Source: Terriglobia bacterium
GTDB lineage: Bacteria > Acidobacteriota > Terriglobia > Versatilivoradales > Versatilivoraceae
NCBI GenBank assembly: GCA_022452285.1
Contig: JAKUNG010000003.1
Span: 39,132 to 103,131, forward strand
Direction of reading: 5' to 3'
Length of the DNA stretch: 64,000 nt
The notes below the pieces were generated by a model, which saw only the letters and a list, made by a program, of their open reading frames with translations, made no database searches and was not told where the DNA came from. How positions within the stretch are numbered: the first letter of the stretch is position 1; every line of letters starts with the position of its first letter. Positions 1 to 64,000 of this stretch are shown here, piece by piece. The position numbers were made by a program, and so were the translations under genes.

Positions 1-1747
1 ATTTTCTAATCCTCTCTAACTCTACATTAGTTAAAATAGGACAAGGTAAACTAAGTAACCTGGCATGGTGTGGTGTCTCTGCCAAGAGATTTGCTTCACT
101 ACCAACATGAATTTCCACAGACATCACCATATTTTCACGAATTGAGTCGATAGGAGGATTGGTGACCTGTGCAAATAACTGCTTAAAATAATTGAACAGT
201 AACGGCGATTTATTTGATAGTACGGCTAAAGGTGTATCAGTTCCCATAGATCCTACTGCTTCTTCACCTTCTTTACCCATAGGAGTCATCAAAATGCGAA
301 GGTCTTCGATCGTATAACCAAAAGCCTGCTGTTGCTGAAGAAGGTTCTTTATTTTTTTATTACCTGAGGTCACTAATGGTAGATCGGAAAGTTTAACTCG
401 GTTATTTTCTACCCATACTCGATAAGGTTGCTGAGTACTTGTTGTACGCTTAATTTCAGTATCGTCAATAATACGTCCCTGGTGGGTATCTACTAGAAAC
501 ATCTTACCTGGTTGGAGACGTCCTTTTTGTAAAATATCTTCTTGGGGAACTTCCAAAACTCCAACCTCAGAAGACATAACAACCAAATTATCTTTAGTCA
601 CTATAAAACGCGATGGTCTTAACCCATTGCGATCAAGAACAGCCCCAATTCGAATACCATCAGTAAAAGCGATTGAGGCAGGACCATCCCATGGTTCCAT
701 CAAAAAAGAGTGGTATTCATAAAATCCTCGCTTTTCAGGACTCATCTGAGAATCTTTGTGCCAAGCCTCAGGAATTAACATCATCATGGCATGAGGAAGA
801 GAGCGTCCCCCCTGAACCAGAAATTCCAACGCATTGTCAATAGTCTCACTATCACTGCCAGTTTCAGATACCAGCGGAAAGAGTTTATTAAGGTCATTCC
901 CAAAAATATCGGAAGATAAAGTCCCTGATCGGGCACGCATCCAATTTCTATTTCCACGAAGAGTGTTAATTTCTCCATTATGGGCCAAATACCTATAAGG
1001 ATGGGCAAGTTCCCAAGAAGGAAAAGTGTTTGTGCTAAACCGAGAGTGGACTAGAGCTAATGCACTTTTAAAAAGAGGGTTCACAAGATCCACGTAGTAA
1101 GCTGGAATTTGCTCTGCCGTTAGAAGGCCCTTATAAACAACAGTACCTGTTGAAAAACTAGCGATATAAAAATTTTGGATTCCAGAAAGTTTTTGATTCT
1201 CTGACTCGCTCTCAGCAAGCTTTTGAATTACATACAATTTTCGATCGAGAGCCTTATTATTTCTACAAGCTGAACCACCGATCCCTACAAATAATTGACG
1301 AATTATTGGCTCCGATTCTTGCGCTAGCCTACCAATGGCCTTATTGTTTACAGGAACTGTTCTCCACCCCAAAAAGGATAGTCCCTCTTTAATAACCACC
1401 TTTTCCAAAAGATTTTCCAGAGATTTGCGATTGTCAGCATCCTGAGGCAAAAAGACCATACCAACCCCATACTCTCCAAAAGGGGGAAGTTTAAAACCAA
1501 CATCTCCACATTTTCTCCTAAAGAACTCATCTGGAATCTGAACCAGTATTCCTGCTCCATCCCCTGTTTCTGGGTCACACCCACATGCTCCTCTATGGGC
1601 TAAGTTGGATAGCACCTCTAACCCCTGATTAATAATTAAATGGCTCTTAACTCCATTAAGGTTAACGACAAAACCTACTCCGCAACTATCATGTTCAAAC
1701 TCAGGGTCATAGAGGCCTTGCTTTACTGGTAGTCCTTCCTTACTCAT
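1..1747 (-). CDS. gltB: Glutamate synthase large subunit, N-terminal 582 residues (runs off the window)
   Basis: This is the front third to half of the large (glutaminase plus synthase) subunit of glutamate synthase, which makes two glutamates from glutamine and 2-oxoglutarate. The reading frame is open from an ATG preceded by a GAGGT ribosome site to the window edge. After a 21-residue propeptide comes Cys22 in DSCGVGF, the expected N-terminal nucleophile of the class II amidotransferase domain. Further family blocks follow: AHRGACGCDPETGDGAG, HSRFSTNTFPSW, AHNGEINTLRGN, EPWDGPASIAF and DRNGLRPSR. The FMN/Fe-S synthase half lies outside the window, so integrity is unknown. No gltD is visible. 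A closely related ferredoxin-type enzyme cannot be excluded. Confidence 0.95.
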   Translation of the reverse strand, partial: MSKEGLPVKQGLYDPEFEHDSCGVGFVVNLNGVKSHLIINQGLEVLSNLAHRGACGCDPETGDGAGILVQIPDEFFRRKCGDVGFKLPPFGEYGVGMVFLPQDADNRKSLENLLEKVVIKEGLSFLGWRTVPVNNKAIGRLAQESEPIIRQLFVGIGGSACRNNKALDRKLYVIQKLAESESENQKLSGIQNFYIASFSTGTVVYKGLLTAEQIPAYYVDLVNPLFKSALALVHSRFSTNTFPSWELAHPYRYLAHNGEINTLRGNRNWMRARSGTLSSDIFGNDLNKLFPLVSETGSDSETIDNALEFLVQGGRSLPHAMMMLIPEAWHKDSQMSPEKRGFYEYHSFLMEPWDGPASIAFTDGIRIGAVLDRNGLRPSRFIVTKDNLVVMSSEVGVLEVPQEDILQKGRLQPGKMFLVDTHQGRIIDDTEIKRTTSTQQPYRVWVENNRVKLSDLPLVTSGNKKIKNLLQQQQAFGYTIEDLRILMTPMGKEGEEAVGSMGTDTPLAVLSNKSPLLFNYFKQLFAQVTNPPIDSIRENMVMSVEIHVGSEANLLAETPHHARLLSLPCPILTNVELERIRK

Positions 1748-2313
1748 TTATTACCTCATTATTTAAAAAGGTTCTCTCTCATTTCACATAGAGACAATAG
1801 TGCAAAAAGTCTTTTTCTTAGATTCCTCACAAGAGAAACCCAAGGACTTTAACTCGCCAATCTCAACTCCCTATATTTTCTTGAATAGGAAAAGCTAGTA
1901 AACTGGCACCTGCTTCCTAGACATTATCTAGCCATTGATCTTAAAAAGGTAAGTTAAATATTCTTTGCCTTTTCATGACACCACAGCTTCATCTAGGCAC
2001 CGCTGGGGAAAATAGGCACGAGGATTAATATGAAATCCGAGTTATATAATTTTAAAAGAAAGAACCGATCAATATAAATTTATATTTTTTATAAATTTAA
2101 TAAATTTATTTTATACTTTAACTACCGCCTGTACTTCTTGCATAAAATTTACTCAAGTTTAATCCAGAACCAATCACTCATTTATACATTCATAATAAAA
2201 AATCATTACTCCATTCCTATTTGTCACCTTCAAACCGCTTGCTCAAAAAAGGGACTAACACTAGATACTTTATTACGACAAGAAAATCCAAACTAGCGTA
2301 TAATTAACACCTT
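1748..2313. other. Intergenic region between divergent gltB and a small membrane protein gene
   Basis: About 570 bases, very AT-rich near 2070-2115, with no credible reading frame on either strand. It must hold the promoters of the two divergent genes, but I see no convincing promoter pair and no recognisable riboswitch or RNA gene. Confidence 0.6.
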
Positions 2314-2583
2314 ATGTCCAAGAAAACAAAATGTTCTATTGCACTTATTGTCATTATGGTGTGTGGCTACATCGTATACTCTTCAACACAATTAGACCGA
2401 TTTAGCTGTGAGGTTTGCATTGAGTTCCGAGGGAAAAGTGATTGTCGTACAGCTCTTGGTAATACCGAAGAAGAGGCCATAAGAACAGCCCTTGATACTG
2501 CTTGTGCCCAGATCTCTTCAGGCATGACAGATAGTATTGCCTGCACTCAAACTGCCCCCAAAAGTGTTAACTGTAAAAAATAG
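2314..2583 (+). CDS. Small membrane-anchored Cys-containing protein, unknown function
   Basis: An 89-residue protein. It has a short basic N-terminus, one hydrophobic segment (about residues 8-23), and then a soluble, probably periplasmic part with five Cys residues, including the block CEVCIEF...CRTA, and the segment EEEAIRTALDTACAQISSGM. From memory, similar short proteins occur in several Gram-negative lineages with the same spacing of EEA-RTA-ACA-SGMTDSI, but I know no function. It stands alone, with gaps of more than 240 bases on both sides. Confidence in it being a real gene rests on the signal-anchor plus conserved-looking soluble part. Confidence 0.65.
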   Translation: MSKKTKCSIALIVIMVCGYIVYSSTQLDRFSCEVCIEFRGKSDCRTALGNTEEEAIRTALDTACAQISSGMTDSIACTQTAPKSVNCKK

Positions 2584-2832
2584 AAAAACCTAATCCAAAA
2601 TAAAAACTACACCTAATCCATCGCTAAGGAATAAAATAATTCTTTAAAAGATAATAAAGAAAAACTGTAATGCTTTGTACTACAAAACCCGGCTTTGAAA
2701 CAATAACCAAAAAACTACTACAAAAAGATAACTATATCTAATTGTTGTTATCTCAATGTGTAAAATGAAACTTTCTTATTTTTACTCAAAAACTTTATTC
2801 CGACAGCAAAGAATTTCACATTCGAGGACCTT

Positions 2833-3765
2833 ATGAAAAGTAACTCCTCAGACGGTTTTTTAAGCCGACTGAAGACTGCAATGACTTTTACCCGAAAGAA
2901 TCTAGTGGAATGCATAGAGGATGCATTCCAAGGGAAAAAGGAGATTGATTCAAATCTTCTTGAAGAACTTGAGAGTATTCTCATTAGTGCTGATATTGGG
3001 ATTAAAACTACTACAGAAATTTTAGAGGTTGTTAAAAACCAAGTTGATCGAAAACAAATCAAAAATGGAGATGAATTAAAAGCATGTATTAAATCAGAAT
3101 TGCTCCGCATTTTAAAATCAGCATCCAGCTGTTCTTCTAACAACATTGATTCAAAATTAATGGTGATCTTAGTCGTTGGAGTTAACGGTGTAGGGAAAAC
3201 CACTACTACTGGCAAACTAGCTAAACGATTTACCCAACAAAATAAGAATGTGTTGGTGTGTGCTGCTGATACCTTTAGGGCAGCTGCAGTAGAGCAAATG
3301 GAACAGTTAGGAACTGAGGCCAAGGTAAAGGTAATTCGTCAAAATGCAGGAACTGACCCTTCAGCGATCCTATTTGATGCCATTAATGCAGCTAAATCAA
3401 GGAATGTTGACATTCTTATCATTGATACAGCTGGCCGTCTTCATACTAAAAACAACCTTATGGCTGAACTAGAAAAAATGAGACGGATTGCTGGTCGAGA
3501 AGTTCAAGGAGCGCCCCATGAGATTTTACTTGTCATCGATGCAACCACAGGACAAAACGGTTTGATCCAAGCTCAGGAATTTTCTCGAATTTCCGGTATT
3601 AGTGGAATTATTTTAAGTAAGCTAGATGGTACAGCTAAGGGTGGAGTTGTTATTGGAATCGCACGTGATCTTAATACTCCAATTAAATATGTCGGTATTG
3701 GTGAACAACTTGATGATTTGATTCCCTTTTCTCCTGAAGATTTTGTTAATTCATTATTTACCTAG
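2833..3765 (+). CDS. ftsY: Signal recognition particle receptor FtsY
   Basis: GTPase that docks SRP-ribosome complexes at the inner membrane. The 310-residue protein has the N domain (about 1-100) and the G domain with GVNGVGKT from residue 116 (P-loop), the DTFRAAA block, DTAGR at about 198 and SKLDGTAKGG at about 262, followed by the GIGE...DLIPF ending typical of SRP GTPases. It lacks the long acidic A domain of E. coli FtsY, so it is the short form. A GAGGA ribosome site lies just before the ATG. It is a single gene, with the rib cluster starting 160 bases downstream. The antisense frame over its 5' half is not a gene. Confidence 0.96.
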   Translation: MKSNSSDGFLSRLKTAMTFTRKNLVECIEDAFQGKKEIDSNLLEELESILISADIGIKTTTEILEVVKNQVDRKQIKNGDELKACIKSELLRILKSASSCSSNNIDSKLMVILVVGVNGVGKTTTTGKLAKRFTQQNKNVLVCAADTFRAAAVEQMEQLGTEAKVKVIRQNAGTDPSAILFDAINAAKSRNVDILIIDTAGRLHTKNNLMAELEKMRRIAGREVQGAPHEILLVIDATTGQNGLIQAQEFSRISGISGIILSKLDGTAKGGVVIGIARDLNTPIKYVGIGEQLDDLIPFSPEDFVNSLFT

Positions 3766-3828
3766 ATTAAAAGGATCTCAGCAAACTACATGATGAGTCA
3801 TTTAATTATTTTAAAAAATCTATCGTTA

Positions 3829-3852
3829 GACCTTTTTGTATTGAAAAAGGTC
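3829..3852 (+). terminator. Possible terminator hairpin downstream of ftsY
   Basis: A perfect 9-bp stem (GACCTTTTT pairing with AAAAAGGTC) around the 6-base loop GTATTG, 64 bases after the ftsY stop. The T-run lies inside the stem rather than after it, so it is not a textbook rho-independent terminator. Confidence 0.35.
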
Positions 3853-3925
3853 ATGCTTTAAAATGATTATTTATTCTTAACTGTTTTTCTTTTTAGACTT
3901 AGTTCAGCAGAATTTTACAAATAAC

Positions 3926-5050
3926 ATGTTAAAAACAGACCATGACTTCATGTCAGAGACTATAGAACAGGCCCTTCTTGGAAAAGGCTTAACCAGTCCA
4001 AACCCTATGGTTGGAGCAATCTTAGTTAATGACGGTAAAATTGTTGGTCGTGGATTCCATCGCTATGACTTACGTAAACATGCTGAAGTATGGGCTATAG
4101 AAAATGCCAAAGAAAAAACAAATGGAGCAACCTTATATGTCAATTTGGAGCCCTGTTGTCACCAAGGACGCACTGCACCCTGCTGTGACCAAATAATTAA
4201 GTCAGGAATCGTACATGTGGTAGCAGCAATGAAAGACCCTAATCCAATTGTAGGGGGTAAAGGATTGGAAAAACTGATGGAAGCAGGTATTAAAGTTACA
4301 GTAGGAATAAGGGAAAAGGAAGCTCAAAAGCTTAACGAAGCTTATAGTAAATACATTGTCCTCAGACAGCCTTTTGTCACTGTCAAAGCAGGGGTAACTA
4401 TAGATGGAAAGATTGCTCCCGAAAAAGGCTCACAGAGATGGATTACTGGTTTAGAATCAAGACATTGGGCTCACCAATTACGTCTTGAGTCCGATTCAAT
4501 TTTGGTTGGAATTGGAACAATACTCCAAGACAACCCACGACTAACTGATCGTAGTGGTCAGGAACGGAACCGACCTTTAATTCGAGTCATTTTAGATTCT
4601 ACGCTACGTCTTCCACTTAATAGTAACCTAGTTAATAGTGTAGAAGACGGTGATATAATCGTTTTTTGTGCAGAGGATAGAGATTTGGATCGGCATAAGA
4701 AAATAGAAGACAAAGGCATTCAGATCATTCCAGTAGCTAAAATTGCCCAAGGTATTCCCCTCAAAATAGTGTTGAATGAATTGGGAAAACGGGAAATAAC
4801 AAGCCTTTTGATTGAAGGGGGGTCCGAGGTTAATTTTAGTGCCCTGCAATCAAAAATTATTGATAAGCTTATTTGCTTGGTGGCCCCTAAAATTTTAGGA
4901 GGGCCAGCTGGTATCAGATTGTTTGGAGGTCAGGGCTTTTCCACACTAGAAGAGGCCCCTTTATTGTTTTTCTCTAAAACTCAAAAGCTTGGTCAGGATT
5001 TGATGATTGAGGCCTATTGTGTTGATACACAATCGAAACAATTACAATAA
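3926..5050 (+). CDS. ribD: Bifunctional riboflavin deaminase/reductase RibD
   Basis: Catalyses two riboflavin steps: deamination of the pyrimidine made by GTP cyclohydrolase II, then NADPH reduction of its ribosyl side chain. The 374-residue protein has the zinc deaminase domain (HAEVWAIENA from residue 52, EPCCHQGRTAPCC from about 75) and the RibD reductase domain (about 150-365; VKAGVTIDGKIAP, SDSILVGIGT, LIEGGSEVN). It leads a three-gene cluster with ribE and the ribB fusion on the same strand. No FMN riboswitch was recognised upstream. The ATG at 3926 was chosen; an in-frame ATG 24 bases later is an alternative, and neither has a clear ribosome site. Confidence 0.95.
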   Translation: MLKTDHDFMSETIEQALLGKGLTSPNPMVGAILVNDGKIVGRGFHRYDLRKHAEVWAIENAKEKTNGATLYVNLEPCCHQGRTAPCCDQIIKSGIVHVVAAMKDPNPIVGGKGLEKLMEAGIKVTVGIREKEAQKLNEAYSKYIVLRQPFVTVKAGVTIDGKIAPEKGSQRWITGLESRHWAHQLRLESDSILVGIGTILQDNPRLTDRSGQERNRPLIRVILDSTLRLPLNSNLVNSVEDGDIIVFCAEDRDLDRHKKIEDKGIQIIPVAKIAQGIPLKIVLNELGKREITSLLIEGGSEVNFSALQSKIIDKLICLVAPKILGGPAGIRLFGGQGFSTLEEAPLLFFSKTQKLGQDLMIEAYCVDTQSKQLQ

Positions 5051-5080
5051 CAATTTTAAGACTAGAAGTTTTAGATAATA

Positions 5081-5719
5081 ATGTTTACTGGCATAATTCA
5101 AAAAATCGGATTTATTTCTTCAGTTAAGTACAGAGAACAAACAGCTGTTCTTCACCTAACTGTCAATGAATTAATTTCTGAACTCCAGCCAGGTAGCAGC
5201 ATAGCGATAAATGGGGTTTGTCTTACCGTTAGAGACCAAAATCATGACAGTATCAAGACTGATTTATCCATGGAGACACTAAACCGATCTAATTTAGGAA
5301 AAGTAAAGCCAGGTGACCCAGTTAATCTTGAACTTCCATTACTACCTACAACACGATTAGGTGGACATTTTGTTCAAGGCCATGTTGATACAACAACCGA
5401 AGTTTATAGAATTAAAAAATCTCAAGAATTTGCTACATTTCAGTTTCTACTACCAGATCTGATTAGGCCATATGTGGTGGAAAAAGGCTCTATTGCAATT
5501 GACGGAATTAGCCTTACAGTTTCAAAAATCCAAAAAGATTTCTTTGAAGTTGCTATTGTCCCGCACACCTTAGAACATACTAATCTTGGTCATAGACTCA
5601 GAGGTGATCAAGTAAATATTGAATGTGATGTACTTGCAAAGTATGTCCAAAAATGTTTAGGACCACATCAGGGAAAATCGAATGAATCCAAACTGATCAA
5701 TCAGAATTTAGTCAATTAA
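5081..5719 (+). CDS. ribE: Riboflavin synthase alpha chain
   Basis: Dismutates two 6,7-dimethyl-8-ribityllumazines to riboflavin. The 212-residue protein begins MFTGIIQKIG, as the family does, and has the two lumazine-binding repeats: first SSIAINGVCLTV with LGGHFVQGHVD, second SIAIDGISLTV with IVPHTLEHTNLG. It lies 30 bases after ribD. The partner lumazine synthase (ribH), often next in such operons, is not in this window. Confidence 0.95.
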   Translation: MFTGIIQKIGFISSVKYREQTAVLHLTVNELISELQPGSSIAINGVCLTVRDQNHDSIKTDLSMETLNRSNLGKVKPGDPVNLELPLLPTTRLGGHFVQGHVDTTTEVYRIKKSQEFATFQFLLPDLIRPYVVEKGSIAIDGISLTVSKIQKDFFEVAIVPHTLEHTNLGHRLRGDQVNIECDVLAKYVQKCLGPHQGKSNESKLINQNLVN

Positions 5720-5775
5720 GGACGTTAGTAGCCCTACACACTGCGATTAGGATTAATTTAAAAAAGGAGTTTTAG

Positions 5776-6912
5776 TTGGAAATTTTGTTTTCGAGTATTG
5801 AAGAAGCTATCAACGACCTCAAGCAAGGGAAAATGCTTGTCGTGGTAGATGATGAGGATCGAGAAAACGAAGGTGATTTAACAATTGCCGCAGAGAAAGT
5901 AACACCTCATGCAATTAATTTTATGGCAAAATTTGGACGGGGATTGATTTGTCTTTCGATGACAGAAGAACATCTAGATAAACTTAGAATTCCACTTATG
6001 GTTAATGAAAATAATTCTAGATACGGAACTGCTTTTTGTGTTTCAATCGAAGCCAGACAAAAAGTCTCTACAGGAATTTCAGCAGCAGATCGTGCTCAGA
6101 CAATACTAACCGCCATCCATCCTGAAACTCAAGAAAATGATTTAGCAAAACCGGGTCATGTTTTCCCTTTGAGAGCTCGCAAAGGAGGAGTTCTGCTGCG
6201 GGCAGGTCAAACGGAAGCATCAGTCGATCTGGCTCGTATTGCAGGTCTCACCCCAGCAGGAGTTATTTGTGAGATCATGAATGACGATGGAAGCATGTCA
6301 AGATCTACAGAACTACAAAAGTTCTGTAAAAATCATGATTTAAAGATGATTACCGTAGCTGATTTAATCAAATATCGATTGAGAACTGAATCTTTTGTCA
6401 AACTAATTGCTGAGGAAAATCTACCTACCAAGTTCGGTCTTTTCAAAATGCTGGTTTTCAAAAGTGAAATTGAGCAAGAAACTCATGTTGCTTTAGTATT
6501 TGGGAATATCCAATCGAATCAGCCTGAACTTGTAAGAGTGCATTCTCATTGTTTAACCGGAGATGTTTTACATTCCATTCAATGCGATTGTCATACTCAA
6601 ATTGAAAAATGTATGGAACTTATCTCACAAAAGGGCAGCGGGGTGTTACTTTATTTACACCAAACTGGACGGGGTTTTGAAATTCAAAAATCAGAGTCTG
6701 GAAACCGCGTAAGATATCACGGCTCAGAAAACAGCATGGCCGAGGATTTTAACAGCCATAAAATCCAAAAGCATTACGGTACTGGGGCCCAAATTCTTTC
6801 TAAGCTAAATCTTAAAAAAATTCGATTACTGACCAACCATCCTCGCAAAATAGTTGGTTTAGAAGGCTATGGAATTAGCATAGTGGAGCAAGTTCCAATC
6901 AAAAAGTCCTAA
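5776..6912 (+). CDS. ribB: DHBP synthase fused to a degenerate GTP cyclohydrolase II domain (RibBA/RibBX-like)
   Basis: The N-terminal ~200 residues are a complete 3,4-dihydroxy-2-butanone-4-phosphate synthase ([57 protein letters not shown]). The C-terminal part aligns with GTP cyclohydrolase II and keeps the three zinc cysteines (Cys259 in HSHCLTGD, Cys270 and Cys272 in CDC). However, the GTP-contact EGR reads TGR (Thr297), and the catalytic Asp and Arg of the family block DERD/DxRDY are replaced (Ile330, Lys332 in KIQKHYG). This matches RibBX-type variants known in Proteobacteria, where the C-terminal half has no cyclohydrolase activity. If so, the cell needs a separate ribA. The start is TTG with AAGGAG upstream. 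It ends the rib cluster. Confidence 0.88.
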
Positions 6913-6982
6913 AAATTGCATGGATGAATGATCTCTATATTTGGTGTCGAATCAATTCTTCAAACCAACAAGACGTCATAAT

Positions 6983-8014
6983 TTACTTCGAAGACATTTC
7001 TAACTGAGAATTGTCTAAGACCACCGTATTGTCTCCAAGAATCGTTTTCGATAAAACAGCATTCTTTCCAATTTGACAGGAATTTCCTACAACACAACCT
7101 TCTATTTTTGTATCATCGCCAATCTCCACTCCGCTCCAAATCACTGAGCGGTCTATAATAACCCTTTTACCTATTCGACAACCTTCATTAATCGATGAAG
7201 AAAAGATTTGAGATTTTTCACCAATGGCACATGAAGAAGAGATAAACGAATTAAGAAAGTTAGCTCCAGGTTTTAACTTTGGCATAGAATCTTCCCAAGG
7301 CAGAATTACCGAAGGTACAAACCGGCGTTGGAGTATATCTAAATGGGCATTTAGATATTTTTCTGGCGTACCAATATCAATCCAATAACCTGGAGCAACA
7401 TAACCATAAACAGCTCTTCCACTGGCAAGCAGATCAGGGAAAACAGATTTTTCGAAAGAATAATTTTTTCCAAGAGGAATCATCTCCAAAACTTCTGGTT
7501 CAAGAACATAACAACCTGCGTTGATTGTATTGCAAGTAATGTCTTCAAGGCCTGGCTTTTCAAGAAAGCGGGTTACTCGCCCATCCTCGGTAGTTTCCAC
7601 TAATCCATAGGAGGATGGATTTCCAACTTGAGTAAGCACTATAGTAGCTATTGCAGAGTTTGCCTGATGAAAACGAATGATCTTATTTAGATCGAAATTA
7701 CAGAGAATATCTCCGTTAAAAACCAAAGTAGTCCCATCTAAGAAAGACTCAGAATTTTTATAGGCTCCAGCAGTTCCTAAAGGAACATTTTCCACTATGT
7801 AGTGGAGTTTGTTGGACTGTCCGAGTACTGATTCGATCTTTTCTGGTTGATAGCCAACACTAAGAATAGTTTCATCAACGTTATATTTCTTAAGCAACTC
7901 CAGTTGGTAGCAGAGGAACGGCACATTAACAATAGGCACTACAGGTTTAGGAACTTTAAGGGTCAAGGGTCTAAGCCGAGTCCCCTGTCCCCCAGCTAAT
8001 ATAACTGCTTTCAT
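6983..8014 (-). CDS. Sugar-nucleotide pyrophosphorylase with left-handed beta-helix tail
   Basis: Probably joins NTP and a sugar 1-phosphate to give an NDP-sugar for envelope polysaccharide. The N-terminal ~230 residues are a nucleotidyltransferase domain (MKAVILAGGQGTRLRPLT, PKPVVPIVNVPF, FNGDILCNFD, FLEKPG, WIDIGTPEKYL). The remaining ~100 residues show hexapeptide-like repeats (SCAIGEKSQIFSS, RIGKRVIIDRSVI, QIGKNAVLSKT). This layout fits mannose-1-phosphate guanylyltransferase or glucose-1-phosphate transferase types; the substrate is not decidable. I chose the second ATG because GAGGA lies 6 bases before it, while the ATG two codons earlier abuts that site. folB ends 13 bases upstream. 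Confidence 0.85.
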   Translation of the reverse strand: MKAVILAGGQGTRLRPLTLKVPKPVVPIVNVPFLCYQLELLKKYNVDETILSVGYQPEKIESVLGQSNKLHYIVENVPLGTAGAYKNSESFLDGTTLVFNGDILCNFDLNKIIRFHQANSAIATIVLTQVGNPSSYGLVETTEDGRVTRFLEKPGLEDITCNTINAGCYVLEPEVLEMIPLGKNYSFEKSVFPDLLASGRAVYGYVAPGYWIDIGTPEKYLNAHLDILQRRFVPSVILPWEDSMPKLKPGANFLNSFISSSCAIGEKSQIFSSSINEGCRIGKRVIIDRSVIWSGVEIGDDTKIEGCVVGNSCQIGKNAVLSKTILGDNTVVLDNSQLEMSSK

Positions 8015-8027
8015 AAGCATTCCTCAT

Positions 8028-8390
8028 CTAGGCTAACCAAGAACGATCTCGTTTCACTTCAACTCCCACAAACCCAACATTTTTGCTAAAAGTACGGACT
8101 TTACCAATCTTAACCTTAACTTTTTTTACCTTAAATTTTCTTAAAACTTCTCGACAAATGAAGAGTGCAACCTCCTCAAGCAGGACAAAGCTTTGACACT
8201 GGCATAGGTCCTTGACAAATTCATAAACTCTTTTATAGTCGACAGTCTTTCCCAATTGACCATTAACAGTTTTTTCCAATGATACAAACAAGGTTAAGTG
8301 CAAGCGACAACGCTGAATTTTTCGACGTTCTTCCAACGTGGTACCAACCTTCATCTCAAAATGAATATCATTAAGAACAATTTTATCCAT
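8028..8390 (-). CDS. folB: Dihydroneopterin aldolase FolB
   Basis: Cleaves 7,8-dihydroneopterin to 6-hydroxymethyl-dihydropterin and glycolaldehyde in folate synthesis. The 120-residue size and the blocks IVLNDIHFEMKVGTTLEER, KTVDYKRVYEFV, LLEEVALFICREVL and VKVKIGKV...VGFVGVEV fit the FolB family, including the conserved Glu-Glu region and a Lys in VKIGK. The folate partner folK lies about 42 kb away on the same strand, so the pathway is dispersed. It is probably cotranscribed with the downstream nucleotidyltransferase gene. Confidence 0.88.
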   Translation of the reverse strand: MDKIVLNDIHFEMKVGTTLEERRKIQRCRLHLTLFVSLEKTVNGQLGKTVDYKRVYEFVKDLCQCQSFVLLEEVALFICREVLRKFKVKKVKVKIGKVRTFSKNVGFVGVEVKRDRSWLA

Positions 8391-8460
8391 AATGGTAAGT
8401 CCCCTATTTAAGATACCAGATTAACCACTAAGAATAGTTATAATTTCCCAAGAAAAACAC

Positions 8461-8636
8461 TTAGAAATAGTAACACTATCATTTAAGACCTTTGATTCTG
8501 TTGATAGGATTAATGTAATGGGCAAGAACCAAATCCGAGAAATGGAAAACCACCAAAAATTACTAGCTAAAAAAGGACTTTACTTCAAACTATATCAACT
8601 CCAATATAAAGACCAAATGTCTCCAAACCTGAAATG
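8461..8636 (+). pseudogene. Relic of the C-terminus of an MsbA-type ABC exporter
   Basis: In the gap between folB and uvrC, one frame reads TLSFKTFDSVDRINVM, then KNQIREMENHQKLLAKKGLY, FKLYQLQYKDQ and a stop. This matches the end of an MsbA-like ATPase domain: the switch-His block AHRLSTVxxADRI (His lost here), then xGxIxExGxHxxLLxxxGxYxxLYxxQF. The transmembrane part, Walker A, signature and Walker B motifs are all absent upstream. About 58 codons survive, too few to act as an ATPase. I infer the 3' remnant of a deleted lipid or peptide exporter gene. The rest of the folB-uvrC gap (about 8391-8752) shows nothing else. Confidence 0.7.
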
Positions 8637-8752
8637 AGGTTCTGATACATAATCAAATTAATCGATTTTGCTAAGGTACTCATTACTTTACATTCAATCT
8701 CTTGAATTTACCAAAGACCCAAATCATTCACTAGAACCGTTCCTAAAATGAC

Positions 8753-10582
8753 ATGATTGAGCAAAGAAATTTAATGCAAAACTTTAGACAGAAAATTATA
8801 GATGTACCCCAAGAACCTGGTGTTTACCTCTATAAAAACTCCCGAGGAAAAGTAATTTATGTCGGTAAAGCTAATTCTCTTCGTAATCGGATGAAGAGCT
8901 ATTTCCAAAGATCAAAAAATACTGACATTAAGTTAGATCAATTAAAGTTAGATATAGCTAATTTTGAGTTCGTTGTGGTTGATAATGAGATGGAAGCACT
9001 TGCCCTAGAGAATAATCTAATCAAACAGTATAAACCTAAATACAATATTCTTTTAAGAGATGACAAAACCTACCCTTGCATTAAGTTAACAATCAATGAG
9101 ACTTTCCCAAGAATATATGTAACACGAAAAATTAAACAGGACGGAGCACTGTACTTTGGTCCTTTTTCTCCTTCTAATTTGGCCTCACGAACATTTAAAT
9201 TGATTAGTCGCCATTTTCAGATTCGTACATGCTCTATAAATATAGATGGTAAAAGACCAAGAGTCTGCCTTGACTATCACATAAAACGTTGCATGGGTCC
9301 TTGTGTTTCATCAACTTGTAGTCAGCAGGAATATGAAAGTCGTGTTCAAGACTTAAAATTATTTATGGAAGGAAAGCAGTCCGATCTATTGCAGAGCCTT
9401 CGTAAAAAAATGATTCAAGCTTCTAAAGAAGAACGATTTGAGATGGCTGCCCATCTGCGGGACACCATTCAAACAATCAACCAATTATCTAAACCCCAAC
9501 GAATTTCCTCAAGCCAATCTATCAATATCGATCTATTTGCACTACACCAAGAAGAAACTAAAGCAGCAGTCCAGTTGTTTCATTTGAGAAAAGGCCGTAT
9601 CGTTGACCGACAAGAATATTTTTGGGATGACCTTAGGATAGGTACAACTTCCAGTGATATATTTTCTTCACTCTTAAAACAATACTATCTTAATTCTAGA
9701 TTCATCCCTGATCAAGTCTTGGTAACTTCCAGTTTTGAAGATCAAGAAACCCTAGAACATTTCCTTTCAACTCAAAAAAAACATAAAGTGAAAGTGAAAG
9801 TTCCCTTACGTGGCCACAAAAAAAAACTCATTAACCTTGTCCAAAAAAATTCAAAATTAAGCTTTGATCAACGATTTCGAACCATTAATCCTCCTGCCCA
9901 AATGATTAAACAAGCGCTCGCTGAGTTAATGGATCTGGCAACTTTGCCCCGAAAAATTGAGGCATTTGATATTTCAAACATCCAAGGAACTGACTCTGTA
10001 GCATCCATGGTTGTATGGAAGGACGGCCAGATGAAAAAGAACGAATATCGGAAATTTATTATAAAAACAGTATCAGGCATTGATGACTTTAAAAGTATGG
10101 TTGAAGTTATAACTCGTCGATACAGTCGGTTAATAAAAGAAAACCACTCTTTACCAGATTTAATTCTAGTAGATGGGGGTTTAGGTCAACTTAATGCAGC
10201 TGCTTCAACTCTAGATGCACTTGATTTAACAACTCAACCATTAGCCAGCATTGCCAAAAAAGAGGAACTAATTTATGTTAGAGGGCATCAAAAAGAACCT
10301 ATCCGATTAGAAAAACATTCTCCAGTCTTACGATTGATCCAAAAAATTCGGGATGAAAGTCATCGGTTTGCTTTATCTTTTCATCGACAGCGGCGTTCAA
10401 CAAGGATGCTCTCATCACGCCTTATCAAAATTACAGGAGTCGGGGACCAAACTGCTAAACTGCTTCTCCAAAGACTGGGTAGTGTCCGGAGAATCTCATC
10501 TGCTTCCCTAGATCAATTAACCCAAGTAGTTCCACAAAAAATTGCAAAAAATGTGTACGATCATTTCCACAACAAGAATTAA
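8753..10582 (+). CDS. uvrC: Excinuclease ABC subunit C (UvrC)
   Basis: Makes both incisions around damaged DNA in nucleotide excision repair with UvrA and UvrB. The 609-residue protein has the GIY-YIG nuclease (PGVYLYKNSRGKVIYVGKA, about 22-45), a Cys-rich region (CSINIDGKRPRVCLDYHIKRC...GPC), the UVR motif (EERFEMAAHLRDTIQTI), the RNase H-like nuclease (EAFDISNIQG, LILVDGGLGQL, FHRQRRS) and a C-terminal helix-hairpin-helix. Length is normal for the family. The ATG at 8753 was kept; an in-frame ATG seven codons later is also possible. Confidence 0.96.
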   Translation: MIEQRNLMQNFRQKIIDVPQEPGVYLYKNSRGKVIYVGKANSLRNRMKSYFQRSKNTDIKLDQLKLDIANFEFVVVDNEMEALALENNLIKQYKPKYNILLRDDKTYPCIKLTINETFPRIYVTRKIKQDGALYFGPFSPSNLASRTFKLISRHFQIRTCSINIDGKRPRVCLDYHIKRCMGPCVSSTCSQQEYESRVQDLKLFMEGKQSDLLQSLRKKMIQASKEERFEMAAHLRDTIQTINQLSKPQRISSSQSINIDLFALHQEETKAAVQLFHLRKGRIVDRQEYFWDDLRIGTTSSDIFSSLLKQYYLNSRFIPDQVLVTSSFEDQETLEHFLSTQKKHKVKVKVPLRGHKKKLINLVQKNSKLSFDQRFRTINPPAQMIKQALAELMDLATLPRKIEAFDISNIQGTDSVASMVVWKDGQMKKNEYRKFIIKTVSGIDDFKSMVEVITRRYSRLIKENHSLPDLILVDGGLGQLNAAASTLDALDLTTQPLASIAKKEELIYVRGHQKEPIRLEKHSPVLRLIQKIRDESHRFALSFHRQRRSTRMLSSRLIKITGVGDQTAKLLLQRLGSVRRISSASLDQLTQVVPQKIAKNVYDHFHNKN

Positions 10583-10645
10583 ATTGTCATAATTAAATCA
10601 ATGACATTCTTCAATCTATAATTTTTTAAGAAGAAAGTTTACTTT

Positions 10646-10674
10646 TTGGACTCTAAAAACAAATGTGTTAAAAT
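10646..10674 (+). promoter_or_regulatory. Candidate sigma70-type promoter for the ferredoxin gene
   Basis: TTGGAC, a 17-base spacer and TAAAAT, placed about 50 bases before the ferredoxin ATG. The spacing is ideal and the -10 is good, but the -35 matches only half of the consensus. Confidence 0.4.
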
Positions 10675-10726
10675 TCATTCTTAAGGTTATAACTTAAAGG
10701 GTTATAAAAACCCACAAAGAGACTAG

Positions 10727-11092
10727 ATGCTACCATTAGACACAATTTCAACTCTTCCTAAGCTCGAACCAAAGTCAAAAGGAAAACCCCGTCCACGGAA
10801 GAAAAAGCCTCGAGAAATAGCAATTATAACTGAATGCTGCACGGGTTGTGCAGGTTCTCCTGCATGTGTGCCTTACTGCCCAGTGCCTGATTGTATGTTT
10901 TGGGTTCCTGATGAAGACCATCCTCCTTTTGGACATATTGAAGTTGACCCTTTTCTTTGCATTGGTTGCAAGAAATGTACGACCACAGGCCCCGATGATA
11001 CGTTCTTAGATGGCTGCCCCTGGGATGCTATTGAGATGAGGCCTTCTGAAGAGGTTGAAGCTGTGGTAGGAGAATTCGAGGTACCAAATTAG
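10727..11092 (+). CDS. 4Fe-4S ferredoxin-like protein
   Basis: A 121-residue soluble protein with a basic, Pro/Lys-rich N-terminus and two Cys clusters: CTGCAGSPACVPYCP and, after an acidic linker, CIGCKKC with a later GCPWDAI. The pattern indicates one, probably two, [4Fe-4S] centres. It sits at the downstream end of the respiratory cluster on the opposite strand, and its stop codon overlaps the stop of the HEAT-repeat gene. It may carry electrons, but the donor and acceptor are unknown. No signal peptide is visible, so it should be cytoplasmic. Confidence 0.8.
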   Translation: MLPLDTISTLPKLEPKSKGKPRPRKKKPREIAIITECCTGCAGSPACVPYCPVPDCMFWVPDEDHPPFGHIEVDPFLCIGCKKCTTTGPDDTFLDGCPWDAIEMRPSEEVEAVVGEFEVPN

Positions 11093-11931
11093 TAAGCAAT
11101 TTTACTTTTGATGGAATTGATGCTTAAGAAAGCTTGCTCTTGCACTCGCCTTGACAATTGGGAATTCGGTGTGAGAAATCGTTTTATAACTTCCAAGTCC
11201 TTTTTTTCACCAATAAAATACATAGCTCTCAAAGCTTCCCAAACTTGTTCTTCAGTAGGAGCAATTAAAAGTATAGGCTGACCTGCTGAAACGACTTCCC
11301 CATCCTGAATCATCCTCTCCTTTACATAACCAGGAACAATGCCGCGTACTGTTATCCACTCCTTACCATCTGTTTCAATGCGAGCTACCATGGCACCTGA
11401 ACGAACTGGGTCTTCTTTATCCAGACGGAACTTAATTCTTCCATCAGATGGTGTAGAAATTTCATGATTAAGTAACATCCCACGGATTTCTTTGCGTCCT
11501 CTCGAATCCTGAAATCGAACTAGTGACAGAGCAGCATTGCGACGAACTAAAGGGTAAGTATCTTTAAGAAGGTTTAATAAATATTTCTGGAAATTATAAC
11601 GCCCATCTCCCTGACCCATTAGCCAAGCAACTGTCATCCGAACTTCTGGTATTGGATGGTCAACCAATTGTTTAACTGCAGGAAACCAAACTGCAGTTGA
11701 AGATAAACCAGAAGCGGCTATCTTCTCTGAAAGTTGGGTTAGGGCATGTTGAATTTTTCGGGGCTTAGCACTTATCTCCAAACTCTTTTTTAGCTCCTTA
11801 TCATCCATCACACGACCAAACCACGTCTGCTGCCAAAAAAGAAATGGGACTAAAATAGTCAGAAAGACAACCAACACCGCCAATAGAGTGGTACCCAATC
11901 TAAGGTTATAACGACTTGATTTATCCACCAT
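11089..11931 (-). CDS. Membrane-anchored HEAT-repeat protein with embedded lipoyl-like hybrid segment
   Basis: A 280-residue protein, last gene of the respiratory cluster. An N-terminal membrane segment (about 14-33) is followed by HEAT-like helical repeats (HPIPEVRMTVAWLMG, TYPLVRRNAALSLVRF). A beta segment comes next (about 150-215), reading like two halves of a barrel-sandwich hybrid: STPSDGRIKF...DPVRSGAMV and RGIVPGYVKE...GEVVSAGQPILLI. This is the pattern of HlyD/MFP adaptor proteins. Another HEAT-like helix pair closes it. I know no defined function; an assembly or scaffolding role for the oxidase is an inference from position. It overlaps the ferredoxin gene tail to tail by 4 bases. 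Confidence 0.7.
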   Translation of the reverse strand: MVDKSSRYNLRLGTTLLAVLVVFLTILVPFLFWQQTWFGRVMDDKELKKSLEISAKPRKIQHALTQLSEKIAASGLSSTAVWFPAVKQLVDHPIPEVRMTVAWLMGQGDGRYNFQKYLLNLLKDTYPLVRRNAALSLVRFQDSRGRKEIRGMLLNHEISTPSDGRIKFRLDKEDPVRSGAMVARIETDGKEWITVRGIVPGYVKERMIQDGEVVSAGQPILLIAPTEEQVWEALRAMYFIGEKKDLEVIKRFLTPNSQLSRRVQEQAFLSINSIKSKIAY

Positions 11932-11962
11932 ATTTTCTAGTTCTTATAATATAAGGTACTAT

Positions 11963-12364
11963 TCACAAATAAAGCATGCAGTACACAATCACACCTGTGA
12001 TTGAAACATAAACCCAAATTGGTAATGTCCAGCGCGCTATATCTTTGTGCTGCTCAAATCTCTTTTTCCATCCTAAGTATAGGGTCCTAATCGCCAAAGG
12101 TAAGATCACAATAGCTAATACAATATGACTGACCAAAATAATAAAATAGAGTTTCCGAACCCATCCAGAACCTGTATATGGAACCGATCCGACTTGAAAA
12201 TGGTAAACCAGGTAGGAAATAAGAAAAAGAGTAGAAAAACTAAAAGCCGCTAGCATGCATTTTTTATGTGCAGCTATGCGTTTTCTCCTAATAAAATAGT
12301 ATCCTAGAACTAAAAAGAAGGCACTGGTGGCATTTAGTGTGGCATTAACGGTAGGAAAATCCAT
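11963..12364 (-). CDS. DUF420 (YozB/CtaM-like) membrane protein
   Basis: A 133-residue protein with four hydrophobic helices and the conserved-looking elements ATLNATSAFFLVLGYYFIRR, H-K in AAHKKCMLAAF, SYLVYHF, ILVSHIVLAIVILPLA and HKDIARWTLPIWVYVSITGV. The spaced His residues in helices resemble the DUF420 family, found next to heme-copper oxidases. Bacillus CtaM of this family is needed for heme A oxidase activity, so an oxidase-assembly role is likely here. It lies 31 bases before the HEAT-repeat gene on the same strand. Confidence 0.75.
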   Translation of the reverse strand: MDFPTVNATLNATSAFFLVLGYYFIRRKRIAAHKKCMLAAFSFSTLFLISYLVYHFQVGSVPYTGSGWVRKLYFIILVSHIVLAIVILPLAIRTLYLGWKKRFEQHKDIARWTLPIWVYVSITGVIVYCMLYL

Positions 12365-12489
12365 AAAGAACGAACAGTGGAGTATGAATTAAAGAAAAAA
12401 CTTTTGAAACTAAAACCTTTTTAGGATTAATGGGTTAATTACTAGTCTGTAGCCCGCATTTATTTCAAGTTTAGAACTCTTAGTAATAT

Positions 12490-12720
12490 CTATTTTTCAA
12501 TACCTTCATTATCCCTTTGAATAAATCTGCTGAATTCTTCACTACGTAAATTCCAGTAGCAGTTAAGAAAAAAGATTAAAGATAAAACCAGACAGGTAAT
12601 AGCTACAAACAAACCATCAAGGGACATTAAGTCCTGATTGATGACCAACCAACCTACCGCTGCTAAGCAACCCCCACCTAATAGAAAATTCATAATTAGT
12701 GAGACTACTATTTCTACCAT
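12490..12720 (-). CDS. Small two-helix membrane protein of the oxidase cluster
   Basis: A 76-residue protein with two hydrophobic segments (about 5-25 and 35-55) and a charged C-terminus (NLRSEEFSRFIQRDNEG). A GGAG ribosome site precedes the ATG. I do not recognise a family. Its position among oxidase genes suggests an accessory or assembly subunit, but that is inference. Confidence 0.55.
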   Translation of the reverse strand: MVEIVVSLIMNFLLGGGCLAAVGWLVINQDLMSLDGLFVAITCLVLSLIFFLNCYWNLRSEEFSRFIQRDNEGIEK

Positions 12721-12818
12721 CTCTTTATCTCCTCATCAAACCCAGAATGTTAAAAGAATAAATCAGTCTCTCCATTCTCCTAAACCCCAAAAGCAAGATT
12801 TCATCATTGTGCTATTGA

Positions 12819-13076
12819 CTAATTCTTCTGGCTTGCCGAACGTCGGAATGCATAAATCAAGATAGTACTCATTATTCCCACTGGGGGTGCTAGTAAAAAA
12901 ATAATTGCTCGGTTTAGTGCCTGGATTCCTAACTCAGATTGAGCAGCAGCAGCACTCTGACACATTGAGCATGCCTGGGCAAAAGATTCCATTGGCCAGA
13001 AGAGAAAAAGAAAAGTTATTGTACAGGACAACCAGCAAAAAAACTTAGTGGTCACAACTGTCAAGAAATTTTCCAT
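12819..13076 (-). CDS. Small exported membrane protein with CSMC motif
   Basis: An 85-residue protein. An N-terminal signal-like segment ending FWPMESFAQA is followed by the motif ACSMCQSAAAAQSELGIQALNRAI, then one membrane helix and a basic tail. The CxxC is predicted to sit at the periplasmic side. Short proteins with a C-x-M-C-x-SAAAAQ block are often found beside cytochrome oxidase genes in several phyla. Their role is not known to me; metal or heme handling is a guess. It lies 6 bases after the subunit IV gene. Confidence 0.6.
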   Translation of the reverse strand: MENFLTVVTTKFFCWLSCTITFLFLFWPMESFAQACSMCQSAAAAQSELGIQALNRAIIFLLAPPVGIMSTILIYAFRRSASQKN

Positions 13077-13082
13077 TGTTCT

Positions 13083-13397
13083 TTAAAGACCTAAATCCAA
13101 TATTCGAAGACTATCTGCAAAAAATACGGCCATTAGGGATATCGTTATTATCATTGCAGGCATCAATGTTAGAACCAAACTCCGCTTTTCAAACCTTAGA
13201 TGCATGAAATAGGCGATAATCAAGGCTGCCTTTACAATAGAGAAGCCCATCAAGAGTGTAAGCATTAATACGAGTCCAACTTGAACATAGGCTAGAAAAA
13301 CCTCAACGGCAGTCAAGACAAGTAACCAAGTCCAAACCGTTAGTACTAAACGGTTAGACATTGGGCCATGTGTACTATGAATGTTATCGTTGCTCAA
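13083..13397 (-). CDS. Cytochrome c oxidase subunit IV (CtaF-like)
   Basis: About 104 residues with three membrane helices, matching the small prokaryotic subunit IV of A-type oxidases: MSNRLVLTVWTWLLVLTAVE, then VLMLTLLMGFSIVKAALIIAYFMHLRFEKR, with the typical FSIVKA and YFMHL-E-R block, then a final helix. The likely start is a TTG at 13397, because GGAGG lies 5 bases upstream of it; a TTG four codons earlier overlaps that site. It follows the second subunit III gene. Confidence 0.8.
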   Translation of the reverse strand: MSNDNIHSTHGPMSNRLVLTVWTWLLVLTAVEVFLAYVQVGLVLMLTLLMGFSIVKAALIIAYFMHLRFEKRSLVLTLMPAMIITISLMAVFFADSLRILDLGL

Positions 13398-13427
13398 GGA
13401 TCCCTCCAAAAATAGTATTCACTGTTG

Positions 13428-14060
13428 TTAATCCATCTTTACTGATAACAAATAAACTAAGGGAAAAACAAACATCCACACCAAGTCCACAAAATGCCAA
13501 TACAAACCACAAACCTCAACATGATCTGAGTTGAATTTCTTCTTTGAAAAACCCCAAGCAATAACAAGAAGATAAACCACTCCTGTGAATACATGGAACA
13601 TATGCAACCCGGTTAGTCCAAAAAAAGTCGCCCCAAATAAAGGGGTGCCCCAAGGGTTTTTAGTCAATGTAACTCCTTCATGAACTAAGCCAGCCCATTC
13701 TTGACCATGCAAAATCATAAATATTATGCCACCTAAAGCTGTAAACAGTGTCCACAGCACTGTCCATTTTCGGTCATCCCTTTGAGCTGCATTTACCCCA
13801 AGCACCATAGTCAAACTGCTGGAAAGAAGGACAAAAGTCATCAAAGAAGCCATAGCTATGGTTGGCCACAAGTGAAAAGGCGTAGGCCATTCCGGAGTTG
13901 CTACCCTTAAATAGGCATAGGCAATAAGAAGCCCTGAAAATGTAAGTGCATCGGAAACTATAAACAACCACATCCCCAACTTTATATGGGGGATTGAGTA
14001 GGGAAGAGTTCCTCCACCCCATTCCTGTAATCTAGCTTCTTTCATACTGGAGTCTGACAT
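13428..14060 (-). CDS. ctaE: Cytochrome c oxidase subunit III, second copy
   Basis: A 210-residue, five-helix subunit III: IKLGMWLFIVSDALTFSGLL, PWGTPLFGATFFGLTGLHMFHVFTG and VCGLYWHFVDLVWMFVFPLVYL are the family hallmarks. It lies 6 bases downstream of another, divergent subunit III gene. A strong GGAGGTAA ribosome site precedes the ATG. Because two subunit III-like genes are adjacent, the pair may form a heterodimeric subunit III; this is inference. Confidence 0.88.
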   Translation of the reverse strand: MSDSSMKEARLQEWGGGTLPYSIPHIKLGMWLFIVSDALTFSGLLIAYAYLRVATPEWPTPFHLWPTIAMASLMTFVLLSSSLTMVLGVNAAQRDDRKWTVLWTLFTALGGIIFMILHGQEWAGLVHEGVTLTKNPWGTPLFGATFFGLTGLHMFHVFTGVVYLLVIAWGFSKKKFNSDHVEVCGLYWHFVDLVWMFVFPLVYLLSVKMD

Positions 14061-14066
14061 CCAAAC

Positions 14067-14678
14067 TTACCTCCAAAAAAATAATAAGATCAAAAGATAA
14101 ATCCATAACCCATCCATAAAATGCCAATAAAGGGCAGTGCTACTTAAAACTGCATCCTCCTGAGTTAGAGTCGAAGAAAATAGCCAAGACCTAACCGTCA
14201 AGTAAAGTAATGCTAAAATTCCTCCAAACAAATGTAAACCATGAACACCAGTCAAAAGATAAAAAAAAGAACTGTGAGGATTTCCTGCAAGGTAAATACC
14301 CTGATTCACCAATAGCTTCCAAGTCCAGAGTTGCCCTGCAAGAAAAGTTATTCCTAGTAAACATGTGACTGTTATCCAGTACTTTAATTCACTTGCCTTA
14401 GTGGCACGACGCCCTAGTTCTACAGTCAGACTACTAGCTAATAAGACAAGAGTATTAATCCAAAGAAAGTTTGGAGGGTTAATTGGTTGCCATAAATGAT
14501 TCGTTCCTCGCCCCAAGATATAAGCACTTGTAAAACCAGTAAACATCATCGAGATTGAAGCTAAGGCTAACCACATCCCAATCCTATAGTTCCTCTTGCG
14601 GGACTGAGTCACACCTCCCTCATTAGAGTAGTAACTAGCTTGATCACCTTCTTTGCTACTAACCAGACTGCTTCCCAT
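14067..14678 (-). CDS. ctaE: Cytochrome c oxidase subunit III, first copy
   Basis: A 203-residue membrane protein with the subunit III pattern: RIGMWLALASISMMFTGF, LWINTLVLLASSLTVELGRRA, LLTGVHGLHLFGGILALLYL and STALYWHFMDGLWIYLLILLFFW. It is clearly divergent from the next gene, so this is an old duplication rather than a recent one. The N-terminus carries about 35 extra hydrophilic residues. It follows ctaD by about 105 bases, the largest internal gap in the oxidase part. Confidence 0.85.
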   Translation of the reverse strand: MGSSLVSSKEGDQASYYSNEGGVTQSRKRNYRIGMWLALASISMMFTGFTSAYILGRGTNHLWQPINPPNFLWINTLVLLASSLTVELGRRATKASELKYWITVTCLLGITFLAGQLWTWKLLVNQGIYLAGNPHSSFFYLLTGVHGLHLFGGILALLYLTVRSWLFSSTLTQEDAVLSSTALYWHFMDGLWIYLLILLFFWR

Positions 14679-14783
14679 CCTTAAAATGACCTTTCTTAGT
14701 CGTTTTAGTTATTAACTTTTACTAAATATAGGCTAACAAACAAATCTTTAAATTATCCAGACTATCCCCCATTAAGAATGGCA

Positions 14784-16553
14784 CTACTTATTCTTTTCAA
14801 TTGGTGGGTCTGTTTGCATCACAAAGTCTCTTGGAGAGCCAGGCACTCCATACTCATAAGGGTCATGATGAACTATGGGAATTTTACCAGCAAAATTATC
14901 ATGAGGAGGAGGTGAAGGAATAGTCCATTCCAACGTAGTACTCTCCCAAGGGTTTTCAGAAGCTTTCTTTCCTTTGAATATACTCCAGAACAAGTTCACC
15001 AGAAAAATTACCTGTGCCGCTGCTGTGATGAAAGCAGCAATTGAAACAAATTCCTGATAGGACTGAAGTGGTTCTAGAAACTTAAACTCTGTCGATTGAG
15101 CGTAGCGCCTCAGCCCACCCATAATACCCATAAGATGCATTGGTATAAAAATTGCATTAACTCCAATGAAGGTTATCCAAAAGTGGAATTTGCCCCACCA
15201 TTCGTTAAGCATGCGACCAAACATTTTAGGAAACCAATAATAGGTTCCCCCAAAAATTCCAAATAAAGCTGCAACTCCCATAATCATATGGAAATGCGCC
15301 ACTGGAAAATAAGTGTCATGCAACTGAACATCAATTGAAGTCTGACCTAGAAAAAGTCCTGTAATTCCTCCAGAAACAAAAAGGGAAACAAACCCGATAG
15401 CATAAAGCATGGCTGTTGTGAATCGAATTTTACCTCCCCAAAGAGTACCCAGCCAGTTAAAAGTCTTGATGGCTGAAGGAACTCCAATCGTTAGGGTAAT
15501 AACAGAAAAAATCAAGGCCGAAAGTGGGCTCAATCCACTTACAAACATATGATGACCCCATACAAAGAACCCTAATAAACCTATCGCAAAAATAGCCACA
15601 ACCATAGCACGATAACCAAATATAGGCTTACGAGCAAAAGTGGATAATAGCTGAGAAGCTACCCCCATTCCAGGAAGGATGGCGATATAGACCTCTGGAT
15701 GTCCAAAAAACCAAAAAAGATGTTGCCAGAGAATTGGGGATCCTCCAGAGTGCTCAATTACGGTATCACTCACCACTAAGCCCCCTGGGATAAAGAAACT
15801 CGTACCTCCTAAACGATCCAAAAGTAATAAAATTCCACCAGCTAGGAGAACTGGAAATGACAACAGGGCTAGAATAGCAGTAGTAAACCAAGTCCACACC
15901 GTAAGAGGCATTTTCATTAATGTCATTCCTTTAGCACGCATATTGAGAACCGTTGTTATAAAATTGAGCGCTCCCAGTAAAGATGCTAGGCAGAATAGGG
16001 CAATACTTATGATCCAGAGGTTTTGGCCCGCTCCCAATCCAGGTCCTGCTACTTCACCGAGGGCACTCAAGGGCGCGTAAGCGGTCCAACCTGAAATAGG
16101 AGCACCTCCAACAACAAAAAACGCCGCTACCATCACCCCCATGCTAACAAAAGTCACCCAAAATGAGAGCATATTCAATACAGGGAAAGCCATATCATGG
16201 GCACCAATTTGGATTGGAAGAAAATAATTACCAAATCCACCCTGTGGAGCAGTTGTTAAAACAAAAAACACCATTATTGTTCCATGCATAGTCATTAAGG
16301 CTAAATAGAACTCTGGTGTCATTGGTCCACCATCAAAACCTATAGGAAAAATCTTCTCTAAAAGAGGCCATGACTCATTAGGCCAAGCAAGCCGCAATCG
16401 CATAAGAACTGATAGCGCAAGACCTATAAACACAGCTATTAGTGCTAGAAAATAATATTGGATACCAATGATCTTATGATCAATGCTAAATATCCACTTT
16501 CGAAGAAAAGTGGTAGGTTCGGCATGAACCTCTGGATTTCCTGAATCAGACAT
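14784..16553 (-). CDS. ctaD: Cytochrome c oxidase subunit I, A1 type
   Basis: The catalytic heme-copper subunit that reduces oxygen and pumps protons. The 589-residue protein begins near WIFSIDHKIIGIQY. It has MTMHGTIMVFF (heme a ligand), WFFGHPEVYIAILPGMG (CuB His, the Tyr cross-link and the A1-type GHPEVY), GHHMFVSG, LHDTYFPVAHFHMIMG (heme ligands) and twelve predicted helices. The Glu in GHPEVY marks the K-channel of an A-family enzyme. A GGGAG site precedes the ATG. It follows ctaC and precedes two subunit III genes. Confidence 0.97.
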   Translation of the reverse strand: MSDSGNPEVHAEPTTFLRKWIFSIDHKIIGIQYYFLALIAVFIGLALSVLMRLRLAWPNESWPLLEKIFPIGFDGGPMTPEFYLALMTMHGTIMVFFVLTTAPQGGFGNYFLPIQIGAHDMAFPVLNMLSFWVTFVSMGVMVAAFFVVGGAPISGWTAYAPLSALGEVAGPGLGAGQNLWIISIALFCLASLLGALNFITTVLNMRAKGMTLMKMPLTVWTWFTTAILALLSFPVLLAGGILLLLDRLGGTSFFIPGGLVVSDTVIEHSGGSPILWQHLFWFFGHPEVYIAILPGMGVASQLLSTFARKPIFGYRAMVVAIFAIGLLGFFVWGHHMFVSGLSPLSALIFSVITLTIGVPSAIKTFNWLGTLWGGKIRFTTAMLYAIGFVSLFVSGGITGLFLGQTSIDVQLHDTYFPVAHFHMIMGVAALFGIFGGTYYWFPKMFGRMLNEWWGKFHFWITFIGVNAIFIPMHLMGIMGGLRRYAQSTEFKFLEPLQSYQEFVSIAAFITAAAQVIFLVNLFWSIFKGKKASENPWESTTLEWTIPSPPPHDNFAGKIPIVHHDPYEYGVPGSPRDFVMQTDPPIEKNK

Positions 16554-16617
16554 AAACTTTCTCCCTATTCCTGCTCCATGAATTCAAAAAAGCCCTAAGA
16601 ATTTATACAATTGAGAC

Positions 16618-17409
16618 TCAGTACTCAGACTGTTCTTTCAGCCAACCCGCAAAATCCTCACCAGACATAACCATGAGAAAGCCTCTCATCTTATAATGTT
16701 GTATTCCACATAACTCTGCACAAGCAATTTCATACTCCCCAATTTTGAGAGCTTTAAAGTGACTTGAAATTGCCATTCCTGGAGTTGTATCTTGTTTAAA
16801 ACGGAGGGCTGGAACAAAAAAACTGTGGGTTACATCTTTGGAACGTAAAGTAATTTGAATATCTCGGTTAACTGGAATTGCCATTCGATTGAGAGTTACT
16901 ATATCATCTTCCGAAGCAGGGTCCTTTGGATCAACTCCAACCGGATTTAGTTGGTCATTAATCAATTGGGGAATTGTTCTTCCAAACTGACCATCAGCTC
17001 CGGGATAGCGAATATTCCAGGCAAACTGCTGTGCCGTTACTTCAACCTTGATGGCTCCTTCCGGTATCCCCTGCAAATGCAGCTGGGCCCAAACCTTTTG
17101 ACCCATGATTGCTAGAGTAACAAAAACCACTGCGGTTACCACTGTGGCTACAATTTCTACTTTGGTATTGCCATGGGTATAAGTTACTTCTTTATGTGCC
17201 GAACTTCGATATCGCCAAACATAGTAGCCAAGTATAACCTGGGCTAAGGTAAATGCGACACCCACAACAATCAGAGTATAGAAAAATTGATCGTCAATCG
17301 CACCACCATGCTCAGAAACTTGGGGTGGAAACCAACCCATTTGTCCTGAAAATAAGTAGATAGTCGCCAGCACAATAAGCCAAATAGTAACTGCAAAACT
17401 AATCGCCAT
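16618..17409 (-). CDS. ctaC: Cytochrome c oxidase subunit II (CuA, no fused cytochrome c)
   Basis: Accepts electrons from the periplasmic donor and passes them to subunit I. The 263-residue protein has two N-terminal helices and a C-terminal cupredoxin domain with the CuA site: the HSFFVPALRFKQDTTPGM block and C230AELCGIQHYKM, giving the full Cys-x3-Cys-x3-His-x2-Met set. No CxxCH is present, so it is not a caa3-type fusion and must use a separate donor. An AAGGAG ribosome site precedes the ATG. No lipobox was seen. Confidence 0.96.
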   Translation of the reverse strand: MAISFAVTIWLIVLATIYLFSGQMGWFPPQVSEHGGAIDDQFFYTLIVVGVAFTLAQVILGYYVWRYRSSAHKEVTYTHGNTKVEIVATVVTAVVFVTLAIMGQKVWAQLHLQGIPEGAIKVEVTAQQFAWNIRYPGADGQFGRTIPQLINDQLNPVGVDPKDPASEDDIVTLNRMAIPVNRDIQITLRSKDVTHSFFVPALRFKQDTTPGMAISSHFKALKIGEYEIACAELCGIQHYKMRGFLMVMSGEDFAGWLKEQSEY

Positions 17410-17465
17410 AAACTGATCTCCTTAAATACCTGTCCCCTAACTAAACAAAACTAAATTATCTGAAT

Positions 17466-18455
17466 TTAAACAGCATTCCTATCAAAAACCATTACCGCAT
17501 AAAGCACCGGAAGGTAGACCACGGTAACATGCAGTAAAATTCTAGCCTGCTCCTTGGTACGTTGGGAATATGCTTTATAAGCAAAATAAAGAAAAGTAGT
17601 TCCAAGAATCAGTGAAACAAATAGATACAAGCTCCCGGTCATTTTGAACCAGTAAGGCACTAAGCTCACTAAAACCAAGGCAAATGAATAAACTAGGATC
17701 CGCCGGAACATTACATTTCCATGAGCGTCATTAACAGGAAGCATTCGCATACCGGCTCTAGCGTAATCTTCCTGATACATCCACGCAATAGCTAAAAAAT
17801 GTGGAAACTGCCAAAGAAATAAAAAGGAATAAAGTAACACTGCCTCTATCGAAATAGAAGCCGTTGAAGCTGTCCAACCAATTAAAACAGGTGCCGCTCC
17901 AGGAAAAGCTCCAATAAAAGTACACCAGCTAGATCTTGTTTTTAAAGGGGTATAAATCAATAAGTAAACTATGCAGGAAGCGAATCCAAAAAAACTACAC
18001 AACAAATTAACTTTTAACATCAAATAGGTTACTCCAGCCAACACAAACAATACACCGAGGCTCTGTCCCTCTATCGGTGACAAAAGTCCAGCTGGCAAAG
18101 GTCTTTGAGCGGTTCGGCGCATTTTAGAATCTTCAACTCTTTCTAGGCAATGATTTAGTGCGGCAGTACCAGCCGACAACAAAAAAACCCCAAGTAAAAC
18201 ATGGATTAGCCCTAGGGTACTAAAGGAAGGAGAACCCATCACAAACCCTAAAGCAGTTGCAACCAAAACCAAGAAAGTTACCTCAGGTTTAGCCAATTCT
18301 AGGTAAAGGTACATCCTTGATCTTTTCTTCCTTAGAAGCATTAAATCATCCTTCGTTTGGCCATGGTTTGATTTGAGTCCAAGAAGTACTGGAACCGAAG
18401 AGGCTTCAGCATTAACAATTCCACTCGCTCTAAAAACTTTACTACTCATTTTCAT
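17466..18455 (-). CDS. ctaB: Protoheme IX farnesyltransferase (heme O synthase)
   Basis: Converts heme B to heme O by adding a farnesyl group, supplying heme for the oxidase. The 329-residue protein has the prenyltransferase signature NHCLERVEDSKMRRTAQRPL and a second Asp-rich block (YQEDYARAGMRMLPVND), with about eight helices. About 48 N-terminal residues precede the first conserved block (LELAKPEVTFLVLV), longer than usual, so the true start may lie further in. The gene sits 4 bases after ctaA. Confidence 0.93.
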   Translation of the reverse strand: MKMSSKVFRASGIVNAEASSVPVLLGLKSNHGQTKDDLMLLRKKRSRMYLYLELAKPEVTFLVLVATALGFVMGSPSFSTLGLIHVLLGVFLLSAGTAALNHCLERVEDSKMRRTAQRPLPAGLLSPIEGQSLGVLFVLAGVTYLMLKVNLLCSFFGFASCIVYLLIYTPLKTRSSWCTFIGAFPGAAPVLIGWTASTASISIEAVLLYSFLFLWQFPHFLAIAWMYQEDYARAGMRMLPVNDAHGNVMFRRILVYSFALVLVSLVPYWFKMTGSLYLFVSLILGTTFLYFAYKAYSQRTKEQARILLHVTVVYLPVLYAVMVFDRNAV

Positions 18456-18459
18456 TCTT

Positions 18460-19386
18460 TTAGACCGTTTTAACCCCTAACTGAGGAGAAACTTGATAAT
18501 GGATTGGAATAATCCTAAAAGATTCAAAAATGATTATTACACCATTTGCTAAAACAAGGGCACCTAAAGCAACATGGGCAGTGGAAATAACCACCAACGA
18601 AAACTCAGGTTGTACAGCATTAGTGTTTATTAACCGAAGTACTAAAGAACCAATTCCTAGAAAAACCTGCACCAAAATCAGGACACCCATTAATTTGACT
18701 GGACGAATTAAATTTAAATATTTTCCTTTGAAAACGACATTAAATAACCAAGCCATCAAAGTTACAGCAACTAAGGCACCAAAAACATGGAACATTATTC
18801 CTGACTGAGTGTGTCTGAAAATAGCCCCTACTATCAACTGTATATAAATCGTTCCTGTTATTAAAATCGATAAAATCAATGGCTGTCGGTTTTGTCCACT
18901 TTGTTCGATTTTTTTAAGGCGACTAGATTTTCTTTCGGGTGCAGAAAGCCAAGCCAAACTTACGATCAAACAAAAAAAAGTCTGGGCTAAACAAGCATGA
19001 AGAATTGAAATTGACGCTGGCAAATACCAAAGTACTGTGACTCCACCTAAGATACCTTGAGTAATAACAACACCCAATGAGAGAATTCCCAATCTTCGAA
19101 CAACTTGACGAGAATCTTTTTTCCAAATCCACACAGCTAAAACAACGGTTAAGAAACCCACAAAGGCAGCAACCAAACGATGCCCATGCTCATAACGGAT
19201 GTTGCCTACCCATGGCGGGTTTAAAGAGCCATAGGAAAGCGGCCAATCCGGTACAGAAAGACCTGCATCATTTCCAGTTACCAAAGCCCCTACAACAATC
19301 AATAGAAACGTAAAACTAGCGGTAATAATAGCAAAGTAGTGATACCCCATATTAACATCACTACTCGCTTGAAATGAATGAATCAT
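18460..19386 (-). CDS. ctaA: Heme A synthase
   Basis: Oxidises heme O to heme A for the terminal oxidase. The 308-residue membrane protein has eight predicted helices and the conserved block GALVTGNDAGLSVPDWPLSYG near the N-terminus. The paired His residues are in YEHGHRLVAAFVG, ILHACLAQTF, IFRHTQSGIMFHVFGA and STAHVALGAL. ctaA and ctaB directly before the oxidase structural genes is a common arrangement and supports heme A as the oxidase cofactor. Confidence 0.92.
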   Translation of the reverse strand: MIHSFQASSDVNMGYHYFAIITASFTFLLIVVGALVTGNDAGLSVPDWPLSYGSLNPPWVGNIRYEHGHRLVAAFVGFLTVVLAVWIWKKDSRQVVRRLGILSLGVVITQGILGGVTVLWYLPASISILHACLAQTFFCLIVSLAWLSAPERKSSRLKKIEQSGQNRQPLILSILITGTIYIQLIVGAIFRHTQSGIMFHVFGALVAVTLMAWLFNVVFKGKYLNLIRPVKLMGVLILVQVFLGIGSLVLRLINTNAVQPEFSLVVISTAHVALGALVLANGVIIIFESFRIIPIHYQVSPQLGVKTV

Positions 19387-19485
19387 CAGAAATTAAACAA
19401 AGCTCTACTTCCTAATCAGTGAGACCAGATAGTGAAAGTGACAGTCTAACCCTGAAAGGGAGAACCATTTAGTAATCTTCAATTT

Positions 19486-20280
19486 TTAGGAAGCTTGTTT
19501 CAGCGTAAAATCAAGTTCCTTAGTATCACTAGCAGATAATGTAACTTTATGACTAGTGGTACCTTTCTTAAGAAGTTCGTGCCATGCACTGATGGTATAT
19601 TCACCAGGGGGTAGCCCTTTTATCTCAAAAGAACCATCTTCACCAGTTACGGCAAAAAATGGATGCTTGAGAACCCCAATATAACTTTTCATCCAAGGAT
19701 GGACATTACACTTAACCGCGATCATTACTTCTTCGCGAGGAAACTTTTTTACCTTTGGAGGTATTCCTGGTGCCATAGATTCATTCCATTCCCTATTATT
19801 TTTAGGAAGGGGATGAATATTGTGAGTTGTCGGGTCACTATTGAGAATTTGAATAGGTTGATTGGCCTGAACACCGATCATATGTGGAATATATATACAA
19901 CCCTTTTGGTCAATCACCGCAGGTTCTTTAGGTGTCTCAAAAACTTTATCTTCTAAGCCCTTTTCCACATAAACAAAAACATGCCTGAGGGTCTTGTTCT
20001 CATTAGGAACTACAACATTTGAATAAACTGGCTTGTTGTGAAGGGCTGCACAACTTGGTTCGGCATTCATATTCAGTCTCCTAGCCCTAGGCAGATCACC
20101 CTCGAATGAAACTTTACCTTTAACAGTAGCGGCTGTAGTAGGGTCAATTGTAGTAACCTCTTTAGCAGGAGCAGCTTCTTCAGCCTTTTCGGCAAGGTCT
20201 ACTTCTCCACCTCCACAACCAGCAATTGATAACATAAACAATGTGCTTACCAGACATAATAAATATTTCTTTGTACCCAT
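19486..20280 (-). CDS. Lipoprotein with cupredoxin-like copper site and carboxypeptidase-regulatory domain
   Basis: A 264-residue exported lipoprotein: signal peptide with lipobox LSIAGC (Cys22), then an acidic linker. A beta domain follows (about 55-215) with NSDPTTHNIH and, later, KCNVHPWMKSYIGV. The spaced His...Cys-x2-His-x2-Met set is the ligand pattern of a type 1 (blue) copper site. The C-terminal ~50 residues (GEDGSFEIKGLPPGEYTISAW) form a carboxypeptidase-regulatory-like beta sandwich. The gene sits between the cytochrome c and heme A synthase genes. An electron-carrier role between complex and oxidase is plausible but inferred. Confidence 0.75.
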   Translation of the reverse strand: MGTKKYLLCLVSTLFMLSIAGCGGGEVDLAEKAEEAAPAKEVTTIDPTTAATVKGKVSFEGDLPRARRLNMNAEPSCAALHNKPVYSNVVVPNENKTLRHVFVYVEKGLEDKVFETPKEPAVIDQKGCIYIPHMIGVQANQPIQILNSDPTTHNIHPLPKNNREWNESMAPGIPPKVKKFPREEVMIAVKCNVHPWMKSYIGVLKHPFFAVTGEDGSFEIKGLPPGEYTISAWHELLKKGTTSHKVTLSASDTKELDFTLKQAS

Positions 20281-20418
20281 GGTAAAACCTCTCTAAATAT
20301 CCAAAAATAATACTAATTAAACTCTAAGGTAGGAATTCCAAAAAACAAAAAGGGTTTCTATCTAACAGGGCTAGTAACATAGCATTTCTATTTCTGAAAT
20401 ACGAGAAAGAAGATACTA

Positions 20419-23400
20419 TCAACGACCAGCTACTTTAGTAGCACCAGCTGGCAATCTAGAGATTAGACGACGCTGTTCTGCAGACGTTAGCTGAAACATA
20501 TAGCGAACTAACAGTTCAGCATGATCCTTTGGATAATTTCTAAAGGCAGCTGGCAGAGGCCCTGCAAATACCCACCGGTCTCCTTCTCGCCGAAATAGTC
20601 CGGAAGGCATGGAAGTACCCGGAGCCATCATTTCAGGCATGACCATCCAACGCTCCGTCCACCCAGGCTTTAACCTTTCTTTGGCAAGCAAGAAATTTGG
20701 TGCAGTGGCATTGCGATCATGACTTGGATTCCCTGTTGCATGGCATCTGAGGCAAGGTGCTGCTTTGGAAGTAAACAACCCTCGTGCCATTTCTCGTTCT
20801 TGCTTACTCAGAGGCTCCATCTCAGTCGGGATATATGGTCTATTCTGGGAAGCCAGCGATTCAAAAAATCGAACAATCTTTCGAATCTCACCATCAGATA
20901 AATAGAACGTTGGCATACGTATCTGGAGATATTCTCGAACTCCATTACGGGCATTATTAGTCGGGTGCATCGCAGGATTTTTTAAAAAGCCTGCTAACCA
21001 TTCAGGACTCACTCTTGCTCCTTCACCGACTAAGGTTGGGGGTAGTTTTTCTTTCCCATCACCCTGATATCGTTCCATTCCAGACAGAATTGAATCTTGA
21101 CCAGGTTGAATCTGGTGACAACCCATGCAGTTGTATTTTTTCACTAGCCACCAGCCATCCCGAATGTCTTGACTACGAGTGTCAGGTTCAAAAAAGAAAT
21201 GTGACGGCAACGTTGAGTCAACGCTACCCAGTAGAAAAGTAGTAACTGCCGTGATTTCTTCTGGTTCTAACTTAAAATCTGGCATTCTAAGCTTTTCCAT
21301 TGGAGCCTTAATTTTACCTTGGTCAAAAATAGCAGGATTTTCTAACTTGCGCTCAAAAAACCCTTTATGGTTATACCATCCTTCATGTTCAGCATCGTGA
21401 GTTAACAGGGCAAAGTCAAGTCGTTCTATTGGCTTACTACCTTCCTTCGTTAATTCAGTCCCGATTCGTTGCTCCTCCTCAAACCCAGCAATCTCATGAC
21501 AACCGGCACAACCAAAATGTTGAACCAAAGCTCGACCCTCTTCCTTTAGCTGAGGATCATCTAAATAGTCAACCTTAGGGTAAGCTTCTTTTAGAATTCC
21601 CGGTTCTCTTTTGAGACTCATTAGATAACTAGCAACATCTCGGGCCTCTTGTAGAGTCAGCCTTAAGTTTGGCATAACTGTCATCTGTTGCACTTGAAGT
21701 TCGTGACCATCGTTAGGACAAACACTATTTTCTAAGTCAAAAACAAAAGGTAATCCATGTTTCGCATAATCTTCAGGGCCTAAGTCACGTTTTTCAAAAG
21801 CACAATAGGGACGGGTTCGTTTACGAGGATTGTGAATCCACCGAACCAAGTAATTATAGTGATCCTTTTCCCCAACCCTAGATAAATTAGCTGCAAAAAC
21901 ACCACCTTGTTCCAGGTCTCCTTCACCTATAGCATGACACCCGAGACAACCACGAGTTTCTAATAATTCCTGTCCTCGAACAGAATTTCCAGATGGTTGC
22001 TTTGGTAATTTTCCATTAACTCCGGACTGCCAAATAAAAGCAGAAATAGCATTGTTTTGCTGCTCACTTAAACGAAATGCAGGCATTTTGGTGCCTGGCC
22101 TGTAGGCATGTGGGTTATCTAACCAAACTGGAAGCCACTCTTTACGGATCTTAACTTTCACTTCTTTTAAACTCGGTCCAACCTTCTTCCGTTCCTGAAA
22201 TAAATGCTTTGACTGAAAATTTAACTGCTCCACTTCATGATCCAAATTAGTAATTTTTTGTCTAAGGGCATTTGCCTGGGCATAAAGACGGTTAGCTTCA
22301 TCATTACTCTCAGCATTGTCTCCCGCTTCGTCATCTCGAATAATATTTTTTTCCATTTCTTTGCGGTCAATTTCAAGCTGATGGATAGTTGACTGGACTT
22401 GTGTCAAAGCCTCCGATTCTGTGTCAAAACCTTCAAATCTATGGCATCCCCGACAACCCTGGTTATAAAAAATATCCTTTCCTTGATTTAAAATATCAGC
22501 GTGTTCTAGAACCAAATCTTTGCTGTGGCACTGATGGCAACCTGCTTCACTATTTTCTCGGTGAAATAATGGCCACAACCAGTGCTTATATCGTCCATGC
22601 CCTTTATTAACACCAGTAGTAGCACGACCATTACCATTGTGACAGGTTGAACACCCAAAACGTTCTGGATTATGGATCTTGAGAAGATCTCTATTAGGAT
22701 GGCTGGTAAAAGCAGCCTCACCACCCATATCCGCCTTAGTTAAGGTTAATGGTTCTCTGATTCCTAGGTGACAGGATTCGCAACGATCTACTAAATCAAC
22801 CTCAGCAATATGAATCTGTTTAATCTCCGACACAAAGGTTTTCATCTTGCTTTGTAGTCCTTCAATTTGAGAAGGACTTAAGCCTGACAACTGATCTTTA
22901 AAAAAGGTATCCCTCTTCTCTCTCAGTTCACTGGTGGGTCTAATTAATTCAGCTCTTTCCCTTCCCAGATCCCCTTTTCGTTTTTGAAGATGGTTGAATT
23001 CCTCTTCCAATTCAGAAAAGTTGAATTTCTCGATCTTCATAACTTGCTTGTTTGAAGACCCATCGGATGGGAGAGTTAGGCTAATTTTTCTAGTCTTGAT
23101 AGATTCTATTTCTTCGTTTAAACGGTCCTTTTCTTTCTGACTAGACGCTGTCTCTGAAAGGTAAACTAGAGCAGCAATTTCACTTCGAACAATAGCAAAA
23201 GGCTCCGTTATAATTGCTAAACGTCTTCCTATTATTGAATTTGTCTCGCGATCAATTTCAGACAGTTGTGGGCTAATTGATTCTTCAGCTTTTTTTATAG
23301 CCCTGTTTAACTCTTCATACCCAGTGTCTTGTAAAACTTTTTTTTCTTCCTTTGCCTGAGCTGGTTTGATGCTTGCTAAATGACGGCTGTAGAGGGCCAC

Positions 23401-23559
23401 AAAGCGTTTCTGATAGCTCTTCCAGGGTCTAAGGGTGTATGCCTCGTCGTAAACAGACCACAAAAGAGACAAGACCATTAAGACGGATGAAACTAAGAGA
23501 ATACCGCCCAAGGATTTGCTGACAACTGGATCTTTTTCGGTAGGGAGTTGTTCTGCCAA
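20419..23559 (-). CDS. Octaheme membrane-anchored cytochrome c with coiled coils
   Basis: A 1046-residue protein with eight CxxCH heme sites at about residues 259 (CESCH), 303 (CSTCH), 341 (CHQCH), 369 (CRGCH), 538 (CLGCH), 684 (CAGCH), 810 (CMGCH) and 935 (CLRCH). One N-terminal membrane helix (about 18-38) anchors it with the bulk in the periplasm. Long charged stretches (about 60-245 and 385-460) look like coiled coil. Met-containing segments such as GTKMPAFRL and LRMPDFKL are likely axial ligands. It directly follows the cytochrome b subunits, so it should replace cytochrome c1/f and carry electrons outward. The start is TTG with AGGAG 6 bases upstream. I know no named family for the full length. 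Confidence 0.88.
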   Translation of the reverse strand: MAEQLPTEKDPVVSKSLGGILLVSSVLMVLSLLWSVYDEAYTLRPWKSYQKRFVALYSRHLASIKPAQAKEEKKVLQDTGYEELNRAIKKAEESISPQLSEIDRETNSIIGRRLAIITEPFAIVRSEIAALVYLSETASSQKEKDRLNEEIESIKTRKISLTLPSDGSSNKQVMKIEKFNFSELEEEFNHLQKRKGDLGRERAELIRPTSELREKRDTFFKDQLSGLSPSQIEGLQSKMKTFVSEIKQIHIAEVDLVDRCESCHLGIREPLTLTKADMGGEAAFTSHPNRDLLKIHNPERFGCSTCHNGNGRATTGVNKGHGRYKHWLWPLFHRENSEAGCHQCHSKDLVLEHADILNQGKDIFYNQGCRGCHRFEGFDTESEALTQVQSTIHQLEIDRKEMEKNIIRDDEAGDNAESNDEANRLYAQANALRQKITNLDHEVEQLNFQSKHLFQERKKVGPSLKEVKVKIRKEWLPVWLDNPHAYRPGTKMPAFRLSEQQNNAISAFIWQSGVNGKLPKQPSGNSVRGQELLETRGCLGCHAIGEGDLEQGGVFAANLSRVGEKDHYNYLVRWIHNPRKRTRPYCAFEKRDLGPEDYAKHGLPFVFDLENSVCPNDGHELQVQQMTVMPNLRLTLQEARDVASYLMSLKREPGILKEAYPKVDYLDDPQLKEEGRALVQHFGCAGCHEIAGFEEEQRIGTELTKEGSKPIERLDFALLTHDAEHEGWYNHKGFFERKLENPAIFDQGKIKAPMEKLRMPDFKLEPEEITAVTTFLLGSVDSTLPSHFFFEPDTRSQDIRDGWWLVKKYNCMGCHQIQPGQDSILSGMERYQGDGKEKLPPTLVGEGARVSPEWLAGFLKNPAMHPTNNARNGVREYLQIRMPTFYLSDGEIRKIVRFFESLASQNRPYIPTEMEPLSKQEREMARGLFTSKAAPCLRCHATGNPSHDRNATAPNFLLAKERLKPGWTERWMVMPEMMAPGTSMPSGLFRREGDRWVFAGPLPAAFRNYPKDHAELLVRYMFQLTSAEQRRLISRLPAGATKVAGR

Positions 23560-23582
23560 CGATTTCTCCTAAAAATAAAAAT

Positions 23583-24518
23583 CTAAATATTAAACCAAGG
23601 TGTTATCCAAACATACTTAATACGAAACAGCAGTCGAGCCAAGATCTTGGCAGGCAAAAGCATCATCGATACCAAGAAAATTTGCAGGGTGACATATTGA
23701 ATCAATGTCATACGTTCATAAATCTTTCGATTAAATTCGTTCATAGTAAACAATTTATGAACTACAAACACCATCAATAAGGTATATAAACCAAATACAG
23801 CACCACCAAAGAGACTCTTACCCATCATGGTTGTTATTCCAAACATATCGGGTAAATCTCGATTAACTTCAAAAATCACCTTGTTGTGGTCCCAAGTTTG
23901 ACCAGGCCAAAACCAAATCCAACCTGGGCCGCGTATAAAGGTTCCAATGACAACCATCGATAGCCACAAGACAACAAAACCAAAGAGGAAGGCCAAGATG
24001 GCAAACTTTCGCTGTTTAAAAGTGTAATATCCGTTCCCTAAAGGATTTGCATCCATATAGGGAATTACCATAAGACCGACAAGAATCAAAGTGGGTAGTA
24101 CAACCCCAGCCATCCATGGATCAAAGTAAACAAGCATTTCCTGTAATCCTAAGAAATACCATGGTGCTTTTGATGGATTCATTGTCAGAGAAGGATTAGC
24201 AGGTGCTTCTAACGGGGCATCCAAAGTAATTGACCATACCATCAGGATAAAGGTAACAATGATGGTTACTAAGAACTCTATACGAAGGAGGTAGGGCCAA
24301 ACAAAAACTTCTCGATCCCAACCTTCTTTCCAAGGCTGAGTTTTGCGGTGGTGGGTTTTAGCTAGTTCCGGATCAGCATCTAATTGATCAATCAGCCGAT
24401 CATTTTTGAAGGATTGCCTCAATCCATACCAAGCATAAAAAGGTACAACTACTATTAACAACGTAATAGGTACATTATCAGGCAAAGTTGCTATTTGCCA
24501 GAGTTGAGCCCAATCCAC
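23583..24518 (-). CDS. Cytochrome b C-terminal part (subunit IV-like)
   Basis: The C-terminal half of a split cytochrome b, forming part of the quinol oxidation site. The 311-residue protein has an N-terminal helix and a charged loop. The block MNPSKAPWYFLGLQEMLVYFDPW follows, where the family PEWY reads APWY, then further helices. The start is GTG, with AGGAGG 6 bases upstream. It lies between the cytochrome b N-terminal gene and the octaheme cytochrome gene, 23 bases before the latter. Confidence 0.9.
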   Translation of the reverse strand: MDWAQLWQIATLPDNVPITLLIVVVPFYAWYGLRQSFKNDRLIDQLDADPELAKTHHRKTQPWKEGWDREVFVWPYLLRIEFLVTIIVTFILMVWSITLDAPLEAPANPSLTMNPSKAPWYFLGLQEMLVYFDPWMAGVVLPTLILVGLMVIPYMDANPLGNGYYTFKQRKFAILAFLFGFVVLWLSMVVIGTFIRGPGWIWFWPGQTWDHNKVIFEVNRDLPDMFGITTMMGKSLFGGAVFGLYTLLMVFVVHKLFTMNEFNRKIYERMTLIQYVTLQIFLVSMMLLPAKILARLLFRIKYVWITPWFNI

Positions 24519-24609
24519 TCATTGCCTCCTATATATCAATACTTTTGTTAAATAATTACCAAAGTCTTTATATTTATCCTTCAAAGCTGCAAGGTTGACA
24601 AACCTAAAT

Positions 24610-25518
24610 CTAAAACCTTCTCTCTTCTTTTATCTCTGAAGCAAGCACTACAGGAGCTGGCCCAGAAATCCCACCATCTTTACGGACTCTCCAAAAATGC
24701 ACGGCCATAAAAATTCCAGCTATTAAGGGAATGGCAATACAGTGCCAGATATAGGCCCTGAGGAGAGCATTAGAATCTACAATCGACCCTCCCAGAAGAG
24801 CAAATCGTACGTCGTTGTATGCAGTCATTCCCATTTCAGGCCCTAAAGGGCCTTCAGAACCTAACAGTGGAGTAGCACGAGCCATATTGGTACCAACTGT
24901 AACTGCCCAAAATCCCAATTGATCATCGGGCAATAAATAACCTGTAAATGACAGTAACATAGTGAGCAGCATCAAAATGACCCCGACCATCCAGTTAAAT
25001 TCTCGTGGTTTTTTATAGGAACCAGTGAGAAAAACTCTAAACATGTGCAACCAAACAGCAATGATCATCAAGTGGGCTGCCCAGCGATGCATATTCCTCA
25101 AAAGTTTTCCAAAGGGGACATCATGTTCTAAATAAAGAATATCTCGGAAGGCCTGTACTTTACTAGGATGATAATAGAACATCAACAAGACGCCGGTAAA
25201 AGTTAGTACAATGAATAAGTAAAAGGTAATGCCTCCCATACCCCAAGTATAATTATAGGCTACAGCATCACGGTTAACCTTAGAGGGGTGTAGATGTAAA
25301 AACACATTAGAAAGAATACCTAACGCTCGACTACGGGGTTTATCATCATGCTTAACCCGAAAAATTGATTTGTACAACTGTGTTTTTTCGGGTTTTTTGA
25401 GGGACTCGACCTCATTAAGAGCTTTGTCCTTTAGAACCTTAATTTCATCACGAACTCCCCCGAAAAACGTATTTGTCTTTCTATTTTCTTCACTTTGTTT
25501 TTTTTGATCATCTTCCAT
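24610..25518 (-). CDS. petB: Cytochrome b N-terminal part (cytochrome b6-like)
   Basis: The heme b subunit of a bc/b6f-type quinol oxidase. The four-helix core contains HRWAAHLMIIAVWLHMFRV and YIWHCIAIPLIAGIFMAVHF, carrying the paired axial His residues. The stretches GSYKKPREFNWMVGV and TGYLLPDDQLGFWAV are typical. About 90 hydrophilic N-terminal residues precede the core. The b6f Cys that binds heme c-n is not present at the equivalent place (NYTWGMGGIT). The ATG at 25518 has GAGGT upstream; the TTG one codon earlier is less likely. Confidence 0.92.
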   Translation of the reverse strand: MEDDQKKQSEENRKTNTFFGGVRDEIKVLKDKALNEVESLKKPEKTQLYKSIFRVKHDDKPRSRALGILSNVFLHLHPSKVNRDAVAYNYTWGMGGITFYLFIVLTFTGVLLMFYYHPSKVQAFRDILYLEHDVPFGKLLRNMHRWAAHLMIIAVWLHMFRVFLTGSYKKPREFNWMVGVILMLLTMLLSFTGYLLPDDQLGFWAVTVGTNMARATPLLGSEGPLGPEMGMTAYNDVRFALLGGSIVDSNALLRAYIWHCIAIPLIAGIFMAVHFWRVRKDGGISGPAPVVLASEIKEERRF

Positions 25519-25581
25519 CAAGCAACCTCTGAGCTAAATTCAGCTAACTAAGTGACCCGCAATTATAAACTAGTTAATAAC

Positions 25582-26196
25582 CTACAAACGAAGGAAAGCA
25601 CCAGGATCTTGAAATTCCGACCGCATACCTTTCGGCCAGGTAAATAAAACTCCGGTGTCCACAACAATCTGACCTTCAGCATCGAGTTCTACCTTGGCAC
25701 GGTCTAAGGGACGAGGAGCCGGACCTTCAAAGTTTACCCCTTCAGTATCGTACCCACTTCCGTGGCAAGGACATTTAAATTTGTTTTCACTTGGCTTCCA
25801 GTCTGGAGTACAACCCAAGTGAGTGCATGTTGCGTAGATTACAAAAATTCCCTCAGAATTACGAACAACCCAGATCCTGTGATCTTTTTGGAATTTAGTG
25901 TCTATCCCGTATCCAAAATCAGAAGGATAACCAATTCGAAAAACGGTTTTTGGTTCAAATAGAGTCCGAGGAAAAAAGAAACGCAGAAACATAAAAAAAT
26001 TTGTTCCTAGAAATCCTAAAACTAAAGCTGTTACCATCCTGCGTCGACGAACGATTGGACTAACAAGTCCGCCCTTTCCAAAAAACTTAAGAACTTTTGA
26101 AATAGTCCCTCCCTTAATTTTCTCTTCAGAAGTTACTTTAGCAGACTGGTCGCTAGAACTTCTTTTCTCTCGACGGCTGCCTTCAGAGCTTGACAT
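25582..26196 (-). CDS. Rieske [2Fe-2S] protein
   Basis: The iron-sulfur subunit that takes the first electron from quinol. It has a basic, Ser-rich N-terminus, a membrane helix (about 57-75), and the Rieske site CTHLGC (about 124-129) and CPCHGS (about 142-147), with two Cys and two His ligands and the disulfide pair. The ATG at 26196 was chosen since GGAG lies 6 bases before it; a TTG four codons earlier contains that site. It is the first gene of the respiratory cluster. Confidence 0.95.
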   Translation of the reverse strand: MSSSEGSRREKRSSSDQSAKVTSEEKIKGGTISKVLKFFGKGGLVSPIVRRRRMVTALVLGFLGTNFFMFLRFFFPRTLFEPKTVFRIGYPSDFGYGIDTKFQKDHRIWVVRNSEGIFVIYATCTHLGCTPDWKPSENKFKCPCHGSGYDTEGVNFEGPAPRPLDRAKVELDAEGQIVVDTGVLFTWPKGMRSEFQDPGAFLRL

Positions 26197-26798
26197 TCGT
26201 ATCTCCAAATTGAATCTGAAAAATAATTGATTTAAGTCTCTCTTGTGTTACATCATCTTTTAAGTAATTCTGGGAGTATTAACTAATACAAAAAATAATA
26301 TAAAGGCGACGAAATTTTATTTCAAAAATAGCTTTTGTCAATAGTCGATAATCAAATATGATCTAATGTATTGTTAAAACAAACAAAAATATTTAAAAGA
26401 ATAAATTATTTATCAAGGAAATCGAAAGAGTTATTTTAAGAGGATAGAATTTATAAAAACCTTACCTTACGGCTAAAAATAATATGAAATACTATCTTCA
26501 AAATATAACTTAATTCCTTCAAAAGTAATTATAACCTTGAACGCAAAAAAAAAATAAGATACTAAACCATTCTGATAATGACCAATGAAATTTTAAACTA
26601 ATGATTTGAAGTTTAGGGTTCTTAATAAATTATTTCTAGAACTTTTTGATTGATAATGATCTTTCTGTTCAAAGTATAATGGACGTATTGGTAGTGAACT
26701 GATACTATTCTTTCATAAGCACTTCACCTCTGGTTTAAAAACCATCCAACAACCGAAGGTACTACTCTTAATTTCTTTAGGGAAAGCAGGGAATTAGA
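26197..26798. other. AT-rich divergent intergenic region
   Basis: About 600 bases between the divergent Rieske and zinc-ribbon genes. Very AT-rich with A-runs and no credible reading frame or RNA fold. It must contain the promoter of the 15-kb respiratory cluster, but no strong motif was found on that strand. Confidence 0.6.
26650..26680 (+). promoter_or_regulatory. Candidate promoter for the zinc-ribbon gene
   Basis: TTGATA and TATAAT separated by 19 bases, about 120 bases before the ATG at 26799. The -10 is perfect but the spacer is longer than the ideal 17. Confidence 0.4.
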
Positions 26799-27215
26799 AT
26801 GACCCGAAAATATCGGCAACCTGGGTATCAAGATGAACAACCCGAAAAACGTCCGAAAAGAAAAAGATCATCAACACCTCCAGAGTTACACTCTAAACAA
26901 ATGCCAGGTTTTCAGGAAATTGCCCGCTGTACAATGTGTGGAGCTAAAGCCCCACATGATATCCAAACTGAAACACAGTGTTCTCAGTGTAAAACACACC
27001 TTCATAGTTGTCGACACTGTGTTTTTTTTGACACTTCAGCTCGGTACGAATGCACTCAAGAGCTTTCCGAGCGTGTCAACAAAAAAGATATTGGTAACAA
27101 TTGTAATTTGTTTGTTGCTAAGAAAACGATTGAACGAATGACGACTTCTATAAGACCAGCAACTCCAAAACCAAAAACAGCCCGTCAGGCTTTCGACGAT
27201 CTTTTTAAAAGTTAG
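26799..27215 (+). CDS. Cys-rich zinc-ribbon protein, unknown function
   Basis: A 138-residue, probably cytoplasmic protein. A basic, disordered N-terminus (about 1-38) is followed by CTMCGAKAP, CSQCKTHLHSCRHCVFFD, then CTQ and NNCNLF. The Cys/His spacing (CxxC...CxxC-x4-C-x2-C) suggests two zinc sites. Similar proteins with the ending ERV-KKD-x2-N-x-C-x-x-F occur in several deep bacterial lineages, as far as I recall, with no known role. AGGGA precedes the ATG. It stands alone beside the respiratory cluster. Confidence 0.75.
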   Translation: MTRKYRQPGYQDEQPEKRPKRKRSSTPPELHSKQMPGFQEIARCTMCGAKAPHDIQTETQCSQCKTHLHSCRHCVFFDTSARYECTQELSERVNKKDIGNNCNLFVAKKTIERMTTSIRPATPKPKTARQAFDDLFKS

Positions 27216-27412
27216 AAAAAGTGTGAAATCCTCTTACTAATCTTTTTAAGAACCTCACTATTATTGAGCTCCTTAATTTAAAATTGTTAACTACTATAAT
27301 TCGAATTAATAACTCTTAGATTCGAAGAATTTACATTAAAAACCAAACTGATTATCTAAAATAAATCGATCAAAAACAGAATTAACCTTGCATTTAGAAA
27401 GCACACAATAAA

Positions 27413-27497
27413 TGGTGCGGAAGGCGGGACTTGAACCCGCATGGCTTGCGCCGCCACCCCCTCAAGATGGTGTGTATTCCAATTCCACCACTTCCGC
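27413..27497 (-). tRNA. tRNA-Leu (anticodon GAG)
   Basis: An 85-base class II tRNA. The acceptor arms GCGGAAG and CTTCCGC pair fully. The anticodon stem CCATC/GGTGG holds the loop TTGAGGG, giving anticodon GAG. A long variable arm (GGC GCAA GCC) marks a leucine tRNA. The T stem GCGGG/CCCGC with TTCAAGT and an encoded CCA end follow. It lies just downstream of secG, a common neighbour for this tRNA. Confidence 0.95.
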
Positions 27498-27534
27498 ATT
27501 ATTTAAAATCTTAATTTATTAAAGAGGAGTACGA

Positions 27535-27912
27535 TTACTTGTTTTGAGAGGAGCCTGATGCCTCCTCTTGAACTGGAGTTTTCTTACTACCGGACAAATC
27601 AGTCTTGTTTTCTGAACCCTCAGTAGAGCTGTTCGTTTCTGTAGAAAGAGCTTCAGCATCCTGCATAATTGACCGCCCTTTGTCTTGAGAAATAAGGAGT
27701 GACAGAGTAAAGGAAGTAATCATGAAAATAACCGCGGCCCCAGTGGTTAGCTTTGAAAGAAAAGTGGCTGTTCCTCTGGCTCCAAAAGCAGTTTGAGAAC
27801 CTCCCCCACCAAAAGCACCTGCTAAATCAGCACTTTTTCCAGACTGTAAAAGTACAATCAGAATAAGTAATAAACAGACAACTACATGAATAATTTCCAA
27901 GAAAAGAATCAT
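27535..27912 (-). CDS. secG: Protein-export membrane protein SecG
   Basis: Accessory subunit of the SecYEG translocon. The 125-residue protein has two membrane helices separated by the typical SGKSADLAGAFGGGGSQTAFG loop. The C-terminal ~45 residues are a Ser/Thr/Glu-rich tail beyond the usual length. Its ATG overlaps the tpiA stop by 4 bases (ATGA), so the two are translationally coupled. pgk-tpiA-secG-tRNA-Leu is a widespread order. Confidence 0.93.
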   Translation of the reverse strand: MILFLEIIHVVVCLLLILIVLLQSGKSADLAGAFGGGGSQTAFGARGTATFLSKLTTGAAVIFMITSFTLSLLISQDKGRSIMQDAEALSTETNSSTEGSENKTDLSGSKKTPVQEEASGSSQNK

Positions 27913-28664
27913 CGTATTTCAAAATTTATAATCTTAGCAAAAGATTCTACTTTTAAACTAGCTCCACCAACAAGTACCCCGTCAATATCCTTTTCCACCA
28001 TCAAACTACTAATGTTCTCTGGCTTAACACTGCCACCATACAATAAACGGACATTATCAGAAGCAGACCTGTTGAACATCTCTATAGTCAGTTGACGCAA
28101 GTAGGAATGAACTTCTTGGGCGATCTGAGGAGTCGCCGTCATTCCAGTACCTATAGCCCACACAGGTTCATATGCCAAAATAATATGAGAAACTATTTCA
28201 GGTGTCAAGCTAGCCAAGGATTGACGGAACTGCATTCCAATAACATCATGAGTCTTTCCAGACTGTCTTTCTTTTTCTTTTTCACCTAAACAAATTATAG
28301 GTATAAGTCCTGCTGCTATAGCAGCAGCAGCTTTTTTACTGACAGATTGACTGGTTTCACCAAAAATAATTCGTCTTTCGGAATGCCCCAGAATAACATA
28401 TCGACATCCAGCTTCCAAAGCCATCTGGGGGGAAATTTCCCCAGTAAAAGCTCCGCTATTTTCCCAATATAGATCCTGCGCTCCAATTTTGATTTGTGTA
28501 TCCAAAGTTGCCTTTGAAGCAGCTGACAATGAAGTAAAAGGAGGAGAAACGATTATGTCGCAACTAGCAGATTGAATTAATGGCTTGAGTTGTTCAACAA
28601 AATGTATACTCTCCCTGATTGTTTTGTGCATTTTCCAGTTGCCTACAATAACGGGTTGTCTCAT
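27909..28664 (-). CDS. tpiA: Triosephosphate isomerase
   Basis: Interconverts dihydroxyacetone phosphate and glyceraldehyde 3-phosphate. The 251-residue protein has the N-terminal GNWKMHK (catalytic Lys), VILGHSERR (catalytic His), LAYEPVWAIGTG (catalytic Glu) and LYGGSVKPEN phosphate-binding block. Full-length for the family. It follows pgk by about 40 bases. Confidence 0.97.
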   Translation of the reverse strand: MRQPVIVGNWKMHKTIRESIHFVEQLKPLIQSASCDIIVSPPFTSLSAASKATLDTQIKIGAQDLYWENSGAFTGEISPQMALEAGCRYVILGHSERRIIFGETSQSVSKKAAAAIAAGLIPIICLGEKEKERQSGKTHDVIGMQFRQSLASLTPEIVSHIILAYEPVWAIGTGMTATPQIAQEVHSYLRQLTIEMFNRSASDNVRLLYGGSVKPENISSLMVEKDIDGVLVGGASLKVESFAKIINFEIR

Positions 28665-28705
28665 TAATCTGCGTCCATGAATTTAAAACTGAAATAACTT
28701 TTCAA

Positions 28706-29893
28706 TTATTGAGAGCTTAGTGCTTCTAAACCAGGGAGATTCTTACCACTCAAGAATTCAAGAGATGCACCGCCACCCGTCGAAACATGGTTGATCTTTT
28801 CAGTCACTCCAGCCTTGCTCAAAGCACTAATAGAGTCACCCCCACCCACAATGGTCATTGCCTGACTTTCGGAAACTGCCTTAGCAATATTTAAAGTACC
28901 CTGAGAAAAATCAGCCATTTCAAAAATTCCCAACGGACCATTCCAAAAAATGGTTTTTGCAGTGGAAATCTTCTCTTCAAAAATTTTGCAAGTAGCTGGA
29001 CCAATGTCAACTCCGATCGATTCTTCTGGTGTTTTGTCAACAAGAGTTGACCGAATGCTTGCACCCGGTCTTAGGTTTTCTACTACTAAATGGTCAACCG
29101 GTAACACTATAAGACTACCCTGTTTTTTGCTTTTCTTCAAAAGGTCCTGAGCAAGAATAATTTTGTCAGATTCAACCAACGACCTACCAACTTCCACGCC
29201 CTTTGCTTTTAAAAAGGTATATGCCATACCGCCACCAATTAAAATAACATCAACTAATTTTATTAATTTTTCAACGATCTCAATTTTCCCAGAAATTTTA
29301 GCACCACCAATAATAGCGACATAGGGGCGCTTTGGATTGGTAATAGCACAACCCAAATTTAATAGTTCCTTTTCCATTAGAAAACCCACAGCACTCTGAC
29401 CAACAAAAGGAATTATTCCAGTGGTTGAGGCATGAGCTCGATGGACAGTACCAAAAGCATCATTTACATAAAGATCACAAAGAGTAGCTAACTGTTGAGC
29501 AAACTTTATTTCATTAGCCTCCTCTCCAGGGTGGAATCGTAGGTTTTCTAACAACAAAATTTCTCCACTTTTTATTAATTGACTCTGAGAAACGACCTCT
29601 GATCCTATACAACTATCGGCCATTTTAACCGGACATCCAAGAGCTGATTTAATGGCAACAGCTACCGGCCTTAAACTCATGTTAGGATTGATTTTTCCAC
29701 CAGGTCTCCCTAGATGAGAAGCCAGAATTACTTTAGCTCCTCTAGATAAAGCGTATTGAATAGTTGGTAGACTCAACTTAATCCGGGCATCATTTTGAAT
29801 TTTCCCATCTTCATTGAGTGGAACATTAAAATCCACGCGAACAAAAATTCTTTTTCCTTCAAGATCAAGATCACGAATTGACAGTTTTTTCAT
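28706..29893 (-). CDS. pgk: Phosphoglycerate kinase
   Basis: Transfers phosphate from 1,3-bisphosphoglycerate to ADP. The protein is 395 residues from the chosen ATG and starts MKKLSIRDLDLEGKRIFVRV. It has the substrate motifs RVDFNVPL and ASHLGRPGG, the NDAFGTVHRAHAS block and C-terminal FWNGPLGIFE and VGGGDSISAL. A frame ten codons longer exists, but the internal ATG gives the standard family start. No gapA is present upstream; the divergent waaA gene follows instead. Confidence 0.97.
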   Translation of the reverse strand: MKKLSIRDLDLEGKRIFVRVDFNVPLNEDGKIQNDARIKLSLPTIQYALSRGAKVILASHLGRPGGKINPNMSLRPVAVAIKSALGCPVKMADSCIGSEVVSQSQLIKSGEILLLENLRFHPGEEANEIKFAQQLATLCDLYVNDAFGTVHRAHASTTGIIPFVGQSAVGFLMEKELLNLGCAITNPKRPYVAIIGGAKISGKIEIVEKLIKLVDVILIGGGMAYTFLKAKGVEVGRSLVESDKIILAQDLLKKSKKQGSLIVLPVDHLVVENLRPGASIRSTLVDKTPEESIGVDIGPATCKIFEEKISTAKTIFWNGPLGIFEMADFSQGTLNIAKAVSESQAMTIVGGGDSISALSKAGVTEKINHVSTGGGASLEFLSGKNLPGLEALSSQ

Positions 29894-29998
29894 TACTATT
29901 TTTGTCTCTTTACAGATCCTCATTCTAAGCAGTCATTTTATATTCCCGAACACAAGGAGTTTATACGTGATAAGTTGAAGCTGCCATACTTTTTTACC

Positions 29999-30027
29999 TT
30001 GGAAACCATTGAAGCGATACCTATAAT
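29999..30027 (+). promoter_or_regulatory. Candidate sigma70-type promoter of the LPS core cluster
   Basis: TTGGAA, a 17-base spacer and a perfect TATAAT, about 130 bases before the waaA start. Spacing and -10 are ideal, and the -35 matches four of six positions. Confidence 0.5.
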
Positions 30028-30155
30028 TCAAATACTGTTTGGGAATAATTAATAGTACCGTTGCATATTATTTAGGTATCATGTCTGAATAAAATTGTCC
30101 CATCTTATAACATTTCTTAGTTTATTTTATCCGGAGTTCAAGTTCAAAAGCTTTG

Positions 30156-31478
30156 ATGCAACGATTTTACAGCTTAGGCTTCACTCTGGCTTTTTTTATT
30201 GCACTGCCTTATTTTTTGTTTCAGGTCCTGTGCCATAGGAAATATTCTTCAAGTTTTATTGAACGCCTAGGCATCCTACCAAACCAAATACGGTTACGAT
30301 CACCTGGAGGAATTTGGATACATGCAGTCTCTGCAGGAGAAGTGCTATCTGCTTTGCCTCTAATAAAAAAGATTCGTCAGAGATGGCCAACTCGGCCAGT
30401 CTTTTTATCCACTACCTCTTCGAGTGGCCAACTTCTTGCCCGCCAAAACTGTACTGATTTGGATGATATTTTTTATTTTCCCTTGGACTGGAAATTTTCA
30501 GTTCGTCAAACACTTAAACAGGTACGTCCTAGTCTTGTCCTCATTCTGGAAACAGAAATTTGGCCAAACTTCTTACATGAATGTCACCGCCAAAAAGTTG
30601 CAGTTTGCTTAGCCAACGGTCGTATTTCTGACAGATCCTTTCAGCGATATTGGAAATTTCGCTGGTTGTTTCGTTGGGCTCTAGTTCATTTTGACTTTTG
30701 TTTTGTACAGGATGATCTTGACCGAAGACGACTCATACTTCTTGGAGCCCCTCCTAATAAAGTCAAAGTGTCTGGAAATCTTAAATATGATATAGCACTA
30801 CCCAATCAACTGACTGAAAAAATAGATCATTTTCAGTCCTTGATAAATCCCGGTTCAAATTCATTCTTAGTTGTAGCTGGTAGTACTCGAAAAAATGAAG
30901 AAATCTTCATCTTAGAGGCCTTCAGGTCGCTACAAAAACAGTGTCCAACGGTCAAACTACTTTTAGCACCTCGGCATCCTAACCGCTGTGAAGAAATTGA
31001 ACAATTACTGAAAAAACTTTCATTTCATTATCGAAAACGGTCTAGTCTGTCACCAATGCATTCAACTGATCTAGAAATACCAGTCGAAGTGATTCTTCTC
31101 GATACGTTAGGAGAACTCCCTGTTCTATATGCTCTCGCTGATTTAGTTTTTGTCGGTGGCAGTTTAGTCCCCTGGGGAGGGCACAATCTCCTAGAACCTG
31201 CCATTTTCAAAAAACCAGTTCTTTTTGGTCCATATATGAATAACTTTCGTGACATGTCCCGCCATTTTATCGAGGCCAAAGCGGGTTTGATGGTCCGCAA
31301 TCAAGTTGAGTTACAGGAACAATTAATTAACTTGTACCATAATCCAACTCATCGAAAAAAATTAGGTGAGAATGGTTATAACATTATTCAAACTCATCAA
31401 GGTAGTAGTAACAAACTCTTAGATTATATTGAAAATACTTTTTTCATTAGGCATACAAATCATTCTAAACTTGTTTAA
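30156..31478 (+). CDS. waaA: 3-deoxy-D-manno-octulosonic acid (Kdo) transferase
   Basis: Adds Kdo from CMP-Kdo to lipid IVA at the inner membrane. The 440-residue protein has an N-terminal membrane helix, the conserved IHAVSAGEVLSALPL (base Glu) and FLSTTSSSGQLLA, the middle LILETEIWPNF, and the GT-B C-terminal domain with LVVAGSTRKNEE, LAPRHPNR and VGGSLVPWGGHNLLEPA. An ATG at 30156 directly follows an in-frame TTG; the ATG was chosen. It leads a cluster with lpxK, waaF, hldA/hldC and a second heptosyltransferase. Confidence 0.95.
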   Translation: MQRFYSLGFTLAFFIALPYFLFQVLCHRKYSSSFIERLGILPNQIRLRSPGGIWIHAVSAGEVLSALPLIKKIRQRWPTRPVFLSTTSSSGQLLARQNCTDLDDIFYFPLDWKFSVRQTLKQVRPSLVLILETEIWPNFLHECHRQKVAVCLANGRISDRSFQRYWKFRWLFRWALVHFDFCFVQDDLDRRRLILLGAPPNKVKVSGNLKYDIALPNQLTEKIDHFQSLINPGSNSFLVVAGSTRKNEEIFILEAFRSLQKQCPTVKLLLAPRHPNRCEEIEQLLKKLSFHYRKRSSLSPMHSTDLEIPVEVILLDTLGELPVLYALADLVFVGGSLVPWGGHNLLEPAIFKKPVLFGPYMNNFRDMSRHFIEAKAGLMVRNQVELQEQLINLYHNPTHRKKLGENGYNIIQTHQGSSNKLLDYIENTFFIRHTNHSKLV

Positions 31479-31514
31479 AAACAAAGTGAATCAGTCAAAG
31501 ATCGACGGAATTCT

Positions 31515-32570
31515 ATGAAAATGTCTCCATTAATAAGAAAATTCTTACTAGTAATTTCAAAAGGATACACAGTAGCAGTTAGTATCCGAAACAGGTTATT
31601 TGATAAGGGTTGGTTAAAGATTCACCGACTTCGGAATCCAGTCATCAGTATAGGTAACCTTACCTTAGGAGGAACAGGAAAAACACCTGCTGTCATTGAA
31701 ATCGGAAAAATCCTCCAGCGATCAGGATACACTGTTTCAGTGTTGCTTCGGGGATACAAAGGGAATTATGGGGGGAATCCTCTTTTAGTGTCAGACGGAA
31801 AGGACCTGAAAACTACCTCTTTAGTTGCAGGAGATGAGGCTCTTGTTATAGCAAAAAACCTGCCGGGTGCTCTAGTTACTGTAAGTAAAGACCGAGTCAA
31901 AGCAGGAAAATGGGTAGAACAATGGAGTTCAGCTAATATTCATTTACTGGACGACGGTTTTCAGCATCGAAAATTATATCGAAGCCTAAATTTGTTGCTG
32001 ATCGATGTAACTAATCCTTTTGGTAGTGAATATCTTTTCCCCGCTGGTTTCTTGCGGGAACCTTTAAAGGAATTGAGACGTGCAGATGCAGTAATTTTAA
32101 CTAGAACCCAAAACAATGTTAATTACCAACCACTAATTGATCAGCTTCATTTTCTAAAATCCGATATCCCTTGTTTCTTAGCGACACAGTCTTTGCAGTC
32201 CGCATCAGAGCAAAGTAGCCAAGGAACATTATTAAGTTTTCCTTTAACTGGACTTCGCGCCTTGGCCTTTGCTGGAATAGCAAATCCAAATCAATTTTTT
32301 GAATTATTAAGAAAATATCAAGTTGATATAACTAAGACAATTTGCTTCCGTGATCACCATCGCTATACTCCTCGAGACCTAGCCAAAATTCAGAAACAAT
32401 GTCAGGAACTGAAAATTAATACCGTAATTACAACAGAAAAGGATGCTGAAAATCTTCCAGCAAACGCTCTAAATGGCTTGCGTGTGGTGACCGTCAAGGT
32501 CAATTTTCAATTTAATGGTTCTGGCTTATCACAAATGCTCTCTCGAACAATGAAAGCAAATCTTAAATGA
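31515..32570 (+). CDS. lpxK: Tetraacyldisaccharide 4'-kinase
   Basis: Phosphorylates the lipid A precursor at the 4' position. The 351-residue protein has the P-loop in SIGNLTLGGTGKTPAV, LLRGYKGNYGG, GDEALVIAKNLPGA, LLDDGFQHRKL and DHHRYTPRDL blocks of the LpxK family. It ends with ATGA overlapping the waaF start, showing tight coupling. Confidence 0.95.
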   Translation: MKMSPLIRKFLLVISKGYTVAVSIRNRLFDKGWLKIHRLRNPVISIGNLTLGGTGKTPAVIEIGKILQRSGYTVSVLLRGYKGNYGGNPLLVSDGKDLKTTSLVAGDEALVIAKNLPGALVTVSKDRVKAGKWVEQWSSANIHLLDDGFQHRKLYRSLNLLLIDVTNPFGSEYLFPAGFLREPLKELRRADAVILTRTQNNVNYQPLIDQLHFLKSDIPCFLATQSLQSASEQSSQGTLLSFPLTGLRALAFAGIANPNQFFELLRKYQVDITKTICFRDHHRYTPRDLAKIQKQCQELKINTVITTEKDAENLPANALNGLRVVTVKVNFQFNGSGLSQMLSRTMKANLK

Positions 32571-33661
32571 CTATAGGTTTTAAAGAGAAAAATATTCGAC
32601 GGTTGCTGATCCGAGGGCCCAACTGGGTTGGAGATTCGGTAATGGTTATTCCTGCGCTCAGAGAGATTCGAAAAGTTTTTCCAACCACAATAATTACTGC
32701 ACTGGTTTTACCATGGGTTAGTGACATCTACAAGATTAGTCCTTGGGTAGATGAGGTTCTAATTTACGACCGAGATGGAAAACATGCTGGAATTTCAGGA
32801 CGTCTTCGCCTAGTCAGAACGATCGCTAAAAGAAAGTTTGATGCAGCTCTCCTTTTACAAAATGCTTTTGAAGCAGCATTATTAGCTCGATTGGCTAGAA
32901 TTCCTATCAGAGCTGGTTACAAGAGAGATGGCCGAGGATGGTTGCTCACCCACGGCGTTCTAGTAGATCAAAGTATTACCAAACTACACCAAATTTTCTA
33001 CTACTGGGACCTAGTTGATCAACTCTTTAGAAAAAAAAGAATTGGACTAGAAATATCAAAAAATCCAGTCAAGATTCAAAAAATCTACAATAATAGTCTT
33101 CCCCTTAAAAATGATTTGCTAAAAACAGGACACCAGATACTACATAACGAAGGAATTTCTTTTAATGGGAAATTAGTAGGAATCAATCCCGGTGCTTCTT
33201 TTGGATCAGCTAAACGGTGGTTAACTAACCGGTATGCCGAAGTTCTCGACCGACTAATTAAAGAACAAAATGCAGAAATAGTGATTTTTGGTTCTAGCTC
33301 TGAATTGACCATTGCGAATGAAATCTGCCAGTTTATGAAATACCGTCCAGTGATTTTGTCAGGGAGAACCAGCCTTAGCCACTTAATGGCACTGATATCT
33401 TTTTGTCAACTTTTGATAACCAATGATTCGGGCCCAATGCATCTGGCATCAGCGCTTCAAGTCCCAACACTAGCCCTTTTTGGTTCAACTAATGAAATAA
33501 CCACTGGACCTCTTAATCCTTTATCAGTCGTTTTGAATAAAAAAGTTGAATGCAGTCCCTGCCTCCTGCGAGAATGTCCTATTGATCACCATTGTATGAC
33601 AGAAATTACTATTGAAGAAGTTTACCAAAAAGCAATTAAGATACTTCAAAAAACCAATTAA
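32567..33661 (+). CDS. waaF: ADP-heptose:LPS heptosyltransferase II-like (GT9)
   Basis: Transfers heptose onto the inner core of LPS. The 364-residue protein has the GT9 N-terminal RGPNWVGDSVMVIPALREI and the C-terminal GINPGASFGSAKRW, TNDSGPMHLASALQVPTLALFGST, and the RxxCP-type ending CSPCLLRECPIDHHCM. The block NWVGDxxMxxPAL fits RfaF/WaaF. It overlaps lpxK by 4 bases. Whether it adds the first or second heptose needs phylogeny. Confidence 0.9.
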   Translation: MTIGFKEKNIRRLLIRGPNWVGDSVMVIPALREIRKVFPTTIITALVLPWVSDIYKISPWVDEVLIYDRDGKHAGISGRLRLVRTIAKRKFDAALLLQNAFEAALLARLARIPIRAGYKRDGRGWLLTHGVLVDQSITKLHQIFYYWDLVDQLFRKKRIGLEISKNPVKIQKIYNNSLPLKNDLLKTGHQILHNEGISFNGKLVGINPGASFGSAKRWLTNRYAEVLDRLIKEQNAEIVIFGSSSELTIANEICQFMKYRPVILSGRTSLSHLMALISFCQLLITNDSGPMHLASALQVPTLALFGSTNEITTGPLNPLSVVLNKKVECSPCLLRECPIDHHCMTEITIEEVYQKAIKILQKTN

Positions 33662-33806
33662 AATAAAACAGCTCTTTGTTTAAAAATTTGGATCACCACA
33701 AGTTCGAGTTTAATTAAACTTGAAACTCTAGAAATCAGAAGTCAGTTCAGCTTGGTCTCTTCACGTATAATTCTAACTTTAGATTTTGCTGGAAAAACCT
33801 AGTGCC

Positions 33807-34303
33807 CAAATTACAGCTTTTGGCGATCTAGATGGCATAATTAACAATCAAGTAGGATATGTTAATTAACTTTCTCGATTTTAAATTTATCCGTGGATAC
33901 CCAAAAGAATTAGGAATAGTCATACTATAAGGGTAAGAAGTTATTTTGATAATCAATCAAGTTGGAGTAGCCAAGATTAATTTTTCAAAGATTTGGTTAT
34001 TCAAATACACGCCAGGCTCAAAGGTAAATAGAAGAAGTCAGAGATCATTTTGAGGCTATTTATTATTGACCGCACTATCTCTCAATTGGTCAAGCACCGT
34101 ATAGTAAAAGTTCTAACTGCCGTAAGCCAAGACCAAAAATAATGTTACGAAGAATCAATGAACTTGGTATTGCAAAATCTTTCATAATCGGAGATCGTTA
34201 TAGTGATTTCAAGTGGTATATGAATCTGGAGCTCAGTCAATTTTTGTATTGTCCAGCTATTGTCATGAAGAATATAAAGATCTTCGAAACAATTGAAAAA
34301 TAA
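33807..34303 (+). pseudogene. gmhB: Decayed D,D-heptose 1,7-bisphosphate phosphatase (gmhB) pseudogene
   Basis: The gap between waaF and the heptose kinase holds remains of a GmhB-type HAD phosphatase in all three forward frames. Frame one has TAFGDLDGIINNQVGYVN (family FLDRDGTIN...GYV), ending at a TAA (33867-33869). Frame two, about 33943 on, has ILIINQVGVAKINFS (family VVTNQSGIARG). Frame three, about 34052-34303, has EAIYY, a TGA where the zinc Cys should be, PHYLSIGQAP, NCRKPRPKIML and SFIIGDRYSDFK (family MVGDKLEDM). The catalytic Asp pair is damaged as well (GDLDG). At least two stops and two frame changes rule out a working enzyme. The remaining ~140 bases before it show nothing except the palindrome AGTTTAATTAAACT near 33711. 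Confidence 0.85.
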
Positions 34304-34401
34304 AGCCAGAATGGATTGTGGAAAATCTCCTATTCCTTACAAAAGTTTTATTAAAAGAGCTAGTATCTCGAAACAGAAAAATCTTCTGACACTTAATATT
34401 T

Positions 34402-35415
34402 ATGTCCTCCCAACCCATCACCAAAAATCGATTAAAAAATATCATTGACCTTTTCTTAAATTGCCCCATAGCTGTTTACGGCGATTTCTTGGCTGATGAA
34501 TATATTTTTGGAGAATTTTCTAGAGTCTCTCGAGAAGCGCCAGTTCTCATTCTCGAGTATAAAGAATCACAAATTCTCCCTGGAGGTGCAGCAAACACTG
34601 TCAATAACTTACGAAAGCTAGGTGCATCCCCTATCCCTATTGGAGCACTAGGAAATGATGCGGCAGGAAAAGAAATAAAACAACAATTTCGTGGCCTTAA
34701 ACTTCCCCTGTCTTCCACAATATTGGTCAATGATTATTGTACTCCAACCAAGACTCGTTTCGTCACTGGTTCAGTTCATTCATCACGACAGCAAGTACTG
34801 CGTTTGGATAGATCTAAACCTTTTAGACATACAGGAGAATCAAAAAATAAACTTTGGGATAAACTGCATTCTCTTTCGAAAAAGTCTAAAGCAATGATTA
34901 TTTCTGATTATGGGTTTGGTTATGTAGACCCAGCAATGGTAACAAGGATTTCTAAACTTCTAAAAGGATTTCCAATTACCATAGACTCCAGACATAACCT
35001 CTTAAAGTTTTCCGGCCTAACAGCTTCCACCCCTAATGAACCTGAGGTAGAGGAATTGCTTGGATACAAAATTGGTAATGACTTGGAACATCTTCAAAAG
35101 GCAGGAAAAACTCTCTTGAAGCGTTTGAAATCTGAGGCTGTACTGATTACTCGAGGTCGTGACGGAATGGTCCTGTTTACGAGAAAAAACCCTTCTGTAA
35201 ATATCCCCATCTTCGGATCAGACGAGGTTGCTGACGTCACTGGAGCAGGAGACACCGTCATAGCTGTTTTTACACTTGCCCTAGCAGTGGGAGCTAGTTT
35301 TGAAGAAGCTGCTTATCTTTCAAATTATGCAGGTGGTTTAGTGGTAATGAAACATGGAACGGCTACGGTTAGCCATCAAGAATTGACGGATGCCATTGAT
35401 CGGGGCAAGTTTTAA
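34402..35415 (+). CDS. hldA: D-glycero-beta-D-manno-heptose-7-phosphate kinase (HldE domain I)
   Basis: A PfkB-family kinase that makes heptose 1,7-bisphosphate. The 337-residue protein matches the kinase half of Hld[40 protein letters not shown], the NEPEVEEL segment, and the PfkB signature [17 protein letters not shown] with the catalytic Asp. In E. coli this is fused to the adenylyltransferase; here that activity is a separate gene starting 3 bases later. Its product is the substrate of GmhB, whose gene just upstream is dead. Confidence 0.92.
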
Positions 35416-35417
35416 TT

Positions 35418-35915
35418 ATGGTTAACCTCAAGATCAAAACATTAGAAAATCTAAAGACTCTAGTCCAAAACTTTCAACAGAATGGACAGACTGTTGTCCT
35501 AGCAAATGGTTGTTTTGATTGGCTTCATGTTGGTCATATTCGTTATCTTAAAGGTGCTCGAGATCTTGGTGACTGCCTTGTGGTCGCGGTTAATGGAGAT
35601 GCTTCGGTAAAAAAGCTTAAGGGGGTTTCACGACCATTGATGCCTGCCAACGAACGTGCAGAAATTCTTGCTGCCTTAAGTTGTATAGACTACGTAGTTG
35701 TTTTTAACGAACTTAATGTGGAACAAGTATTACGATCACTTCAACCACAAATCCATTGTAAAGGAACCGATTACACCGAGCATACTGTTCCTGAAAGAGA
35801 AATTGTTAAAAGCTACGGTGGGAGGGTGGCTATTGTAGGCGACCCTAAAGACCATTCAACTCATAACCTCTTGCAACGATCAATGGAAATGGACAAGAAT
35901 ACCCCATCAGATTAA
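35418..35915 (+). CDS. hldC: D-glycero-beta-D-manno-heptose 1-phosphate adenylyltransferase (HldE domain II)
   Basis: Forms ADP-heptose for the LPS core. The 165-residue protein has the cytidylyltransferase-like motif [15 protein letters not shown] (HxGH), [14 protein letters not shown], a [12 protein letters not shown] block and SKxxSTxxLL-like end (DHSTHNLLQ). It is translationally close to the kinase gene (3 bases apart). The following gene is a heptosyltransferase that uses its product. Confidence 0.93.
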
Positions 35916-35936
35916 AATAAATAACCCAGAGGTTCA

Positions 35937-36989
35937 ATGAATCGTATCTTGATCATTAAACTCGGTTCTATTGGAGACGTTGTCCACACACTTTCTTCAG
36001 TAGCAACCCTAAGACAATCTTTCCCCAAGGCTGAAATCGATTGGTTAGTTGAGAAAAAGTCTAGTGCAGTTCTAAAGTGCTACCCATACTTAAACCAGGT
36101 AATTGAAATCGATACCCAAAAATGGCGACGTTCCCTTTGGTACTGGAAATCATACAAGGAATTTTGGAGTTGTTTGACAAAACTCAGAGACAGGAAATAC
36201 GATGTGGCTTTCGACTTTCAAGGATTATGGAAATCTGCTTTCTTTGGATTTCTTTCCGGAACACGAAACCTAGTTGGCTTTAACAAAAATTATTTAAAAG
36301 AACCTAGTTGTCGTATTTTCTATACTAATAAGGTACTACCAGAAAAAAAGCTTCTTCACATAATTGAAATTAATGAGGAACTAGTTCGCAGCCAAGGAGC
36401 TACAATTTCTTTATCTAAGCCAGTTGAGTTGAAGGTCTTAGAAAAAGAAAAGGTCTATGTTGATAAACTACTAGAACAATATCAGCTAAAAGATTTCATC
36501 ATTCTAAATCCAGGAGGAGGATGGACAACTAAAAAATGGGAAGCTAAAAACTATGGGCTACTGCACAGCAAAATCAAGAACTTGATAGGTATTCCAACCG
36601 TTTTTACATGGGGACCTGGAGAAGAAAAACTTATTCAAGAAGTTCAATCAGCTTCTAACGGGGAACCCCTCCTGTGTTTTCCTACCACCATCCCACAGTT
36701 TATAGCCCTTGTGAAACGTTCCCGTTTATTCATAGGTGGTGATACGGGTCCGTTACACTTAGCTGCAGCTTGCGAAACCCCCATAGTGGGAATCTACGGG
36801 CCAACTGATCCCTTTAGAAATGGACCTTTTAATCCATCTGACATAAGCGTTTTTCAGTCAGTTCCTTGTGGACCGTGTTATAAAAGAACTTGTGATAAAT
36901 ACCAATCTCAGTGTATGACACTAATCACTGTAGATGAAGTATTTGAAGCGGTTGTGAAACGTCTTAAAATCGAACAACAGAACACTTAA
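35937..36989 (+). CDS. LPS heptosyltransferase (GT9, WaaC-like)
   Basis: The second GT9 enzyme of the cluster, 350 residues. It begins ILIIKLGSIGDVVHTLSSVATLR, typical of heptosyltransferase I (WaaC), with LNPGGGWTTKKW and GGDTGPLHLAAACETPIVGIYGPTDPFRNGPF. It ends in a Cys-rich segment (CGPCYKRTCDKYQSQCM) like that of waaF. GAGGT precedes the ATG. Role order within the core is inferred from the N-terminal motif. Confidence 0.88.
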   Translation: MNRILIIKLGSIGDVVHTLSSVATLRQSFPKAEIDWLVEKKSSAVLKCYPYLNQVIEIDTQKWRRSLWYWKSYKEFWSCLTKLRDRKYDVAFDFQGLWKSAFFGFLSGTRNLVGFNKNYLKEPSCRIFYTNKVLPEKKLLHIIEINEELVRSQGATISLSKPVELKVLEKEKVYVDKLLEQYQLKDFIILNPGGGWTTKKWEAKNYGLLHSKIKNLIGIPTVFTWGPGEEKLIQEVQSASNGEPLLCFPTTIPQFIALVKRSRLFIGGDTGPLHLAAACETPIVGIYGPTDPFRNGPFNPSDISVFQSVPCGPCYKRTCDKYQSQCMTLITVDEVFEAVVKRLKIEQQNT

Positions 36990-37011
36990 AAACCCATTAA
37001 GGAAATTATAA

Positions 37012-37536
37012 ATGGTATCTATTCTTTCTCGAATGCGCATCCCAATGGGATTTTGTCTAGCAGGTCTTTATTTCTACATGGCAGAACCTGCCTGGCCTAC
37101 ACTACCTTTTGGTCTTGCACTTGCTTTCTTTGGGGTACTTTTTAGAGCTTGGGCAACTGGTAACATTCACAAAGATAACCATTTAGCGATTGTCGGTCCT
37201 TATACCCTAAGCCGGCACCCTCTTTACCTTGGAACCTTTGTAATTGGCTTAGGATTTTGTTTAGCAGGTTCAAATCTCTTGATCCTGATATTTTTTTTCA
37301 CATTTTTTTTCTGTTTGTATGTTCCAGTTATGAAGGCAGAGGAGAAACACCTAAAAAGATTATTTAACCAAGAATATGAAAACTATAAAAAAAGTGTACC
37401 ATTTTTTATCCCTAGTAAATGGCCATCTAATAAAATTATTGGTACCTTTCAACTTGAAAAATACTTTAAGAATAAAGAGTATAAAGTGATTCTAGGATTT
37501 ATTATTTCATTTGGATTACTTATTTTGAAAATATAA
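37012..37536 (+). CDS. Isoprenylcysteine carboxyl methyltransferase/phospholipid methyltransferase-like membrane protein
   Basis: A 174-residue protein with about five helices and the family core IHKDNHLAIVGPYTLSRHPLYLGTFVIGLGF followed by AEEKHLKRLFNQEYENYKKSVPFFIP. This matches the PEMT/ICMT superfamily, which methylates lipids or small molecules using S-adenosylmethionine. The substrate is unknown. It is the last gene of the LPS core cluster, 22 bases after the heptosyltransferase and with an AAGGA ribosome site, hinting at envelope lipid modification. Confidence 0.8.
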   Translation: MVSILSRMRIPMGFCLAGLYFYMAEPAWPTLPFGLALAFFGVLFRAWATGNIHKDNHLAIVGPYTLSRHPLYLGTFVIGLGFCLAGSNLLILIFFFTFFFCLYVPVMKAEEKHLKRLFNQEYENYKKSVPFFIPSKWPSNKIIGTFQLEKYFKNKEYKVILGFIISFGLLILKI

Positions 37537-37884
37537 TAATCAATATTTTGCTGTTACAGCTTGAAAATTGTTCAGTATCAACTAATGATGAAATCTACAC
37601 AAAGTATACTTTGGAGATACCAATCATTCCTATTTTAAGAATTAGATACGCTTAACTTTGGAAACCTTTCTTGAAGAAAAATCAAACACATTTTAAAATT
37701 ATTTTTTTCAAAAATAATAAATATTTCTGTTTTTTCCCGGATCCATAAAATAAATCCTCTTTCCTCAAAAAGTACCTTTAGTTTAGAATAGGTGCTTCTT
37801 TTCCCAGTTGTTTCGTAAAAATAAATAGGATATCTACGAATTTCCTAACTAAAGATATCATTCTTGATATAGAAGGAGTAAGTA
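37537..37884. other. Intergenic region before citrate synthase
   Basis: About 350 AT-rich bases. Apart from the GAAGGAG ribosome site of the citrate synthase gene near its end, I see no reading frame, RNA or clear promoter. Confidence 0.55.
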
Positions 37885-39009
37885 ATGGTTAGTTCTAAAG
37901 CAGGATTAGAAGATGTCGTTGTAGCATCTTCTTCAATTTGTTATATCGATGGTAAAAAGGGCATTTTGTCCTATCGTGGCATTGACATCCACGATCTGGC
38001 TGAAAAATCAAATTTTGAAGAGGTATGTTACTTATTATGGTTTGGAACCTTACCCAAAGAGCAAGAACTAGCCGACATAAGAGAGAAAATGGCTCTCAGC
38101 AGGTCTTTGCCAGAGCCTGTCATTGACCTGATAAAGAGTTTTCCTAGTGATTCACCACCCATGGAAGTACTCAGAACTGCTGTATCAGCCCTTTCCCTAT
38201 ATGATCCTGATTCAGCTGCCAATGACCTTGAGGCTAATTTGAGAAAGACTTATCGTTTAACAGGCCAGGTTGCTTCCATTGTAGCCACAGCCGACCGTGC
38301 CCGGAAAGGGTTAGATCCAATTAACCCGGATCCAACTCTTTCTCATGCAGCTAATTTTGTCTATATGCTTACAGGAGATAAGCCCGACGAAACAGCAGAA
38401 AAAGCCCTTGATGTTGCTCTAATTCTTCACGCTGATCATGAATTTAACGCATCAACCTTTGCAGCAAGAGTAACAATTGCAACCTTGACTGATATACACT
38501 CTGCTATTACTTCAGCTATAGGTACTTTAAAAGGACCTCTTCATGGTGGCGCTAATCAAGAAGTCATGCGCATGTTGAACGAAATAGGAGAAATAGAAAA
38601 GGCAACTCCATATATTAAGGATGCTCTAGCTAGAAAAATAAAGATTAGTGGATTTGGCCATAGAGTTTATCGAACCGAAGATCCCCGAGCCACTCATCTT
38701 AGACGAATGTCTGGAGACCTTTGCGCAAGCTCAGGAAATACTAAATGGTATGAAATGTCTCGAGTAATCGAACAACTTGTAAACGAAGAGAAAAATCTTA
38801 ATGCAAATGTTGATTTTTACTCTGCTACCGTATACCACAACCTAAAGATCGAAGTGGATTTATTTACACCAATCTTTGCTGTTAGCAGAATGTCGGGTTG
38901 GACAGCTCATATCTTAGAACAGTTAAATAACAATCGCCTGATACGCCCTAGATCCGAATACACTGGACCAACCCATCCAGACCCCTATATCGAGATGAAT
39001 GAAAGGTAA
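37885..39009 (+). CDS. gltA: Citrate synthase
   Basis: Condenses oxaloacetate and acetyl-CoA. The 374-residue protein is the short type II-like/Gram-positive-like form: ICYIDGKKGILSYRGIDIHDLAE, LHADHEFNASTFAARV (catalytic His), LKGPLHGGANQEVM (catalytic His), FGHRVYRTEDPRA and VDFYSATVYHNL with the catalytic Asp, then ISRMSGW-like AVSRMSGWTAHILEQ. A 2-methylcitrate synthase cannot be fully excluded, but no prp genes are near. A clear GAAGGAG site precedes the ATG. Confidence 0.95.
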   Translation: MVSSKAGLEDVVVASSSICYIDGKKGILSYRGIDIHDLAEKSNFEEVCYLLWFGTLPKEQELADIREKMALSRSLPEPVIDLIKSFPSDSPPMEVLRTAVSALSLYDPDSAANDLEANLRKTYRLTGQVASIVATADRARKGLDPINPDPTLSHAANFVYMLTGDKPDETAEKALDVALILHADHEFNASTFAARVTIATLTDIHSAITSAIGTLKGPLHGGANQEVMRMLNEIGEIEKATPYIKDALARKIKISGFGHRVYRTEDPRATHLRRMSGDLCASSGNTKWYEMSRVIEQLVNEEKNLNANVDFYSATVYHNLKIEVDLFTPIFAVSRMSGWTAHILEQLNNNRLIRPRSEYTGPTHPDPYIEMNER

Positions 39010-39014
39010 TTCCC

Positions 39015-39539
39015 TTGATAAAAATAGCCTCTTCGAAATCACCCCTATGGCAAAATTGTTTTTGCAGAGTTCTCGGGCTCTCAATCTTAGTAACCCACTG
39101 CTTCAACTTTCCTCTGTATTCCCAAAAAAGCTTTTCCCCTGACAAGTTTTCCAATGAGGAAAAGAGTGCGCTAATTAAAGCCACCAAACCTAGTAAAAAA
39201 CTCAAGATATATCTAAACATTGTTTCCAATCGGCTCAAGAAATTTGAAACTCTTGCTAAAAAATGTGATGAGGACCCAGCAACCAAGTATCTAAAAGGTT
39301 ACCATTTGGCCCTTAACCAAGCAGATATACTGGTTTCCAAAGAAGACGCTAATTCTAAAAATTCCAAGAAACTATTGGAAAAGCTTCTGAAGGCAACTGA
39401 TGACATTAGTTTTTCCTTGCTTACGAAACTCGAGAAAATTCCACAGGACTGCCGACCCCTGGTTCAATCAGCCCTCGATGTTTGTCAAAGAATAAATGGT
39501 GCAGTTGAAGTTCAACTCCTAAGAGCGGAAAATTTTTAG
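39015..39539 (+). CDS. Exported protein of unknown function
   Basis: A 174-residue protein. An N-terminal hydrophobic stretch (GLSILVTHCFNF, about 20-31) looks like a signal peptide ending near LYSQKS. The rest is Lys-rich and helical (NIVSNRLKKFETLAKKCDED, KLLEKLLKATDD). I do not recognise a family. The start is TTG, 5 bases after the citrate synthase stop, with an AAGG ribosome site inside that gene's end. The antisense frame here looks less coding. Confidence 0.6.
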   Translation: MIKIASSKSPLWQNCFCRVLGLSILVTHCFNFPLYSQKSFSPDKFSNEEKSALIKATKPSKKLKIYLNIVSNRLKKFETLAKKCDEDPATKYLKGYHLALNQADILVSKEDANSKNSKKLLEKLLKATDDISFSLLTKLEKIPQDCRPLVQSALDVCQRINGAVEVQLLRAENF

Positions 39540-39565
39540 TGAAAACTGGTTTGAGTAATTGGTTT

Positions 39566-39601
39566 AATTGATTTGAGTTGGCTATCCAACTCAAATCAAT
39601 T
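39566..39601. repeat. Perfect 16-bp inverted repeat
   Basis: AATTGATTTGAGTTGG and its exact complement flank a 4-base loop (CTAT), 26 bases after the end of the exported-protein gene. There is no T-run after it, so if it ends transcription it does so without the usual tail. It could also act as a protein-binding or RNA-stability element. Confidence 0.85.
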
Positions 39602-39670
39602 GGACATAAATAAAAACAATTATAGCTAATGCCTCAAGGTACTTGACACCGCAGCTAGTAGGGTCTTAGG

Positions 39671-40270
39671 ATGAACCTTAGAATGAATACTTTAAGATTT
39701 TTTTTGATGGTTCTGATTTTTATTCTAGTTGCTTGTGGATCTTCTCATAAGCTAAGCAACAAAATCGCTCGAAAAAAAATTCAGGAATTGGGACTAGTTG
39801 AGTTTAACGACAAAGAATTAGACATTCAAAACATTTCACAGATTGGAAGTAAGAAAGCAGTAGCTGAAGTCAATTTAAAAATGGCCTTTCAGCTGTCAAA
39901 AAGCTCGTCAAATCAGTGGGAAATAGAGGCAATCCGACTTGGACATAGAAACTGGATCAATGTCAAAACCTTCCTTCATGCACTTGATATGACTAGAGGT
40001 GAACAAACTCGGAAGGATTTACGTCGATTGGTTGTAGGTATTAAAACTTTTAAAAATATAAACGGATTCTATCCCAAAATAAAAAAGACCATTAGTATTG
40101 TTACCTTGACAGATATTCTGTTCCCTCGGTACCTAAGCACGTTAATTCGATATGACGGTTGGGGGCGAGAATTTATCGTTCAAATAAAAAATATAGGTGA
40201 CATTAGGATTATATCTACTGGTCCCGACATGGTGCTCGGCACAGAAGATGATATTTTTCTTACGATCTAA
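39671..40270 (+). CDS. Lipoprotein with GspG-like C-terminus
   Basis: A 199-residue protein with a lipobox (LVAC, Cys22) after a hydrophobic signal. The C-terminal half resembles the soluble part of type II secretion major pseudopilins: DLRRLVVGIKTFKNINGFYP, then RYDGWGREFIVQI, GDIRIISTGPDMVLGTEDDI with the Gly/Asp-rich calcium-loop ending. No prepilin cleavage motif is present, so it is not a pseudopilin itself. Function unknown. Confidence 0.65.
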   Translation: MNLRMNTLRFFLMVLIFILVACGSSHKLSNKIARKKIQELGLVEFNDKELDIQNISQIGSKKAVAEVNLKMAFQLSKSSSNQWEIEAIRLGHRNWINVKTFLHALDMTRGEQTRKDLRRLVVGIKTFKNINGFYPKIKKTISIVTLTDILFPRYLSTLIRYDGWGREFIVQIKNIGDIRIISTGPDMVLGTEDDIFLTI

Positions 40271-40392
40271 TTCCAAATTTCTTAAGAATGCTGATTAGAT
40301 ATCATGGGTTCAAATCTTTTTAAAAAGGATTCACTCGGCTAAACTTTTTGTTTCACTTTTTCAAGAATCTCTTCGATTAAGGATAAACGGCC

Positions 40393-41130
40393 ATGCCAAA
40401 AAAAACCTCTCCTACAGGAAATCGGTCAAAGGATCGTAAGAGATTAAAAAAGCAATCACCGTCTATACTAACCCCAGTTCTTCTTATAATATTCTTTGTG
40501 GTGGCAGCTGTTGGTGTTGCATTGTATCTAAAATTAAGCAGCACTGAAGGAGTTAGAAACCAAACTTCGTCTATAAATAATTCCTCAACCATTGCTTCAG
40601 TTCTTAGTACCAATGGTTGGACAAAGGGAAATGGAGCGGCCAAGGCAGTCTTAGTTGAATTTGGTGATTTCCAATGTGGTGCTTGTGCAGCAGCTCGACT
40701 AAGAATTTCAAAAATAATTGAGCAATATGGTTCTCAATTAAAGGTAGTCTTTAAACAGTACCCCATGCAGAGAATTCATCGAAATGCTATGATCGCTGCT
40801 CAAGCTGCAGAAGCAGCAGGGCAACAATTCAAGTTTTGGGAAATGCACGACCTACTGTTTGAACGACAAAATCGTTGGGCTCAAGTACCGGATGCTCATA
40901 CTATTTTTTTAAAGTATGCTAGTGAGCTTGGACTTGACCTAGCCCGATTTAAACGTGATATATGGGATTCTAAAACTAAGGAAAAAATCTACCGTGATGT
41001 AATGGAAGGCCAAATTGCCCAAGTTCAGTCAGTGCCTGCTTTTTTCCTTAACGGAAAACCTCTCCGTAATGCCCGCGATGACGCTGAATTTGAAAACCTC
41101 ATCCTAGAAGGAATCCAGTCCATACAATGA
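40393..41130 (+). CDS. DsbA-family thioredoxin-like oxidoreductase
   Basis: Likely introduces or shuffles disulfides in the periplasm. The 245-residue protein has a basic N-terminus, one membrane helix (about 27-47), and a thioredoxin fold with the active site FQCGACAAAR and VPAFFLNG (cis-Pro loop). It overlaps the VKOR gene by 4 bases (ATGA), so the two are coupled: VKOR would reoxidise this protein. AAGGA precedes the ATG. Confidence 0.9.
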   Translation: MPKKTSPTGNRSKDRKRLKKQSPSILTPVLLIIFFVVAAVGVALYLKLSSTEGVRNQTSSINNSSTIASVLSTNGWTKGNGAAKAVLVEFGDFQCGACAAARLRISKIIEQYGSQLKVVFKQYPMQRIHRNAMIAAQAAEAAGQQFKFWEMHDLLFERQNRWAQVPDAHTIFLKYASELGLDLARFKRDIWDSKTKEKIYRDVMEGQIAQVQSVPAFFLNGKPLRNARDDAEFENLILEGIQSIQ

Positions 41131-41561
41131 ACAAGGAAACAACCATTCACTGGCTCTTAGTGGTTGCTTCGTTCATAGGAATGATTGATTCAGCCTATAT
41201 TGGCTTTATCAGTCTCACTGACACTCTCATTCCATGTGGACTAACTCTTGGTTGTGATAAAGTCTTAAGTAGTCCATATTCTCACCTAGGAAATGTTTCC
41301 ATTAGTTGGATAGGGTTATTGTTCTACCTTTTGGTCGCCTCAAATAGTATCTTTGGCTTATCAGGCTTTAGGCAAGCTTTTAAGATAACCCTAGCTGCCT
41401 CTACATTAGCTTTTTTGATAACACTTTATTTGCTTTACATCCAAATATTTATTCTAAAAGCTTTTTGTGATTATTGCTTGCTTTCTGCTTTTTTAGTGAT
41501 CCTGATTTTAGGGCTCCAGCTGAAATTGAATTTCTGGGGGAAAACTGAATTATCCATTTAA
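41127..41561 (+). CDS. VKOR-family disulfide reoxidase
   Basis: A 144-residue, four-helix membrane protein of the vitamin K epoxide reductase family. It keeps the loop Cys pair (IPCGLTLGCDKVLSSPYS) and the quinone-side CxxC (AFCDYCLLSA). These enzymes pass electrons from DsbA-like partners to quinone and replace DsbB in many bacteria. The upstream coupled gene encodes the partner. Confidence 0.9.
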   Translation: MNKETTIHWLLVVASFIGMIDSAYIGFISLTDTLIPCGLTLGCDKVLSSPYSHLGNVSISWIGLLFYLLVASNSIFGLSGFRQAFKITLAASTLAFLITLYLLYIQIFILKAFCDYCLLSAFLVILILGLQLKLNFWGKTELSI

Positions 41562-41570
41562 ACATCTATT

Positions 41571-42083
41571 TTAAACTTCTCCACTATCTCTGCACCCTGG
41601 GCTTAGGATTAATCTCTCCATCACCCAAGCATCTTCAGGAGGGTGAGAGTAGTAGTTTTTTCTATTAGCAGTAATTCTAAAATCATTGCGTTGGTAAAAT
41701 CGAACCGCACGATGGTTAGAATGGCGAACTTCTAAAAGGATTCGGTTCAAGTAGCCTTGTTTAGCAACCTCTAGGCACTTACTTAGAAGTTGCTGCCCTA
41801 TTCCCTTTCCTAGATATTGTGGGGATACAACTAGATTACAAAGGTCTCCATGGTCAAATAAAAAAGCCAAAACGGCTAAACCAATGATTTTAGTATCTGA
41901 TACTGAGCTTGGAAATTTAGAATGATATTTAGTTTCTGCAACTAATGAATAATAAATATAGGAGTTTTGTAGGACCTTGGTATATCCTTCTTTTCCCCAC
42001 TTGCTCAAGTAATCCCAGTAATTTTCAATTGCTATAACCTGAGGTATGTCAGACTTCAACATCAAACGAACATTAACCTTCAC
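41571..42083 (-). CDS. rimI: GNAT acetyltransferase, RimI-like
   Basis: A 170-residue GNAT protein with CNLVVSPQYLGKGIGQQLLSK (acetyl-CoA loop) and LEVRHSNHRAVRFYQRNDF, the latter typical of RimI, which acetylates ribosomal protein S18. The start is GTG, overlapping the tsaB stop by one base (TAGTG). tsaB-rimI adjacency is common and supports the call, though another N-acetyltransferase role is possible. Confidence 0.82.
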   Translation of the reverse strand: MKVNVRLMLKSDIPQVIAIENYWDYLSKWGKEGYTKVLQNSYIYYSLVAETKYHSKFPSSVSDTKIIGLAVLAFLFDHGDLCNLVVSPQYLGKGIGQQLLSKCLEVAKQGYLNRILLEVRHSNHRAVRFYQRNDFRITANRKNYYSHPPEDAWVMERLILSPGCRDSGEV

Positions 42084-42763
42084 TACTCACTCCATTTCAG
42101 TTCGGCATCAGATTTCCGCAAATAATAAGGAAATATTTCTTCAGGTTGAGACCATTTCTGAGAATACTCTTTTGAATTAACAATAGATACCAACGATCGG
42201 CCAAGATAAAAATCTGTTTTTGCAATTTCCCAACTAGACGGGCCTTCAGCACGAATAAGTTCATCATACTTTTCTGCTCCATCACCCAAAAAAAGTATAC
42301 TTTTTGAATCTAGAGTTTGCAGAAACTTTTCGGGCTTGCCAACCCAATCTGGCTTGCGTTGAATCAAACAATTACCATTACGTTCAAAAACCCTTGCGTA
42401 GACTTCATTACGACGCGCATCAATTAAAGGAACCAGAGCACCCTGCCACCTAGGAGCTTTCTCCGCCCAAGCCTCAAAAGTTGTAACAGCTAATATCGGC
42501 TTGGATAATACCTCAGCCAACGCTTTCACTGTTGCTAACCCTATCCGAACTCCTGTAAAAGAACCTGGTCCACAAATCACACTAAACGCATCAATAGAGT
42601 TGAGTGTCAGACCAACATGATTGAGAATATGCTGGATACTGGTCAGCAATCGAGATGTGTGGGTTAGAGAAGAATCTAAGTTAACTTCTCCTAAAATCTT
42701 TGAATCTTCTGTTAACACAACACTACCAGCACTACTTGAAGTATCAACACATAAAACTTTCAT
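42083..42763 (-). CDS. tsaB: tRNA threonylcarbamoyladenosine synthesis protein TsaB
   Basis: Partner of TsaD in making t6A37 in tRNAs. The 226-residue protein has MKVLCVDTSSSAGSVVL, THTSRLL, ICGPGSFTGVRIGLATVKALA and PLIDARRNEVYARVF, all TsaB signatures. It is read with rimI and runs divergently to mutS. Confidence 0.93.
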   Translation of the reverse strand: MKVLCVDTSSSAGSVVLTEDSKILGEVNLDSSLTHTSRLLTSIQHILNHVGLTLNSIDAFSVICGPGSFTGVRIGLATVKALAEVLSKPILAVTTFEAWAEKAPRWQGALVPLIDARRNEVYARVFERNGNCLIQRKPDWVGKPEKFLQTLDSKSILFLGDGAEKYDELIRAEGPSSWEIAKTDFYLGRSLVSIVNSKEYSQKWSQPEEIFPYYLRKSDAELKWSE

Positions 42764-42834
42764 AAGTTGGCTCTATTTTAAAATTTTAAAAAGGGTTCAA
42801 AATACAATAGAATTTTGACGAGCTATACGGTTAA

Positions 42835-42863
42835 TTGACACTCCTGCAGCCAGGTTATATAAT
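42835..42863 (+). promoter_or_regulatory. Consensus sigma70 promoter for mutS
   Basis: TTGACA, a 17-base spacer and TATAAT, a perfect consensus match, placed 122 bases before the likely mutS start and divergent to tsaB. This is the clearest promoter in the window. Confidence 0.85.
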
Positions 42864-42984
42864 TTCTCGGCCTGATTAAAAAAATTTTTTTATTAAGAAG
42901 CCAATTTAACTTAATTGGTAATTTTTCTTCTTGATTCTCCTGCCTTATGGCTTTATTTTTGGATGCACATCAAGGGACCCCTCA

Positions 42985-45603
42985 ATGCAACCCTCCACCC
43001 CGATGATGGCACAGTATCATCAAATCAAAAAGTCATTTCCAAAAGCCATCTTGTTCTTTCGACTAGGTGATTTCTATGAAATGTTCTTCGAAGATGCTGT
43101 TTTAGCCGCCCGAGAACTAGAGATAACCCTAACTTCTCGTAACAAAGAAAAGGGAGTCTCAATTCCGATGTGTGGAATCCCTCATCACACCGCTGATACT
43201 TATATTTCAAAATTAATTCGAAAGGGTTATCGAGTTGCAATTTGTGACCAAGTTGAAAATCCTAAAACAACAAAAAAATTGGTCAAGAGAGAAGTTACAC
43301 GTGTTGTGACACCAGGTACTCTGACTGATGGAAGTCTACTGGAACCTAGAGAAAATAATTTTTTGACAGCCGTCTATCTAAACCAACAAGGTATTGGGTT
43401 AGCCTCTGTCGATGTTTCTACTGGCGATTTTCGGTTAACTGAGTTTAGGAACAAATCTAGGTATGAAATGCTACAGACGGAGTTGGAACGATTGCGTCCT
43501 AAGGAATTAATTTGGGACTCAACCACAAGTAAAGAAAAACCCTACTGGGCAGAAAATCTTCCTGTGGTTAAAACCATCGTAGATAAATGGATTTTCGAAT
43601 CAGATTATGCAGAACGACTTTTAACAAATCATTTACAAGTATTTAGCTTAGATGGATTTGGCTGTCAAGGACGAGAATTGGCTATTTCTGCAGCTGGAGG
43701 AGCTTTGCATTACCTTAAGGAAACCCAAGGTGGGGCTCTTCAGCACCTTGATCGTCTACGCTATTACGAAGTTGAAAATTCACTCATGCTTGATCAGTCA
43801 ACTGTTAGAAACTTAGAGCTGGTGGAATCACTTTTTGAAGGTTCTTCCCAAGCCACTCTTTTGAAATGTCTGGATCAAACCTCAACAGGTATGGGCAGTC
43901 GACTGCTGAAAGACTGGCTTCTAAGACCGGAAACTGACTTGGAGGAAATTAATTGTCGATTAGAAGGAGTTGCAAGCCTTAAAAAGGACCTTATCCTCAG
44001 AAAAAAATTGCAAGACCTGCTCAAGTCAGTCTACGATGTAGAACGACTCGCTACCAAAGTGAGCATATCAAGTGCAAATGCCCGAGATTTAATAGCCCTG
44101 AGTAATTCCCTTGATCAAGTTCCTTCCATTAAATCTTTTTTAAACCCTTTAGTAGGAAGTCGTTTAAGCCAGTTAAATCAAAACTGTGACCCACTCACTG
44201 ATGTTACGGATCAAATTAAGAAAGCATTGGTCGAAAGCCCCCCGGTTCTTTTAACAGAGGGAAAACTAATTCGTGAAGGGTTTAATTCAGAATTGGACAC
44301 CTTACGGTCTGACAGTCACTCTGGAAAAAAAATCATTGTTGAATTAGAAGCAACGGAACGATCCAGAACAGGAATTTCTAATCTAAAAATAAAATTTAAT
44401 CACATTTTTGGCTATTATTTGGAAGTATCAAAATCCAATTTAAAGTTTGTCCCTAATGATTACGAACGTAAGCAAACACTAGTAGGATCAGAGCGTTTTA
44501 CCACTCCAGAACTAAAAGAACTTGAACATCGGGTGTTGGGTTCAGAAGAAAAAATATTAGAACTAGAATACAACCTCTTCTGCGAATTAAGATCTATCCT
44601 TGGTCAAGAATGCCAACGTATTCGTAAAACGGCAAAAGCATTAGCCCAACTGGATTGCCTCATTGCATTAGCCGAAGTCGCACACGAATTTGATTATGTT
44701 CAACCAATTTTACATAAGGGTGAGGAACTAGTCATTAAGGACGGTCGACATCCGGTTATAGAACAGCAGAGGGATCAGATGCCTACAGGAGGATTTATTG
44801 CTAATGATCTATACTTAAATAACACAACTGACCAAATTCTTATTATCACTGGTCCCAATATGGGAGGGAAATCAACCTACCTAAGACAAATCGCACTTTT
44901 CTCAATCATGGCTCAAATGGGATCCTTTGTCCCAGCTCAAACTGCTAAACTACCTATTGTAGATCGAATATTCACTCGAATTGGGGCCAGTGACAACCTT
45001 GCAAGAGGAAGATCAACATTCATGGTAGAAATGATAGAAACAGCCGTGATTCTTAATTCAGCCACCCCAAAAAGCCTAGTCATCTTAGATGAAATTGGTA
45101 GAGGAACTGCCACCTTTGATGGACTATCTATTGCTTGGTCAGTAGTGGAGCATTTACATAGACGGAACAAAACTAAAACCCTTTTCGCCACTCATTATCA
45201 TGAACTAACTGGCCTTACAAAACTTCTGTCAGGTGTGAAAAACTATCATGTCAGTGTTCAAGAAGTAGGAAAGGAAATTGTATTCCTAAAACGTGTCGAA
45301 CCAGGCAGTGCTAACAAAAGTTATGGTATAGAGGTAGCTAGGCTAGCTGGTTTACCCCAACTTGTGATACAGAGGGCCCGTGAAATTTTGTTTGAACAAG
45401 AAAATTCAGACCGTGAAGTTATCAAACATGCAAATTCTAGCAATCAACAAGAAACAAATGATTCTCAGGAACACAATTCATCAAATGATAGCAATCAAAA
45501 AATCTTAAAAGAAATTCAAGAGGTAAACCTGGATCAACTAACTCCATTAAAAGCACTTGAATTTCTTGACCAACTTAAAAAAAAATATAATCCATCCAAT
45601 TAA
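42985..45603 (+). CDS. mutS: DNA mismatch repair protein MutS
   Basis: Recognises base mismatches and recruits MutL. About 872 residues from the ATG chosen here, which gives the family-like start MQPSTPMMAQYHQIKK and has AGGGA 7 bases upstream; a TTG-start frame 18 codons longer exists. It has the mismatch-binding FFRLGDFYEMFFEDA, the core clamp domains, and the ATPase with GPNMGGKSTYLRQIA, LDEIGRGTATFDGLSIAW and ATHYHELT. The C-terminus has a Ser/Asn/Gln-rich linker before the final helix. Confidence 0.97.
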   Translation: MQPSTPMMAQYHQIKKSFPKAILFFRLGDFYEMFFEDAVLAARELEITLTSRNKEKGVSIPMCGIPHHTADTYISKLIRKGYRVAICDQVENPKTTKKLVKREVTRVVTPGTLTDGSLLEPRENNFLTAVYLNQQGIGLASVDVSTGDFRLTEFRNKSRYEMLQTELERLRPKELIWDSTTSKEKPYWAENLPVVKTIVDKWIFESDYAERLLTNHLQVFSLDGFGCQGRELAISAAGGALHYLKETQGGALQHLDRLRYYEVENSLMLDQSTVRNLELVESLFEGSSQATLLKCLDQTSTGMGSRLLKDWLLRPETDLEEINCRLEGVASLKKDLILRKKLQDLLKSVYDVERLATKVSISSANARDLIALSNSLDQVPSIKSFLNPLVGSRLSQLNQNCDPLTDVTDQIKKALVESPPVLLTEGKLIREGFNSELDTLRSDSHSGKKIIVELEATERSRTGISNLKIKFNHIFGYYLEVSKSNLKFVPNDYERKQTLVGSERFTTPELKELEHRVLGSEEKILELEYNLFCELRSILGQECQRIRKTAKALAQLDCLIALAEVAHEFDYVQPILHKGEELVIKDGRHPVIEQQRDQMPTGGFIANDLYLNNTTDQILIITGPNMGGKSTYLRQIALFSIMAQMGSFVPAQTAKLPIVDRIFTRIGASDNLARGRSTFMVEMIETAVILNSATPKSLVILDEIGRGTATFDGLSIAWSVVEHLHRRNKTKTLFATHYHELTGLTKLLSGVKNYHVSVQEVGKEIVFLKRVEPGSANKSYGIEVARLAGLPQLVIQRAREILFEQENSDREVIKHANSSNQQETNDSQEHNSSNDSNQKILKEIQEVNLDQLTPLKALEFLDQLKKKYNPSN

Positions 45604-45626
45604 TTAAGAGCTAGCAATTCAGCGAT

Positions 45627-46820
45627 ATGAAAAACTCCAAGCTTGTCATCGGTCTAATGTCGGGAACCTCCCTAGATGGAGTAGATGCCGCACTTGTAGA
45701 GATTTCAGGATTTGGGAGCCAAGCCATTGTCAATTTTAAGCATTTCACTTCCAATCCTTTCCCTGATGAAATTCGTAAGATCCTCCTAAAAGTTTCATCT
45801 GGCGAGCCTGTTTCTTCTGGAATAATTAGTAATCTTAATGTTTTGTTGGGCCAGATTTTTTCGCAAGCAGTGCTGAAACTTTGTTCGGAGTGTCACCTGA
45901 CCGTTAATCAAATTGATCTAATTGGATCTCATGGTCAGACAATTTTTCATCAATCAGAACCTCGAAAACTTTGGGGCCACACTGTTGCATCCAGCTTACA
46001 AATTGGGGAAGCAGCTATCTTGGTAGAACAGACTGGGGTAACAGTAGTTTCTGATTTTCGTCCGCGAGATTTAGCTGCAGGAGGCACTGGTGCTCCCCTA
46101 ATTCCTTATGTTGATTTTGTACTCTTCCGAGATCCCATCTTAGGAAGAGTTCTACTCAATCTTGGAGGTATTGCAAATCTTACTATTTTACCACCTAAGT
46201 GTCAGTCCAATCAGATTAGAGCTTTTGACACTGGTCCTGGAAACATGTTGATTGACGATCTGACTCGTCACTTTAGCCAAGGGGAAAAACAATTTGATGC
46301 TCAAGGGCAACAAGCCTCTTCAGGAAAGATTATTGTGCCTGTCCTTGAAAACTTACTTTCTGATCCATTTTTTAAGAAAAAGCCACCCAAATCTGCTGGC
46401 CGCGAACAATTTGGTCAATGTTATACTAAAAGAATTCTTGCAATGGCAGAACTGGCTCAAGAAAAAGACATAATTTGCACTGCTACTGAACTTACCGTCC
46501 GTACTATAGCCGATGCTATTTTTACCAATTCAGACAATACTTTTGAACTAAATCAACTCATTGTATCAGGAGGAGGTGTCCATAACACTTATCTGATTCA
46601 ACGTCTAAAAAATCTCTTACCACATCTTGAAATTATGACTACTGATGACTTTAAAATTCCGTCAGATGCTAAGGAAGCTATAGGATTTGCCATTTTGGCC
46701 AATGAAACATTTGAGATAAACGCTAATAATGTTCCATCTGCAACCGGCGCCACTCATCCAGTCGTTTTAGGAAAAATTAGTTATGGCCAAAACTATCGGA
46801 AATTGCGGGGTTTTAACTGA
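45627..46820 (+). CDS. anmK: Anhydro-N-acetylmuramic acid kinase
   Basis: Recycles cell-wall anhMurNAc by hydrolysis and phosphorylation to MurNAc-6-P. The 397-residue protein has the ATP motifs LMSGTSLDGVDAALVEI, GSHGQTIFH, LNLGGIANLTIL, AFDTGPGNMLIDDL and VSGGGVHN, all AnmK hallmarks. It lies 24 bases after mutS and converges on the zinc dehydrogenase gene. No other recycling gene is nearby. Confidence 0.94.
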   Translation: MKNSKLVIGLMSGTSLDGVDAALVEISGFGSQAIVNFKHFTSNPFPDEIRKILLKVSSGEPVSSGIISNLNVLLGQIFSQAVLKLCSECHLTVNQIDLIGSHGQTIFHQSEPRKLWGHTVASSLQIGEAAILVEQTGVTVVSDFRPRDLAAGGTGAPLIPYVDFVLFRDPILGRVLLNLGGIANLTILPPKCQSNQIRAFDTGPGNMLIDDLTRHFSQGEKQFDAQGQQASSGKIIVPVLENLLSDPFFKKKPPKSAGREQFGQCYTKRILAMAELAQEKDIICTATELTVRTIADAIFTNSDNTFELNQLIVSGGGVHNTYLIQRLKNLLPHLEIMTTDDFKIPSDAKEAIGFAILANETFEINANNVPSATGATHPVVLGKISYGQNYRKLRGFN

Positions 46821-46857
46821 AAAACTGATTCTTACAAACAAAAAATTAATTTAGCTA

Positions 46858-46884
46858 TCCAAATAAAATCGATAAGTATTTGGA
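46858..46884. terminator. Weak convergent terminator candidate
   Basis: An 8-bp stem TCCAAATA/TATTTGGA around an 11-base loop in the 68-base gap between converging anmK and the dehydrogenase gene. Stability is modest, and there is no long T-run. Confidence 0.3.
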
Positions 46885-46888
46885 ATGA

Positions 46889-47902
46889 TCACCATTGTAT
46901 CATTGCTTTAAGAAACCCTTTCCTTCGGGACACCCAGGAAGAAAACTTATCGATTACCTTTTCATAGGGAACTTTATAAGTAATCCAAGGATTAATTTGG
47001 ATACACCCTTTTTCCATTAGAGAAATAACATTAATAAAATCAGAGGCGGTAGAATTTCGACTTGCTAGGATTGTTAATTCTCTTCGGTGGAATTCATCAT
47101 CCTTGAAACATACTTCTTCTTGATGGAGTCCAACAAAAATCAATCGCCCTCCTGGGGCAACCAACTCTATTGACTTATTCATTGAAGATGGATTGCCCGT
47201 TGCATCAAAAACTACATTGGGCCCTTCTCCCCTGTTAATGGTCTTCATCTTCGTCTCAAAAGTAGTTTCCCCTGAAATTGTTAAGTCTACTCCAAGGAAT
47301 TTATCAGCGAATTCTAACCTGTCTGGTCTGATATCAACAGCTATTACCTTTGAACCTGCCAACTTGGCAAATTGCACTACAGCAAGACCGATAGGCCCTA
47401 GTCCAATTACTAAAGCAGTCTCATCAGGTATGAGCTGAGCCCTTTTTACTGCATGTGCTCCTATACTGAGCGGTTCTACCATTGCTAGTTGATCTAGTGA
47501 CAACTGTTCAGAACAATGGAGTTTATCAACTGGGACCTTTAATTGTTCACACATCCCACCATCAGTGTGAACACCTAATACTTGGAGGTCTGCACAACAG
47601 TTGGTTCGACCGTGACGACAGGCAATGCAACTGTTACAGTTTATATATGGCTCTACAGCACATAACATTCCAGGCCAAAGATTTTTTTCATTATCAGAAA
47701 TTGCAATAATTTCAACACCTAGTTCATGACCCAATACCCTTGGATATCTAAAATAAGGCTGTTTCCCCAAAAAGGCATGTAAATCGGTACCACAAACTCC
47801 CACTCTGTGAATACGAACTAGCGCATGTCCGGCACTAAGCTCTGGTTTAGGACCAGTTCCCAGTACTAAGGATCCAGGTTTTTCAAGGACAATTTTTTCC
47901 AT
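46889..47902 (-). CDS. Zinc-dependent medium-chain alcohol/polyol dehydrogenase
   Basis: An NAD(P)-dependent dehydrogenase of the sorbitol/threonine dehydrogenase group. About 337 residues from an ATG that gives MEKIVLEKPGSLVLG; a longer frame runs into panC and is unlikely. Catalytic zinc block VCGTDLHAFLG and GHELGVEI; structural zinc CNSCIACRHGRTNC; Rossmann motif VIGLGPIGLAVVQFAK. The substrate is undecided: secondary alcohols, polyols or threonine are possible. It follows panC by 13 bases on the same strand but has no obvious pantothenate role. Confidence 0.88.
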   Translation of the reverse strand: MEKIVLEKPGSLVLGTGPKPELSAGHALVRIHRVGVCGTDLHAFLGKQPYFRYPRVLGHELGVEIIAISDNEKNLWPGMLCAVEPYINCNSCIACRHGRTNCCADLQVLGVHTDGGMCEQLKVPVDKLHCSEQLSLDQLAMVEPLSIGAHAVKRAQLIPDETALVIGLGPIGLAVVQFAKLAGSKVIAVDIRPDRLEFADKFLGVDLTISGETTFETKMKTINRGEGPNVVFDATGNPSSMNKSIELVAPGGRLIFVGLHQEEVCFKDDEFHRRELTILASRNSTASDFINVISLMEKGCIQINPWITYKVPYEKVIDKFSSWVSRRKGFLKAMIQW

Positions 47903-47915
47903 AGAATATAACCAC

Positions 47916-48800
47916 TCACAAAACGGATTCCTTAGAAACTGAAGAACTTTTTTCTGGGAGCAGAATCGTATTATCAATCAGACGTGTTTTTCCAATAAAA
48001 ACTGCCAAAGCTAACAAGGCAGTTCGATTTAACCTCAAAATAGGTTTGAGATCATTTGGATCTACAATAGATACATAATCAAGATGGGCAAGAGGCTCAG
48101 CTTTAATTTTTTTTTTCATTTCGTTAACAAGAACTTTAACTTTCCTTTCCCCTCGATCTACTTGCTGGATAGCCCAATTCAAAGTTCTAAATAAAACAAC
48201 AGCTGCTTGTCTTTCTTGGGCTGATAGATATCGGTTTCGGGAACTGATAGCTAGGCCATCTTTTTCTCTAATGATTGGACACACAAAAATTTCAACGTCA
48301 AGATTCAAGTCCTCAGTCATCCGGTTAATCAGAATTGCCTGTTGAGCATCCTTCTGTCCAAAAAATGCTACGGTTGGCCGCACTATGTTAAAGAGCTTTA
48401 GAACCACTGTTGTCACACCTCTAAAATGATTTGGACGACTATGACCACAAAGCCTTCGTTCCCATTTTTCTACCAACACATTTGTCCGATATCCTAAAGG
48501 ATACATCTGGTTATCACAGGGGATAAAAACTGCGCCAACTCCTAAATTTTTAAGCTGATCTATGTCTTTTTTCATCTGGCGAGGATACTCTTCATAATCT
48601 TCACCCTGGCCAAACTGGGTGGGATTAACAAAAATAGAGACCACCACATATTGGGAGAATTTTCTTGCCTCCTCAACCAGGCTAAGGTGACCAGAGTGGA
48701 GAGCTCCCATGGTTGGGACAAAACACAAATCTGCAGTGTTACTTGATGGCCAGCCTGTTCTAAAAGACTTAAAGGCTTCGATTGACCGAATGATTTCCAT
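47916..48800 (-). CDS. panC: Pantothenate synthetase
   Basis: Joins pantoate and beta-alanine using ATP. The 294-residue protein has FVPTMGALHSGHLSLVEEA (HxGH), VVSIFVNPTQFGQGEDYEEYPR, FFGQKDAQQ and SSRNRYLSAQER, all PanC blocks. It lies 2 bases after panB, a normal operon. No panD is adjacent. Confidence 0.96.
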   Translation of the reverse strand: MEIIRSIEAFKSFRTGWPSSNTADLCFVPTMGALHSGHLSLVEEARKFSQYVVVSIFVNPTQFGQGEDYEEYPRQMKKDIDQLKNLGVGAVFIPCDNQMYPLGYRTNVLVEKWERRLCGHSRPNHFRGVTTVVLKLFNIVRPTVAFFGQKDAQQAILINRMTEDLNLDVEIFVCPIIREKDGLAISSRNRYLSAQERQAAVVLFRTLNWAIQQVDRGERKVKVLVNEMKKKIKAEPLAHLDYVSIVDPNDLKPILRLNRTALLALAVFIGKTRLIDNTILLPEKSSSVSKESVL

Positions 48801-48802
48801 CT

Positions 48803-49669
48803 CTAATGTTTAATGACCTCTTCTAAACGGCCAAACTCAGTTGGAAAATAAGTTTCATTTTGATTTGGAAAGTTTCCATTGTTGCAATCTGAAATAAATT
48901 GGCGTGTGGCTTGGGAAAGAAGCTGCCTGAGATCTAGATACTGACGCACAAATTTTGGTTTGTGGTTGGGCGTCAAACCAAATATGTCGTCGGAAACAAG
49001 TATTTGTCCATCACAGTACCTTCCAGCTCCAATTCCAATGGTGGGGATATCTAGCTCCTCCGTAATGGCAGAGGCCAAATTCTCTGGAATTCCTTCAAGA
49101 ACAACAGAAAAAACCCCAGCATCCTGCAAAGTCAAAGCGTCTGTTCTAACGGCTTCCGCCGATTCAAGATTCTTACCTTGAACCCGGTAACCACCCATTA
49201 CATTATAGGATTGCGGAGTTAAACCAACATGTCCCATCACTGGAATTTCTGCTTTGACTAAACGCTTGACCAAACTTTTTCTTTTCTGCCCACCTTCTAT
49301 TTTTATTGCCTCAGCTCCTTCTTTAATAAATACCAGAGCTGTCTTTACCGCTGTTTGGTTATTGAGATGATAAGAACCGTAGGGCAAATCAGTTACCAGC
49401 AGGGCTCTCCGAATGCCTCGACGAACAGCTCTAAGATGAATTAAGGTTTCATCGATAGTCAAAGGGATTGTTGAGTTATAACCCAAACGGGTTGTAGCTA
49501 CAGAATCTCCCACGAGAACTACATCTACCCCTGCTTCATCAAGAATTTGAGCGATGGGGTAATCGTAGGCTGTAAGGCAAACTATATTGTCAGTCTTATT
49601 TTTATTTTTTCGACTTAGAATATAAGGAATGGTTATTTTATTAAACTGACTTCGGGGGGTAGCGCTCAT
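48803..49669 (-). CDS. panB: Ketopantoate hydroxymethyltransferase
   Basis: Makes ketopantoate from alpha-ketoisovalerate. The 288-residue protein has LTAYDYPIAQILDEAGVDVV, LVGDSVATTRLGYNST, the EGG block AIKIEGG, GHVGLTPQSYNVMGG, VLEGIPENLA and GIGAGRYCDGQILV, standard for PanB. An AGGAG site lies 8 bases before the ATG. It heads panB-panC. Confidence 0.96.
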   Translation of the reverse strand: MSATPRSQFNKITIPYILSRKNKNKTDNIVCLTAYDYPIAQILDEAGVDVVLVGDSVATTRLGYNSTIPLTIDETLIHLRAVRRGIRRALLVTDLPYGSYHLNNQTAVKTALVFIKEGAEAIKIEGGQKRKSLVKRLVKAEIPVMGHVGLTPQSYNVMGGYRVQGKNLESAEAVRTDALTLQDAGVFSVVLEGIPENLASAITEELDIPTIGIGAGRYCDGQILVSDDIFGLTPNHKPKFVRQYLDLRQLLSQATRQFISDCNNGNFPNQNETYFPTEFGRLEEVIKH

Positions 49670-49782
49670 TTGATACGCTCCTAATAATTTGAAATATTCC
49701 AGTTACAGTAATTAGTGCTTACACTTATTGTTAACGTCTTGGTCCAATATGGGATCCAAGCGTAAATTATAGCCTACCAGAT

Positions 49783-50298
49783 CTAGACAACTTGGACAAC
49801 CTCAGCCCTGTCTTTACAATGAGTTAACAGGTTGCTGATCGACTTGCCAAGCACAGGGTGAAGTATTCCCCCAACTATCTCAGCAGCTGGAGTTAAGGCA
49901 AATCTTCTTAGATGAAATTTAGGATGGGGGATAGTTAATTTTTGATCAGTTACTATCTGATTTTCATAAAGTAAAATGTCTACATCAATAACACGAGGCC
50001 CTTTAGGTAATCTATGTTTACTACTAAGGCTTTTCTCAACTTGTAAACAATGAGTCAGAAGACAATGAGGCAAAAGTTGAGTTTCAACAACTAATACCTG
50101 ATTAAAAAACCAATCTTGATTTGGGTAATCAACAGGTTCTGTTAAATAAATCGAAGAAGATTGAATGACTCTTACTTTATCCGATTCTAATAATTTGATA
50201 GCTTGTTTTAACTGAAACCGTTTATCACCTAGGTTAGATCCAAGACATAGGACCGATTGTGATAACCCTTTTTTATTGAGAGGGTTAGAATCAAACAT
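49783..50298 (-). CDS. folK: 6-hydroxymethyl-dihydropterin pyrophosphokinase
   Basis: Pyrophosphorylates the pterin in folate synthesis. The 171-residue protein has LCLGSNLGDKRFQLKQAI, the Trp-containing DWFFNQVL and the Mg/ATP block RLPKGPRVIDVDILLYEN typical of HPPK. It lies 12 bases after ruvB. folB is far away in this window. Confidence 0.94.
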   Translation of the reverse strand: MFDSNPLNKKGLSQSVLCLGSNLGDKRFQLKQAIKLLESDKVRVIQSSSIYLTEPVDYPNQDWFFNQVLVVETQLLPHCLLTHCLQVEKSLSSKHRLPKGPRVIDVDILLYENQIVTDQKLTIPHPKFHLRRFALTPAAEIVGGILHPVLGKSISNLLTHCKDRAEVVQVV

Positions 50299-50310
50299 TA
50301 AAAATTTTCA

Positions 50311-51339
50311 TCACAGTAAGTTAAGTTGACCAGGTCCTGGACTCAGACCAAAATGTTCATAGGCTAATTTTGTGGCAACCCTACCTCGAGGAGTACGGTG
50401 AAGGAATCCTCGCTGAATCAAATAAGGCTCATAAATATCTTCAATCGCATCAACTTCTTCACTGATAGCTGCTGCTAGAGTTGCAACACCAACAGGACCC
50501 CCAGAAAATTTCTCAATAATGGTTTTTATCAGTTTCTTATCATTCTCATCAAAACCGATCTCATCAATAGCTAACATAGCCAAGCTTTTACAAGCCACTT
50601 CCTGATTAATCACACCATTAGCCTTTACCTGTGCATAGTCCCTCACCCGTCTTAGTAGTCGATTGGCTACACGCGGTGTTCCCCTTGACCGCCGTGCAAT
50701 TTCCTCAGTTCCATCTTGATCAATTTGAATATCAAGAATCTCGGCCGAGCGCTTTAAAATTACACCTATTTCTTGTTCTGTATAATAATCCAGTCGGTGA
50801 ACAAGGCCAAACCGAGATCGTAATGGAGAGGAAATTAAGCCAGCACGAGTAGTCGCTCCAACCAAAGTAAATTTGGGCAGAGAAAGAGCTACACTTCGAG
50901 CACTAGGACCCTGCCCAATCATCAAGTCTAATTTAAAGTCTTCCAAGGCAGGATAAAGAATTTCTTCAATGTGGGGCAAGAGACGATGGATTTCATCAAT
51001 AAATAAAACATCATTTTCTTGCAAATTCGTCAGTATTGCAGTCAAGTCCCCTTTTATTTGAACTATAGGCCCTGATGTAGTCTTAAAATTAGAACCTAAC
51101 TCATTAGCGATGACACCAGCTAGTGTAGTTTTTCCTAAACCTGGTGGCCCAAAAAGTAATACATGATCTAAGGCATCTCCACGTGATCGGGCTGCCTCTA
51201 CAGCAATTTCAAGATTCTGTTTAACTTGACTTTGTCCAATGTACTCCTGTAACCGTTTAGGACGTAAGTTCAGTTCAATATTTTGTTCTTCCTCGTGGGG
51301 AAGACCTGAAATAATGCGCTCTTTATCCATAAATTCCAT
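50311..51339 (-). CDS. ruvB: Holliday junction branch migration helicase RuvB
   Basis: AAA+ motor that moves Holliday junctions with RuvA. The 342-residue protein has [12 protein letters not shown], Walker [15 protein letters not shown], Walker [10 protein letters not shown], the [18 protein letters not shown] sensor block and the winged-helix C-terminus ([13 protein letters not shown]). It lies 249 bases after ruvA, separated by a hairpin, so it may have its own promoter. Confidence 0.97.
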
Positions 51340-51526
51340 GAATCATCTTATCTATACTAAAACTAGAAGTCACGTTAGCATAAAGATTAGAAAGTATCCA
51401 ACCAAGGTTACCAATTCAAAAACTATATTTTGGGGATCTCTAATCTATTTCAAGACTCGGTAGAAAAGTATTATTTAGGGGAATTTTAATATCTGACTTT
51501 TTATTGATAAAAAGATTGCTAGTAGA

Positions 51527-51554
51527 GTAAAAATGGGCAAACACCCATTTTTAC
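51527..51554 (-). terminator. Hairpin between ruvA and ruvB
   Basis: A perfect 11-bp stem (GTAAAAATGGG/CCCATTTTTAC) with a 6-base loop, about 35 bases after the ruvA stop. Read on the minus strand it ends in CCCATTTTTAC, giving a partial T-run. It may end the microcompartment-ruvA transcript. Confidence 0.5.
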
Positions 51555-51588
51555 AGTGACAAGATTAAAAACTTACCGTTTAAGCTAC

Positions 51589-52185
51589 TTACCGAGAAAG
51601 CCCTTGCAAGGATTTTTTCAAAAGGTCCTCAAAAACAATCTCACCATTAAAATCTTTATCAGCTTTTTGAACAGCTCTCTCAGCAGATGACTTAGAATAC
51701 CCTAAATTAATAAGGGCTGAGACAACATCCTCCTGGTGAGGAGCCAGAGCAAAACTTTTGGATTTTCCAGAATCAACTTCAATCTTGGCCAATTTATCTC
51801 TAAGCTCCACCACCAAACGTTCAGCGGTTTTTTTCCCTACTCCAGGAATTGAAGATAAACGCGCAAGATTGCTTTCGCGGATTGCAGGAACTAACTCATC
51901 AACAGTCATACCAGAAAGAATCGTAATCGCAAGTTTTGGGCCAACACCAGAAACAGAGGTGAGATATTCAAAAATTGATTTTTCTTTTAGAGTTTTAAAT
52001 CCAAAAAGAAGGATAGCATCTTCACGGACATGTGTATGTATACTTAACTGGAGTTCAGAATCTACCTCTCCAAGTTGGTAAAAGGTAGATAGAGGCACAT
52101 TTACTTCGTAGCCTACACCATTAACGTCGACAACGACCCGATTGGGCTGTTTGTGAATGAGCTTGCCCGACAGTTGCGCGATCAT
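51589..52185 (-). CDS. ruvA: Holliday junction protein RuvA
   Basis: Tetrameric junction-binding partner of RuvB. The 198-residue protein has the OB domain (MIAQLSGKLIHKQPNRVVVDVNGVGYEV), the helix-hairpin-helix LTSVSGVGPKLAITIL and SSIPGVGKKTAERLVVEL, and the RuvB-binding C-terminal domain (DVVSALINLGYSKSSAERAV). It starts 24 bases after the last microcompartment shell gene on the same strand. ruvC, often upstream of ruvA, is not here. Confidence 0.96.
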   Translation of the reverse strand: MIAQLSGKLIHKQPNRVVVDVNGVGYEVNVPLSTFYQLGEVDSELQLSIHTHVREDAILLFGFKTLKEKSIFEYLTSVSGVGPKLAITILSGMTVDELVPAIRESNLARLSSIPGVGKKTAERLVVELRDKLAKIEVDSGKSKSFALAPHQEDVVSALINLGYSKSSAERAVQKADKDFNGEIVFEDLLKKSLQGLSR

Positions 52186-52209
52186 AGGATTGTGAAAAAT
52201 AGATCTCTA

Positions 52210-52479
52210 CTACGTCATTGTTATCTGGTCGATAACTCCAATTGCAGCCATATCTATCGGAGAGTATGGTTTTCCTATAGATGTCATCGCTGACCAACCT
52301 TCCTGCGTTACGAGTACTTGGTCACCCACTCCTGCGTCTACTGCATCTACAACCAGATAAGGGACTCCTCGCTCTGTACCATCCAAATTAAGAATCTGGA
52401 CATAAAGAATCTTTTGACCCTTATGAGATAAATGTTTTTGAGAGGCTACCACCTCTCCTACTACCTTTCCTATCAACAT
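52210..52479 (-). CDS. Bacterial microcompartment pentameric shell protein (BMC-P, EutN/CcmL family), copy 3
   Basis: Vertex-capping protein of a microcompartment shell. The 89-residue protein has MLIGKVVGEVVASQKH, DGTERGVPYLVVDAVDAGVGDQVLVTQ and IDMAAIGVIDQI, the EutN/CcmL pattern. It is the last of three tandem 89-residue copies and the most divergent in the middle. It lies 2 bases after copy 2. Confidence 0.93.
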   Translation of the reverse strand: MLIGKVVGEVVASQKHLSHKGQKILYVQILNLDGTERGVPYLVVDAVDAGVGDQVLVTQEGWSAMTSIGKPYSPIDMAAIGVIDQITMT

Positions 52480-52481
52480 AA

Positions 52482-52751
52482 TTATTCGACATAGACTTTA
52501 TCAACAATACCGACAATAGAACATTCTGTAGGAACAACTTGGTCAGGGTACCAAACTAAAGAAGCTTCCTTGCCTCGGCACCAGTACACTCGCTCTCCAA
52601 CACCGGCCCCTACACCATCGACAGCAACTACTGTCCTGCCATGATCACCTCCACTTTTATCTAACGGCTGAATCACCAACATTGTTTTTCCCTGGAGAGC
52701 ATCATCCTTTTGAGTAGCAACCACCTGGCCAACAACACGTCCTAATTGCAT
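52482..52751 (-). CDS. BMC-P shell protein, copy 2
   Basis: An 89-residue EutN/CcmL-family pentamer protein: MQLGRVVGQVVATQKDDALQG, VVAVDGVGAGVGERVYWC and ECSIVGIVDKVYVE. Compared with its neighbours it has RGKEASLVWYPDQ in the loop near the C-terminus, so the three copies may occupy different vertices. GAGGAA precedes the ATG. It follows copy 1 by 16 bases. Confidence 0.93.
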   Translation of the reverse strand: MQLGRVVGQVVATQKDDALQGKTMLVIQPLDKSGGDHGRTVVAVDGVGAGVGERVYWCRGKEASLVWYPDQVVPTECSIVGIVDKVYVE

Positions 52752-52767
52752 ATCTTCCTCATTTGGC

Positions 52768-53037
52768 TTAAGAATTCATTTCAACACTATCAATGATACC
52801 TATAATTGCTGTGTCCACTGGGCAATCTTTACATTCACCTGCCATACGAGCAGAACTTCCTGAAACTAACAGTACCTTTTCTTTGAAACCTGCACTAACA
52901 GTATCTACTGCAATAGCGTACCCACCTTGATCACGACCTTCAGGATCAATAATCCGCACAACAAGCAACTTTTTACCCTCTAATCGGGGATCCTTGCGTG
53001 TAGCAACTACTGTTCCAACAACCCTACCTAAGAGCAT
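52768..53037 (-). CDS. BMC-P shell protein, copy 1
   Basis: An 89-residue EutN/CcmL-family pentamer protein: MLLGRVVGTVVATRKDPRLEG, DQGGYAIAVDTVSAGFKEKVLLVSGSSAR and DTAIIGIIDSVEM. It has two Cys in GECKDCPVD, absent from its paralogues. GAGGAA lies 6 bases before the ATG. It follows the BMC-H gene by 75 bases. Confidence 0.93.
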   Translation of the reverse strand: MLLGRVVGTVVATRKDPRLEGKKLLVVRIIDPEGRDQGGYAIAVDTVSAGFKEKVLLVSGSSARMAGECKDCPVDTAIIGIIDSVEMNS

Positions 53038-53112
53038 AAATATTCCTCGGCATCAAACTCCCAGTTTAAATTCTCTAACTAAGACTCTAATCCGATCCTC
53101 TCATCAATCAAG

Positions 53113-53397
53113 TCAATTCCCAGCCTTACCAATCGGGAGGACATCTTCTAGATTAGTATGAGGTCTTGGGATGACATGAACACTAACCAACTCGCCAACA
53201 CGGCGTGCTGCTGCTGCACCAGCGTCCGTAGCAGCTTTAACAGCAGCTACATCACCTCGTACGATGGAAGTCACATAACCAGAACCTATTTTCTCCCATC
53301 CTACTAGTGTCACTTTAGCTGCTTTTACCATAGCATCAGAGGCCTCTATCATTGATACTAGTCCCTTTGTCTCAATCATTCCTAAAGCTTCACCCAT
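53113..53397 (-). CDS. Bacterial microcompartment hexameric shell protein (BMC-H, PduA/EutM-like)
   Basis: The tile protein of a microcompartment facet. About 94 residues from an ATG with AGGA upstream ([20 protein letters not shown]); a longer frame adds 17 non-family residues. The pore-loop [26 protein letters not shown] and [15 protein letters not shown] closely match PduA-type shells. It is the only BMC-H gene in the window, and no BMC-T gene is seen. It sits between the aldolase and three BMC-P genes. Confidence 0.95.
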
Positions 53398-53479
53398 CTT
53401 CCTGTCCTTTCCATAGTAATGAACCGAAACATTCCTTCCTACAAACAAATTATCATCAGCCCTATTAGTCTTAGGCGTA

Positions 53480-54256
53480 TCAAGCTTTACTTCTTAATTC
53501 AGAAACTGCTAAGTGGATCATATCGACCAGCTCCTTTTTGGTCAACGTTATCCTAGAATCAGTCTCTACATCCTTAGTGGTTGGACACCCCTCATCGACA
53601 CTCAAGGGTCCTTTAATGCCATACTTTTCTCTAGCTATTATCAACTTATCAACATCATCATTACTTAGAATTTTCTCACGTCCAAGAATTTTTGTTGTTA
53701 AACTAATGCGGGCAAAGTGTTCAACCGTTTCCATTTTAGCATGGGCAAGAAAAAGGTCACTTCCATATGTAACTACTCCATGATTAGCTAAAAGTAGTGC
53801 ATCATGATTAGGAACGTATTCTCGAATAGCATCCGTAAGCTCAGACGTTCCAGTCGTGCCATACCGCGTTAACGGAACACAACCTAATACTAAAACAACT
53901 TCAGCGAGAATAGCTTTCTGCAAGGGTACTCCAGCCGCAGCATAACCAGTTGAACACGGCGGATGAGCATGCACAATTCCATTAACATCTCGTCGCAACT
54001 GGTATATCAAAAGATGCATATCAATTTCTGAAGAAACTTTTCGTTTCCCTTCGATCGCCTTACCCTGAGAATCAACAATTACCAGATCGTCTTCAGTCAT
54101 AAACCCCTTACTCATAGCTGTTGGGGTACACAATATATTTCCGTTTTCCAGCCGCACACTGATGTTGCCATCGAATGCTGCAACGTAACCCAATTGGTAA
54201 ATTCGTTTTCCAATTTCAACAATATCTTTTCGATGTTGGTTTACTGTTTTGGCCAT
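53480..54256 (-). CDS. Class II aldolase, probably encapsulated (fuculose/rhamnulose-phosphate aldolase-like)
   Basis: A zinc aldolase that likely cleaves a deoxysugar phosphate to a ketose phosphate plus lactaldehyde. The 258 residues show GNIS at 30-33, catalytic Glu77 in SSEIDMH, zinc His96 and His98 (HAHPP) and His159 (ANHGVV). The C-terminal part beyond the core (about 236-258, [20 protein letters not shown]) is an amphipathic helix after a linker, like the encapsulation peptides of microcompartment cargo. Same-strand shell genes follow. The ATG at 54256 has AGGTG upstream; a GTG two codons earlier is possible. Planctomycetes-Verrucomicrobia type compartments use such an aldolase. The substrate is not proven. 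Confidence 0.85.
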
Positions 54257-54450
54257 AAACACCTAAGGTGTAACCCAACTTTTTTGATTTAACCTGATTG
54301 GAAGGAAATTAAATCTTAACAACTTTTGCTAAACGCATCAATGAGCTTTTATTCAGCACTTCCTAAGGAAACCTTAACTATAAACTCACTTGACCAAAAG
54401 AAACGATTTAAGAATCGCTAATCAGGATCACTTTCGTCAGAGCAGTAATG

Positions 54451-55131
54451 CTATTTTTCTTCAAATTCTGAAATTGTAACCGTAGATTCTTTATCGCCAG
54501 TTGATTCATTGGAAAGATAGTAAGAAAGGCTTTCAAAAGATTTTGCCAAATCCATCGTCTTTAACTTAATTCCATTCTCTGTATTGAGACGTACCGGAGC
54601 AAAGTTAAGAATTGCGGTAATCCCAGCCTCGGTTAATTGATCAACTACTTCTTGGGCATCAGATTCTGGTACTGCAACTACTCCAATAACTATTTTCTTT
54701 TGAATGATAATCTCTCTAAGATCCTTTATGTGATAGACATAAACCCCACTTCTAAGATCCATGCCTAAACAAGCATTATCTTTGTCAAATAGTGCAACAA
54801 CTTTGAAACACTTGGGATCGAATCCTATATAACTAGCCAAAGCCATGCCAAGGCGACCAGCACCTACAATGCCAATTCTGTGCTGAGTTTCTAAGCCTAA
54901 TATTTTGGTTAAGTGAGTTTGAAGTTCTTCAACATTATAGCCAACACCTCTTTCCCCAAACTGTCCGAAATAGGTTAAATCCTTTCGTATTTGGGCAGAA
55001 TTTAATTGAAACTGTTCAGCTAGTGTTTGGGATGAGGTGGTGACAATCTTAGAGTCAGCTAGTTCCTTTAGACACCTCAGGTAAATGGAAAGACGCTTGA
55101 TCGTTAGTTCAGAAATTTTTTCTGTCTTCAT
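54451..55131 (-). CDS. rex: Redox-sensing transcriptional repressor Rex
   Basis: A DNA-binding repressor that senses the NADH/NAD ratio. The 226-residue protein has the winged-helix block LAEQFQLNSAQIRKDLTYFG, then FGERGVGYNVEEL, and the Rossmann motif GIVGAGRLGMALASYIGF, ending in the AILNFAPVRL block. It lies 194 bases upstream of the aldolase on the same strand and reads toward the microcompartment genes. A TTAACAA half-site near 54315 could be an operator, but I see no full inverted repeat. Confidence 0.94.
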   Translation of the reverse strand: MKTEKISELTIKRLSIYLRCLKELADSKIVTTSSQTLAEQFQLNSAQIRKDLTYFGQFGERGVGYNVEELQTHLTKILGLETQHRIGIVGAGRLGMALASYIGFDPKCFKVVALFDKDNACLGMDLRSGVYVYHIKDLREIIIQKKIVIGVVAVPESDAQEVVDQLTEAGITAILNFAPVRLNTENGIKLKTMDLAKSFESLSYYLSNESTGDKESTVTISEFEEK

Positions 55132-55222
55132 GCGCCAAATTAGTTATATTGTTTGAAAAGTGGGAACGTAGCTAGAAAATTAAACTCTACAAGTATACCA
55201 TAGTAACTTCTAGTTTCAGTTA

Positions 55223-55648
55223 ATGTGTAATTCATCTACTGTTGGGACTATTGCTTACACTCACGGTTAGTTCGATCCCAAAATACCCAAATTATTCTCT
55301 CCAGTTGACCACATTTTACATGTAGGTGACTTTGGAACCCTAGAGGGAATAGGTAAATTAGAAATTATAGCTCCCGTCATTGCAATGAGGGGTAATGTTG
55401 AAAGAGACAGATCGCTAAGAAAGTTGCTACCACAAAGGCACACCCAATTATTTAATACAATTATTTTACTGATTCATATTTTAGGTAACGCCCATAGTGT
55501 ATCGAAAGATCTTTTGAAAAATATCAGTGAAAACAACCCTCAGATAGTTGTGTTTGGCAATAGTCACGTGTCTTTCCTAAAAAAGATCAACTATATTCTT
55601 TATTTTAATCCTGATGGTGATGTCCCAAAACGTTTCAATTTACCTTAG
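55223..55648 (+). pseudogene. Decayed YfcE-type metallophosphoesterase pseudogene
   Basis: From an ATG at 55223 one frame reads 142 codons with one in-frame TAG (55268-55270). Its order matches the YfcE/MJ0936 phosphodiesterase family: VGTIAYTHG (family GVISDTHG, Asp lost), HILHVGDFGTLEGI, APVIAMRGNVERD (family VRGNVDR), ILLIHILGNAHS (family LVHGHG, metal His pair lost), VVFGNSHVSFLKKI (family FGHTHVP, first His lost) and LYFNPDG (family LNPGS). The stop plus several lost metal ligands argue for a dead gene rather than a readthrough enzyme. The flanks (55132-55222, 55649-55815) show nothing. Confidence 0.8.
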
Positions 55649-55815
55649 ATTTTTTTCTTGGAGATGTAAAAGGAAGAATGATTAATCTCTAAAATTCTAT
55701 TAGTTCAGGCTCCACACTTGAAAAAACTACAGACCCACTTAACTTGCACTCCTTGAGTTATTTTCTTATGATTAGAGTAGTCTTCTTTTGAGGTAATATT
55801 AAATTAGGACCTCTC

Positions 55816-56784
55816 TTGAGAAAATTCATGAAAGATTTCTACGCAAGTGGTCTTGAAGCCAATCAGTTAGTTACTACAACTTTTCTAGTCAAAGTTAAGG
55901 AAGTACGTTCTAAAAAGAGCGGAGAACCCTATCTCTCATTGATTCTAGGTGATAAGAGCGGAAACTTAGATGCTAAGATGTGGGAAAATGTGGAAGCCGT
56001 TGAATCTACATTTTCTAAGGACGATTTTGTCAAGATTAAAGGCTTGGTTCAGGTATACCGCAATAAAAAGCAGCTGACTATTCACCGTCTACGACGATGC
56101 GAGGAGACCGAGGTAGAATTCGGTGACTATTTCCCTAAAACTTCTAAAAATATAGATTCTATGTTTAGTGAGTTGTATGATCTCGCTAAGAGTGTAGAAA
56201 ATAGCTACTTGAATCAACTCCTAGTAAACCTTCTAAACGATTCAGAATTTGCAGTTAAATTTAAGGAAGCGCCTGCTGCAAAATCCCTTCATCATGCATG
56301 GTTAGGAGGTCTTCTTGAACACACACTCTCACTCTGTAAACTTTGCAAAATAACAGCTCAACACTATCCAGAAGTTAACCTCGATCTTTTAATGACTGGA
56401 GCCATCATTCACGACATCGGTAAGATAGAAGAATTAGAATATAATCGGAATTTTAACTACTCTACCAAGGGCCAACTACTTGGTCACATGATTATAGAAT
56501 TGGATCTTGTAAACCAGAAGATTAGTGAGATTGAAGAGTTCCCTCTTCAACTCAAGACTCTTATCCAACACCTTATTGTTTCTCATCACGGAGAGTATGA
56601 ATTTGGTAGCCCGAAACTACCAATGTTTCCTGAGGCTTTGTTACTTCATTGTTTAGATAACTTGGATAGCAAATTAGCCTCAATGCTTGCCCTTATTGGG
56701 AATGATGATGGCATCGATGAAAATTGGACACCCTACAATCCAATGTTTGGAAGACCTTTATTTAAAAGTTCACAACTCAAATGA
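55816..56784 (+). CDS. HD-domain protein with OB-fold, YhaM-like 3'-5' exoribonuclease
   Basis: A 322-residue protein. The N-terminal OB-fold nucleic acid binding part (about 20-100; LVKVKEVRSKKSGEPYLSLILGDKSGNLDAKMW) is followed by an HD phosphohydrolase domain (HHAWLGGLLEHTLSLC, IIHDIGKIEEL, SHHGEYEFGSPK). This is the layout of YhaM/Cbf1 exonucleases. The TTG at 55816 has AGGA 7 bases upstream; an ATG four codons later is the alternative. It ends with ATGA overlapping the BlaI-like gene. Confidence 0.88.
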   Translation: MRKFMKDFYASGLEANQLVTTTFLVKVKEVRSKKSGEPYLSLILGDKSGNLDAKMWENVEAVESTFSKDDFVKIKGLVQVYRNKKQLTIHRLRRCEETEVEFGDYFPKTSKNIDSMFSELYDLAKSVENSYLNQLLVNLLNDSEFAVKFKEAPAAKSLHHAWLGGLLEHTLSLCKLCKITAQHYPEVNLDLLMTGAIIHDIGKIEELEYNRNFNYSTKGQLLGHMIIELDLVNQKISEIEEFPLQLKTLIQHLIVSHHGEYEFGSPKLPMFPEALLLHCLDNLDSKLASMLALIGNDDGIDENWTPYNPMFGRPLFKSSQLK

Positions 56785-57245
56785 CTAAACCTTCTTTCAA
56801 AACTAAATTTGAAGAGAATCCAATTCCTCCTTCTTCCAATTTAAATCTTGGAACTCGTCCGAAACGGCTTACTGCTCTTGAATTGAAATGTATGAAAGCA
56901 TTGTGGTTTAAAAGGGCGAAGACCATCCGTGAAATTCAGGGAATCCTTAGACCGACTAATCCCTTGGCTTATACAACTATACTGACCATTATGGACCGTC
57001 TTGCACAGAAAGGTTTTGTTGGTCGACACAAACAGGGTAGGGCTCATGTCTATCACCCTAACTATTCTTTTGAAACATCTCGTCAGCAAGCAGTCAGAGA
57101 TTTAATTGAATGCTATTTTAACGGATCTACCAACCAACTTATATCCGTTATCTCCAAAGGTTCAACAGAGAACCAGACTTCATCTAAGCCTTATTCCACT
57201 AAAAAATCTCCAACTTCCCCCCCCTTAAATGAATGTCTACTGTAG
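56781..57245 (+). CDS. BlaI/MecI/CopY-family winged-helix regulator
   Basis: A 154-residue putative repressor. The winged-helix core (LTALELKCMKALWFKRAKTI, LAYTTILTIMDRLAQKGFVGR and GRAHVYHP) is the BlaI/MecI pattern. Extra N-terminal (about 28) and C-terminal (about 45, Ser/Thr/Pro-rich) residues are low in complexity. No BlaR/MecR sensor protease is nearby. It is coupled by 4-base overlap to the HD-domain gene; its targets are unknown. Confidence 0.82.
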   Translation: MTKPSFKTKFEENPIPPSSNLNLGTRPKRLTALELKCMKALWFKRAKTIREIQGILRPTNPLAYTTILTIMDRLAQKGFVGRHKQGRAHVYHPNYSFETSRQQAVRDLIECYFNGSTNQLISVISKGSTENQTSSKPYSTKKSPTSPPLNECLL

Positions 57246-57310
57246 ATGAATACTTCCTATGATAAATTACTCCTCTAATTATCTATGCTTGATTGTCTGG
57301 GACAAATAGC

Positions 57311-58375
57311 GTGCAAGTTTCCGATTATTATTTTCACCTCCCAAAAAACAGAATTGCTTTTTATCCACCAAGGCAAAGAGATCAAGCACGTTTACTTCGG
57401 CTCGTTAGAGCGACAGGTCAAATTTCTCATCATCAATTCTCAGATCTACCCGATCTTCTGTTACCTAAAGATTTAGTAGTTCTAAATGACACAAAAGTAT
57501 TTCCCGCCCGTTTAATTGGAAAACGTATTAGTAAAAATCGTGGTCAAGAAAACCCAACAGCCTATAGCCAGGCTCCAATTGAGGTACTTTTAATAAAACC
57601 CATTAAAGACAACTGCTGGGAAACCCTTGTCAAGCCAGGAAAAAAAATACGTATTGGAGATCGTTTGCTTTTTGGTGAAGGCAGACTAGAGGGCAAGGTC
57701 TTGGAACAAGGGGAAAAAGGACTTCGAAAAATACAATTTAAATGTCAAGGAGACTTTCACTCGATCATTGACCAAGTGGGTCAAGTTCCATTACCTCCCT
57801 ATATTAATCGCCCCACTGAGGATCTTGATTGGTCACGATATCAAACTATTTATGCCAAAAAACGAGGTTCAGTAGCCGCACCAACTGCAGGATTGCACTT
57901 TACCCCAGAAATTTTCTTTCGTCTCAAGGAAAAAAAAATTACTTCTTGTACGGTAACACTTCACATTGGCCAAGGAACTTTTCGTCCAATATCTAGTCAA
58001 AAACTTGAGAATCACCGTTTAGAAAAAGAGTCCTTTGAAATTACACCTCCAGTCTACCACTCGATAAGAACAGCACGTAACAAACATCAACGAATTATTG
58101 CCGTCGGTACTACAGTAACTCGAACTTTGGAATCAGCTTTTAGTAAACAAGGGTTCTTACCTTCCCTTAAAGGAGAAACGGATTTATTCATTTTCCCTGG
58201 ATTTTCATTTAATTGCGTTGACGTCTTAATCACTAATTTCCACTTACCCAATTCAACACTACTAATGTTGGCATGTGCTTTTGCCGGAAGAGATTTCATC
58301 TTCCAGGCCTACCAAGAAGCTATCGATAAGGGTTACCGATTTTATAGCTACGGTGATTGTATGTTAATTGAGTAA
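57311..58375 (+). CDS. queA: S-adenosylmethionine:tRNA ribosyltransferase-isomerase QueA
   Basis: Makes epoxyqueuosine in tRNA from preQ1. About 354 residues from a GTG that gives the family start MQVSDYYFHLP; GGGA lies 8 bases upstream, while a TTG six codons earlier has no ribosome site. Conserved blocks include LVVLNDTKVFPARLIG, PPYINRP, TIYAKKRGSVAAPTAGLHFT, HIGQGTFRPI and ITNFHLPNSTLLMLACAFAG. It lies about 65 bases after the BlaI-like gene. No tgt is adjacent. Confidence 0.95.
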   Translation: MQVSDYYFHLPKNRIAFYPPRQRDQARLLRLVRATGQISHHQFSDLPDLLLPKDLVVLNDTKVFPARLIGKRISKNRGQENPTAYSQAPIEVLLIKPIKDNCWETLVKPGKKIRIGDRLLFGEGRLEGKVLEQGEKGLRKIQFKCQGDFHSIIDQVGQVPLPPYINRPTEDLDWSRYQTIYAKKRGSVAAPTAGLHFTPEIFFRLKEKKITSCTVTLHIGQGTFRPISSQKLENHRLEKESFEITPPVYHSIRTARNKHQRIIAVGTTVTRTLESAFSKQGFLPSLKGETDLFIFPGFSFNCVDVLITNFHLPNSTLLMLACAFAGRDFIFQAYQEAIDKGYRFYSYGDCMLIE

Positions 58376-58428
58376 AGGGTCTATTATAGAGGGTCATTGC
58401 CGGAGATAATTATCTAACTACACTTTAT

Positions 58429-60120
58429 TTACAAATTTATGTAGTTAGGACCACCTCCACCTTCAGGAGGAATCCAAGTGATAATTTGATAAGGATCCAT
58501 AATCTCACAAGTTTTACAGTGCAAACAATTTGAAGGGTTTAAATGAAGTACCTTTTTCTGATCGTTTTGATCAGAGATAATTTCATAAACTTTTGCAGGA
58601 CAAAAAGATTCACAAGGGTTACCAAATTCTTGAGCACAACGTTCTTGGCAAATTCCAGGGTCAGCAATTAACAAATGTGATGGTTGATCTTCTTCGTGCT
58701 TTGTTCCAGAAAAATAAACACTAGTCACTTTGTCGAAAGATTTTGCCTCATCATTCTTTATCGAATTATGACGAACACTCCTATCAGTAGAGTACTCAGA
58801 AAGTTTACGCATTTTAAGATGACCCTGACAATGACCCAGTGGATCTTTCCAACCTCTTCCCCCAGTTAACATTTGGATCCCTGTGTTCAACATACCCATT
58901 AGTAAACCATTCTCAAAGCCCTGATGAAAATTACGCACCTTATAAAGTTCATGGCACGCCCAACTATCCTTAAATAAAGATGAATATATTCCAAGAGTTC
59001 TTTCTGAAAAATCTTGTTCCAGTAATCCATGAAGAAGGGTTTCTGCTGCCAGCATGCCTGACTTCATAGCTAAGTGGATTCCTTTAAGTCGCATTGAATT
59101 AACCAGGCCCCCAGAATCTCCAATTATTAAACCTCCGTCAAAATAACTTTTAGGTAAGGAATAGTAGCCTCCTTCTGGAAGAGCTTTAGCTCCATAATGA
59201 GCTAATGTTGCACCTTTTAAACGTGAAGCTATTAAAGGATGAGTCTTAAGGCGTTGTAACTCCTTGTGAGGATCTAAAAAGGGATCTTTATAGTTCAATC
59301 CAACTACTAAACCCAGAGAGAGTCTTCGCCCCATGTTATAGATAAAACCGCCTCCGTATTCCTCATGCTTCAAGGGGTATCCTAAAGTATGAATAACCTG
59401 ACCAGGGATATCAGATGTGCTCGGCAGATCCCATACTTCTTTGACTCCAATTGAATAAATTTGGGGGAATTTCCCCTGGTCTAGATTAAAATGCTTTATA
59501 GCTTGTTTGGTAAGTGAACCATGGACTCCTTCTCCCAAAACAACAGCTTTAGCCAGAATATCTACACCAGGTTCATAAGATGATCCGGGTTTTTTATTCC
59601 TACCAATCCCCTTATCTCCAGTTCTCACTCCAATCAAATGATTTCCTTCAAACAATAACTTGGTTCCAGAGAAACCAGGGAAGAGATCAATTCCATTGGC
59701 CTCGACCCGTTTTCCTAACCATTGAACAAATCGATTAAGAGAAATAATGAAGTTTCCATAATTACTAATAGAAGGAGGTATAAAAGGCAATCGAAAGTGT
59801 TTCTGACCCGTCAGGTAATAAATCATATCCTCACTAACCGGAACGTCCAAGGGAACGTCTGTTTGTTCGTAGTCTGGGATCAACTCTCGAAGGGCAATTG
59901 GGTCTAGAACAGCTCCCGAAAGAATATGTGCACCAATGTCTTTACCCTTTTCAATGATAGCGATACTAACTTCCAATTTTTCTGCCGAAGGAACTCTTTG
60001 ATTGTGGTTCTCAAGGAGATTCTTAAGGTGTAAGGCTCCACTTAGACAAGCTGGCCCTGCTCCAACAAAAAGAATATCAACCTCTAACTTTTCCCTAGCA
60101 CTAGACACTTTAAACCCCAT
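58429..60120 (-). CDS. Electron transfer flavoprotein-ubiquinone oxidoreductase
   Basis: Passes electrons from reduced ETF (fatty acid, amino acid or one-carbon oxidation) to the quinone pool at the inner membrane. The 563-residue protein has FAD motif ILFVGAGPACLSGALHL, the HILSGAVLDPIAL block, GDSGGLVNSMRLKGIHLAMKSG, and the [4Fe-4S] ligands in the C-terminal part (FCPAKVYE and NCLHCKTCEIMDPYQIITW) with GGGGPNY at the end. No ETF genes are in the window. It converges with queA. Confidence 0.95.
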   Translation of the reverse strand: MGFKVSSAREKLEVDILFVGAGPACLSGALHLKNLLENHNQRVPSAEKLEVSIAIIEKGKDIGAHILSGAVLDPIALRELIPDYEQTDVPLDVPVSEDMIYYLTGQKHFRLPFIPPSISNYGNFIISLNRFVQWLGKRVEANGIDLFPGFSGTKLLFEGNHLIGVRTGDKGIGRNKKPGSSYEPGVDILAKAVVLGEGVHGSLTKQAIKHFNLDQGKFPQIYSIGVKEVWDLPSTSDIPGQVIHTLGYPLKHEEYGGGFIYNMGRRLSLGLVVGLNYKDPFLDPHKELQRLKTHPLIASRLKGATLAHYGAKALPEGGYYSLPKSYFDGGLIIGDSGGLVNSMRLKGIHLAMKSGMLAAETLLHGLLEQDFSERTLGIYSSLFKDSWACHELYKVRNFHQGFENGLLMGMLNTGIQMLTGGRGWKDPLGHCQGHLKMRKLSEYSTDRSVRHNSIKNDEAKSFDKVTSVYFSGTKHEEDQPSHLLIADPGICQERCAQEFGNPCESFCPAKVYEIISDQNDQKKVLHLNPSNCLHCKTCEIMDPYQIITWIPPEGGGGPNYINL

Positions 60121-60155
60121 TTGAAAAATATTATTTCATGGTTTCCAAAAAACTT

Positions 60156-60440
60156 TTAAGTGGGTCGTTCTACAACAACATCTCCTACAATCTTAGCCTG
60201 ACAGGCTAGTCGATGTGTCTGATAAATGCCAGACTCAGTAAGCACTTCCTGTTCCTGTAAAAGAGGTAGTGAAAGATTCTGTTTCCCCTCTCTGAGTCGG
60301 ACACGACACGTCGTACAAGAGCTATTCCGGCCACAAAATTGAGGCAGATTGATACCAGCCATGAATACAGCCTTAAGTAGAGTAGTATACGGTTTTACTT
60401 GGACTGTTAATTGATCAGGTAAAATCTTGATAGTCGGCAT
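60156..60440 (-). CDS. [2Fe-2S] ferredoxin
   Basis: A plant/adrenodoxin-style ferredoxin of 94 residues from the ATG chosen here (MPTIKILPDQLTVQVKPYTT). It has the iron-sulfur ligands CGRNSSCTTC (Cys-x5-Cys-x2-Cys) and a distant Cys in RLACQAKI. A longer TTG-start frame would overlap the methyltransferase gene and lacks family match. It lies 36 bases before ETF-QO on the same strand. A partner enzyme is not evident. Confidence 0.88.
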   Translation of the reverse strand: MPTIKILPDQLTVQVKPYTTLLKAVFMAGINLPQFCGRNSSCTTCRVRLREGKQNLSLPLLQEQEVLTESGIYQTHRLACQAKIVGDVVVERPT

Positions 60441-60484
60441 AAACTTTTTAACCCGTTTACTTCTGCAATCCTCCCAATTCACTA

Positions 60485-61537
60485 TCAGGACCGGACACAA
60501 TATTTTGGAGACAAATGCTTATAGATTTTCATGGGTTGAAACTGAGTTTTTGTCATTGCCGCCATCATATGAGTAGGTTTTAAAATCCCACTTTCAATAT
60601 ACTTTTCATCAATCGCATGAACCTTATCAATAAAATTACAGTCCCATTTATGATTAGGATTAAAGTTGTGCCCAAAACATCTATCAACAAAAACATCTAT
60701 TACGTTGGCGAAAGCAATAAAGAAATCAAAATGAAAAGTTTCTATTAAAAGCGGAAGAATATCTTGTGAACGAATTCCCTCAAATCCTTCCGTGGAACAA
60801 TCCCAGTTTTCATATTCAATCTCAAGCCTCTTTAATTGGTGGTTGTATTTATATGTTTCAGGTAGTTCTTTCCAAAGTTCACTAAGCACTCCATATGCTT
60901 CGGGCCATCTCATATGCCCATTTCTACCAATAATATCATCGGCTATAAAATATCCCCTAGTATCCAGTACTTGGTAGATTTTTTTGAAAAGTAGCTCTAA
61001 CTCCAGGAAATGGTGCAATGCTTGGTTGACGATGACAACCTTATATTTTTGATTAGGTTTCCAATAATTAATATCGGATAAGGAAAACCTCATATGATTC
61101 AAAACCTTGTGTTTTTGGGCTAATACCTTACCTCTTTCTAGCATTTCTGCATTGATATCCAAACATTCAAGTGTGAAGTTGTCCATCTTAGAGGTAAGCA
61201 GACGTTTGACTAAATCAACCTCATTATCACAATTTCCCGATCCTATACTTACAAATCTACATACCGAATTTTTATCTTCTACACATGCTTTTTTCATGTA
61301 TAGACAAAAAAATTCTTGAGGATTGGAGAATCCAAACGGCTTGAATTTTGGAACTAGATACTTATTGGACCAGTAATGAAAAATCTCTGGTAAATCGTGA
61401 ACATTCTCACAGGCTCGATAGAAGTTGAGTTCCTTAGACATCTTACTTGAATAATCTTGACGTCCAAAAAAATAACGTCTCAAGGACCGAAGATACCTAA
61501 TAACCCAAGTAGCCAGCGGTTTGGAACGGAGTGTCAT
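60485..61537 (-). CDS. SAM-dependent methyltransferase, class I
   Basis: A 350-residue protein with a Rossmann methyltransferase core: motif I FVSIGSGNCDNEVDLVKRLL, ECLDINAEMLERG (acidic loop), VVIVNQALHHFLELE and YFIADDIIGRNGHMRWPEAY. The N-terminal ~30 residues are basic. The C-terminal ~100 residues hold no motif I recognise (QDILPLLIETFHFDFF). The substrate is unknown. GAAGG precedes the ATG. It is followed by the ferredoxin gene. Confidence 0.8.
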   Translation of the reverse strand: MTLRSKPLATWVIRYLRSLRRYFFGRQDYSSKMSKELNFYRACENVHDLPEIFHYWSNKYLVPKFKPFGFSNPQEFFCLYMKKACVEDKNSVCRFVSIGSGNCDNEVDLVKRLLTSKMDNFTLECLDINAEMLERGKVLAQKHKVLNHMRFSLSDINYWKPNQKYKVVIVNQALHHFLELELLFKKIYQVLDTRGYFIADDIIGRNGHMRWPEAYGVLSELWKELPETYKYNHQLKRLEIEYENWDCSTEGFEGIRSQDILPLLIETFHFDFFIAFANVIDVFVDRCFGHNFNPNHKWDCNFIDKVHAIDEKYIESGILKPTHMMAAMTKTQFQPMKIYKHLSPKYCVRS

Positions 61538-61843
61538 CAGATATTACCTTCTTTCGATCCTATAACTTTTCTTTTCAACGAATCCAGAAAAACTATCTTT
61601 GTTTACAGATCAAATTAATTTAACTTCGAATTTGTTTATAATTTTAAATAAACCAGCAATTGGAAAGAATAAATAAAATTCTGAGTATTTTCAGAAAGGC
61701 AACTAAGAGTTAAGGATTATACAAATTTCCCCAATTATTTAGAGAAACGGTAACAGTTTTTGGAATGATTGAGACACAACAGTCTCCACTTCAAATTCCA
61801 ATACCTTAAGGATTTTATATATCCTACCTATATACTTAGATGG
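61538..61843. other. Intergenic region
   Basis: About 306 AT-rich bases between the luciferase-like gene and the methyltransferase gene, both read leftward. I see no reading frame, RNA or strong terminator. Confidence 0.55.
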
Positions 61844-62920
61844 TTAGAGGCATGGTAAAGAAGGAACAACCTCTTCTGCTAGAAGTTTCATTGAACGCCT
61901 CCACTTTTCTCTGTCATCCCAGTCCTTTGAAACCATCAGCAATGTTCCAAAACCACCAGTAGCGTCCCAAACATCTTCCAACTGGCTCTTACACTCCCTT
62001 ACATTTCCAAAAATACAAAGGTGTTTTATTGCATATTCTGGGGTTACGTCTTCATCAGGTATATTGGGATCATGTTTTGCCAGATGAATCATCTTAGCAG
62101 ATCTTAGTAAAGCAAACAGGTATTCAAAAGAACGGGCTACATTACCTTCCATTAAATGATCCCAAGCCTCATCCTTGGATTCACCCACATAAATACTTCG
62201 AGAAACTCGCCAGATATCACGGTTAGGAGTTGGAAGCCCACTTTGCTCTGCTCCTTGACAGTATGTTTGCCAATGCTGAGCGACCGTGGAGACTGGCACT
62301 AGGTTAGTGCTAAGAGGTAACCAATTTCTCTGACCAGCCATGGTAGCCGCACGGGAATCACCCTTTATAACACTCATTGCAATAGGTGGGTGAGGTTTCT
62401 GATAAGGGTGTAGTATACTGCCGACTCCCAGCCGAGGAATGGGGTTTTGAATTTTAATGTGCCAGTGCTTACCTTTAAAATCAAAAGGGGCTTTTGCTTG
62501 CCAGAGCTTTAGTATCATTTCAATCCCCTCGAGCGTCATCAACCCTTGAGTTTTGGGATCTGGTAGATCAAGAAGCTCCCAATCAGTCGGCACCCCACCT
62601 TGACCAAAACCACAATTGAGCCGTCCACGCGACAAGTGATCCAGCATGGCAAGTCGGATAGCGATGTTAGCAGGATGGTGTTGAGGCACAATTGAGACGC
62701 CAGTCCCCAAACGAATTTTTTTTGTACGTGGAAGAACGTTTGAAATGAAAAGATCATTGGCAGGTATAGGCTCCCAAGCTAAAGTGTGGTGCTGTCCAAC
62801 CCAAGCTTCAGTAAAACCAAGCTCCTCACATCGAAGAACATATTCGATGTCTTCCTCGAAGCACTCCGTCCGAGATTTCTCCGGAGGATGCAGTGGCATC
62901 ATAAAAGTTCCTAGTTTCAT
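61844..62920 (-). CDS. Luciferase-like flavin-dependent monooxygenase
   Basis: A TIM-barrel monooxygenase of the bacterial luciferase family that uses FMNH2 or F420H2 and oxygen. The 358 residues include MKLGTFMMPLHPP, WVGQHHTLAWEPIPANDLF, RLGTGVSIVPQHHPANIAIRL, MLDHLSRGRLNCGFGQGG and the TLEGIEMILKLW segment. The ATG at 62920 has AGGAGG 9 bases upstream; a TTG one codon earlier is possible. The substrate is not identified. It stands alone on the minus strand. Confidence 0.85.
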   Translation of the reverse strand: MKLGTFMMPLHPPEKSRTECFEEDIEYVLRCEELGFTEAWVGQHHTLAWEPIPANDLFISNVLPRTKKIRLGTGVSIVPQHHPANIAIRLAMLDHLSRGRLNCGFGQGGVPTDWELLDLPDPKTQGLMTLEGIEMILKLWQAKAPFDFKGKHWHIKIQNPIPRLGVGSILHPYQKPHPPIAMSVIKGDSRAATMAGQRNWLPLSTNLVPVSTVAQHWQTYCQGAEQSGLPTPNRDIWRVSRSIYVGESKDEAWDHLMEGNVARSFEYLFALLRSAKMIHLAKHDPNIPDEDVTPEYAIKHLCIFGNVRECKSQLEDVWDATGGFGTLLMVSKDWDDREKWRRSMKLLAEEVVPSLPCL

Positions 62921-63066
62921 CAATCAAAACCTCCTAAAATGTTATTTTAATAGGAATACTACCACAGAGACACTTTAGTTTGCAGCAAGGGGTATAAAAC
63001 AACATAGGTCATGAAAAACAAGAATCAATTACCTCTTAATTTTAACCTCGAGCATACTCTTAATAC

Positions 63067-63936
63067 TCATGCTAGTCTTGATTCTTCAAGACTAGCAACA
63101 AATGAAACCACTTTTCTTATGACTTGGTCATCATCGAGACAACCCTGGTGCCCTAATCCCCTAGTTACAAGTAACTGAGAATTCTTCCAAGCACAGGATA
63201 AATCCCTAGCATTCTGAACGGGAAGTATCGGATCATCTGCATCATGAAAAATTAAACTCGGAGGAAGATCAAGCTTTGAAGCTAATGAAAGTGCCTCTAG
63301 ACTATTTAGATCCCTCTGAAATCTTTTTTCAAACACATCCTGAACCCGATGGGCAAACCATGCCGGCATACGGGAATTTCTGGTCAAATAATCAATCGGA
63401 CCTTTAATACCATTAAGCGGAGAAAAGATAACCATCTTTTCAACCTTGAGACCCTTTTCAACTGCAAGTAGACTGGCTATCGAGCCAAATGAATGCGCTA
63501 TTAGTGCATGTATAGTTCCCATTTCCCTAGCTACTGAAACAATCGACCGAGCGTACTGCATGAGGTCAAGATGACTGCCAGAAGAGCACCCATGTGCAGG
63601 TCCATCGAAAACAAGCAAACGAAAACCAGAATCTGATATTGGCTTTACAAAATTCCTAAACCTTTTTCCGCTGCTATTCCAACCATGAACACCTAATATA
63701 ATTGGTCCTTCCCCCCATTCCATCATAGCCAATTGGCCGTTCTCGAAGTTCAAAAAAGAACGTCGAGCCTCTCGCTTAATCTTTAAATCCTCTAAAGAAT
63801 CTTTAGACTTGCTTGGCCTAGTAAAAATTCCTACTCCTATCTTAGCTGTCAAGATAGGTGCAACTGCTGCTCCAAAACGGAATAGCCAATAAAGAAACCA
63901 CTTAATTAGACTGATAATTCCTTTAAGAAATATCAT
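63067..63936 (-). CDS. Alpha/beta hydrolase, membrane-anchored
   Basis: A 289-residue hydrolase. An N-terminal hydrophobic segment (about 4-30) suggests a membrane anchor. The fold carries GVHGWNSSGKRFRNF (oxyanion loop), the nucleophile elbow AHSFGS (Ser), the acid in FHDADDPILPV (Asp) and the His in GLGHQGCL. The GxSxG motif reads AHSFG. Substrate unknown; esterase or lipase-like. The window ends 64 bases upstream with nothing visible. Confidence 0.82.
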   Translation of the reverse strand: MIFLKGIISLIKWFLYWLFRFGAAVAPILTAKIGVGIFTRPSKSKDSLEDLKIKREARRSFLNFENGQLAMMEWGEGPIILGVHGWNSSGKRFRNFVKPISDSGFRLLVFDGPAHGCSSGSHLDLMQYARSIVSVAREMGTIHALIAHSFGSIASLLAVEKGLKVEKMVIFSPLNGIKGPIDYLTRNSRMPAWFAHRVQDVFEKRFQRDLNSLEALSLASKLDLPPSLIFHDADDPILPVQNARDLSCAWKNSQLLVTRGLGHQGCLDDDQVIRKVVSFVASLEESRLA

Positions 63937-64000
63937 CTCCTAATCTGTTTCCTCCATAAAATTATTGCAGTATTTAGATCACTGACTCTTTGAATTCCAC

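Follow-up and report, generated by a model that had tools for sequence, protein, structure and literature searches.

An octaheme cytochrome c encoded with a split cytochrome b, a copper lipoprotein and an aa3 oxidase in Acidobacteriota

In canonical bc1 and b6f complexes, the cytochrome c1 or f subunit carries a single heme. A gene in a 64,000-nucleotide stretch of a Terriglobia bacterium genome (GCA_022452285.1, contig JAKUNG010000003.1; the whole stretch is called the window here) breaks this rule: beside genes for a Rieske protein and a split cytochrome b, it encodes a c-type cytochrome with eight CxxCH motifs. The locus thus raises the question of what complex this subunit belongs to and where its electrons go. 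The answer that we consider probable is that the window encodes a menaquinol oxidase whose octaheme arm relays electrons from the Rieske protein, probably by way of a copper lipoprotein, to an aa3 oxidase.

The octaheme cytochrome c gene occupies positions 20419..23559 on the minus strand, the strand of every window feature given with coordinates below, and encodes one chain of 1046 residues; the coordinates and length given in an earlier note on this DNA were correct. The reading frame starts with TTG, with AGGAG a few bases upstream. Exactly eight CxxCH motifs lie in this single subunit, as the note had claimed, at residues 260, 303, 341, 369, 538, 684, 811 and 936, and all eight are invariant across 51 aligned homologues. 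A chance origin of the motifs is ruled out, since residue shuffles of the same composition contained a mean of 0.009 and a maximum of 1. An N-terminal helix (residues 18–42; 23434..23508), with a hydropathy of 2.16 and helical in the AlphaFold2 model, is the predicted membrane anchor. That model, built with 51 sequences, has a mean pLDDT of 75.8 and a pTM of 0.62 for the chain; when the full model was compared with the PDB by Foldseek, it returned coiled-coil noise only and nothing at E < 0.001. There are no tandem DNA repeats in 19000–27000.

The octaheme subunit is a real and deeply conserved feature. Its gene is single-copy in the source genome, a 3.24-Mb bin with 7% contamination, and the operon on this contig matches the source family. 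Homologues in the source family and class are 53–67% identical. From a scan of named genomes we kept the best 80 loci. The gene is complete in 75 of them, and each of these encodes exactly eight hemes in one unsplit chain. A split gene, a frameshift or an assembly artefact is thereby ruled out; a split protein was among the things that the earlier note had named as counting against its claim. Exactly eight hemes were also present in 20/20 complete homologues sampled across the phylum, and profile matches at E 1e-30 or better, partial relatives included, occurred in 60 of 199 phylum genomes. Nearly all of the best 80 named relatives are labelled Acidobacteriota, the closest kin among them being Bryobacterales and Terriglobia MAGs. 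A few carry the labels Acidimicrobiia, Bacillota or Aminicenantes, which sit badly with how closely they are related to the others; by kinship, all 80 are acidobacterial. A contig scan with the octaheme protein alone as query gave no match, nor did a plasmid search.

Conservation also indicates how the hemes are likely to be held. Apart from the motif histidines, just three histidines (287, 296 and 321) are invariant in the 51 aligned homologues; among the methionines, 492, 629, 759, 882 and 984 alone are invariant. These three histidines and five methionines make eight distal ligands, matching the number of hemes, and from this we infer that motifs 1–3 bind bis-His-type hemes and motifs 4–8 bind His/Met class-I hemes. 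The four-plus-four grouping of the earlier note gives way to three plus five because motif 4, at residue 369, opens a series of five homologous class-I domains. The broader idea of a multiheme module fused to repeated monoheme domains is borne out, as the five C-terminal domains are mutually homologous once inserts are removed, domains 4 and 5 being the best pair (E 8e-11). The three-heme module (22510..22812; CxxCH 260, 303 and 341, with probable distal ligands His287, His296 and His321) matches Pfam Cytochrome_C7 and includes the invariant histidines. Domain 4 (22024..22497; CxxCH 369, invariant Met492) is assigned by its homology to domain 5 with the insert left out. Domains 5 (21610..21999; CxxCH 538, Met629), 6 (21220..21567; CxxCH 684, Met759), 7 (20845..21183; CxxCH 811, Met882) and 8 (20485..20805; CxxCH 936, Met984) are assigned by domain homology and ligand conservation, and domain 7 by a Pfam match as well.

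Two further segments of the chain carry no heme motifs. Where the earlier note saw two long coiled-coil stretches, AlphaFold2 places long helices, mostly at pLDDT 80–93, within residues 45–240 and 381–456, and in the model these look like helical hairpins or bundles. Arm 1 (22840..23427) has predicted helices at residues 45–76, 79–137, 141–156, 181–223 and 229–240, with a beta hairpin at 159–179. An N-terminal stretch matching it occurs in homologues across the phylum and is absent from short paralogues of 690–740 residues, such as those at loci L034 and L035. Arm 2 (22192..22419), with predicted helices at 381–414 and 419–456, is inserted inside heme domain 4, between its CxxCH motif and its methionine ligand. 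Its length is 78–79 residues in the 51 homologues. Other Acidobacteriota lack it, and their motifs 4 and 5 lie ~97–130 residues apart, versus ~169 with the arm. A cytochrome b tree, made by a quick method and containing long branches, accounts for arm 2 with a single change. As read from the model, the alignment and this tree, arm 2 is an insertion of single origin.

The genes for the Rieske protein, cytochrome b and subunit IV adjoin the octaheme gene on the same strand with gaps of 23–91 nt, which upholds the earlier report of split cytochrome b and Rieske neighbours and adds subunit IV to it. The Rieske iron-sulfur protein (25582..26208; Pfam Rieske, cluster motifs CTHLGC and CPCHGSGY) has both residues associated with high potential, Ser and Tyr, and we predict that it is of the high-potential kind. 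Its best match in the PDB is 9rk3, the Kuenenia protein Kustd1480 (E 2.5e-42; 63/118 residues identical, 53%), with 9rk4, Kuste4569, at E 4.6e-25 and b6f at E 5e-16. The cytochrome b (24610..25521) is b6-type by Pfam and PDB matches, with four hydrophobic segments and the spacings H-x13-H and H-x14-H. Its best NCBIfam match, below the cut-off of that family, is ExtP of the Geobacter Ext cluster. At the position of the heme-cn cysteine of b6f it has a glycine (in alignment A2 and against the PDB b6 match), and TWGMGG occupies this region in 66/68 loci. On the same cytochrome b tree, with the same quick method and long branches, the cysteine needs one change and is confined to one clade that lacks arm 2; it is absent from the clade with arm 2, from the short paralogues and from locus L151, which has a long branch. 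The subunit IV-like protein (23583..24518; ~six hydrophobic segments, Pfam Cytochrom_B_C) has APWY instead of PEWY as its Qo motif, and KAPWYFLGLQE is invariant in its alignment (A3). With the subunit IV profile as query, no PDB entry reached the cut-off, and a literature search on Qo-motif variants returned nothing. Because of the APWY motif and the absent heme-cn cysteine, the quinone chemistry of the window complex is uncertain.

The complex is encoded as part of a longer run of genes, in the order Rieske, b6-type cytochrome b, subunit IV, octaheme c, copper lipoprotein, CtaA, CtaB, CoxB, CoxA, two CoxC and CoxD, all on one strand with gaps of 4–138 nt. The window therefore holds in one operon the set that defines octaheme b6f-like complexes: a Rieske protein, separate b6 and IV proteins, and an octaheme c. 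Among the best 80 loci, the order Rieske–b–IV–octaheme is found nearly wherever flanking DNA exists, and it recurs across the phylum. Oxidase genes lie in cis with the octaheme operon in many loci, and elsewhere or on the opposite strand in several genomes. In the window, the oxidase part comprises CtaA heme A synthase (18460..19386; Pfam COX15-CtaA), CtaB heme O synthase (17466..18455; Pfam UbiA, conserved position), CoxB, subunit II (16618..17409; CuA motif CAELCGIQHYKM, with no fused cytochrome c), and, by sequence family matches, CoxA, subunit I (14784..16553), two CoxC-like subunit III genes (13428..14678) and a CoxD-like subunit IV (13083..13409).

Between the complex and the oxidase genes lies a copper lipoprotein gene (19486..20280) that the earlier note had missed. 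Its product has the lipobox IAGC, a plastocyanin-like type-1 Cu domain and a CarboxypepD_reg domain. The type-1 Cu ligands His153, Cys191, His194 and Met197 are invariant, and the AlphaFold2 model (pLDDT 86) matches plastocyanin, NirK and amicyanin in Foldseek; the protein thus combines a predicted cupredoxin fold with the His-Cys-His-Met ligands of a type-1 blue copper site. In 62/69 loci, no more than 1 kb separates this gene from that of the octaheme protein.

It is useful to set the window complex beside those already described, since octaheme bc complexes are known and the oxidase-linked acidobacterial form is a variant of that kind. Nitrospina gracilis is described as having an atypical octaheme cytochrome c beside split b6/IV genes, an operon shared by Kuenenia and Methylomirabilis oxyfera (PMC3578206); compared by description only, these operons have in common with the window an Fe-S protein, split b6/IV and an adjacent octaheme c, while the cited passages mention neither coiled coils nor a link to oxidase genes. 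In Kuenenia stuttgartiensis, Kustd1480–1485 is a proposed NAD(P)H-forming bifurcating complex, its cytochrome Kustd1485 has long helices reaching halfway round the complex in an AlphaFold3 model, and measured Rieske potentials are +335 mV for Kustd1480 and +303 mV for Kuste4569 (PMC12954380). Like this complex, the window has a Rieske protein of the Kustd1480 kind, its nearest solved relative, a b6-like cytochrome b and a subunit IV with extra helices; going by the published description of Kustd1485, the multiheme c of both is also large and anchored and has long helices. Relative to the Kuenenia type, what differs here is the linkage to aa3 oxidase genes, the adjacent copper lipoprotein, arm 2, and the lack of both an NAD(P) oxidoreductase in the 64-kb window and a heme-cn cysteine. 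Trojan et al. (2021) reported an acidobacterial 'superoperon' of bc1 and A1 caa3 genes and suggested bc-oxidase supercomplexes from the gene linkage (PMC8407424). Their case is from the same phylum and likewise clusters complex III and oxidase genes; it is likened to the window by description, the complex being named bc1 with no mention of a multiheme subunit. Canonical b6f shares the split b6/IV, the H-x14-H spacing and the Rieske motifs, and differs in having cytochrome f rather than octaheme c, PEWY rather than APWY, and the heme-cn cysteine. The actinobacterial bcc-aa3 resembles the window complex, known from its genes, in outline, as a complex III with extra c hemes feeding an aa3 oxidase, whereas its diheme QcrC and its architecture are different. 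In a literature lying mostly outside subscription journals, none of the papers found describes the octaheme subunit of Acidobacteriota.

A second lineage bears on the comparison with Kuenenia. Several genomes of the source class carry an additional, short octaheme complex whose cytochrome has 690–740 residues and eight hemes. In 10 of 12 short-form loci (not in L158 and L166), the locus also encodes, beside the Rieske gene, an NAD(P) oxidoreductase that is GltD-like and contains Fe-S domains; the usual companions of the short complex are a small cupredoxin, a monoheme c and a one-heme outer-membrane-like protein. The Rieske protein of one such locus, L034, is nearer to Kuste4569 (1e-24) than to Kustd1480 (6e-20), a modest margin. 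No homologue of the GltD-like oxidoreductase is encoded anywhere in the 64-kb window.

Elsewhere, the source genome has menaquinone genes of the MqnA/D family and cytochrome c maturation genes of the CcmC/CcmF family. NrfD (PF03916) has no match in the genome, and an alternative complex III was rejected on this ground. The genome also encodes a small secreted monoheme cytochrome c and a second Rieske/b complex, of the PEWY type and with a fused diheme c; electrons may therefore reach oxygen by other routes besides the octaheme chain. Oxidases on contig C18 were kept out of the evidence because that contig looks like contamination.

How the window complex might work can be sketched from these observations. 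From the gene content, the eight hemes, the ligand conservation, the domain repeats, the predicted arms, the operon linkage, the copper site and the kinship to Kustd1480, all of them observed, we infer which way electrons flow, how they pass through the hemes, that the complex touches the oxidase and what the arms do. The complex would be the complex III of an aerobic acidobacterium, b6f-like, with a membrane-anchored octaheme c replacing cytochrome f or c1. Quinol oxidized at the Qo site in a Q-cycle would send one electron to the Rieske cluster and the other to the b hemes. The Rieske domain would then reduce the octaheme subunit, probably near its anchored three-heme module, and the five class-I domains would serve as a tethered relay and store passing electrons outward. 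The acceptor may be the type-1 copper lipoprotein, or CuA of the aa3 oxidase encoded in the same operon, reached directly, or both; the relay would either replace a soluble cytochrome c or work beside one. Both helical arms would be structural and take no part in electron transport; probably they fasten the octaheme subunit around the dimer and set its position.

Readings differ in how tightly this complex would be bound to its oxidase. The earlier note proposed that the subunit could be a wire spanning the periplasm or could draw the oxidase into a supercomplex, and the linkage in the operon fits the second of these. The octaheme chain, its arms and the copper lipoprotein could tie the bc dimer to aa3 in an obligate III–IV supercomplex, with electrons staying in the particle as in actinobacterial bcc-aa3. 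The operon linkage of the complex with the oxidase and copper lipoprotein genes would fit such a particle, as does the suggestion that Trojan et al. drew from their superoperons, but the linkage to oxidase genes is inconstant and the genome has its secreted monoheme c; we regard an obligate supercomplex as possible, though not favored. Rather doubtful is a more specific version, a hard-wired III–IV particle unlike bcc-aa3. Each bc monomer would then carry a ten-cofactor arm (the Rieske cluster, eight hemes and a tethered type-1 Cu), braced by two helical hairpins and delivering electrons straight to aa3. It would come from common stock with the proposed NAD(P)H-forming Kuenenia complexes, the oxidase replacing the NAD(P) oxidoreductase and heme cn being absent. 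The chain might instead be an electron hub that feeds several periplasmic acceptors (other oxidases, reductases or metals), aa3 being only one of them. Eight hemes are more than one acceptor needs, the stretches seen from many genomes contain no oxidase genes, and similar b6-type proteins are used by the Ext cluster of Geobacter, which is distantly related. A hub is nevertheless unlikely, because the genes that most constantly lie nearby encode the copper lipoprotein and oxidase assembly proteins, and no reductase genes lie in the operon.

The menaquinol oxidase reading must also be weighed against NAD(P)H-forming bifurcation in the style of Kustd1480–1485, in which the two electrons of a quinol would part, one entering the multiheme c and one reducing NAD(P)+. 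The closeness of the Rieske protein to Kustd1480 and its retained high-potential residues speak for this, yet such a role is disfavoured by the absence from the window of an oxidoreductase like that of the short paralogues; the heme-cn cysteine is missing too, and the operon is wired to an oxidase. We therefore think it very improbable. That an ordinary multiheme cytochrome sits beside bc genes by coincidence is hardly credible: a neighbourhood by itself is no proof of a complex, but this adjacency holds nearly wherever flanking DNA exists, in many acidobacterial families, and three further lineages have this operon according to the Nitrospina paper, in the passages cited above.

In soil, Acidobacteriota count among the most abundant bacteria. 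Many members of the phylum, the sampled groups included, appear to respire through an octaheme complex III that has no solved structure. The window complex pairs naturally with the NAD(P)H-forming complexes proposed for Kuenenia, having a close Rieske protein and another downstream partner. Comparing the two would bear on the purpose of the octaheme arm, and on whether a high-potential Rieske protein working on menaquinol implies NAD(P)H production. The useful and testable points are the oxidase-linked acidobacterial form, its inserted arm and its contrast with the NAD(P)H-type sister complex.

Two smaller observations concern the operon and the chain. Counts of promoter- and terminator-like sequences equal those in shuffles; a sigma-70-like site matching at 11/12 positions lies ~100 nt upstream of the Rieske gene. 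In heme domain 5, a loop at residues 582–623 (21691..21816) contains Cys586 and Cys614. In the alignment of 51 homologues, 40 have both cysteines, 8 have neither, and the loop is deleted in 3. This joint retention or loss points to a probable Cys586–Cys614 disulfide.

A second, short octaheme Rieske/cytochrome b complex occurs in genomes of the window's class (L034:8553-17801, L035:3280-12019 and loci L157-L165). It mostly clusters with a GltD-like NAD(P) oxidoreductase bearing 4Fe-4S domains, and its usual further partners are a small cupredoxin, a monoheme cytochrome c and a one-heme, outer-membrane-like protein. Within Acidobacteriota, the short octaheme complex is a counterpart to the NAD(P)H-type complexes of Kuenenia. 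The one-heme protein (L034:16206-17801, L035:3280-4740; also at L158-L160 and L162) is ∼500 aa long, with an N-terminal signal and a single CxxCH (TSCSTCH..FPELNDFG.AFK). It matches no Pfam or NCBIfam family and is reminiscent of Cyc2-like porin-cytochromes; through it, the short complex might be connected to a donor such as extracellular Fe(II).

In the cytochrome b alignment and tree, at the heme-cn position (window 24610-25521), homologues sharing the helical insert in heme domain 4 carry Gly, whereas most other Acidobacteriota having this octaheme complex carry Cys. The short paralogues and L151 likewise lack the Cys. Within the octaheme cytochrome itself, Cys586 and Cys614 covary perfectly across 51 homologues, and the entire loop that holds them (window 21691-21816; L028, L029) is deleted in a sister genus (g2).

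The organism's own genome bin (G000) encodes a second Rieske/cytochrome b complex (G000:C3:36866-38994; L129, L135), whose cytochrome b is of the PEWY type with two class-I heme domains fused on. Another contig (G000:C18; L136) holds caa3-type oxidase genes and acyl-CoA dehydrogenases. Judged by eye only, it looks actinobacterial, which fits the 7% contamination estimate for this bin.

Near the oxidase operon, a HEAT-repeat protein (window 11089-11931) has a weak HlyD_3-type (biotinyl-lipoyl-like) segment in midchain, an unusual combination. The operon itself includes two successive CoxC-like subunit III genes (window 13428-14678), a tandem pair also kept in relatives.
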